From NCBI GenBank assembly GCA_002070505.1, contig MWDJ01000029.1:1-34700 (forward strand): 34,700 nt of DNA, in the 5' to 3' direction. This document shows, in pieces, positions 1-34,700 of the stretch (its first letter is position 1; every line of letters begins with the position of its first letter). The notes below the pieces were generated by a model, which saw only the letters and a program-made list of their open reading frames with translations, searched no databases and had not been told where the DNA came from. The translations under genes and the position numbers were made by a program. Source of the stretch: Bacteroidetes bacterium ADurb.Bin145 (GTDB lineage: Bacteria > Bacteroidota > Bacteroidia > Bacteroidales > VadinHA17).

Positions 1-76
1 GGGCTGCAAAAGTAGAAAAAGATTTGACAGTTAGTATTGTATTGCCTCATTTACCTGATTTTGTTTGAAATAATAT

Positions 77-113
77 AAAAAGGCCGCCTCACTAAACATG
101 AGGCGGCCTTTTT
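77..113. terminator. Bidirectional intrinsic terminator
   Basis: A perfect 15-bp inverted repeat (77-91 with 99-113) encloses a 7-nt loop. The arms run from an A5 tract through a GC-rich core to a T5 tract, so it can end transcription from either side. It lies 18 bp past the stop of the leftward gene ending at 132. Confidence 0.9.
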
Positions 114-131
114 ATATGATCTGAAAATATT

Positions 132-524
132 CTATTTCTGATCTGATCTTACAGATTCGAAAGGGAAACCCATTAAAGAGCCTGTTAAGGTTTTTTCATC
201 CTTTTTGGTCAGGATAAGCGGCATGTCAAATCCGATTGCGCCTGTATTTACTGCAAGTGTTGAATCTGCTATTGTTATTCCTTGTAATTCTACTCCGGTA
301 ACTCCAAATGAGGGCATACTGATTTCTCCCTTAATCTCGCCCTCAATTTTTTTGATGTCTACAGACAGGTTTATATCATAATTTGTAAGTCCTTGAACGA
401 CAATATCCCATTTACCAACAAAGAAATCCTCAATTGCTGAGTTTGTCTGAGCTGAAAGTTTGCATGGTAAGAGGGTAATCATCATCATGATCATAACGGA
501 AAAGAGGATAATTACTTGTTTCAT
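132..524 (-). CDS. Secreted hypothetical protein, paralogue of its upstream neighbour
   Basis: I do not recognise the family. The 130-residue product has a clear signal peptide (basic start, hydrophobic stretch to about residue 22, then LSAQ, a likely signal peptidase I site). The mature part starts with a GKWDIVVQGL segment followed by YDINLSVDIKK, and ends in a DEKTLTGSLMGFPFE segment. The same blocks appear in the gene at 581-976, so the two are tandem duplicates. The pattern (GKW, alternating beta-like segments, 'LTGSLxG') resembles small beta-barrel or lipocalin-like secreted proteins, but this is inference from composition. It is second in a two-gene leftward operon that ends at the hairpin at 77-113. 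Confidence 0.75.
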   Translation of the reverse strand: MKQVIILFSVMIMMMITLLPCKLSAQTNSAIEDFFVGKWDIVVQGLTNYDINLSVDIKKIEGEIKGEISMPSFGVTGVELQGITIADSTLAVNTGAIGFDMPLILTKKDEKTLTGSLMGFPFESVRSDQK

Positions 525-580
525 TTGTTGTAAATAGTTAGATTAATAGAGGCTGAGAAAACCGGTTTTTGAATTTTGTT

Positions 581-976
581 TCACTGCTCTGCCCTTTTCC
601 CTTCGAGATTATAACCAAAGAGAGATCCTGTCAGACTATTTTCATCTTTTACCTTTACTACCAGAGGCAATGGGACTCCCAGAAAAGCATCAAACACAAT
701 TTCGACAGCCAAACCGGAGTCAGTTAAGACAATTTTATGAAATTCATTTGGTTTTTCTCCGACTCCCGGTATGCTGACCTCCAAGTTAAGAGCGTCATCA
801 TTTTTTTTAGCATCCAGCAACAAATTTATGTCATACGCAGCAAGATCTTTAACAGTCAGAATCCATTTACCAATCAAAATATCCTCAGGTGATTTTTTTT
901 CCTGAGCTGAAACAGCTTGAGAGAAAACCAGATTTATCACGATTATAAGAGCAGCATTGAATAATAATTTTTTCAT
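581..976 (-). CDS. Secreted hypothetical protein, first of tandem paralogue pair
   Basis: Unrecognised 131-residue protein with a signal peptide (MKKLLFNAALIIVINLVFSQ, then AVSAQ). Shared blocks with the downstream paralogue are GKWILTVKDL, YDINLLLDAKK, a 'DSGLAVE' strand and DENSLTGSLFGYNLEGKR. The two genes are 56 bp apart on the same strand, consistent with one transcript. A periplasmic or surface location is inferred from the signal peptide. No catalytic motif is visible. Confidence 0.75.
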   Translation of the reverse strand: MKKLLFNAALIIVINLVFSQAVSAQEKKSPEDILIGKWILTVKDLAAYDINLLLDAKKNDDALNLEVSIPGVGEKPNEFHKIVLTDSGLAVEIVFDAFLGVPLPLVVKVKDENSLTGSLFGYNLEGKRAEQ

Positions 977-1179
977 TGAATTTTAGATGTTTATTTCATA
1001 ATAACAGAGGGATAATAACAAAGCAATGCCCCTTTTAAAGTATGCCAAATTAAGAAAAAAAGTGATAGATTAATATATTTTATTTAGTTTTATGACAAAT
1101 AGATTCCGGATTCAGGTGAATGTATAAACGGCATTAAGAAAAAGAACCTTCCGGTTTATGAAATTCTTACTCATACAAT

Positions 1180-2925
1180 ATGAAAAAGACATTCTTTTTG
1201 TTACTGATTCTGCCTTTAAGCATAATCGTCGCATCCAGTCAGGGAACTCCGGATCAACCGGTTATAATTACCAAAGCTGACATTGAAAAAGCAGGTACAT
1301 CAATTCCTGTTCAATCAATAGGAGAACCTGTAAGTTCCGTAAAGCTTTATCCGCCACGCTGGATTGAAGCTGCCGGCGATACTCCTGCCTATGGTGTTGT
1401 TGAAGGATCGATTCTCCCGGTTGACAGCAATGGCTGGCCAATTAACTTCAGAGTGCTTCTTCCTGCAAGCTGGTCGCTACGGGCTGTTCAGCAGGGCGGA
1501 GGCGGGATGAATGGGTCCATCACCGTGAGGGAAGGCAGAAATCCAATGTTAAACAGGGGATTTGTTCTCTATGGAAGCGATTCGGGTCATCAGGCCGGAG
1601 GAATGGGAGGAGGGAAGCAATCAACGAATTTTGCCACAGGACCGGCTGGAAAATCAGGCGATGAATGGGCTCTTAATGAGGAGGCTATCAGGAACCTTGG
1701 TTATATGCAGATGAAGAAAACCCATGATGCAGCAATGGTGATAATCGAGAGAGTTTATGGGATTAGACCAAAGTATAATTATTACATAGGTAGTTCTCAG
1801 GGCGGTCGTGAAGGGCTTATGGTCGCTCAAAGATATCCCGGTGATTATGATGGAATTATAGCCGACGTCCCGATAGTTAACTTTTCGACACTTATGCTTG
1901 CACCTGAGCTGATCAGGATACAGGAGAAAAAGATTGATAATTGGGTAACTCCTGATAAAGTGGGCATTATCAGGGCAGAGTTCCTTAAGCAATGTGATAA
2001 GCTTGACGGTCTTGCCGATGGCATTATTAATAATTACATGGCGGCAAGAATGATCTTCAATGTAAATGATAACAAAGGTCCGGCTGATCCCTGGGCTGCC
2101 CTCAGAGCCTCCGGTAATGGTTCAGGTGTTAACGATAATTCAACATCTTCAAAACTGACTGATGGTCAGATCAAGACTCTGGAATTCATTTACAGTCCTT
2201 ACAGGTTTGCGACACCTCTTGCAAATAATGTCAGGTCATTCGGGATGTGGCTGCCTACAATAACTCCCGATGATTTTGGGACCATTACAGGGACAAGGTA
2301 TAAAGGGCAGGAGGGAGCCGGGGATAATGCACAAGTGCATTCGTCCCTTGGAACACTTGGGGTTACAGGATTCCTTATGAAGGATATTAAAGCCAATCCG
2401 CTTGATTATGTCGAAGGTGGTCCGCTCAATAAACGTCGGGAAGAAATATCCTGGTGGCTCGATGCCACTGATCCTGATCTGTCGGCCTTTTACAAAAGAG
2501 GCGGGAAGATAATAATTACCGTAGGGACAATGGATTTTATAGCTTCATCAGGGGCTCAGCTGGATTATTACCAGTCAGTTCTGGATAAGATGAAACGCAA
2601 AAAAGTTGATAAATTCGCCCGGCTTTACGTTATCCCTCAGGCAGGTCATGGTCTGTCAGGAAGAAGCTACAAGGAGAATGGAGAGGGGGCAGCGGTTACA
2701 GTAAAGAATATTCCATCGCCAAACCAGAACGATAAAATTGATCTCCTGCTCTCATGGGTTGAGCGAGGTGAGGCTCCTCCGAAAACGCTTTTCATAAATC
2801 CTGAGGGAAGAATAGGATTTAAGCCGGAGGGGAAGGGTTATATTATCTGCTCATATCCCGAATATCCCGGATATGCAGGTGGAGATCCTGAAATGGTATC
2901 TTCGTATATGAGTACAAAACCCTGA
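1180..2925 (+). CDS. Tannase/feruloyl esterase family alpha/beta hydrolase
   Basis: Exported serine esterase of the tannase family (Pfam 'Tannase'), which hydrolyses phenolic esters such as feruloyl or galloyl esters. Residues 1-21 form a signal peptide. The nucleophile elbow is GSSQGG at 204-209 (Ser206), followed by a family-typical YPGDYDGIIADVP. CDKLDGLADGI (272-282) matches the Ca2+-binding DGxxDG loop. The acid is probably Asp452 (VGTMDF) and the base His490 (IPQAGHG). Family members usually have a CS-D-HC triad in which cysteines next to Ser and His form a disulfide. Here both are replaced (SS and HG), so the disulfide is absent. The gene ends 3 bp from the convergent gene at 2929. Substrate is unknown; the fold and esterase class are fairly secure. 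Confidence 0.88.
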   Translation: MKKTFFLLLILPLSIIVASSQGTPDQPVIITKADIEKAGTSIPVQSIGEPVSSVKLYPPRWIEAAGDTPAYGVVEGSILPVDSNGWPINFRVLLPASWSLRAVQQGGGGMNGSITVREGRNPMLNRGFVLYGSDSGHQAGGMGGGKQSTNFATGPAGKSGDEWALNEEAIRNLGYMQMKKTHDAAMVIIERVYGIRPKYNYYIGSSQGGREGLMVAQRYPGDYDGIIADVPIVNFSTLMLAPELIRIQEKKIDNWVTPDKVGIIRAEFLKQCDKLDGLADGIINNYMAARMIFNVNDNKGPADPWAALRASGNGSGVNDNSTSSKLTDGQIKTLEFIYSPYRFATPLANNVRSFGMWLPTITPDDFGTITGTRYKGQEGAGDNAQVHSSLGTLGVTGFLMKDIKANPLDYVEGGPLNKRREEISWWLDATDPDLSAFYKRGGKIIITVGTMDFIASSGAQLDYYQSVLDKMKRKKVDKFARLYVIPQAGHGLSGRSYKENGEGAAVTVKNIPSPNQNDKIDLLLSWVERGEAPPKTLFINPEGRIGFKPEGKGYIICSYPEYPGYAGGDPEMVSSYMSTKP

Positions 2926-2928
2926 AGC

Positions 2929-3624
2929 TTATCTTGAAACAACATGAAAGCAGCCCTGCTGCTTCTCATATGTGGCCCAGCATTCATTTTCCTGCCTCAG
3001 CTGATATATTACCTCAGCCAGTGCCTCCTTCATATACCATTTATCGCAATCGGTAACCTTGAATTTCCTGATCGAGAACCTGGCATAGGAAATGTCAAAA
3101 GCGTTCCCGTTGAGGTGAGGACTGTTTTCTGAAACATTAATGTTTGATCTTCCAAGGACTTTTGCATTCTCCTTGGTACGGGTCATTGATGTGATTATGA
3201 ATTTTGATCCTTTAAATCCTTCTTTGTTAATCTTTTTCCTGAAATTTCTTCCTATTTTCCTGAGAAGTTTCTTACTGTCGCGTGTCAGATAAGGATAGCT
3301 GTTCTTCATCTCTTCTATCCTGTAATTTCTTCCGCTTCTTACCTTTAATAATTCCCGGTCAATAATTCTTTCCCGGATATCACCTTCATTATAGGCTGTA
3401 GATATCCCGGTCAACCTGGCCTGTGCAGAGTAGTCTACTATCCTGTCGTTTAGTTTTTTGCTGTAAACCTGTTGATAATTGTTGCATTTCCTGCTGAAGA
3501 AATTTGCCAGAAAAGCTCTGTTCGATTGTGGTATAAAGATCAGACATATTAAGAGAAGTGATAAAAGAAAAAGCCGGAACTTTAACCGGTATTCTTTCCT
3601 GACCCTTATTCTTCTGATCCGCAT
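2929..3624 (-). CDS. Membrane-anchored M15-like peptidase (DUF5715-type)
   Basis: Predicted zinc D-Ala-D-Ala-carboxypeptidase-like protein acting on peptidoglycan. From an ATG at 3624 it has 231 residues: a basic N-terminus, one membrane segment (about residues 15-33), then an exported domain. Metal-ligand motifs of M15 enzymes are visible: SPHLNGNAFDI (His170, Asp177) and the terminal CFHVVSR (His227), with TSMTRT just before as in family members. A GTG 63 bp further upstream (3687) would add another hydrophobic stretch. I prefer the ATG because it gives a conventional basic/anchor N-terminus. The gene is tail-to-tail with the tannase and divergent from the aldehyde dehydrogenase. The cell-wall role is inferred from the family. 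Confidence 0.75.
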   Translation of the reverse strand: MRIRRIRVRKEYRLKFRLFLLSLLLICLIFIPQSNRAFLANFFSRKCNNYQQVYSKKLNDRIVDYSAQARLTGISTAYNEGDIRERIIDRELLKVRSGRNYRIEEMKNSYPYLTRDSKKLLRKIGRNFRKKINKEGFKGSKFIITSMTRTKENAKVLGRSNINVSENSPHLNGNAFDISYARFSIRKFKVTDCDKWYMKEALAEVIYQLRQENECWATYEKQQGCFHVVSR

Positions 3625-3772
3625 AAACAAATATTTCAGGCCTGAAATTAGGAATATGATCACTAGCCGGACAGATGAGATATTCACAACCAGGGAAATA
3701 GTATTAACATTAAAAGGGAAGCCTCTCCGGCATTACATCATTTATATTTCAAAAATCTTCCGGTATACTTGC

Positions 3773-3780
3773 TATCTTTG
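3773..3780 (+). promoter_or_regulatory. -7 promoter element for the aldehyde dehydrogenase gene
   Basis: TATCTTTG is an exact match to the Bacteroidota -7 consensus TAnnTTTG, placed 31 bp before the ATG at 3812. No good TTG was found at the expected -33 position, so the call rests on one box and location. Confidence 0.5.
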
Positions 3781-3811
3781 TGTCCTTTAAATTCTTTCAT
3801 CATAATATTAT

Positions 3812-5188
3812 ATGGAAAAAGAAAAGCTCGAACTGATCCTCGATGAACAAAGGAAATTCTTTGAATCAGGAAGAACCCTTGATATTGAATTCAGACTGGA
3901 AAACCTAAAGAAGTTAAGGTCTTTGATACTTAGTCATGAAGATGACTTGATTGAAGCACTTTATAAAGATTTTCATAAGCCGGAATTTGAGGTTCTCGGG
4001 ACAGAAACAAGGTTTGTCATTTCAGAGCTAAATATTTTAATCCGCAATTTGAGAAAGTGGGCACGTAGGAAAAGAGTAAAGACATCAGTTGCAAATTTCA
4101 TGGCACGCAGCTACGTTGTCCCTCAGCCATACGGCCAGGTACTTATCCTGTCTCCCTGGAATTACCCGTTCCATTTGTCAATGATACCTGCTATGAGCGC
4201 AATTGCCGCAGGGAATTGTGTTATCTTAAAAGTGTCACAGAAGGTGACAAATACTGTTGAGGTTATTTCAAAGATACTCGACAATTTCCCCGGGGAACTC
4301 ATTACCTTAATAAAAGGCGAACATTCCCTGACCGATTATTTGCTGAATTATTCATTTGATTATATCTTCTTTACAGGAAGCATGAAGGTAGGGAAGAAAG
4401 TCATGGCGAGTGCCGCTGCCAACCTTTGTCCTGTCACTCTGGAACTGGGAGGGAAAAACCCATGTGTTGTGACTGCTGATGCGAAACTTGATTATGCAGC
4501 AAAAAGGATTGCATCAGGAAAATTCATTAATGCCGGTCAGACGTGTATAGCACCCGATTACCTGCTTATTGATTCAAGAGTGAAAGACCGGTTTATTGAG
4601 CTGATGATTAATGAAATAAAGTTGTTCTATGGTGATGACCCTGCTAAATCTGAAGACTACTGCCGTATGATCAATAAAGAAAAAGCTGCCAGAATGAAGA
4701 CTTTAATTGAAAATGTCAGTATTCTTTCTGGTGGACAAACTGATCCTGAAAACTGTTATGTGGAACCAACTATTGTAACGGATGTCAGTCCGGACCATGT
4801 TCTTATGCAGGAAGAGATATTCGGTCCGGTTTTGCCAGTAATAACTTTCAATGACTTCAATGAGATTTTTGCTGTTATTGGCAGGAACCCCAGACCTCTT
4901 GCTGCTTATATTTTTACTGCCAGCCGGAACCTTGCCACTGAATTTCAGGCACGGACGCAGAGCGGCTCAATAGTTGTCAACGACACTGTGATGCAGGTAG
5001 CTTCACCAGATCTTCCTTTCGGGGGTGTGGGCCCCAGCGGATCTGGCAGGTATCATGGGAAAAAATCATTCGAGACATTCTCAAATATGAGGTCAGTAAT
5101 GGTCAAATCAAATCTGATTGATATTCCGGTACGCTATCCGCCATACACAAAAATCAAAAAGAAGGCTCTTAAATTACTATTGAGATAA
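3812..5188 (+). CDS. Class 3-type NAD(P)+ aldehyde dehydrogenase
   Basis: Oxidises aldehydes to carboxylic acids, probably fatty or aromatic aldehydes as in the ALDH3/YwdH group. The 458-residue length fits that shorter class. Visible motifs are SPWNYPF (114-120), the cofactor-binding FFTGSMKVG (about 186-194), LELGGKNP with general base Glu211, GQTCIAPDY with catalytic Cys245, EEIFGPVLPV, and the C-terminal PFGGVGPSGSGRYHG. All key residues are present. The C-terminus is basic and hydrophobic (KIKKKALKLLLR), which could associate with membrane as in some fatty-aldehyde enzymes; that is inference. It is a single gene lying just before the trp control region. Confidence 0.9.
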   Translation: MEKEKLELILDEQRKFFESGRTLDIEFRLENLKKLRSLILSHEDDLIEALYKDFHKPEFEVLGTETRFVISELNILIRNLRKWARRKRVKTSVANFMARSYVVPQPYGQVLILSPWNYPFHLSMIPAMSAIAAGNCVILKVSQKVTNTVEVISKILDNFPGELITLIKGEHSLTDYLLNYSFDYIFFTGSMKVGKKVMASAAANLCPVTLELGGKNPCVVTADAKLDYAAKRIASGKFINAGQTCIAPDYLLIDSRVKDRFIELMINEIKLFYGDDPAKSEDYCRMINKEKAARMKTLIENVSILSGGQTDPENCYVEPTIVTDVSPDHVLMQEEIFGPVLPVITFNDFNEIFAVIGRNPRPLAAYIFTASRNLATEFQARTQSGSIVVNDTVMQVASPDLPFGGVGPSGSGRYHGKKSFETFSNMRSVMVKSNLIDIPVRYPPYTKIKKKALKLLLR

Positions 5189-5281
5189 TATACAGACTAT
5201 TAATAATCATTAATACATAACCTAATATCGCTTGAAAATCAATTTTTTAATGATAGCGCTGTAAAAAATTTTGCCGGAACA

Positions 5282-5312
5282 TTTGGAATTTAAAAAACAT
5301 ACAATAATTTTA
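5282..5312 (+). promoter_or_regulatory. trp operon promoter
   Basis: TTTG at 5282-5285 and TAATTTTA at 5305-5312 (one mismatch to TAnnTTTG) are separated by 19 nt, the usual Bacteroidota -33/-7 spacing. Transcription would start near 5319, about 14 nt before the leader-peptide ATG. Confidence 0.6.
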
Positions 5313-5332
5313 CAGCCTGATAGACATAAAAA

Positions 5333-5392
5333 ATGAAAGTATTTCTTACAAACTGGTGCTGGTGGTTAAGTAATTTTCACTTAAAAATGTGA
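5333..5392 (+). CDS. trpL: trp operon leader peptide
   Basis: A 19-codon open frame encodes MKVFLTNWCWWLSNFHLKM and ends in TGA. Three of four consecutive codons (8, 10, 11) are TGG for tryptophan. It sits between the predicted promoter and the terminator at 5434-5471, upstream of trpE. This is the arrangement of a ribosome-mediated attenuator: scarce charged tRNA-Trp stalls the ribosome at 5354-5365. A short hairpin (TTAAGT at 5366-5371 with ACTTAA at 5379-5384) directly follows the Trp codons and would be melted by the stalled ribosome. The start has A-rich sequence before it rather than a Shine-Dalgarno motif, as is normal in the phylum. Confidence 0.85.
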   Translation: MKVFLTNWCWWLSNFHLKM

Positions 5393-5433
5393 GACTATCA
5401 GCTATTTGTATTAAATACCAAAAGATATTAAAC

Positions 5434-5471
5434 AACGGCCTGTCGTTCTCACGACGGGCCGTTTTGATTTT
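5434..5471 (+). terminator. trp attenuator terminator
   Basis: A 13-bp stem (5434-5446 with 5451-5463, one G-U pair, TCTC loop) is followed by TTTTGATTTT. A competing pairing is visible: GTGAGA (5389-5394, overlapping the leader stop codon) is complementary to TCTCAC (5447-5452) in the loop and 3' arm. A ribosome reaching the stop codon would mask GTGAGA and let the terminator form. A ribosome stalled at the Trp codons would leave it free to antiterminate. The hairpin is seen; the mechanism is inferred. Confidence 0.85.
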
Positions 5472-5493
5472 AAATACCCTGACAATTTTTAAA

Positions 5494-6903
5494 ATGAAAA
5501 AAACCAGAATAAAAACAAAGGTCACAAAAATGCTTGCCGATATTATCACTCCGGTAAGTATTTACCTGCGGATAAGAGACGTTTATCCCAATTCCCTGCT
5601 TCTTGAAAGTTCTGATTACCACGGCAACGAGAACAGCTATTCTTTCATATGTATGAAACCGCTGGCAAGTTTCAGTATTGAAAACGGTACCATTACAGAA
5701 ACCTATCCTGATGGGGATGTTTTAAAAACAGAACTGGCCGACGATAAAACTTTCAATAAAAGATTTACAACGTTCTATCAATCCTTCGAACCCGAAGAAA
5801 GTCCTGAAGTAATACCCATAAATGGACTTTTCGGATATATTTCCTATGATGCGTTACAATATTTCCAGACTATAAAGCTAAATGCATCAGATACCCCGGA
5901 ATGCAAAATACCGGAAGTGCTTTACAGCTTCTATGAGTATATAATTGCAATAAATCATTTCCAGAATATTTTATATATAGTTCAAAACCAGACAGGATCA
6001 GGTACAAACGATGTTGAGAATATTACAACCCTTCTCAGAAGCAGGAATGTTTCAATTTTTTCATTCAGGTCCGAGGGTGAGGAAAGATCAAATCTTACCG
6101 ATGATGAGTACAAAAAAATTGTAACTCATGGGAAGGATCATTGTCACAGGGGAGATGTTTTCCAGATAGTCCTTTCCAGACAGTTTTCTCAGCGGTTTAA
6201 GGGTGATGAGTTCAATGTATACAGAGCCTTACGTTCTGTGAATCCTTCGCCCTATCTTTTTTATTTTGATTATGGTAATTATAAAATATTTGGTTCATCA
6301 CCGGAAGCTCATCTTAAGATTAAAAATGGCAAGGCATTTATCAACCCTATAGCCGGAACATTCAGGCGAACCGGAAATGACGAGAATGACAAGCTTTTAG
6401 CTGTTAAATTATCAACCGATGTAAAGGAGAACCAGGAACACACAATGCTTGTTGATCTTGCAAGAAACGATCTCAGCAGGCATGCCCGTAACGTAACTGT
6501 TGAAACCTATCGCGAAGTCCAGTTTTATTCCCATGTAATACATCTTGTTTCCTCGGTATCGGGAGAAATGAATAAAGACTCCTCTCTTACCGATATGATG
6601 ATGGCTACATTTCCTGCAGGTACATTATCAGGAGCCCCTAAGTATAAAGCAATAGAACTTATTGATGAATATGAAAACCAGAAGAGAGGTTATTATGGAG
6701 GGGCAATAGGGTATATTGACTTCAACGGATACTTTAACCATGCAATTATGATAAGGACCATTCTTAGTAAGGGCAATACTCTCTATTACCAGGCAGGTGC
6801 TGGGATAGTGGCTATTTCAGATGAAGAGAGTGAACTCCAGGAGGTGAACAATAAGATAGGGGCCCTCAGAAAAGCTATTGAAATGGCAGGAGAATTAAAA
6901 TAA
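5494..6903 (+). CDS. trpE: Anthranilate synthase component I
   Basis: Converts chorismate and ammonia (from TrpG) to anthranilate, the first committed step of tryptophan synthesis. The N-terminal region has TPVSIYLRIRD and LLLESSDYHGNENSYSFI, the segment that carries the feedback-inhibiting tryptophan site in TrpE proteins. The C-terminal chorismate-binding domain has VFQIVLSRQFS, NPSPYLFYFDYG, GSSPEAHLKI, PIAGTFRRTG, DLARNDLSRHA and ATFPAGTLSGAPKYKA. The reading frame is open back to 5389, but that would put the attenuator inside the coding sequence. The ATG at 5494, after the terminator, gives a normal 469-residue protein; a later ATG at 5530 is possible. First structural gene of trpEGDCFBA. 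Confidence 0.93.
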   Translation: MKKTRIKTKVTKMLADIITPVSIYLRIRDVYPNSLLLESSDYHGNENSYSFICMKPLASFSIENGTITETYPDGDVLKTELADDKTFNKRFTTFYQSFEPEESPEVIPINGLFGYISYDALQYFQTIKLNASDTPECKIPEVLYSFYEYIIAINHFQNILYIVQNQTGSGTNDVENITTLLRSRNVSIFSFRSEGEERSNLTDDEYKKIVTHGKDHCHRGDVFQIVLSRQFSQRFKGDEFNVYRALRSVNPSPYLFYFDYGNYKIFGSSPEAHLKIKNGKAFINPIAGTFRRTGNDENDKLLAVKLSTDVKENQEHTMLVDLARNDLSRHARNVTVETYREVQFYSHVIHLVSSVSGEMNKDSSLTDMMMATFPAGTLSGAPKYKAIELIDEYENQKRGYYGGAIGYIDFNGYFNHAIMIRTILSKGNTLYYQAGAGIVAISDEESELQEVNNKIGALRKAIEMAGELK

Positions 6904-6920
6904 CTTATAACTTATTTAAG

Positions 6921-7493
6921 ATGAAAATATTAGTAATTGATAACTATGATTCTTTTACGTACAATCTTGTCCATTATGTCGAGAACATAACAGGAAAATG
7001 TCCTGATGTATTTTTAAATGACAGGATCGGACTCGACCAGATAGAGAGTTATGACAAGATCTTATTATCACCGGGACCCGGGATTCCGGAAGAAGCCGGT
7101 ATATGTATTGATCTTGTAAGAAAATATGCCGGGGCAAAAAGCATCCTGGGGATCTGTCTCGGGCACCAGGCAATCGGTGAAGCTTTTGGAGGGAAGCTTA
7201 AGAATCTGGAAAATGTATATCATGGTGTAGCAACACCAGTCAAAATCACTGAACCTGAGGAACCTTTATTTAAAGGGATCCCGCATACATTCAGTGCCGG
7301 CCGGTATCATTCCTGGATAGTTGAAGAAGAAAAGCTGCCGGGATGCTTTAAAATCACATGTACGGATGAGAAAGGTGTTATAATGGGGATCAGCCATGAT
7401 GAATACGATATCCGTGGACTTCAGTTCCATCCTGAATCAGTTCTTACAGAATACGGTCATGAAATTATTAAGAACTGGATTGAAATCCGGTGA
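6921..7493 (+). CDS. trpG: Anthranilate synthase component II (glutamine amidotransferase)
   Basis: Class I glutamine amidotransferase that hydrolyses glutamine and passes ammonia to TrpE. All hallmarks are present: DNYDSFTYNLV at 7-17, LSPGPGIPEEAG, nucleophile Cys79 in GICLGHQAIGE, and His170/Glu172 in LQFHPES. Its 190 residues fit a stand-alone subunit, so TrpE and TrpG are not fused here. It starts 17 bp after trpE. In some bacteria this subunit also serves p-aminobenzoate synthesis; whether it does so here cannot be told. Confidence 0.93.
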   Translation: MKILVIDNYDSFTYNLVHYVENITGKCPDVFLNDRIGLDQIESYDKILLSPGPGIPEEAGICIDLVRKYAGAKSILGICLGHQAIGEAFGGKLKNLENVYHGVATPVKITEPEEPLFKGIPHTFSAGRYHSWIVEEEKLPGCFKITCTDEKGVIMGISHDEYDIRGLQFHPESVLTEYGHEIIKNWIEIR

Positions 7494-7563
7494 TCAAAGT
7501 TATCAGATGGATGTGAACATTAAGAATATTTCAAATTTTCTTTAACTGATAATAAGATAAAAA

Positions 7564-8565
7564 ATGAGCATGCATAAAATACTGAATTACCTTATGGAAT
7601 ATAAGACTTTAACCCGGAAGGAATCAGAGGAAATTCTGACTAACCTGGCAAAAGGTCTTTATTCTGAATCAGAAATGGCTGCATTTATTACTGTATTTCT
7701 GATGCGCAATATTACAATTGATGAACTATCAGGTTTCCGTGATGCATTGCTGAACCTGTGTATCAGGATTGATCTTTCGGATTTTGATCCTATTGATGTT
7801 TGCGGAACAGGCGGGGACGGGAAGAACACTTTTAATATATCTACTTTATCAACGTTTGTGCTTGCAGGAGCAGGATTAAAAGTGGCCAAACACGGGAATT
7901 ATGGTATTACCTCCGCCAGCGGATCCTCGAACATTCTTGAATACTATGGATACAAATTCTCATGTGATCAGGATAAGTTGAGGCGTGAAATTGATAAGAC
8001 AGGAGTATGCTTTTTTCATGCTCCTTTATTCAATCCGGCCATGAAGAACATTGTTCCTGTGAGAAAAGCTCTGAAAGTGAAGACGTTTTTTAATATGCTC
8101 GGACCAATGGTAAATCCTTCAACGCCGAAAAAACAAATGATTGGCGTTTACAGTCTCGACATTGCCAGGCTCTATAATTACCTGTATCAATCGACTGACG
8201 TTCAATACGCTGTTTTGCACAGCCTTGATGGATATGATGAGGTCTCACTTACATCCGGATTCAGATATATCTTAAATGGAGCAGAACAGACTATTACTCC
8301 TGAGATGTTAAATTATAAAAGGAATGATCCTTCAGAATTACTGGGTGGTTCAACTGTAAAAGATGCAGCAGATATATTTATAAATGTACTTGAGGGGAGG
8401 GGAACGGCTGCTCAGAATAATGTTGTGATAGCCAACAGCCAGATGGCACTTAAGTGTTACTATCCTTCAAAAACCTTTGATGATTGCAGGTTTGCAGCTG
8501 AAGAATCTTTGTTGAGCGGTAAAGCTGCCTGCTCATTCAGGAAACTTATAAAAATGCAGGAATGA
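7564..8565 (+). CDS. trpD: Anthranilate phosphoribosyltransferase
   Basis: Transfers phosphoribose from PRPP to anthranilate. The glycine-rich PRPP-binding motif DVCGTGGDGKNTFNIST and the KHGNYGITSASGSSNILE segment are typical of the family, as is NMLGPMVNPS later. Length 333 is normal. A 70-bp gap separates it from trpG, the largest inside the operon, with no terminator visible there. Its end overlaps the start of trpC by an ATGA (8562-8565), indicating translational coupling. Confidence 0.92.
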   Translation: MSMHKILNYLMEYKTLTRKESEEILTNLAKGLYSESEMAAFITVFLMRNITIDELSGFRDALLNLCIRIDLSDFDPIDVCGTGGDGKNTFNISTLSTFVLAGAGLKVAKHGNYGITSASGSSNILEYYGYKFSCDQDKLRREIDKTGVCFFHAPLFNPAMKNIVPVRKALKVKTFFNMLGPMVNPSTPKKQMIGVYSLDIARLYNYLYQSTDVQYAVLHSLDGYDEVSLTSGFRYILNGAEQTITPEMLNYKRNDPSELLGGSTVKDAADIFINVLEGRGTAAQNNVVIANSQMALKCYYPSKTFDDCRFAAEESLLSGKAACSFRKLIKMQE

Positions 8566-9344
8566 CGGTACTTGAAAAGATACTTGTAAATAAGAAACGG
8601 GAACTGAAAGAATCTGAGAGAAGGGTAACTTTAAAGGAACTTGAAGCGATGGAGTTCTTTTTCAGGGATTGCATTTCATTATCGGATAGTATATCAGATA
8701 AGCAAAAATCATCCATTGTGGCAGAGTTCAAAAGAAAATCTCCCTCAAAAGGCTTTATCAATACCAGTGCTTCAGTTGAAGAGGTAACTGCAGGATATTC
8801 GCGTCATGGAGCATCAGGCATCTCGGTTCTTACCGATCATGCTTTTTTTGGAGGTAATATTTATGACCTGATGCTTGCCAGGAGGCTGGTTGAGACTCCG
8901 ATACTAAGGAAAGACTTCATAATTGATGAATATCAGGTAATAGAATCAAAAGCCATTGGTGCTGATGCTGTCCTGCTTATAGCTGCAGCACTTGATAAAG
9001 AACAATTCAACAATCTATCCCGGCTTGCCCGGTCCATCGGACTGCAGGTACTGCTTGAGATGCACAATGAGCAGGAGCTTGACTATCTAAATGAATATGT
9101 AAGTATTGCCGGAGTTAACAACAGGGACCTTAAAACGCTTAAGGTTGATACGGAAATTTCCCTGGGGCTTGCCGCTAAAATCTCCGACAATTATGTGAGA
9201 ATATCTGAAAGCGGGATATCTTCACATTCCATTATAAGAGAATTGAGAGAAGCAGGGTATAATGGGTTTCTTATTGGTGAAAAATTTATGAGCGATGCTG
9301 ATCCGGTAAGGGCGTTTCATGATTTTATGAATACAATTAATTAA
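8562..9344 (+). CDS. trpC: Indole-3-glycerol phosphate synthase
   Basis: Ring closure of carboxyphenylaminodeoxyribulose phosphate to indole-3-glycerol phosphate. The TIM-barrel signatures are clear: VAEFKRKSPSKGFI (catalytic Lys and phosphate contacts), PILRKDFIIDEYQV, GADAVLLIAA, VGVNNRDL-like AGVNNRDLKTL, and RISESGISS. At 260 residues it is a monofunctional enzyme, unlike the TrpC-TrpF fusion of enteric bacteria. It overlaps trpD by 4 nt and precedes trpF by 4 nt. Confidence 0.93.
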   Translation: MTVLEKILVNKKRELKESERRVTLKELEAMEFFFRDCISLSDSISDKQKSSIVAEFKRKSPSKGFINTSASVEEVTAGYSRHGASGISVLTDHAFFGGNIYDLMLARRLVETPILRKDFIIDEYQVIESKAIGADAVLLIAAALDKEQFNNLSRLARSIGLQVLLEMHNEQELDYLNEYVSIAGVNNRDLKTLKVDTEISLGLAAKISDNYVRISESGISSHSIIRELREAGYNGFLIGEKFMSDADPVRAFHDFMNTIN

Positions 9345-9348
9345 GGGT

Positions 9349-9975
9349 ATGCTGAAAATTAAAGTCTGTGGTATTTGCGATCCTGTTAATTTAAAAGAAG
9401 TTGCTGAGGCAGCTCCTGATTTTATGGGGTTTATTTTCTATAAGGGTTCTAAACGTTATGCCGGGGAAGATACAGTTAAAGATCTGATTGCCCTGGTCCC
9501 CGACGGCATTATCAGAACCGGGGTCTTTGTTAATGATAAGCCTGAAACTATACTGAATTATGCGGGAGATCTCAGACTGGACGCCATCCAGCTGCATGGA
9601 TCAGAATCTCCTGATTGCTGTGAAAAAATTAAAGCGGGAAATTTAATTATAATTAAAGCTTTCGGGATCGGTGAAAATTTTGATTTCAACAGGCTGATAC
9701 CCTATATGGATACTTGTGATTATTTTCTTTTCGATACAAAAACCCAAAGTTATGGTGGAAGCGGACGGAAATTTAACTGGACCAGGCTTGATGAGTATAA
9801 GTTTTATAAAAAATTTATTCTGAGCGGCGGTATCGCGTACGAAGATATTGAACCTTTAAGATCCATAAGTCACGAAGCATTCTTTGGAGTTGATATCAAC
9901 AGCAGGTTTGAATCTTCTCCGGGCATAAAAAATGCTGAAATGATAAAGTCATTTATTACAGGAATTAAATCATAA
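9349..9975 (+). CDS. trpF: Phosphoribosylanthranilate isomerase
   Basis: Amadori isomerisation between the TrpD and TrpC steps. Family motifs in order: KVCGICDPVNL with catalytic Cys7, MGFIFYKGSKRY, GVFVND, IQLHGSE, FLFDTKTQSYGGSGRKFNW with catalytic Asp, LSGGI, and FGVDINSRFESSPGIKN. The first motif reads KVCGIC where most enzymes have K(I/V)CG(M/I)(T/R), a small deviation. Length 208 is standard. It is packed 4 bp from both neighbours. Confidence 0.92.
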   Translation: MLKIKVCGICDPVNLKEVAEAAPDFMGFIFYKGSKRYAGEDTVKDLIALVPDGIIRTGVFVNDKPETILNYAGDLRLDAIQLHGSESPDCCEKIKAGNLIIIKAFGIGENFDFNRLIPYMDTCDYFLFDTKTQSYGGSGRKFNWTRLDEYKFYKKFILSGGIAYEDIEPLRSISHEAFFGVDINSRFESSPGIKNAEMIKSFITGIKS

Positions 9976-9979
9976 ATAC

Positions 9980-11182
9980 ATGAATTATAATATTGATTGT
10001 AATGGTTATTACGGGGAATTCGGGGGAGCATACATTCCTGAGATGATGCATGCCAATATTTCGGAACTTCAGCAAAACTATCTTAAGATCCTCGAGTGCG
10101 AAGATTTTAAGTCGGAATTCTCAAAACTGCTAAAGGACTATGCAGGGCGACCTTCTCCATTGTATCATGCAGAGAGGCTCTCATATTACTACAATACAGG
10201 GATTTATCTTAAAAGAGAAGATCTGAACCATACCGGAGCCCACAAGATAAACAATGCTATCGGGCAAATACTTATTGCAAAAAGACTTGGTAAATCCAGG
10301 ATCATTGCCGAAACGGGCGCAGGGCAGCACGGTGTTGCAACTGCCACGGTATGTGCCCTTATGGGAATGAAGTGTGTCATTTATATGGGAAAACTTGATG
10401 TCGATAGACAGGCCCCGAATGTCTTAAGGATGAAAATGCTTGGTGCAGATGTTATTCCCGTTTACAGCGGGAATATGACCCTTAAAGATGCCACCAATGA
10501 AGCTATACGCGACTGGATATGCAATCCCGCCGACACCCATTACATAATAGGATCGGTTGTAGGGCCGCATCCTTATCCGGATCTTGTTGCAAGGCTGCAA
10601 TCAATTATCAGTGAGGAGATTAAATGGCAGCTTGAAGAACATACAGGCAGTCCGGACCCGGATTATGTCATTGCCTGTGTTGGAGGAGGCAGTAATGCAG
10701 CAGGAGCGTTTTATCATTATCTTGATAATGAAATGGTTAAGCTTGTTGCTGTTGAAGCTGCCGGAAAGGGCATAGACAGCGGAGAATCAGCTGCTACAAC
10801 GGTACTGGGTTTCCCGGGTGTGATTCATGGTAGCAGGACAATTCTCATGCAGAATGACGACGGCCAGATAACTGAACCATTCTCAATATCGGCAGGACTT
10901 GATTACCCGGGAATAGGCCCCCTGTTTGCTCACCTGAAGAAAAACGGCCGCGCAATTTTTGAGCATGCAACAGATGATGAAGCCCTGGAAGCAGCTTTAT
11001 TACTTACCAGGCTTGAGGGAATTATTCCTGCCCTTGAATCAGCTCACGCACTTGCAGTATTAAAGAAAATACAATTCGGATCTGATGATGTGGTTGTAGT
11101 GAATCTTTCAGGCAGGGGAGATAAGGATATGGCAACCTACATGAAATTCCTCGAAGAAACTGAAAACAAAAGATATAAATGA
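9980..11182 (+). CDS. trpB: Tryptophan synthase beta subunit
   Basis: PLP enzyme joining indole and serine to give tryptophan. LKREDLNHTGAHKINNAIGQ carries the PLP lysine, followed by AETGAGQHGVATAT, the phosphate-binding CVGGGSNAAG and the C-terminal LSGRGDKD. At 400 residues with YGEFGGAYIPE near the start it belongs to the usual TrpB1 type that pairs with TrpA. It is placed after trpF and before trpA, the trpEGDCFBA order. Confidence 0.95.
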   Translation: MNYNIDCNGYYGEFGGAYIPEMMHANISELQQNYLKILECEDFKSEFSKLLKDYAGRPSPLYHAERLSYYYNTGIYLKREDLNHTGAHKINNAIGQILIAKRLGKSRIIAETGAGQHGVATATVCALMGMKCVIYMGKLDVDRQAPNVLRMKMLGADVIPVYSGNMTLKDATNEAIRDWICNPADTHYIIGSVVGPHPYPDLVARLQSIISEEIKWQLEEHTGSPDPDYVIACVGGGSNAAGAFYHYLDNEMVKLVAVEAAGKGIDSGESAATTVLGFPGVIHGSRTILMQNDDGQITEPFSISAGLDYPGIGPLFAHLKKNGRAIFEHATDDEALEAALLLTRLEGIIPALESAHALAVLKKIQFGSDDVVVVNLSGRGDKDMATYMKFLEETENKRYK

Positions 11183-11198
11183 TTTTAGAAAAAACAGT

Positions 11199-11969
11199 AT
11201 GAATCGCATAGATGAACTTTTTAATAAGAAGGCAGGAAATATTCTGTCAGTCTATTTTACAGCAGGCTATCCGGCACTTGATTCTACAGTGGAAATAATC
11301 AGAGAGCTGGCTTCTGAAGGCACAGATATGATCGAAATAGGAGTACCATTTTCTGATCCTGTCGCTGATGGGCCGGTAATACAAAAAAGTAACGATACGG
11401 CACTGAAAAAAGGGATGAGCCTGAGGCTGCTCTTCGACCAGTTGAAGGATATCAGGAAAGAGACAGATATACCGTTATTATTGATGAGTTATATAAATCC
11501 GGTTCTAAGGTTCGGGATTGAAAAATTCTGCAAGAAATGTGAGGAAACCGGAATAGATGGTGTAATCCTTCCTGATCTCACTCCTGAAATATATACAGCC
11601 AGTTATCTGGGATTATTTAAGGAGCATAATATATATAATGTTTTATTGATATCTAAAGGAACTTCTGCAGCCAGGATCCGGGAGATTGATGGGCTGAGCA
11701 GGATTTTTATATATATGGTATCTTCTTCATCTACCACCGGGATCAAACGTAATTTTTCAGCTGACCAGAAAGAATACTTCCTTAAAGTGAAAAAAATGAA
11801 CCTCAGAAATCCTGCACTCATTGGATTTGGGATCTCCGACAATGAAACATATCTGCAAGCATGTAAATATGGTGCAGGAGCTATTATCGGTAGTGCATTT
11901 ATTAAAGCCCTTAGTGAGGGAGAGGGAGGAAAAAATACAGTAAGAGATTTTATTAAAAAAATCAGGTGA
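11199..11969 (+). CDS. trpA: Tryptophan synthase alpha subunit
   Basis: Cleaves indole-3-glycerol phosphate to indole and glyceraldehyde-3-phosphate; indole is channelled to TrpB. Motifs: YFTAGYP, MIEIGVPFSDPVADGPVIQ (catalytic Glu), GVILPDLTPE, YMVSSSSTTG and GFGISDNETY. Length 256 is normal. It is the last gene of the operon. Only a weak, purely A/T hairpin follows it, so the termination site is not assigned. Confidence 0.93.
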   Translation: MNRIDELFNKKAGNILSVYFTAGYPALDSTVEIIRELASEGTDMIEIGVPFSDPVADGPVIQKSNDTALKKGMSLRLLFDQLKDIRKETDIPLLLMSYINPVLRFGIEKFCKKCEETGIDGVILPDLTPEIYTASYLGLFKEHNIYNVLLISKGTSAARIREIDGLSRIFIYMVSSSSTTGIKRNFSADQKEYFLKVKKMNLRNPALIGFGISDNETYLQACKYGAGAIIGSAFIKALSEGEGGKNTVRDFIKKIR

Positions 11970-12071
11970 AGAAAAACTTAAGATGTTTCAGAAATCAGAA
12001 GATCACATCTATTATTGTCATATGCTAGAATACCAGATGATATGTAAGATCCGGATAAAATAAACGATATT

Positions 12072-13331
12072 TTATCTCATTTCAAAAATGACCGGGAACC
12101 CGAAAATCACTATTACTATCCATCCAAGGTAAACAGGAAGAAACTTAGAAACTGTCATTTCAACAATAGAAAAATCCTTCTTCTTAAAGTTAATCCTGAA
12201 AAGATTTATCATTATCATGATCAGGTTTATTAGTACAAGGATATTTGAAACTAACACAGCCAGCCTGTTCGGAGTCAGTCCATATTGCCCCAGCCTGTAA
12301 AATATTGCTGACAATGCAATAAGATCGGTAATTATAGTAACAACTGACAGAGCAAAAAGAATTATCGCATTGTATTTCTGATTCTTTACCACTGATGACT
12401 CTGAAATTGAAAAAATGATTATTCCCATCACTCCCAGCAGCATGATATTGAATATCAAAAGAAAGTCACGGTCGTTGTATGGATCTTTTCCGGTGACCAG
12501 TATTGTGATCAGGAAGATAATCAGTGTGATGAAAACCACAGGGCTGAAGATGGCTGCGATAACCGGTGCTGTTTTGCTGACCAGGGCAGGGAACTTCTCA
12601 ATTAAAAATGCTGCAACTACAGGAGCAGCTGCGGCTCCCATCATAACAATGTATTCTCCATAGAACTTTTCGATATTCAATCCGATAGAGCTGAAGAGTC
12701 CGATCGTTATAGCAGTAAGGAGGCCGCCGGCAATAGCCAGGAGAGCATATACAATAACAAGATCGCCGTTAAACCTTATAAATCCGATCCGTTTATTCAG
12801 ATCCCTGAAATCAAAACCGGTAAATGCGATCCCGTAGGTAAACCACATAAGAAAAGGAAGATGAATGTAAGCAAGTTTCACGGAGGCTCCCTGGGAATCT
12901 GACGGAAGAAGGTTAATATATAACACCGCAATAAGAAAAATGAGCGCAGTAATGATAATTTTTTTAAGTTCACGGACCTTGTTAAGCCAGAAAGTAAACA
13001 GGACCAAACCAAAAAAGACGATAATGGCAGCGTTCTTCCAATAAAAGATCTCATCAGGATAGCTGAGGCTGAATAAGGCCGGGATCTTTATGAGAAAGCC
13101 AGTGATCACACAAATAACCAATACTGTCAGGACTTCTGGAAATACAAGGGCCTTAAGACCCGCCGGGCTGAAATCATATTGCAGTCTGGCTTTCCAGAAT
13201 TTTGCAGTTTCAGTACCTTCTATTTCCGGAAGTATTTTGTCGAAAGCAGCTTTAAAAGCCTGCCGGTCGTCGCGATAGAGCTTTTCAAGCATTTCAGGAT
13301 TGCCCAGATTGGCTTTTAATTCTTCATTCAT
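12072..13331 (-). CDS. Polytopic membrane protein (DUF4153-like)
   Basis: A 419-residue protein with a soluble N-terminal part of about 65 residues (KLYRDDRQAFKAAFDKI, KFWKARLQYDF) and then roughly ten to eleven hydrophobic segments. Conserved-looking parts include RIGFIRFNGDLVIVYALLAIAGG, VTGKDPYNDRDFLLIFNIMLLGVM and RLGQYGLTPNRLAVL, which I associate with Bacteroidota DUF4153-type proteins. Function is unknown; no transporter or enzyme motif is visible. It is last in a three-gene leftward operon with a winged-helix regulator, 10 bp after that gene's stop, suggesting a membrane function under that regulator's control. Confidence 0.7.
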   Translation of the reverse strand: MNEELKANLGNPEMLEKLYRDDRQAFKAAFDKILPEIEGTETAKFWKARLQYDFSPAGLKALVFPEVLTVLVICVITGFLIKIPALFSLSYPDEIFYWKNAAIIVFFGLVLFTFWLNKVRELKKIIITALIFLIAVLYINLLPSDSQGASVKLAYIHLPFLMWFTYGIAFTGFDFRDLNKRIGFIRFNGDLVIVYALLAIAGGLLTAITIGLFSSIGLNIEKFYGEYIVMMGAAAAPVVAAFLIEKFPALVSKTAPVIAAIFSPVVFITLIIFLITILVTGKDPYNDRDFLLIFNIMLLGVMGIIIFSISESSVVKNQKYNAIILFALSVVTIITDLIALSAIFYRLGQYGLTPNRLAVLVSNILVLINLIMIMINLFRINFKKKDFSIVEMTVSKFLPVYLGWIVIVIFGFPVIFEMR

Positions 13332-13341
13332 ATCGTAAGAA

Positions 13342-13638
13342 TTATCGGATTTTAACTAGGATTTCGAGTGCATTCAGGTGCTGCTTAAACTGTTGAACAC
13401 CTTTTTCTGTTATAGTGTAGCTTGTATTTGGTTTTCTGCCAATAAACTGCTTGTTGACCTTTATCAGCTCGTTATCTTCCAAGGCTTTCAAATGACTGGC
13501 AAGATTACCGTCAGTCACACTTAATGATTCCTTAAGGCTATTGAAATCGAATGAATCATTTACCATCAGGATTGACATAATGCCTAATCTGATCCTGCTT
13601 TCAAATACTTTATTCAGATTGGAAATGAGATCTTTCAT
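13342..13638 (-). CDS. Winged-helix transcriptional regulator
   Basis: A 98-residue DNA-binding protein of the ArsR/MarR-like winged-helix type (HTH_34-like). The recognition region is FDFNSLKESLSVTDGNLASHLKALEDNELIKV, followed by a wing (KPNTSYTITEKG). No metal-binding cysteines are present, so it is not a classic ArsR metal sensor. Its start overlaps the stop of the small membrane protein upstream (ATGA, 13635-13638). It probably regulates its own operon through the paired AAGTACTT sites around the promoter; this is inference. Confidence 0.82.
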   Translation of the reverse strand: MKDLISNLNKVFESRIRLGIMSILMVNDSFDFNSLKESLSVTDGNLASHLKALEDNELIKVNKQFIGRKPNTSYTITEKGVQQFKQHLNALEILVKIR

Positions 13639-13871
13639 GCTTCATATTTTCTGTATACCAACAGTCCGTAAAAAACAAGGAACACGGGTATGATAAGCTG
13701 AATATCGTTCCGGATCATCAGGATCAGTAACCAGGCTATAAATGCACCGATTAATGCAAATATTCCGGGGAAAATACCTGACAGGCCGCTCAATGAAAGG
13801 AATTTAGTTGATTCTTGCATGAACCTCCTGATTGTTTTCAGCTCATCTGCTGAGGATGGATTCTTTTCCAT
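13635..13871 (-). CDS. Small membrane protein, first gene of regulator operon
   Basis: A 78-residue protein starting at the ATG at 13871. A soluble helix (SADELKTIRRFMQESTKF) with LSLSGLSGIFPG is followed by two membrane segments and a basic YRKYEA tail. Bacteroidota genomes often carry a longer relative with the same start and more membrane segments next to this type of regulator, so this may be a shortened version; that comparison is from memory. A TTG at 13892 could extend it by 7 codons, but it lies within the promoter. Function unknown. Confidence 0.7.
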   Translation of the reverse strand: MEKNPSSADELKTIRRFMQESTKFLSLSGLSGIFPGIFALIGAFIAWLLILMIRNDIQLIIPVFLVFYGLLVYRKYEA

Positions 13872-13874
13872 AAA

Positions 13875-13929
13875 AAGTACTTTGAAATACAAAGTTAATA
13901 CTTATTTTTGATAAAAGCAAGTACTTTGA
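13875..13929 (-). promoter_or_regulatory. Promoter with paired AAGTACTT operator sites
   Basis: On the reverse strand, TTG (13918-13920) and TAACTTTG (13890-13897, exact -7 match) are 20 nt apart. Two direct copies of AAGTACTTTGA, each with an AAGTACTT palindrome, lie at 13919-13929 (overlapping -33) and 13875-13885 (at the predicted start of transcription), 44 bp apart. Binding there would block RNA polymerase, so autorepression by the winged-helix protein is likely but inferred. Confidence 0.65.
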
Positions 13930-13950
13930 TATAGAATTACAATCTGATTA

Positions 13951-14156
13951 AGACGGAAGTCAGATGTCTGAAGACCGGAGTCGGGAGTCGGGAGACCGGA
14001 GACCGGAGGGAAAAAAAGAGGGACGATGAAAATAGATGCTGCAATGCGATGAAGTTTCGGATATACAGAAGATGGCGATGGTAAGATCTGCGAAAATCTG
14101 CGAGATCTGCGGGAAACAAAAAAGTCAGAAGTCAGAAAACGGAAGTCAGAAGCTAC
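13951..14156. repeat. Degenerate intergenic short-repeat clusters
   Basis: This 290-bp gene-free stretch is filled with short degenerate direct repeats. GACCGGAG/GTCGGGAG units lie at 13971-14008, three ATCTGCG(A/G)-type copies at 14084-14112, and GTCAGAAG/GGAAGTCAG units at 14123-14153. No coding potential is seen. Such repeat-rich spacers are frequent in Bacteroidota genomes; function is unknown. Confidence 0.6.
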
Positions 14157-14222
14157 AAAAATGTCAGGCTGATAAATCAGAAGAGAAATAGTGAAAAGTC
14201 AAATTCTTTAACTTAGAATTTG

Positions 14223-14295
14223 AGCGGGAGACGGGACTCGAACCCGCGACCCTAACCTTGGCAAGGTTATGCTCTACCAACTGAGCTACTCCCGC
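14223..14295 (-). tRNA. tRNA-Gly (anticodon GCC)
   Basis: A 73-nt cloverleaf read on the reverse strand: acceptor GCGGGAG pairs with CTCCCGC, the D arm is AGCTCAGTTGGTAGAGC, the anticodon loop TTGCCAA carries GCC at 14260-14262, and the T arm contains GGTTCGAACCC. CCA is not encoded. Confidence 0.97.
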
Positions 14296-14306
14296 AATTT
14301 CACGGG

Positions 14307-14335
14307 CAAAAATAAGAATTTTTTTTTATCTTCAA
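14307..14335 (-). promoter_or_regulatory. Promoter of tRNA-Gly
   Basis: On the reverse strand TTG (14333-14335) and TATTTTTG (14307-14314, exact TAnnTTTG match) are 18 nt apart. The predicted start of transcription is a few nucleotides before the tRNA 5' end at 14295. Confidence 0.6.
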
Positions 14336-14415
14336 AAAAAGGCTTCCTGAAGTTAAATTTTATTATTTTGGCAGTTCATTATGAAAAAATCAATCTACAA
14401 GCTAAATAATTAATT

Positions 14416-17226
14416 ATGAAAAAGTTACTATTCATATCATTTACAGTTCTGATTATGACACTCTCTTCTTGCAAGCAGGAATCTAAAGAAACTGCTCTTT
14501 CTATCCCTTTTGAAAAGTACACTCTGCCTAATGGTCTGACAGTGATTATCAATGAGGATCATTCAGATCCTATAGCTGCGGTAGCCGTTTATTACCATGT
14601 TGGTTCAAGCCGTGAAGTTCCGGGCAAGACCGGCTTTGCGCACCTGTTCGAACATATGATGTTCCAGAGGTCGGAGAATGTTGGTGAGGATGAACTTTTT
14701 AAGAATATCATGGAAGCCGGAGGAACTCTAAACGGAAGCACCAGTCAGGACAGGACCAACTATTATCAGGTGGTGCCGAAGAATGCCATCGAGATGGTTC
14801 TCTGGATGGAGTCTGACAGAATGGGTTATCTCGAGAACACCGTTACAAAAGCTGCTTTCGTAAACCAGCAGAATGTAGTGCAGAATGAGAAACGTCAGGG
14901 TGTTGATAACGTTGCGTATGGATTTGAAGAATACCTCGTACTGAAGAATCTTTTTCCTGAAGGCCACCCCTACAGCTGGGATGTAATTGGCGACATGAAT
15001 GACCTTACAAATGCAACTGTTGAGGATGTGAAAGCTTTTCACAGGAAGTTCTACTCTCCAAATAATGCCACTCTCGTAATATCAGGAGATGTCAGCACTC
15101 AGGATATGAAAGGTATGATCGAAAAGTACTTCGGAGAGATACCGGCCGGTGAACCAATCGAAAAAAGAAATCCCATGCCGGCAAACCTTACTTCGACTGT
15201 AAAGCTTTATCATGAGGACAACTTTGCCAGAGCTCCCCAGCTTACCATGGTGTTCCCGACGGTGGAACGCTTTTCAAAAGATTCCTACGCTCTTAACTTC
15301 CTCGGGGAGATCCTTTCGAACACCAAGAAAGCCCCCATGTACACAGTGCTTGTGAAGGATAAGAAACTCACATCAAGGGTGATGGCAGTGAACCAGTCAC
15401 AGGAACTTGCCGGAGCATTTTACATTTCAGTTGGTGCCAACCCGGGCGTCAATCTTACTGATGTCGAAAAGGCTGTTTTTGAAGCATTTGACAAGTTTGA
15501 AAAAGAAGGATTTACAGAAGACGATCTGACAAGGATCAAAGCAAGATATGAAACCCGTTTTTACAGTTCTTTTGCAAGTGTCCAGGGAAAGGCCTTCCAG
15601 ATGGCCGAATATCAGATGTATACTGACAACCCCGCATACTATGCAAATGAACTTGCAGCTATCCAGACCGTTACAATTGACGATGTGAAGAACGCCTATA
15701 ATAAATACATCAAGGGGAAGAACTATGTTCAGACAAGCTTTGTGCCTAAAGGGCAGGTGGGACTTATAGCTGAAGGTTCTGTAAATGCAGGTATTGTCGA
15801 AGAAGATGTAACAAGGGCAGCTGAAGTAAAAGCAGATGATATTGCTGAGGAACCGATTATCAAGACTGCTACAAAAATAGATCGTTCAGTAAAACCGCCA
15901 GCCGGTCCTGATCCGCTTGTTAACGTTCCGCAGATATGGACATCATCCCTTAAAAATGGAATTGAAGTTTGGGGTATTATTCAGAATGAAATGCCGCTTG
16001 TTCAGTATAGTATTGTAATCAAGGGAGGGCAGATAGCCGAGGATCTTACAAAAGCAGGACTTGCTAATCTGACAGCTTCACTGATGAATGAAGGAACAAA
16101 AAATAAAACTCCCGAGGAGCTTGAAGATGCTATCGGGTTGCTTGGTGCATCCATAAGGATTTCCGCAGGTACGGAGGATTTTACAATATCTGTCAGCACT
16201 ATGGCAAAGAACCTGGAGAAGACAGTCGCCCTTGTTGAGGAGATGCTCCTTGAACCGCGGTGGGACGAAGAGCAGTTTAAACTGGCAAAGGAGAGAGTCA
16301 TAAATAATCTGAAGAGGAACCTGGCAAATCCTGATTACCTTGCCTCAGCCACTCTTAACAGGCTCTTGTTCGGAAAAGATAATATCCTGGCTCTTGACGC
16401 CACCGGAACTGAAGCCACAGTGGCAGCACTGACAACAGACGATCTGAGATCATTCTATAATGAGTATTTTTCACCCTCATCAGCAAAACTTCTTATTGCC
16501 GGTGATGTCGATCAGGAGAGAGTAGAGGAAGCATTTGCCAGCCTTGGCGATAAATGGCAGGCCAAACAGGTATCAATGCCGGAGATTAAACCACTGCCTG
16601 TTCCTGATAAAGCTGCATTATATTTTGTAGATGTCCCCGGTGCAAAGCAATCTGTAATATCAATCGGATGTCTGACTGTTCCACGCAATCATCCGGATTT
16701 CAATCCTTTGTTTGTCGCGAATTATAAACTTGGAGCAGCTTCTCTGTCCGGTATCTTCAACACTATCCTCAGGGAAGAAAAAGGATTTACTTATGGGGCC
16801 AATTCATCAGTATCCGGTTATGAGTCGTTCGGCACTTTTAAAGCTTCCTCGCGGGTAAGGACGAATGCCACGCTTGAATCGGTCACTATTTTTAAGACCG
16901 AGATGGAGAAATATGGACAGAATATGCCTCAGGAATATATCGATTTCACCAAAGCCGGGATGATAAAAAGTAATGCCCGCAGGTTCGAGACTATAGGCAA
17001 TCTGCTAGGTATGCTGAATACAATAACATCTTACAATCTGCCGGTTGATTATGTAAAGCAGGAGGAAGACTATGTACGCAACCTTACACCTGAACAGCAG
17101 CTTGATGTTGTGAAGAAATATATCGATCCGTCCAGAATGTATTACGTTGTTGTCGGTGATGCCAAAACGCAGCTTAAGGATCTGGAGAAAGTGGGCTTAG
17201 GGAAACCGGTACTGGTTAAGGATTGA
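14416..17226 (+). CDS. M16 family zinc metallopeptidase, two-domain lipoprotein
   Basis: Pitrilysin-like endopeptidase, predicted to be a periplasmic or outer-membrane lipoprotein. The signal peptide ends in TLSSC with lipidated Cys19. The N-terminal half has the inverted zinc motif HLFEH (His76, Glu79, His80) and a third ligand, Glu158, in VVQNEKRQG. The C-terminal half (from about residue 500) has the same fold markers but no HxxEH (the equivalent segment reads ANLTASLMNEGT). It is therefore the usual inactive partner domain. Length 936 is standard for the tandem form. Degradation of small peptides is inferred from the family. Monocistronic between two tRNA genes. Confidence 0.92.
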   Translation: MKKLLFISFTVLIMTLSSCKQESKETALSIPFEKYTLPNGLTVIINEDHSDPIAAVAVYYHVGSSREVPGKTGFAHLFEHMMFQRSENVGEDELFKNIMEAGGTLNGSTSQDRTNYYQVVPKNAIEMVLWMESDRMGYLENTVTKAAFVNQQNVVQNEKRQGVDNVAYGFEEYLVLKNLFPEGHPYSWDVIGDMNDLTNATVEDVKAFHRKFYSPNNATLVISGDVSTQDMKGMIEKYFGEIPAGEPIEKRNPMPANLTSTVKLYHEDNFARAPQLTMVFPTVERFSKDSYALNFLGEILSNTKKAPMYTVLVKDKKLTSRVMAVNQSQELAGAFYISVGANPGVNLTDVEKAVFEAFDKFEKEGFTEDDLTRIKARYETRFYSSFASVQGKAFQMAEYQMYTDNPAYYANELAAIQTVTIDDVKNAYNKYIKGKNYVQTSFVPKGQVGLIAEGSVNAGIVEEDVTRAAEVKADDIAEEPIIKTATKIDRSVKPPAGPDPLVNVPQIWTSSLKNGIEVWGIIQNEMPLVQYSIVIKGGQIAEDLTKAGLANLTASLMNEGTKNKTPEELEDAIGLLGASIRISAGTEDFTISVSTMAKNLEKTVALVEEMLLEPRWDEEQFKLAKERVINNLKRNLANPDYLASATLNRLLFGKDNILALDATGTEATVAALTTDDLRSFYNEYFSPSSAKLLIAGDVDQERVEEAFASLGDKWQAKQVSMPEIKPLPVPDKAALYFVDVPGAKQSVISIGCLTVPRNHPDFNPLFVANYKLGAASLSGIFNTILREEKGFTYGANSSVSGYESFGTFKASSRVRTNATLESVTIFKTEMEKYGQNMPQEYIDFTKAGMIKSNARRFETIGNLLGMLNTITSYNLPVDYVKQEEDYVRNLTPEQQLDVVKKYIDPSRMYYVVVGDAKTQLKDLEKVGLGKPVLVKD

Positions 17227-17249
17227 TAATTTGTTATACATTTGCAGAG

Positions 17250-17340
17250 TCGGCTCTAAGGCAGGGCGATAAGGCGTTACGGTTCTAAGGCATTAAGGCT
17301 TTACGGCAGGACAGGGCACGACCTGCAGAACCTGCACGAC
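17250..17340. repeat. Short direct-repeat cluster before tRNA-Leu
   Basis: Repeated (C/A)TAAGGC and TTACGG units (17255-17308) and CAGG/CCTGCA units (17306-17337) fill the spacer between the M16 gene and tRNA-Leu. Nothing coding is seen. It is similar in style, not in sequence, to the repeat spacer before tRNA-Gly. Confidence 0.5.
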
Positions 17341-17348
17341 AATAAAAC

Positions 17349-17433
17349 GCCCGGATGGTGGAATGGTAGACACGCAGGACTTAAAATCCTGTGGGCAGTA
17401 ATGCCTGTGCGGGTTCAAGTCCCGCTCCGGGTA
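17349..17433 (+). tRNA. tRNA-Leu (anticodon UAA)
   Basis: An 85-nt class II tRNA. Acceptor GCCCGGA pairs with TCCGGGT (G-U at the first pair), the anticodon loop CTTAAAA carries TAA, the long variable arm is GTGGGCAGTAATGCCTGTGC, and the T arm contains GGTTCAAGTCC. Discriminator is A; CCA is not encoded. No second copy of its 3' end was found in the window, so there is no evidence that it served as an integration site. Confidence 0.95.
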
Positions 17434-17442
17434 CCCAACGGC

Positions 17443-17476
17443 ACAAGAGGTCAAAATCGACCTCTTGTTTCTTTTT
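17443..17476 (+). terminator. Intrinsic terminator after tRNA-Leu
   Basis: A 10-bp stem (ACAAGAGGTC at 17443-17452 with GACCTCTTGT at 17459-17468), a 6-nt loop, then TTTCTTTTT. It lies 10 bp past the tRNA end. Confidence 0.88.
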
Positions 17477-17537
17477 ATGACATTCTGAAATTCCCACTAA
17501 TTCAAGGGATGAGATGTACATAAATTTTCAGGGAGAG

Positions 17538-17588
17538 GGTTGCAACTTTTAAATTCTGAAAATCGGATTTTTTGTAAGAGTTGCAACC
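17538..17588. repeat. 51-bp inverted repeat with GTTGCAAC ends
   Basis: GGTTGCAACT (17538-17547) and its exact reverse complement AGTTGCAACC (17579-17588) flank 31 bp. Each arm contains the 8-bp palindrome GTTGCAAC. It lies 97 bp before the DUF2188 gene. It may be an operator for the DUF2188/HAD pair or a recombinase site; both are guesses. Confidence 0.6.
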
Positions 17589-17684
17589 AGGTTTCTCGTT
17601 TTTTTGTGGGATTAGGGATATCATTCAAACAAAATTCATAATTTTATACAAGTCATAATCCCACATAACAAACAAATAACTGCA

Positions 17685-17912
17685 ATGCATAAGAACGATT
17701 TTAACACCGTTATGAAAGCTGGGGGTATTTGGATTGTAACAGAAGGTTCTGGCAGATCCACCTCAAAGCATACTTCTCAAGATGAAGCATGGAAAGAAAC
17801 CAGAAGATTAGCCAGAGGAGCGGGAACAGAAGCCATCTTAAAAGGAAAAGATGGAAAGGTTCTTACTCGTAACAATTATGGTCATGTTTCCCGAATGAGT
17901 AAGGAACAATGA
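17685..17912 (+). CDS. DUF2188 family protein
   Basis: A 75-residue protein matching the DUF2188 pattern: GGIWIVTEGSGRSTSKHTSQDEA near the start, then EAILKGKDGKVLTRNNYGH. Family members are small alpha/beta proteins of unknown function, often near stress or mobile genes. It overlaps the HAD gene by an ATGA (17909-17912), so the two are probably translated together. Confidence 0.75.
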   Translation: MHKNDFNTVMKAGGIWIVTEGSGRSTSKHTSQDEAWKETRRLARGAGTEAILKGKDGKVLTRNNYGHVSRMSKEQ

Positions 17913-18778
17913 GAAAGAAACCTGTCTTTGCCCTTATCTATGATTTCGACGGAACAATCGCTCCTGGTAATATGCAGGAGAGGGATTTCATTCCAGCAAT
18001 AAAAATGAATACCAAGAAGTTTTGGAAGGAGGTCTCCAATACTTCAAAAGAACATCAGGCAGATAATATTCTTGTTTATATGAAACTGATGTTGGACAAA
18101 GCTGCAATTGCCGAAGTTCAGGTGCGTGAAGAGAATTTTCGTATTTATGGACGAAATATGAACTATTTTGAAGGTGTACTACCGTATAAGAATAACAGTG
18201 AGGAAGTGGTAAAGGGATGGTTTGACCGTATAAATGAATACGGTAAACGGAGCGGTGTACAGGTTGAACACTACATCGTTTCTTCTGGAATAAAGGAGAT
18301 GATAGATGGTACTACCATCGCGAGGAAGTTTAAAAAAGTCTATGCGTCGTCATTTTTTTATGATCATCATGGGATAGCTGTTTGGCCTTCACTAGCAATT
18401 AATTATACAACCAAGACTCAATACATCTTTAGGATCAATAAAGGCTGTTTGGATGTTAGCGAAAACAAAAAGATAAATGAATATACACCTGAAGAAGAAA
18501 GAAGTATCCCATTTAAACATATGGTTTATATTGGAGATGGTGATACTGATATTCCTTGTTTCAGGTTAGTAAGGGATAGGGGAGGCCATTCAATTGCGGT
18601 ATATAAACCCAACACAAAGGGTGCGAAATTAAGATCAGAACATCTAATCAAGAATGGCAGAGTTGATTATGTTCTTCCTGCGGATTATAAAGTTAACATG
18701 GCTCTAGATAGGACTATTAAAGCTATAATTGACAAAGTGGCACATGATGAGTATCTTAACTCTTTGAAACAGATTTAA
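17909..18778 (+). CDS. HAD family phosphatase-like hydrolase
   Basis: A 289-residue haloacid dehalogenase superfamily protein. Motif I is YDFDGTIAP (nucleophile and acid Asp), motif II is IVSSGIKEM, and motif IV is YIGDGDTDIPCF. The insert between motifs I and II (about residues 20-115) is the C1 cap; the layout resembles phosphoserine-phosphatase-like enzymes. The substrate cannot be inferred. It is coupled to DUF2188 upstream, and its last 23 bp overlap the 3' end of the convergent serine recombinase. That may mean the element inserted at or near the end of this gene. Confidence 0.82.
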   Translation: MRKKPVFALIYDFDGTIAPGNMQERDFIPAIKMNTKKFWKEVSNTSKEHQADNILVYMKLMLDKAAIAEVQVREENFRIYGRNMNYFEGVLPYKNNSEEVVKGWFDRINEYGKRSGVQVEHYIVSSGIKEMIDGTTIARKFKKVYASSFFYDHHGIAVWPSLAINYTTKTQYIFRINKGCLDVSENKKINEYTPEEERSIPFKHMVYIGDGDTDIPCFRLVRDRGGHSIAVYKPNTKGAKLRSEHLIKNGRVDYVLPADYKVNMALDRTIKAIIDKVAHDEYLNSLKQI

Positions 18779-20345
18779 ATAATAAGGGGGCATACGATAG
18801 GGGTTTACTTAAATCTTTCTCAATCTCCAATACCGACTTTACATTACCAGTTGTGCTCTTGAGTGAGTTACTTAATCTAAGGATTAGCTGCACAGGTTCC
18901 GTAAAAACAGGATCAGTTACTTTCCCTTTATCCAATACCAGTTTTTCGGCAAAGATGCAGCCGAGAATTTTCTTCTTTGTAGTTCCGTTTACCTTCCTGT
19001 AATACTCCAGGAGGTTCTCCAACATTGGAACTTCCTTCTGAAGATAAACCTTAAAGGGGGACTTTTCTTGTTGTAATTCAGTAAGTTTCTCTTTTGTCAG
19101 AACGATATCTTTATCAACTCTACTCTTCATGTCCTGGTAATCGTGTGAAGTAATAGCACGATCCATCAGGTCGTTTTGGAGGTTCGATTTACGTAGTTCA
19201 AGTTTCTCCAGTTCCTTCTTCGTCTTCTGGATCTCATCTCTCCTCTGATATTCATTCTTCTCGAATAGTTTTTCCAATGTTTTCCTATATAAGTTAACTA
19301 TTTGAGCAGAAAACGAGATGGTTGATAATATATCTTCAATACTCTCATGAACATCCTGAATCCTGTACCTGTGTTTGCACCTGTCCTTGCAACAGAGATA
19401 ATAATGATGGAGTTTCCCAGTATGACTCCGACAGGCGTATGCAGTAAGAGATTTATTATGATCAGGGCACACGAGAAAACCTTTAAGTGGGTATAAGTCG
19501 GTTTTGTCATCATGGAACTTCATGTTCCTTCTGCGTCCTGACAGAACATCATTTGCACGATGGAATACTTCTTCTGGAATGATTGCTGGGTGAAGACCAA
19601 CTACATCTTGAGATAGTTCTTTTTTCCATGGTCCAGTTCTTATCTTTCCGATATAAACAGGATTTCTTATGCACCTCAGGAAAGTATTCTTACTGATTTT
19701 TAACTTATTATCATTCAACCATTTTCTTACTTCATCCGCAGAATATGAACCTGATGCTAACATGTTGAAGGCTTCAACCATCAATGGAGCCTCAGAATTT
19801 GGACGAATTGTTGACTTTTTTCCGTCTCTGACGTTGTCATATCCTTTTGGTGCCTGAGCAGTCCAGCAACCCTCATTTCTGGCCCTCCAGGAACCTTCGG
19901 CTGTCCTTAATGATATCTTATCGTTCTCGACTTCAGGTATTGAGAGATAAAGGCTTAATAAAATCTTATTGTCAGGATTAGTAATATCGAGTGGTTGTTC
20001 AACTGTATTGACTGAAACACCTAATTTGTGGAGCTCCCTAATTACGGTTAATGAATCATACTGATTTCTTGAGAATCTATCCCAACGATTACAAAGGATA
20101 AGATCAACCCTTCCTCTGTGGCTTCTAATGTAGGTCATGATTTTCTTCCACTCAGGTCTGTCAAATGACTTGCCCGAGCAATCCTCGGTGTATATATCGA
20201 CTATATTGAAGTTATTTATCTCACAATACTTTGTCAACATAGTTTCCTGATGCTGAAGGCTAAAACCTCTGTCAGCCTGCTCGTCGGTACTGACCCTCTT
20301 GTAACAGATTACGTTCATTACAGGTAGATTTAGATTGTTTTTCAT
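18756..20345 (-). CDS. Large serine recombinase (site-specific integrase)
   Basis: Probable integrase/excisionase of the element. The N-terminal resolvase domain has YKRVSTDEQ with the nucleophilic serine, then DRPEWKKIM, LILCNRWDRFSRN and EVENDKISLRTAEG. A 'recombinase' domain follows (APKGYDN, NTFLRCIRNPVYIGKI), then a zinc-ribbon with CPDH...C...CC..RC spacing, then a long charged coiled coil (about residues 360-430). The 529-residue length fits. ATG at 20345 is preferred over the TTG at 20357; ATG at 20318 is also possible and would leave the serine about ten residues from the start, as in many relatives. Its start overlaps the small gene ending at 20272, and its end overlaps the HAD gene by 23 bp. 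Confidence 0.93.
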   Translation of the reverse strand: MKNNLNLPVMNVICYKRVSTDEQADRGFSLQHQETMLTKYCEINNFNIVDIYTEDCSGKSFDRPEWKKIMTYIRSHRGRVDLILCNRWDRFSRNQYDSLTVIRELHKLGVSVNTVEQPLDITNPDNKILLSLYLSIPEVENDKISLRTAEGSWRARNEGCWTAQAPKGYDNVRDGKKSTIRPNSEAPLMVEAFNMLASGSYSADEVRKWLNDNKLKISKNTFLRCIRNPVYIGKIRTGPWKKELSQDVVGLHPAIIPEEVFHRANDVLSGRRRNMKFHDDKTDLYPLKGFLVCPDHNKSLTAYACRSHTGKLHHYYLCCKDRCKHRYRIQDVHESIEDILSTISFSAQIVNLYRKTLEKLFEKNEYQRRDEIQKTKKELEKLELRKSNLQNDLMDRAITSHDYQDMKSRVDKDIVLTKEKLTELQQEKSPFKVYLQKEVPMLENLLEYYRKVNGTTKKKILGCIFAEKLVLDKGKVTDPVFTEPVQLILRLSNSLKSTTGNVKSVLEIEKDLSKPLSYAPLLFKSVSKS

Positions 20346-20469
20346 TATGGCTATCAAATTCTATCTGGGCTAAAGTCGTAATGAATTCCCGAATTTGCAG
20401 CATTTCTTCATGAGTAAATTTAAACTCACCTTCATTTAAAATCTTTATTGATTCTTGTTCGTTTACCAT
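20272..20469 (-). CDS. Small protein overlapping the recombinase start
   Basis: A 65-residue protein from ATG at 20469: MVNEQESIKILNEGEFKFTH, then EEMLQIREFITTLAQIEFD, then a polar tail. It is predicted to be mostly helical. Its last 74 bp overlap the beginning of the recombinase in another frame. Small proteins of this shape precede serine recombinases in other Bacteroidota elements, as far as I recall, so it may be a co-regulated accessory factor. No function can be read from the sequence. Confidence 0.5.
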   Translation of the reverse strand: MVNEQESIKILNEGEFKFTHEEMLQIREFITTLAQIEFDSHNEKQSKSTCNERNLLQEGQYRRAG

Positions 20470-20490
20470 GAGAAAAAATATTTGCAATTG

Positions 20491-21045
20491 TTAAGCTGCA
20501 CAACGAAATTCATCTCCATTAATCTGAATAAAATTCAGGTCCTTTTCCAAACACAAGCCCCACGTAAACCACGAGGTTTGAAACCATGCCCCGCTTCCAT
20601 CCTTTTTGAAGTTAAACCGTTGATCGGGAATGAGTAATTGGATTCCATATTCGCGGAAGAGTTGATTTCTTTTTGTCCCTGCAAGGGATGTTATCGGCAG
20701 GAGGAACATAAAAGGTTTCCCCAACTCATAAGCTCTCTTCAAGAATTTGTCCTTTAAAGAATAGGGTGGATTTGTTATGTTCATATGGTAAGAAGGAGGT
20801 TCATACCTGAAAAAATCAAATCCATCATTCATATGTGTGGCAATTACTGTATAGCCCAAAGATCTCAGTACTTCCACAATTTGGGATCCTTCAACTGCCG
20901 TACATTCCCAGATAGTTTTCACATTCGGCGGGATAAAAGGAACTATCATTCTTACCGCTTCCGAAGGAGTGTAAAACTCATCGTAGGGACCGTTTTTCGA
21001 ATGATCTATATTGAATTGTATAATACTCATGTCTTTATATATCAT
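20491..21045 (-). CDS. Phage-type DNA N6-adenine methyltransferase-like protein
   Basis: A 184-residue protein resembling short phage and plasmid adenine methyltransferases. It has an early FYTPSEAVRMIVPFI segment, a motif I-like WECTAVEGSQIVEVL (the usual PCAGEG-type loop is altered to CTAVEG), YTVIATHMNDGFDFF, and catalytic motif IV NPPYS at 92-96. GSGAWFQTSWFTWG near the end is also typical. It lacks an obvious target-recognition domain and has no restriction partner, so it is an orphan or possibly a variant with altered cofactor binding. Starts at 21045 or 21030 are both possible. Transcribed with the neighbours on the same strand. Confidence 0.7.
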   Translation of the reverse strand: MIYKDMSIIQFNIDHSKNGPYDEFYTPSEAVRMIVPFIPPNVKTIWECTAVEGSQIVEVLRSLGYTVIATHMNDGFDFFRYEPPSYHMNITNPPYSLKDKFLKRAYELGKPFMFLLPITSLAGTKRNQLFREYGIQLLIPDQRFNFKKDGSGAWFQTSWFTWGLCLEKDLNFIQINGDEFRCAA

Positions 21046-21050
21046 TGTCG

Positions 21051-21362
21051 CTATTCCAGACTAAGAGGAGAATTGTCGATATAATCCTCTTCCTCAATCG
21101 TTTTCCCATCATTGTCTCGAATGCAGAAGGATTCAATACAATCAAAATCCATGTAATCTACCGTGAAGCCACCCAGGTCAATCCCCCACAGATCTGGAAG
21201 TTGATTATTCATAAGATCAAACTCAATTTGATCTGGGTAATTCTCACATAAATCCTCCCAGATTTCATCTGCCTGTTTACCTTTTAAATTAAAGTCGTCA
21301 GAAACTTCAAATTCCATTAAGCCTACCAGCTGGGTCCTAAATGATACTGTTAATTTTTTCAT
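21051..21362 (-). CDS. Hypothetical acidic protein
   Basis: Unrecognised 103-residue protein, rich in Asp and Glu (for example DFDCIESF and IEEEDYIDN). It begins MKKLTVSFRTQLVGLMEFEV, a beta-strand-like start, then has a helical EIWEDLCENYPDQ. It ends 5 bp before the methyltransferase start, suggesting the two are co-transcribed. Strong acidity is shared with the gene at 21794; such proteins in mobile elements sometimes mimic DNA or inhibit host enzymes, but nothing here proves that. Confidence 0.6.
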   Translation of the reverse strand: MKKLTVSFRTQLVGLMEFEVSDDFNLKGKQADEIWEDLCENYPDQIEFDLMNNQLPDLWGIDLGGFTVDYMDFDCIESFCIRDNDGKTIEEEDYIDNSPLSLE

Positions 21363-21435
21363 TGTTTTTGTTGTTCAGTATATCGCTGTCCCCCGTTCAA
21401 ATGATTTAATTAAAAATTCTTCTTGTTCTGATAAA

Positions 21436-21461
21436 GGGTTGGTGGTTATTTCCACCAACCC
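21436..21461 (-). terminator. Hairpin terminator candidate
   Basis: A perfect 10-bp stem (GGGTTGGTGG at 21436-21445 with CCACCAACCC at 21452-21461) with a 6-nt loop, 17 bp past the stop of the leftward gene at 21479. On the reverse strand it is followed only by TTTAT, a weak U tract. Stem and loop resemble the hairpin at 24929-24956. Confidence 0.6.
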
Positions 21462-21478
21462 TCAAAATGGAGCAGGTT

Positions 21479-21763
21479 TTAAGCCAGCCTGAAAACCCGT
21501 TTTGAAGTGCCCATATTCCTGATCACTAACTTGTATTCAGGATGATATTGATTATACATCTTGCGGACAACGTATTCAAGCTCATTCCTTATAGGGAATG
21601 AATGACCAACGGGAAGTCTGTCAAGGGTCTCGATAACCCTGAGCTGATCTTTGTAAAGTCTGGGTTTTACAGGTTGTGGTAATCCCTTGCTGATTGTGAA
21701 TTCTCGATCTGGATTGTGAAATTTGATGTATTTACTTAACATCTTAGAAATCAAAGTTTTCAT
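21479..21763 (-). CDS. Hypothetical protein, DUF7303-like
   Basis: A 94-residue basic protein. LDRLPVGHSFPIRNELEYVVRKMYNQY followed by MGTSKRVFRLA resembles a small phage-associated family with a 'PVGxSF' strand and an 'RVxRxA' C-terminus (DUF7303-like, from memory). Function is unknown. It is followed by a strong hairpin and is part of the leftward gene series. Confidence 0.6.
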   Translation of the reverse strand: MKTLISKMLSKYIKFHNPDREFTISKGLPQPVKPRLYKDQLRVIETLDRLPVGHSFPIRNELEYVVRKMYNQYHPEYKLVIRNMGTSKRVFRLA

Positions 21764-21793
21764 GATAATAAAATATTAAATGGTTAAAAATGA

Positions 21794-22144
21794 TTACTCT
21801 TCATCACACTCTTCATTGTTCATGTCATCTGTAACAGCTGGTATTTCACCTTCAGTCTCATACGGCAGATTATTGAACCAGAAGCCCAATTGCTCGTCAA
21901 TAATGTCATAGAAGTCCTGAAACTCCTGTGTAAAGTCATCCTTCGCCTGTTCGTAGTCATCCCCATCAAATTCATCCTGCCGTTCATCCATTACAGTATA
22001 AAGAAGGTCATAGTGGTGGTAAATTACATTACCACTTTCAGTAACACCCACGATACATTTATCATAGGCAGGGTCGAGAAACTCACTGTTGGGAAACTGT
22101 TCCCTAAGCCATGTACCATTTGCAGTACCAAGATTAATTTTCAT
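21794..22144 (-). CDS. Hypothetical very acidic protein
   Basis: Unrecognised 116-residue protein with a short N-terminal part (MKINLGTANGTWLREQFPNS) and a strongly acidic remainder (DERQDEFDGDDYEQAKDDF, ending MNNEECDEE). No known motif. It sits between the ParB-methyltransferase gene upstream and the gene at 21479 on the same strand, 49 bp after the former, so it is probably in the same transcript. Confidence 0.6.
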   Translation of the reverse strand: MKINLGTANGTWLREQFPNSEFLDPAYDKCIVGVTESGNVIYHHYDLLYTVMDERQDEFDGDDYEQAKDDFTQEFQDFYDIIDEQLGFWFNNLPYETEGEIPAVTDDMNNEECDEE

Positions 22145-22193
22145 TTTTTTAAATTTTTAGTTTGATATAATTCAAATAACTGTAATTCAATTG

Positions 22194-23921
22194 TTAAGCT
22201 GCCTGAGCCAAGTCTTCATTATTATTCAATCTGATAATCCTTTCTGTATTCTTAGCCCGCCTGCAGGCCTGTTGGAAGTAGTCATTTTCTAGTTCGATCC
22301 CGACATACTTACGTCCAAGCAACAGGGCTGAATCCATTGTATTACCAACTCCACTCCAGATGTCCACGACCAGATCTTCTGGACGGGTTGATTCAAGAAT
22401 CAATACTGATGTGAGATATAGGGGACTCTGTGAGGTGTGTTTTTTCTCATCAGTCTGACGGAATACATCTTGGGGGTTACAGACATTTCCCCTGATGATA
22501 TCAGTACAACTCCTATCATCCAGAGTGTTCCTCAATTTTTTAAGGTGGGATTGATAATAAGAACTACCTCTGGTTGTATGACCCTTACCGTCGGTATTGG
22601 TACAACCTTCCTGGAACCCTTCATGTTTCCCTTTTTCGAGTTCAATAAACAGGTCAGGGTTACAGTAATAATTTTTAGGATCAAGACTGAACCTGCATAC
22701 CATCTCGAACCCATTAACCATATCTTTATCTGCGTATGACCTTGGCATGGGATTATCTTTGACCCATGCATACCGACCAACAGGAAAAAAACCCTTATTC
22801 TCCATCTCGACAACGAAGTGTTCGAGTGAACAGGCAAGAGCCCCGTTATCCATTCGGTAGTCATCGATAATGACATAGATAGATCCATCCTTAGACATGA
22901 ATGGTTTGAACTGCTCGTATGTCTCCGACAAGTACAGTCCATACTCCTTCCCAGTCATTCCATGACCAGTATCTGAATCGGGATTGTCACCGTTAAGTCG
23001 ACGGTTACCATAGGGAGGTGAACCTACAAGGCACTGGATTTCTTTTTTGAAGGGGTGTTTAAACTCGACCTCACGGTTATTCCCATGAATGAGACAAGTG
23101 TTTTCAGTAATATAAACATCATCAAGTACTGGTACTAATATCTTGTTATTCTCATGACTGGAAATTCGCTGTTCAATCTTAGCCATTTGGACCAAGCTCT
23201 TGTGAAATTCCTGTGGAGTGATTTCCCTTAACAGATATGATTTTAACAGTTCATACTCAGTTTCGTCATCGAGGCTCAGGTTACTTATTCCATATTCAAG
23301 ACGTTTATAATCAAACCTGCGGTCACATATTTTTTCAAATGATTTCTCCGAAGTGAACTTTTCAGGGTATTTCTCGACCACTTTTTTAATTTTAAAACCA
23401 TCGGAGACATACAATTCATTTCCAAAGATTCTTTCAAGTATACAATCACCCTCACCCTCAAAAAAACCATTCAGAATTACCATATCCTTGACCCAGTCTT
23501 TTGACCGACCAATTTCTTTCCCGATTTTAGAGTACCTGGAACCTGGGATTCCTCTTTGGTCAGGATACATTTCGAGATAGTGACGAAACTCCCGAAGGAG
23601 TTCACGTCCACTTTTATTTCTCTGTTTATTAAGATCTATGATCAGGGTTCTTATTTCAGATTCATCAGTTGTATCGATAAATAGGACTTCAACCTCTTTT
23701 AAACCCATTGCTATTTCTGTTTCGAGACGTTTCTTACCCGAAATCACCCGACCAAGATCAGGCTCAGGGTGTGGTACGACCGCGATTGGATATATTGGTT
23801 TATTAGCTGTTCGTTTAAATGAGACCTTCAGGGACTCGTCAGGACCAGACTCGTACACCTCATCTAGATAATGGTGTATAAGGAGTTTATCAATGTGATA
23901 TTTTTTAATTATCGTATTCAT
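22194..23921 (-). CDS. ParB-like domain fused to a DNA methyltransferase
   Basis: A 575-residue fusion. The N-terminal part (about 40-115) is ParB/Srx-like: PIYPIAVVPHPEPDLGRVISGKKR, LIIDLNKQRNKSGRELLREFR. A helix-turn-helix-like segment follows at 130-150 (YSKIGKEIGRSKDWVKDMVIL). The C-terminal part is a permuted, beta-class amino-methyltransferase with motif IV GSPPYG at 300-305 before motif I VVDIWSGVGNT at 518-527 and GRKYVGIELENDYF. SPPY suggests N4-cytosine or N6-adenine modification. Motif I departs from the usual DPFxGSGTT (W for F, V for T). No restriction gene is adjacent, so it is an orphan modification enzyme typical of phages and conjugative elements. It is first in the leftward series. 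Confidence 0.85.
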   Translation of the reverse strand: MNTIIKKYHIDKLLIHHYLDEVYESGPDESLKVSFKRTANKPIYPIAVVPHPEPDLGRVISGKKRLETEIAMGLKEVEVLFIDTTDESEIRTLIIDLNKQRNKSGRELLREFRHYLEMYPDQRGIPGSRYSKIGKEIGRSKDWVKDMVILNGFFEGEGDCILERIFGNELYVSDGFKIKKVVEKYPEKFTSEKSFEKICDRRFDYKRLEYGISNLSLDDETEYELLKSYLLREITPQEFHKSLVQMAKIEQRISSHENNKILVPVLDDVYITENTCLIHGNNREVEFKHPFKKEIQCLVGSPPYGNRRLNGDNPDSDTGHGMTGKEYGLYLSETYEQFKPFMSKDGSIYVIIDDYRMDNGALACSLEHFVVEMENKGFFPVGRYAWVKDNPMPRSYADKDMVNGFEMVCRFSLDPKNYYCNPDLFIELEKGKHEGFQEGCTNTDGKGHTTRGSSYYQSHLKKLRNTLDDRSCTDIIRGNVCNPQDVFRQTDEKKHTSQSPLYLTSVLILESTRPEDLVVDIWSGVGNTMDSALLLGRKYVGIELENDYFQQACRRAKNTERIIRLNNNEDLAQAA

Positions 23922-24366
23922 TATTAATTATTTATAAGATTTATGATAATTTTAATAGACTTTTTTTTGACATAGAATTCCCATTCGACCTAAATCAGGC
24001 CGTCTTTAGGACAGTTTGAACTATCTTTTAGAACCTTGGGCTTGGATTAAAATTTAGTTAGAGTCATGAGGAGTCGATCCAACAGTTTTTTCTTAAAGTA
24101 CTCTTCCTTTTGAAACATGTCTTAATAGTTTCCATATATTCTAGTATTATATTAGTATCACTTAATCGATACAAACATAATACTTATATATTACATTTAC
24201 AAGTAAAATCATAAAAATGTAATATAAATATATTACATATTTTAGAATGCGATCATTTCCAGATAATTATATGATATAATAAATTGATAAATTATTAAAA
24301 AATACTTGTTTTGTTATAAAAAAGTATTATATTTGTATTAGGATTTATATTTTAATTAGACAAAAA
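23922..24366. promoter_or_regulatory. AT-rich divergent control region with palindromes
   Basis: This 445-bp gene-free stretch separates the leftward methyltransferase operon from the rightward HTH gene. It holds a perfect palindrome, ATGTAATATA (24217-24226) AA TATATTACAT (24229-24238), plus another TATATTACAT at 24187-24196. It also holds a small CCTAAA/TTTAGG hairpin near 23990-24012. The part from about 24150 is extremely A/T-rich. It is probably an operator region; an origin role is possible but unproven. Confidence 0.6.
24306..24335 (+). promoter_or_regulatory. Promoter of the HTH gene at 24367
   Basis: TTG (24306-24308) and TATATTTG (24328-24335, exact TAnnTTTG match) are separated by 19 nt. 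Transcription would start near 24341, 26 nt before the ATG. The palindromic sites lie 68-140 bp upstream. Confidence 0.65.
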
Positions 24367-24900
24367 ATGGGAAAAATAGACCTTGGAGAAGTAAAAACGA
24401 CAACCAGAATTAGGAATGGAGTTGAACAGGTAATCAGGTTATTCAACAAGAAACAGCGTCGGATTATTATTGAAGCTGTTGAGAGCAGGCCCGAGGAAAT
24501 GACTATTGAGGATGTTTTAAAAGTATATGACGTGTCTCCTGCAGTTTATTATTCATGGCTAAGGAATGCCCCAGAGGAAAAGACCAAAGTTGAAAATGTA
24601 GTCCCGAATCCTCTGGAGGAGACATTTAAGAATAACACATTCGCTTCTGCAAGCCAATTGAGAGAGTTTTACGATGCGACCAAACCTGAGTTGAAGGAGT
24701 TTATCATGAATAAATTTGAGGAATGGGAGAAAAACGATTTAATATCACAGATCCTTAAAAAATTAACAGCTGAAAACATGTCTGAAGTAGCAAAGGCTGG
24801 TGGCATATCAGTTGAAGAACTTCAATCTTTTGTCCAGAGGAAGAATAAGGATCTGAAATACTACTCTGTTGAAGGAATAAGAAGGTATTTACAGATATAA
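24367..24900 (+). CDS. Helix-turn-helix DNA-binding protein of unknown role
   Basis: A 177-residue protein with a transposase-like HTH at about 47-67 (TIEDVLKVYDVSPAVYYSWLR) and a second HTH-like helix pair near 140-160 (MSEVAKAGGISVEELQSFVQ). The middle part is charged and helical. It is monocistronic, with its own promoter and a strong terminator. Given its position next to the palindrome cluster, it is a reasonable candidate for the regulator binding there and controlling the divergent methyltransferase operon; that is inference. Confidence 0.65.
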   Translation: MGKIDLGEVKTTTRIRNGVEQVIRLFNKKQRRIIIEAVESRPEEMTIEDVLKVYDVSPAVYYSWLRNAPEEKTKVENVVPNPLEETFKNNTFASASQLREFYDATKPELKEFIMNKFEEWEKNDLISQILKKLTAENMSEVAKAGGISVEELQSFVQRKNKDLKYYSVEGIRRYLQI

Positions 24901-24928
24901 ATCGAGATAAGACTGAGACTTTAAAAAG

Positions 24929-24959
24929 AAGGTCGGTGGTAGATTCCACCGACCTTTTT
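24929..24959. terminator. Bidirectional intrinsic terminator
   Basis: An 11-bp stem (AAGGTCGGTGG at 24929-24939 with CCACCGACCTT at 24946-24956), a 6-nt loop, A-rich on the left and T5 on the right. It lies between the convergent genes ending at 24900 and 24958. Confidence 0.88.
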
Positions 24960-25281
24960 AATCTTCCAGGATATGGACGAACAAATCAAGCTGCAGGATT
25001 TCCGCTATTTGGTACATATTCCGAATTTTCTGTTCAGTACCGTAATGTGTTGAATAATAGATTCCATTGCAACCTGACACTCTATTATATTTAACAGCTG
25101 CCCCAAATACTGGGTCATTCTGGGCGAGACTGAACCAACGATTTAACTCGGGCATCATTATAATCTGATGGAAATGGTTATTAATACAATAAATCATGAA
25201 GGATCGGTAATGGGCAGTTGATGTCCCATCATCTTCATAAGGGAGAAAATACCCGTCAAATTCAATTCCTATAATTTCCAT
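24958..25281 (-). CDS. Hypothetical protein
   Basis: Unrecognised 107-residue protein with mixed alpha/beta character and many aromatic residues (FDGYFLPYEDDG, NGIYYSTHYGTEQK). No signal peptide, membrane segment or known motif is visible. It stands alone, convergent to the HTH gene, with the hairpin at 24929-24956 between the stops. Confidence 0.5.
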   Translation of the reverse strand: MEIIGIEFDGYFLPYEDDGTSTAHYRSFMIYCINNHFHQIIMMPELNRWFSLAQNDPVFGAAVKYNRVSGCNGIYYSTHYGTEQKIRNMYQIAEILQLDLFVHILED

Positions 25282-25469
25282 TGCTGTTTGAAATGTTCTC
25301 TCAATTTTAGGAAATATTTTCTAATCGTGCAACGGTTTTAATTGAACATATTGGAAAGAGGAGTATATCCCATGAATATTATTCTTTCGGCTTCATTAAA
25401 CAATACTTCCATAAAAAATCTCCCTGTTTGCTTGACTAAATCAAAAAAATTATGTATGCTTTATCAAAA

Positions 25470-25558
25470 GGTCTGAGAATCCGAAATATTAAGAAACAAT
25501 CGAAAATCCCTTTTGAAAGTAAGTGTTCTCAGACCCACTGAAATCAACTGGGATTTTC
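25470..25558 (+). ncRNA. Pseudoknot-forming leader of the initiator gene
   Basis: Two interleaved perfect inverted repeats: GGTCTGAGAA (25470-25479) with TTCTCAGACC (25526-25535), and GAAAATCCC (25502-25510) with GGGATTTTC (25550-25558). The order A-B-A'-B' is that of an H-type pseudoknot with 10- and 9-bp stems. The last arm ends 16 nt before the initiator ATG, so the fold could control its translation, as pseudoknots or antisense RNAs do for some plasmid Rep genes. The rest of 25282-25574 shows no gene. Confidence 0.6.
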
Positions 25559-25574
25559 ATTTTAAGTAAGAGAG

Positions 25575-26438
25575 ATGAAAGAGCAGAGAAGATATGTGAG
25601 TTACGACACAAGATTTCGTCAGTCAGGATTAGATGTTTTGAATATGATCCTGTTGACCGAGATTGAGAACCTTTGTAAGTTGCCAGGAGGATGTTATGCC
25701 AGTGATAAACAATTGGGTGAACTTATCATGATCGGGAGGAAAAATACAAATGAGAGAGTTAAATACCTTGAAAGTCTCAAACTCATAGAATGTCATACAA
25801 GGTTTGAAAAAGGTAAACGTTTGCGGTTTATTAAATTCTTAACTGACAAAGTTGAATTACCCCTGGGTAACACAAATCAGAGCATTAGAAAAAGGAAAGG
25901 TAAATCACCACAGGGTAACTTATCTCAATCACCCCTGGGTAACTCAGGTAGTTCACCACAGGGTAACAATAATAAGTTAATTAAAGAAGTAAAAAAGAAA
26001 GAGTCAACAGAGCTCACTGATACTGGATCCATATATAGTGGACCAATATATACTGGAAATACTGGACCAAATGGGAAGGAATTTGTTGATATTTCCTCCA
26101 ATTCAGAAATTGTTGAAGGTTTCAATGATTCTTATTCCAAATATAATGATATTCAATCCAGTACTGGATTTGATAATACTTCAACTAATATTTCTTCTGG
26201 TACTAATTCAATAAATAGATTACTATCAAATGATCAAGACAGGAATGCATCCTCAACCAGGCTTAAAGAATTCAAGAATTTCTCTATCTCAAAAATTTAC
26301 GATCAGTTAGATCCTGGCCAGCAGATGTTGTTGATGAGCTTGCCAATGGTAGAAAGGCTTCAACGATTAGCAGAATTCCAAAAGAAGAAAAGCAAGGACC
26401 AAGATCAGCCAATAAACAGTAACAAAAATAAAATTTAA
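25575..26438 (+). CDS. Winged-helix replication initiator-like protein
   Basis: A 287-residue protein whose first 90 residues look like the winged-helix domain of phage and plasmid replication initiators (HTH_36/replisome-organiser type). The markers are YDTRFRQSGLDVLNMILLTEI, then CYASDKQLGELIMIGRKNTNERVKYLESLKLIE and a wing. Residues 95-134 are an 8-residue repeat SP(L/Q)GNxxx, encoded by iteron-like DNA. The remainder is Ser/Asn/Thr-rich linker, then a C-terminal helical piece (QQMLLMSLPMVERLQRLAEFQ) that could contact a helicase or loader. Lambda O-like proteins share this plan (N-terminal origin binding, C-terminal partner binding, origin inside the gene). The initiator role is inferred. 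It starts 16 nt after a pseudoknot-capable leader. Confidence 0.65.
   Translation: MKEQRRYVSYDTRFRQSGLDVLNMILLTEIENLCKLPGGCYASDKQLGELIMIGRKNTNERVKYLESLKLIECHTRFEKGKRLRFIKFLTDKVELPLGNTNQSIRKRKGKSPQGNLSQSPLGNSGSSPQGNNNKLIKEVKKKESTELTDTGSIYSGPIYTGNTGPNGKEFVDISSNSEIVEGFNDSYSKYNDIQSSTGFDNTSTNISSGTNSINRLLSNDQDRNASSTRLKEFKNFSISKIYDQLDPGQQMLLMSLPMVERLQRLAEFQKKKSKDQDQPINSNKNKI
25860..26016 (+). other. Candidate replication origin: four iterons plus AT-rich tract
   Basis: 12-bp repeats CCCCTGGGTAAC (25860-25871, 25932-25943) and CCACAGGGTAAC (25908-25919, 25956-25967) start exactly 48, 24 and 24 bp apart. They are followed at once by a tract low in G+C (25968-26010). Gly-Asn is encoded GGT-AAC in all four copies. 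Iterons next to an AT-rich unwinding region inside the initiator gene is the lambda-type origin layout. Origin activity is not shown by sequence alone. Confidence 0.55.
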
Positions 26439-26440
26439 CT

Positions 26441-26824
26441 ATGGGAAAATTAGAAAGAATTAATTCAGTATCAGGGAAGGGAATGACCTTATCTCAACAT
26501 TATTACTATTCACTGGAACAGCTATTTAGTGGTATCAATACGCATATAGGTATTTTAAAAATGAATATAGATTGGAATTGTCAAGATAAGATTAAGCAAG
26601 GATCCAAAAGAACTATTGATTCTATTCCAGGAAATGAAAGGTATTGTTGTTGGGGCTTAATCTATCCAGACGAAATGAAAGAATTACTGTTGGGACTGTC
26701 TCCGCAAGAGCGTTTGGATATTTTGACGTTAATTATTGAAAATAAACGGGATTTCAGGAATATTCATGATGTGATTGATTTTATGATATTTGTCCTAAAC
26801 TGGGATGGAGAGGAACTTAACTGA
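26441..26824 (+). CDS. Hypothetical protein downstream of the initiator
   Basis: Unrecognised 127-residue protein starting 2 bp after the initiator stop, so almost certainly in the same operon. It is mostly helical (LSQHYYYSLEQLFSGINTHIG, LSPQERLDILTLIIENK) with a Cys-Cys-Trp (YCCWGL) in the middle. A helper role in replication, such as helicase loading, is plausible from position only. Confidence 0.6.
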   Translation: MGKLERINSVSGKGMTLSQHYYYSLEQLFSGINTHIGILKMNIDWNCQDKIKQGSKRTIDSIPGNERYCCWGLIYPDEMKELLLGLSPQERLDILTLIIENKRDFRNIHDVIDFMIFVLNWDGEELN

Positions 26825-26977
26825 CATGTAATTTTTTGTACCAACTAATCATACTATTTGTCGTAAAATATAGGGTGATAATTTAAGTAAAATTACCAAC
26901 GAGAAGTGGCTTAAAATTCCAGTTCTTTATGTTGGAATACGAAAAATTAATCGGCAGGATATAAATGAATAGTATAT

Positions 26978-27004
26978 AAGGACACACTTAGGAATTGTCC
27001 TTTT
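26978..27004. terminator. Terminator candidate between convergent genes
   Basis: AAGGACA (26978-26984) pairs with TGTCCTT (26996-27002) around an 11-nt loop, ending in TTTT. Stem is short, but it lies correctly between the stops at 26824 and 27011. Confidence 0.45.
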
Positions 27005-27010
27005 CCCGAA

Positions 27011-27541
27011 TTACTCACACTTTTTTATAATATTTCTGGAAAACAGATAATCAATGCATGGATTCAACCATTTCAGAGCAAACAAATGACATTGAATTTC
27101 CAATGGATTAAAAACATATCCAAAAATTTCAGCATATCTATCATATCTGGCATAATTTTTAACTTCAACCTGCGCTTGGATGTAATGTCTTAATTCGTGT
27201 AATACGGTTAATATTAGGATTTGAATATCATCAATATTCCTGATATAGACAGTTATTCTTTTATCGTCAAAGGCCCCCAGGAACTTTTTGTGAGGATGAT
27301 AGGAGACTTTAAATGACGGGAAGTGCTCTATTCCTTTACCCCATAGAATATCGTTCGAATACAGGATTATTTCCTGTACTAACTGGTTAATTGAAACCGT
27401 TGAAATCCATTTGTCACTTGTGAACAATGATTTAATGTCATGAATAAGATCTACGGCAGTAAAAAGTATTACGAACCCCAATATTCCTATAGATACAATG
27501 CTCCAGACGTCTAATCTTATTGATTCTTGTAATACGAACAT
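27011..27541 (-). CDS. Membrane-anchored HExxH metallopeptidase-like protein
   Basis: A 176-residue protein with one N-terminal membrane segment (about 12-32) and a zinc-metallopeptidase motif HELRH (His115, Glu116, His119). NPLEIQCHLFA about 30 residues later offers Glu148 as third ligand, in the pattern seen in gluzincins of the ImmA/SprT style. The preceding strand (KRITVYIRNIDD) also fits. Whether the domain faces cytoplasm or periplasm is unclear. It lies 15 bp after the secreted CAP-like gene, so the two are probably co-expressed. Substrate unknown; cleavage of a partner or repressor is possible. Confidence 0.65.
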   Translation of the reverse strand: MFVLQESIRLDVWSIVSIGILGFVILFTAVDLIHDIKSLFTSDKWISTVSINQLVQEIILYSNDILWGKGIEHFPSFKVSYHPHKKFLGAFDDKRITVYIRNIDDIQILILTVLHELRHYIQAQVEVKNYARYDRYAEIFGYVFNPLEIQCHLFALKWLNPCIDYLFSRNIIKKCE

Positions 27542-27556
27542 TTCAATGAATACAAA

Positions 27557-28051
27557 TCATTCAAAGTAAATTAAGAAGCAATAAGCTATTTTTGTCTTTG
27601 CATTATAATAAGAGATGGCGTTAGCCACCCTGCTCCAGCCCATGAAGATTAAATTCTCAGAATTCGACCATTCTTCAATACAACTGTCAGCAAGTTCCTG
27701 ATAGGTTTGAGAATCCTGACAATTTATTCTGCATATCATTCCGACATTGCCAGTCAGATTGGTTTGGGAAATAGCTTTCGAATCAAATCTCCTTAGAATA
27801 TTTGTATTAATCGTTTTATTAAGGTCATCCAATGATAACTTATCGTTATTCCTTTTAATGAACCTATAAATTCTTTCTTTACCAACGTCAACCTGAACTA
27901 GTGGATATGAACAGTTCTTCGAAGTATAATTGCTCATTTGAGAGAACAATACTTCATTCATCTTATCTTCATCAAAATGATCATAATCAATGGTCTGAGC
28001 ATTGACTGATGCGGACAAGATGATACCTAATATAATAATGTGTCTTTTCAT
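27557..28051 (-). CDS. Secreted CAP/SCP-like domain protein (tentative)
   Basis: A 164-residue protein with a signal peptide (MKRHIIILGIILSASVNAQ) from the ATG at 28051; a TTG at 28060 is less likely. The start (FDEDKMNEVLFSQMSNY) and the end (ELADSCIEEWSNSENLIFMGWSRVANAIS, then a final YCFLIYF strand) resemble the first helix and last segments of CAP/SCP domains. The family's histidines are not conserved, so it would be a degenerate member. Three cysteines near residues 47, 107 and 111 may form disulfides. It is first gene of a pair with the HExxH protein. Confidence 0.45.
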   Translation of the reverse strand: MKRHIIILGIILSASVNAQTIDYDHFDEDKMNEVLFSQMSNYTSKNCSYPLVQVDVGKERIYRFIKRNNDKLSLDDLNKTINTNILRRFDSKAISQTNLTGNVGMICRINCQDSQTYQELADSCIEEWSNSENLIFMGWSRVANAISYYNAKTKIAYCFLIYFE

Positions 28052-28370
28052 GGGGGCCAATGTAAGCTTATTTAGAATATGCTGTTATCCAGAGACATAG
28101 ATCTTTTTATCCCTGGTCTCCAGTGTAGAAATCATACGGCAGAGGATAGTATGGAACTTAAAATGTGAACGTGCCGATTGAGTTATCCCAGGCAGACTCC
28201 AGATCGCAAAAAGATCTCAGAGAAATTCTTATCGTTTAGAAATCTAATACTGTGATACTAAAAATCAAAATAAAAAGTAAAGCACTCCTTTATTAAAAAT
28301 AATACTCTGGATATTAGGCAGATTGGTGCAAATGTATTACTTTTATAATAAGTATAAATGTAGCACAAAA

Positions 28371-28982
28371 ATGAGAATAAAATACAATCGTGTTTCGACC
28401 TTGTATCAGTCTGGAAATCGGTTCTCTGCTGACACAAATGTTTATGACCTTACTTTGTTCGATAAAATCAGTGGATCTATTCCATTTCGAGAAAGACCCA
28501 AGGGGAAGGAACTTGTTAACCTGGTTGAAGAGGGGAAAGTAGAGGAACTTCACATCGAGGAGCTGAGTAGACTAGGCCGTAACGTTGGCGATTGTATAAC
28601 TGTTTGTGAATGGTTGGATTCAAAAGGTGTGAATATCGTTGTAAAGAATCTTGGACTACAATCACGCCCAGATGGCAAGAAAAATCCTGTTTGGAAGGTT
28701 GTTTGTGCGACGATGAGCTCTCTTTACTCAATGGAACTTGAGAATATCCGTGAAAGAACGACTACTGGCAGATTGGTATATCTGCAAGGTGGAGGAATCT
28801 TGGGCCGACCTAAGGGTTCGAATGAGACCGAGATGGAATTTCTGAAAAAGAAAATGAGCACTAGTGTTATTAAGTCATTACAAAAAGGATTAACCATCAG
28901 AGAAACCAGTAAGGTTGTTGGTGTTTCAACACGGTCAGTAATGAAAGTGAAGAAACTGGGTACAAAACATGGTATTTTATAA
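28371..28982 (+). CDS. Small serine recombinase (resolvase/invertase family)
   Basis: A 203-residue resolvase-type recombinase. IKYNRVSTLYQ gives the nucleophilic serine, ELHIEELSRLGRN and the long E helix (SMELENIRERTTTG) are in the right places, and a C-terminal HTH follows (LTIRETSKVVGVSTRSVMKVKK). The ATG at 28371 places the serine about nine residues in, as expected. It could resolve multimers of the element or invert DNA; no res site was recognised in the 319 bp upstream (28052-28370). That stretch otherwise shows only A/T-rich sequence and nothing coding. Confidence 0.88.
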   Translation: MRIKYNRVSTLYQSGNRFSADTNVYDLTLFDKISGSIPFRERPKGKELVNLVEEGKVEELHIEELSRLGRNVGDCITVCEWLDSKGVNIVVKNLGLQSRPDGKKNPVWKVVCATMSSLYSMELENIRERTTTGRLVYLQGGGILGRPKGSNETEMEFLKKKMSTSVIKSLQKGLTIRETSKVVGVSTRSVMKVKKLGTKHGIL

Positions 28983-28999
28983 TCTGCAATACCTATACT

Positions 29000-29533
29000 G
29001 TGATCAGTCAAACACGGATTGAATTTGAGAAGAGGTTACACGAGTTTGGAGTGTCATACAGAATGCATGATCGTGATTTTTATGTTATTTCAAAGCAATC
29101 AGACAGTGGAAACCATCTCACTGTCCAATTGATATCATCAATGCCTGTAGAGAAGCTAGTCCACGGCAGTAAAAACGGAAATGATGTTCAGGCTATCGGA
29201 TTGTTTAAATTTAAACTTATATCCTCAGAGCAAGAACCTGTCATTTTTGCTTTTGCATTCCAAAATAGCTTTAAAAACCAAGTTGAAATCATCATTATTC
29301 CGACATTGGAGTTCTTGAGAAGACATGTTAAGATGAAGTCTCAGAGACCCTGTCATAAAAGGATTGAATTGGTCCTATGGTTTATGGAAGATGGGTTTGT
29401 TTACGATGCAACGAATATTTCCCTTGAAAGTGAATGGTATTTTCTGAGCAAAGGAGTAGGTGGTAGGATGGCGGATGGAACAGACTTGGACTTCACTTCC
29501 TTTTTAGATAGTTGGGAACGGTTGAAGCTTTAA
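29000..29533 (+). CDS. Hypothetical protein downstream of resolvase
   Basis: Unrecognised 177-residue protein, GTG start 17 bp after the resolvase stop, probably the same transcript. The pattern is alpha/beta (RIEFEKRLHEFGVSYRMHDRDFYVI, then VIFAFAFQNSFKNQVEIIIIPTLEFLRRH, later KRIELVLWFMEDGFVYDATN). This looks somewhat like restriction-endonuclease-fold or DUF-type phage proteins, but no PD-(D/E)xK motif is certain. No signal peptide or membrane segment. Confidence 0.55.
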   Translation: MISQTRIEFEKRLHEFGVSYRMHDRDFYVISKQSDSGNHLTVQLISSMPVEKLVHGSKNGNDVQAIGLFKFKLISSEQEPVIFAFAFQNSFKNQVEIIIIPTLEFLRRHVKMKSQRPCHKRIELVLWFMEDGFVYDATNISLESEWYFLSKGVGGRMADGTDLDFTSFLDSWERLKL

Positions 29534-30001
29534 CAAAATACATTTTTATGATGCGACATGGCTTGGATAGATCAGATCTGTTTGACGTCAAAGTCAATCA
29601 GCAGATTGTTCTTGCAGATTGAGTTTTTATATTCCATCACAGGGCTTCTCCATGTTAAAACGAATCAGATCAATAATTTGTCTTTGTTGCTGTTTGACTT
29701 TGAATAGAGGTCCCATGGGCGTCCCTCCTCCGCCCCCTTGGCCTCCTCTGTAGGATACCCCCCTGGTATCCCCACTTGATTAAGGGAAAACCTTTCTATC
29801 CGAAATGGGGTACAAACCCGTTTCATAAATTTTACCGAAAAATCTTATGAAATTTGACAAGATCGATTTGTCTTTAAAATATTTTGGTAAAAAATGCCAG
29901 ATTTCAGGAATTAATCACCATAGTGAAACCACTCTTCCTCAGACAAGCTGAACTAATTCCTTATTACTTTTTATTAACTTTGTTAGTCATCCTAAGGAAC
30001 A
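29534..30001. other. 468-bp spacer with C-rich block and small hairpins
   Basis: No gene is seen. 29715-29775 is unusually C-rich on the top strand and contains the hairpin GGATACC (29753-29759)/GGTATCC (29765-29771). Further on there is TTTTACC near 29830 with its complement GGTAAAA near 29885, enclosing GACAA/TTGTC. The distinct composition suggests a junction between segments of different origin. Confidence 0.4.
29975..29982 (+). promoter_or_regulatory. -7 promoter element for the restriction-modification gene
   Basis: TAACTTTG matches TAnnTTTG exactly, 20 bp before the ATG at 30002. No clear TTG lies at the expected -33 position. Confidence 0.5.
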
Positions 30002-32851
30002 ATGGTAGATAAACTTACTGCACATAAAAATATCTCAAACCTCGTCACACGTTTTGAAAATCAATACGATTCTTATAGTAACGTTAATTACAACGAGACT
30101 CAGACCCGAAAAGATTTTATCGATCCTTTCTTCAAAGCTTTAGGATGGGATATTGACAACGAAGCGGGTTACGCCGAAGCTTACAGAGAAGTTATCCAAG
30201 AAGACAAGGTTAAAATAAGTGGAGCAACCAAAGCCCCTGATTATTCCTTCAGATTAGTCGGTGGCAAACGACTCTTTTTTGTTGAAGCTAAGAAACCAAG
30301 TATTTCAGTTAAAGATGATATCCATCCAGCTTATCAGGTTCGTAGATATGGATGTAGTGCCAAACATCCAATCAGCATAGTAACTGACTTTGAAGAGTTT
30401 GGTGTATATGATTGTACAAAAAAGCCAGATCCAAATGACAAACCTGCAGTAGCAAGGGTAAAATATCTTACTTACCGTGACTATCTTAAAGAATTTGATT
30501 TTATATGGGAAACCTTTAGTAAGGAACAAGTATTAAAAGGGAGTTTCGACAAGTTTATTCAAAGCGATACTAATAAAAAGGGGACGACAACAGTCGATAA
30601 GGAATTCTTGGAATCTCTTGACCGTTGGAGGACATATCTTGCTGTGAACATAAGCTGGAACAATAAGAACCTTGACGAGGATGAGATCAATTTTGCAGTT
30701 CAGCAAACAATTGACCGAATTATTTTTCTTAGAATAGCTGAAGATAGAAGTGTAGAACCTTATGGGAATCTCAAACAGGCTCTTTCCCATAGGGATTTTT
30801 ATTTAAACCTCTTTGACCAGTTTCGAAGAGCAGATGAGAAATATAATTCAGGATTATTTGATTTTAAAAAGGATAAGATCAGTGAAAACCTGGTTATTGA
30901 GAATAAAGTAATTAAAACTCTTCTCAATGAGCTTTATTATCCTGAATGTCCTTATGAATTCTCAGTTCTGCCTGTGGAAATCCTTGGTAGTGCTTATGAA
31001 CAATTCCTTGGGAAAATAATTCGTATAACTCCAGCTCATCATGCAAAGATTGAAGAGAAGCCTGAAGTGAGAAAAGCAGGTGGGGTATATTACACACCTC
31101 AATACATTGTAGATTATATTGTTAAAAATACAGTTGGAAAGCTTATTGAGGGTAAAACTCCAAAAGAGATTTCCAAAATTAAAATTGTTGATCCTGCATG
31201 TGGCAGTGGCAGCTTTTTAATTGGAGCTTATCAATTTTTATTAGATTGGCATAAAAACTATTACTCAAACTATGGTAGAACCTCTAAAGGTAAGAAGGAT
31301 AATCCTCTCACACCCGAAGGCCAGTTGACGACAGCGGAAAAGAAAAGAATCCTTCTCAACAACATTTACGGAGTGGATATAGATATCAATGCTGTCGAAG
31401 TAACAAAGCTAAGTCTACTAATAAAATGTTTGGAAGGAGAGACAGAAGCATCAATACAACAACAGTTTAGACTTTGGAATGAAAGAGTTCTTCCTACTTT
31501 AGAGAATAATATCAAAAGTGGCAATAGCTTGATAGACATCGACTTTTATGATGATCAATTAGATTTCGGTGAAGAGAAGAAAATTAAACCTTTCAGCTGG
31601 CAAAAAGGATTTCAAGATGTTTTCAGACAAGGGGGATTTGATGTTTTAATAGGAAATCCTCCATATGGCGCACTGTTTGATGAGGTTCAAAAACAATATT
31701 TTGTTTCTCATTATAAAACAGTTGAAGGTAGATATGACAACTTTGAACTTTTTATAGAAAAAGGTACTAACCTATTAAGTAAGCATGGTCTCCTTGGCTA
31801 CATTGTACCGAGTCCATTTCTCACAAACTTATATTCTCGTAAGCTGAGGAGTTATATAATTACCTCATGTAGGCTAAAGGAGATAGTATGTTTTACAATG
31901 CCAGTTTTTTATGATCCTACTGTTCATACTTGTATCATTTTATTAAGTTCTACTTACAAAAAAGGGAACAGCATCATTATTAAAAATAATATTGATTCAA
32001 TCGAAAAATTGATTTCAGAGGATGCCATTCTTTTAGATCAAGACGAGATAAAAACAAATCCAAATTTTGTAATAGATGTTTTTATTAACAAATCAGCTAA
32101 GGATTTGATCAATAAATTAAAATCGAAAAGTAAACCTTTGGGTGAACTTTGTTTTATTAGGCAGTGTATTAAAACGGGGGATGATGAAAAATTTGTTTTA
32201 AACTCGAAAACAGCCCTAGCTGAACCATGGAAGCTTAGCTTGAGGGGGAAATCAATAAGTAGATATTCTACGAAAGAAAGAGACCTCTATTTAAAATATG
32301 GAGATTGGCTTGCAAGAAATTGGAAGAATAAATCATTTTATGAAACTCATAAAATAGCAATTAGAGAAACTGGTAAAAGGATTACGGCAACAATTGATTT
32401 GGAGAACCGTTATTTCTTAAGTTCAATCTATGCTATTTACTACAAACAGATTGAGTTAAATAATGAGGGTGATTTAAAATTTCTTTTGGGAATTATAAAC
32501 TCTGATTTAGCAAATTACTTTATGAAGATAATTGCCTTGAACTTGACAGAGGGAGCTTTTACGAAAGTTAGAACAAACCAACTAGCTCGCCTTCCAATAG
32601 TAATCTTGAATGAAGAGAAAGACATATCTTTAAAAAATGAAATTGGGAAACTCGTCGATATTTTATTAAAATTAAACGAAGAATTGTTAAATGTTAATTT
32701 AGAGAGCCAAAAGCAACTACTGCTTAATAAAAGTGATTATTGTGAAAAGAAAATCAATGATATTGTTTATCAATTATATGGATTAACCTCTGAGGAAATT
32801 AAAATAGTTGAACATAGTACGGAGTTCACTGGCACAAAGAAAAATACTTGA
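30002..32851 (+). CDS. Type IIG restriction-modification enzyme (Eco57I-like)
   Basis: Single-chain restriction endonuclease and N6-adenine methyltransferase, 949 residues. The N-terminal nuclease domain has PDYSFRLVGGKRLFFVEAKKPSI, a PD-(D/E)xK site with Asp80, Glu95 and Lys97. A helical connector follows, with GGVYYTPQYIVDYIV leading to the methyltransferase: motif I VDPACGSGSFLIG (about 396) and motif IV IGNPPYG (about 550). The C-terminal third (from about 700) is the target-recognition region with ISRYSTKERDLYLKYGDWLA and ANYFMKIIALNLTEGAFTKVRTNQLARLPI. Such enzymes cut a fixed distance from an asymmetric site methylated on one strand. All catalytic motifs are intact. It is followed 17 bp later by a HEPN-type gene, suggesting a defence cassette. 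Confidence 0.92.
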   Translation: MVDKLTAHKNISNLVTRFENQYDSYSNVNYNETQTRKDFIDPFFKALGWDIDNEAGYAEAYREVIQEDKVKISGATKAPDYSFRLVGGKRLFFVEAKKPSISVKDDIHPAYQVRRYGCSAKHPISIVTDFEEFGVYDCTKKPDPNDKPAVARVKYLTYRDYLKEFDFIWETFSKEQVLKGSFDKFIQSDTNKKGTTTVDKEFLESLDRWRTYLAVNISWNNKNLDEDEINFAVQQTIDRIIFLRIAEDRSVEPYGNLKQALSHRDFYLNLFDQFRRADEKYNSGLFDFKKDKISENLVIENKVIKTLLNELYYPECPYEFSVLPVEILGSAYEQFLGKIIRITPAHHAKIEEKPEVRKAGGVYYTPQYIVDYIVKNTVGKLIEGKTPKEISKIKIVDPACGSGSFLIGAYQFLLDWHKNYYSNYGRTSKGKKDNPLTPEGQLTTAEKKRILLNNIYGVDIDINAVEVTKLSLLIKCLEGETEASIQQQFRLWNERVLPTLENNIKSGNSLIDIDFYDDQLDFGEEKKIKPFSWQKGFQDVFRQGGFDVLIGNPPYGALFDEVQKQYFVSHYKTVEGRYDNFELFIEKGTNLLSKHGLLGYIVPSPFLTNLYSRKLRSYIITSCRLKEIVCFTMPVFYDPTVHTCIILLSSTYKKGNSIIIKNNIDSIEKLISEDAILLDQDEIKTNPNFVIDVFINKSAKDLINKLKSKSKPLGELCFIRQCIKTGDDEKFVLNSKTALAEPWKLSLRGKSISRYSTKERDLYLKYGDWLARNWKNKSFYETHKIAIRETGKRITATIDLENRYFLSSIYAIYYKQIELNNEGDLKFLLGIINSDLANYFMKIIALNLTEGAFTKVRTNQLARLPIVILNEEKDISLKNEIGKLVDILLKLNEELLNVNLESQKQLLLNKSDYCEKKINDIVYQLYGLTSEEIKIVEHSTEFTGTKKNT

Positions 32852-32868
32852 AGTAATTCTCTAAATAA

Positions 32869-33618
32869 ATGAAGCTTCAGCTACCTTTTGATCCTGAGTT
32901 TTTAAAATCTTTTTCTGAGAACTCAAAGTATATGTTTTCAGCTGCTCAAAAGGCTGTTGAAATAGCACAAATAGCCTTAAATGAATATTTTCGATCTATT
33001 AAAAAAATTCCCGAATCAACTAAGATATTAGCAGAAAATGGTTGGTATCTACCTTTTGATTTTCACCCTGTCGTAGTTAATAGAATGGCCTCACATCTCA
33101 AAGAAGGTGACTGCAAGATAGTAGACAATGAAATGATTAATTTTCTAGACAAGGAACTTTCTAATATACAAGAACAACTGAATAAAAAATTCCCCAAACG
33201 CAGGTCTGTTATTAATGCTGGTATTAGAGCCCATAAGAAACAAGAATACTATCTTTCAATTCCTATATTTTTTACGCAGATAGAAGGTATGTGTAATGAT
33301 TTGACAGGTAGTAGATTTTTCAAAACCACTAAGAAGCATCCCCAGACAGAAGAATGGGTGATGAAATTTGAAAAGGATACAATTATCCGAGCTCTACTTG
33401 AACCTTTAAGTTTTACTGGTCCAATGCGACAACCGCAAGATATTGACAATCCCATTGGGATAAACAGACACGATGTTTTGCACGGGAATAGTGTTGATTA
33501 TGGTGAATCGAAAATAAATGGGTATAAAGTTTTGTCCTTGTTGAACTACATTGGAGATACAGTATTTAAGGCAGAAAGATCCCTTGAACAAAAGGGATCA
33601 CAAAAAATGGAGGAATAA
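32869..33618 (+). CDS. HEPN-motif protein, putative RNase effector
   Basis: A 249-residue helical protein. Near the C-terminus NRHDVLHGNSVDYG gives an R-X4-H motif (Arg200, His205) followed by a helix (KVLSLLNYIGDTVFKAERSL), the signature of HEPN-fold ribonucleases in abortive-infection and toxin systems. The middle helix IPIFFTQIEGMCNDL fits the first HEPN helix. The rest (1-110) is unrecognised. It is 17 bp downstream of the type IIG enzyme and 57 bp before the RusA-like gene, all on the same strand. RNA cleavage upon infection is inference from motif and context. Confidence 0.65.
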   Translation: MKLQLPFDPEFLKSFSENSKYMFSAAQKAVEIAQIALNEYFRSIKKIPESTKILAENGWYLPFDFHPVVVNRMASHLKEGDCKIVDNEMINFLDKELSNIQEQLNKKFPKRRSVINAGIRAHKKQEYYLSIPIFFTQIEGMCNDLTGSRFFKTTKKHPQTEEWVMKFEKDTIIRALLEPLSFTGPMRQPQDIDNPIGINRHDVLHGNSVDYGESKINGYKVLSLLNYIGDTVFKAERSLEQKGSQKMEE

Positions 33619-33675
33619 TTTCAACCACTTCAGATTCATTCGTGTTATTTAACTTATCATGCATATTAACTTAAA

Positions 33676-34392
33676 GTGAAAAACAAAAATTTGAATATTG
33701 AAAAGGAGTTTAATGGAATCTTAAACTCTCAAGACTTAACCAGCCTTAATTTAAAAGGAGAAATTGTAAATCTTTTTAATTTATATACAAACAACCATTA
33801 CAATTCTTCCGATCTGACATTAGAGCAAGAAAAAAATATTATAAGATGGATGATAAAGTCAGATTTGTGGTTCATTTCCGCAAAAAAGGCCGACTATTAT
33901 ATGAGAGATTGGTTTATCAATGAAACTGATAAACATTCTTGGTTACTCCAAAATAAATGTGTTTTGGGTAAACATTCAAGTTGGCACCTTGGTTTTTCAA
34001 TTAGAATTAAGCCTAAATCCAGCAACATTACTAATAATAAAGTCAAAAACGAATTCCAAAAACTTTTAAAAAATGATGAATTTGTAAAACTTAAAAATAA
34101 TCTATCAAAAGGTGATAAATTATATTTAAAATTAATTTGTGTTATAAATAAAACCAGAGACAAAGACATTGATAATATGGCAAAGATCACTATTGATGGA
34201 TTAAAAGGCACTCTATTCATTGATGACAGCCAAATTGATCATTTGGAAGTAATAAAGTTTAAAACAAAATATTTTGAAGATATCATATCAGTTTCGGTTA
34301 ACAAAAGCAGCATTAACGATAATAATGTCATTTTTAGAGATTTGAATATGACATGGGGTTCAAGAAAAAAGTTAGAGGTAAATATTAACTAA
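33676..34392 (+). CDS. RusA-like Holliday junction resolvase with N-terminal extension
   Basis: A 238-residue protein from a GTG start. The last part (about 105-210) matches RusA: RDKDIDNMAKITIDGLKGTLFIDDSQIDHL contains the catalytic Asp164, Asp166, Lys170 and Asp183/184, equivalent to the DxDN...K...DD set of RusA. RusA cuts four-way DNA junctions as a dimer. Typical RusA proteins are about 120 residues, so here some 100 extra N-terminal residues of unknown function (GEIVNLFNLY, IIRWMIKSDLWFISAKKADYY) are present. That could redirect it to other substrates. It is last in the line after the restriction enzyme and HEPN protein. Confidence 0.78.
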   Translation: MKNKNLNIEKEFNGILNSQDLTSLNLKGEIVNLFNLYTNNHYNSSDLTLEQEKNIIRWMIKSDLWFISAKKADYYMRDWFINETDKHSWLLQNKCVLGKHSSWHLGFSIRIKPKSSNITNNKVKNEFQKLLKNDEFVKLKNNLSKGDKLYLKLICVINKTRDKDIDNMAKITIDGLKGTLFIDDSQIDHLEVIKFKTKYFEDIISVSVNKSSINDNNVIFRDLNMTWGSRKKLEVNIN

Positions 34393-34489
34393 ACGGGGAC
34401 ATTAATTATCGGATTTTGTTTCAAATTTCAAACTCCCTGCAACCTGAAATGAAGTGTAAAATTCGTCCCCCTTTGACTACTCTGAATAA
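34393..34489. other. Spacer before the repeat array
   Basis: No gene is seen. GGGGAC (34396-34401) and GTCCCC (34465-34470) are complementary and flank about 63 bp; this could be an element end but no target duplication was identified. Confidence 0.25.
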
Positions 34490-34629
34490 TCCGGACCAAA
34501 TTGAGCCACCCATTCCGGAGTAAACTGAGCCAGTAATTCCGGAGTAAAGTGAGCCACTTATTCCGGAGCAAACTGAGCCACTTCATTTAAAGCTTATCCG
34601 GACTGACATTCCGGCACAAACTGAGTGAG
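34490..34629. repeat. 24-bp-period array, probable IS21-family terminal repeats
   Basis: TCCGG(A/C)...AAA(C/T/G)TGAG-type units start at 34490, 34514, 34538, 34562 and 34610, all on a 24-bp grid (the slot at 34586 is degenerate). A further TCCGGACTGA is at 34597, off the grid. The consensus is close to TTCCGGAGTAAACTGAGCCA. IS21-family elements carry multiple repeats like this at their ends for transposase binding, and I recall similar sequence in Bacteroidota. No transposase gene is inside the window, so the element would extend to the right. Confidence 0.6.
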
Positions 34630-34700
34630 ATGGTCTAGAAGGACTGGACAATTTATTTATCAAATATAAGTGTTTATGTTGAAATGAGGGGGTTTGGGGG

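Follow-up and report, generated by a model that had tools for sequence, protein, structure and literature searches.

The locus raises the question of whether a gene that appears to encode a replication initiator also holds the origin on which that initiator acts. The window, by which we mean the whole 34,700-nucleotide stretch of contig MWDJ01000029.1 from Bacteroidetes bacterium ADurb.Bin145, contains a 287-aa ORF in which the first-pass annotation, made from the sequence alone, had seen four 12-bp repeats of two alternating kinds (CCCCTGGGTAAC and CCACAGGGTAAC) set on a 24-bp grid and followed directly by an A/T-rich stretch. It had compared this arrangement with initiators of the lambda O type, which carry their origin within the gene. 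The repeat starts are confirmed at 25860, 25908, 25932 and 25956, and the grid is borne out, with spacings of 48, 24 and 24 bp and one slot (25884) left empty. The features of the gene are as follows.

25575..26438, plus strand: initiator gene, 287 aa, matching PHROG 2880, 678, 270 and 345 (replication initiation) at E values from 2e-6 to 9e-3
25608..25838, plus strand: predicted winged-helix DNA-binding domain, residues 12-88, AlphaFold2 mean pLDDT 79
25856..25871, plus strand: iteron 1, ATTACC-N4-GGTAAC, an imperfect 16-bp dyad (from repeat and dyad analysis of the sequence, as are iterons 2 to 4)
25904..25919, plus strand: iteron 2, ATCACC-N4-GGTAAC
25928..25943, plus strand: iteron 3, ATCACC-N4-GGTAAC
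25952..25967, plus strand: iteron 4, TTCACC-N4-GGTAAC
25968..26003, plus strand: A-rich tract (23 A, 7 T, 6 G, 0 C), by base composition a candidate unwinding element
26020..26071, plus strand: second repeat set, (A)TACTGGA / ATAGTGGA, in 15-bp and 9-bp steps, from repeat analysis
26157..26168, no strand: perfect 12-bp palindrome TCCAGTACTGGA, which contains the last TACTGGA copy, from the sequence

The array occupies nt +286 to +393 of the 864-nt gene, with several iterons near the gene middle. A repeat search extended the family of the four 12-bp copies to 22 nt at the same 48/24/24 spacing, and no further position in the ORF lies within 3 mismatches of either kind. Outside the array, GGGTAAC occurs at two plus-strand sites of the window (1943 and 8623) and nowhere on its minus strand; the spaced pair GGGTAACN{14,19}GGGTAAC is unique to the array in the whole 3.95-Mb assembly. 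Since the 12-bp spacers between the iterons have merely 3-6 of 12 bases in common, the identical repeat cores do not reflect a recent tandem duplication. Read as dyads, all four iterons fit best at N4, with 1, 2, 2 and 2 mismatches in the left arm, and they form 6, 6, 5 and 4 of 8 pairs against an ORF mean of 2.06, the spacing having been chosen as the best of several. The A/T-rich stretch directly after the repeats is confirmed as a 36-bp tract with 83% A+T. The 40-bp interval from 25965 stands at the 97.9th percentile of instability within the 34.7 kb; a less stable spot exists in the same ORF, near 26186, and the tract could stem from the coding of a Lys/Glu-rich linker.

The assignment of the ORF as an initiator comes from family profiles and from predicted structure. 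Both phrog_2880 (E 2e-6; 1.2e-6 in a whole-genome search) and phrog_678 (E 1.3e-3) match the protein, a weak profile match to the O-like or winged-helix phage initiators of the PHROG 2880 group. With no Pfam match at E <= 0.01, it was not assigned to Phage_rep_O (PF04492), a model for which its own genome gave no match at E <= 0.001, and NCBIfam gave none for the protein at E <= 0.1. From an 18-row alignment, AlphaFold2 predicts helices at residues 12-15, 21-33, 44-51 and 55-67 and strands at 71-78 and 81-88. Among the BFVD matches of this model are a replication initiator (E 5e-5) and, at E 1e-4, the O replication protein of phage Min27; a PDB fold search gave no match at E 0.001, with DnaD and RepA_N domains appearing among general winged helices. 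A leave-one-out HMM of viral initiators scored the protein at E 0.01, yet it was the best of 20 window ORFs.

Relatives of the protein are distant. Viral contigs held no close homologue, and the single match among 98 relatives was the protein itself; protein searches returned three weak matches to Lacticaseibacillus phages at 30-31% and one to a plasmid. When 393 genomes of the order were searched with the N-terminal domain, 80 had a match at E <= 0.1, the best besides the window at E 0.00175. PHROG 2880, a family found in 5 of the 393 genomes, the window included, identifies one of the 80 (G428) as an initiator (E 4.8e-15). An initiator-like ORF of the same order (L310:1360-2277; PHROG 2880 E 5e-4) has a QPNDQPNSQPN repeat linker and perhaps represents another in-gene origin with iterons of its own; the ORF after it has, by eye, the look of a DnaC-type ATPase.

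The layout is close to that of known O genes. As described in the available parts of PMC7466680 and PMC6022878, ori-lambda has inverted-repeat iterons in the middle of the O gene and an A/T-rich tract directly after them. In phage 434, the annotated origin places four gpO sites of 18 bp between nt +349 and +433 of the 900-nt O gene, with starts 20, 24 and 23 bp apart, as against 48, 24 and 24 bp in the window. The window shares with lambda and 434 a DNA-binding initiator, four mid-gene iterons (in 20-24-bp steps in lambda/434) and an A/T-rich tract next to them, whereas it differs in the iteron sequence, in its imperfect 16-bp rather than 18-bp dyads and in having one grid position unoccupied; a P-like loader was not found, and the protein lacks a Phage_rep_O match. 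Gene 18 of P22 also has repeats within the gene, four of about 20 bp according to the available part of PMC8022706, in which the DnaB-type helicase gene 12 adjoins gene 18. A GGTAA core is common to P22 and the window: gene 18 contains TCGGTAA four times and a single exact TTTACC-N5-GGTAAA pair, but it lacks an exact GGTAAC/GTTACC, and gp18 clearly belongs to Phage_rep_O (E 7e-38). In all, six named O genes were compared (P22, a Klebsiella phage, 434, Tbat2_3, PHB10 and Erwinia phage 49). Dyads were seen as TTACCT-N5-AGGTAA in the Klebsiella phage, TCCCTC-N5-GAGGGA in 434, ATCCCC-N6-GGGGAT in Tbat2_3 and, twice, CGGGAA-N5-TTCCCG in PHB10, and the O gene of Erwinia phage 49 has no clear repeated dyad.

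The lambda-O-like reading, with iterons and an A/T-rich tract inside the initiator gene, holds by sequence, and it rests on the predicted initiator-type winged helix, the O-gene-like layout and the conservation of the motif at the DNA level in other initiators, described below. We consider it highly likely that this is a theta-type initiator gene of an integrative element, whose linker-coding region doubles as the origin in the manner of lambda O and P22 gp18.

One alternative is a plasmid initiator of the RepA_N/DnaD type, which would account for four in-gene boxes and would use a different hand-off to helicase or primase. The model for it is pSK41 Rep, which, in the available part of PMC5703833, binds four boxes centrally in rep and has N- and C-terminal domains that are DnaD-like in structure. 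The window protein does show weak fold and profile matches to the DnaD N-domain and to RepA_N (2v79, 4pql, 5kbj; E ~0.01), but it has no match to the RepA_N Pfam model (PF06970) and the fold likeness is weak. The families it matches best are PHROGs of phage initiators, and ordinary winged-helix transcription regulators outscore DnaD and RepA_N in the PDB, all of which makes a pSK41-like initiator rather unlikely beside a lambda-O-like one.

The lambda-O-like reading places the gene in an integrative element, of which the window contains these further features.

17538..17588, no strand: inverted repeat GGTTGCAACT...AGTTGCAACC, a candidate attachment site beside tRNA-Leu(taa) (17349-17435)
18756..20357, minus strand: large serine recombinase, with Resolvase and Recombinase Pfam matches and phrog_95 (integrase) at E 3e-80
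22194-23921, minus strand: 575-aa DNA methylase by family matches, its N-terminal part weakly ParB-like
26441..26824, plus strand: 127-aa ORF directly downstream of the initiator gene, no family match
28323-28982, plus strand: small serine recombinase of the invertase/resolvase type inside the element, by family matches
30002-32851, plus strand: Eco57I/TaqI-like combined restriction-methylation enzyme, by Pfam scan

The inverted repeat recurs in two contigs of the same genus (L347 and L348), in which the end of a serine recombinase 75-80% identical to that of the window coincides with the repeat or is no more than about 200 bp away. Because these contigs pair the repeat with the recombinase end, the left end of the element probably lies at 17538-17588; in the window, a HAD-like gene (17909-18778) stands between the repeat and the recombinase. 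The right end is unseen because the contig ends at 34700. Related serine recombinases at E <= 1e-30 occur in 10 of 97 other genomes, and in 8 contigs or contig parts with related recombinases no initiator was found by HMM at E <= 1. Used as anchors in viral contigs, the neighbour genes gave no matches, and the 575-aa methylase has no relative there. The element also encodes RusA, and a 24-bp tandem repeat of 3.9 copies lies at 34490-34583, near the contig end. Among the 18 element ORFs scanned with Pfam, on a contig that stops at 34700, no helicase or loader was recognised; the 127-aa ORF is, as a guess, a possible partner or loader.

Iteron arrays in plasmids also serve control. The array of the window might similarly be an operator or a copy-control (incompatibility) site, or the remnant of an origin that has stopped firing, as would fit a contig cut off at 34700 and an element whose mobility is only putative. 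Against this stand the position of the array, 285 bp inside the gene and adjoining an A-rich tract, and a codon constraint that is intact, and we judge a control site or relic to be quite improbable.

A candidate origin within the initiator gene leads to the question of whether selection acts on the DNA of the repeats or on the peptide. The repeats encode SP(L/Q)GN units, and the first-pass annotation had taken the shared Gly-Asn codons as a sign of selection on the DNA. The codons are indeed GGT-AAC in 4/4 copies, but the argument is weaker than claimed, as such agreement arises by chance with P ~0.8%, and taken alone the codon choice suggests DNA-level selection as modest evidence. We resampled synonymous codons in 20,000 draws with the peptide fixed and the codons taken from element usage. 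None of the 20,000 resamplings reached the identity seen among the four 15-mers, and 0.1% of them gave at least four GGTAAC, for a motif that in both cases was chosen after it had been seen. Cumulative GC skew, which had been proposed as a check on the origin, tracks gene strand and is uninformative.

Because no close homologues were found, we searched for comparison loci by DNA. Of the 39 stretches returned by a first motif scan, most appeared on inspection to be collagen-like QGN repeats, and one was a real initiator, L070, which is lambdoid-O-like (434 O by tblastn, E 2e-4) and carries three CAGGGTAAC at 24-27-bp steps. Scanning IMG/VR for three GGGTAAC at 21-26-bp steps gave 117 stretches, from which 116 loci were analysed; in 94 of these an ORF of at least 100 aa covers the motif. 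By an HMM of the initiator N-terminus, seeded with nine of the 116 loci, L070 and the window, the ORF over the triple GGGTAAC is initiator-like in 42 of the 116 loci (17 clusters). This compares with 2 of 48 for a reversed-motif control (Fisher 6e-6, on loci that are non-independent), a contrast that is partly inflated because the HMM leans towards proteins related to those it was seeded with. All ten viral seeds (nine of the 42 and L070) match replication-initiation or DnaD-like-loader families among the PHROGs, and the HMM is the basis for the remaining 33 of the 42. One group of initiators (L075, L079, L083, L099, L101, L127 and others) carries GGGTAAC in steps of 25/26 bp, translated as VT and GN; within it, L079 matches HTH_36. 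In contigs of bacterial genomes, the triple motif yielded 0 initiators by HMM in 116 among the matches listed, many of which are low-complexity repeats. Titles and the opening lines of abstracts retrieved for GGGTAAC and iteron held nothing on this subject.

Grouped at 60% identity with the window and L070 included, the initiators form 19 clusters. Counted over whole ORFs of these clusters, GGTAAC/GTTACC falls in codon phase 0 in 74 cases, in phase 2 in 37 and in phase 1 in 4, encoding GN, VT, LP or YP, and in L148 and L157 all of these occur within one linker. Since the hexamers appear in all three codon phases with differing peptides, the DNA is what is kept. Exact inward pairs GTTACC-Nd-GGTAAC number 18 at d=6 and 5 at d=5, with none at any other d below 24. 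Such exact N5/N6 dyads (17-18 bp), which have the geometry of the lambda iterons, are present in 10 of the 19 clusters and absent from 9, the window among them; at N4, the spacing of the window's imperfect dyads, exact pairs are lacking in every cluster. In 11 of the 19 clusters, again including the window, the A+T content of the 45 bp that follow the array reaches at least the 90th percentile for its ORF; in 2 it is lower than the ORF median. The uncultured-phage initiators (L070, L087, L082, L123, L148 and others) are like the window in having the same half-site in linker repeats, usually with an A-rich stretch after it, and differ from it where they carry exact dyads. Eight of them with GGTAAC/GTTACC repeats were compared with Pfam, giving five Phage_rep_O, two HTH_36 above the cut-off and one DnaB_2. 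The motif is not family-wide: a protein search with one GTTACC initiator yielded 20 relatives, of which a single one has at least 3 hexamers (for four of the 20 the frame used was short and wrong, and the contig end truncates another).

Protein-level selection on a flexible SP(L/Q)GN linker, with the DNA similarity incidental, would fit a period of 24 that is a multiple of 3, window copies that all share one frame and the P of ~0.008 for the identity of the GN codons alone, but in other initiators the motif occurs in all three codon phases and encodes different peptides, and 0 of 20,000 synonymous resamplings reach the observed repeat identity, so that it is very improbable and, as the sole cause, is rejected on the codon-phase evidence from viral initiators.

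The candidate in-gene origin has a second component to consider. Further TACTGGA repeats had been reported downstream of the array, and they were found at 26021, 26051, 26060 and 26162, inside the gene and, as seen from the iterons, beyond the A-rich tract. This set is also codon-constrained, with at least four TACTGGA in 0 of 20,000 synonymous resamplings at fixed peptide, for a motif picked after inspection. A scan for this motif, which also served as a control for the GGGTAAC scan, gave 0 initiator-like ORFs in 120 loci among the matches listed, and TACTGGA as a general initiator iteron is accordingly unsupported. The available part of PMC6092414 describes a PICI origin immediately 3' of the initiation gene, in which two iteron sets flank an A/T-rich region. 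The iterons, A-rich tract and TACTGGA set of the window resemble that arrangement, but the window's two sets differ in sequence and sit inside the gene. A wider interpretation, which we hold only tentatively and regard as doubtful, joins two ideas. The GTTACC/GGTAAC half-sites may be one iteron class across initiator families (Phage_rep_O, HTH_36, DnaD-like and that of the window), in phages and integrative elements alike, with the DNA kept in whichever frame the linker offers. The origin here may also be bipartite, with a codon-constrained second array (TACTGGA and the TCCAGTACTGGA palindrome) that would be read by the C-terminal part of the initiator, the 127-aa protein or a host factor.

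From four features of the sequence (its repeats, their constraint at the codon level, the predicted winged helix and the overall layout) we infer how a lambda-O-like origin at this locus would work. The winged helix would bind the GGTAAC-containing imperfect inverted repeats of the four iterons on the 24-bp grid, probably as dimers, and the resulting nucleoprotein complex would melt the adjacent 36-bp A-rich tract. The host replicative helicase would then be brought in by the C-terminal part of the initiator or by the product of the next gene, and replication would follow excision by the serine recombinase.

This mobile element, with a candidate origin inside its initiator gene, seems to be a further example of the phage lambda design and not a new kind of system. 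It provides a concrete origin candidate for an integrative element without a close relative in the collections searched. The search also offers a cheap route to finding origins, in which spaced half-sites are scanned for and then checked for whether they fall in initiator linkers in any reading frame. If the shared half-site is true, the specificity of initiators for their iterons could be traced across families.
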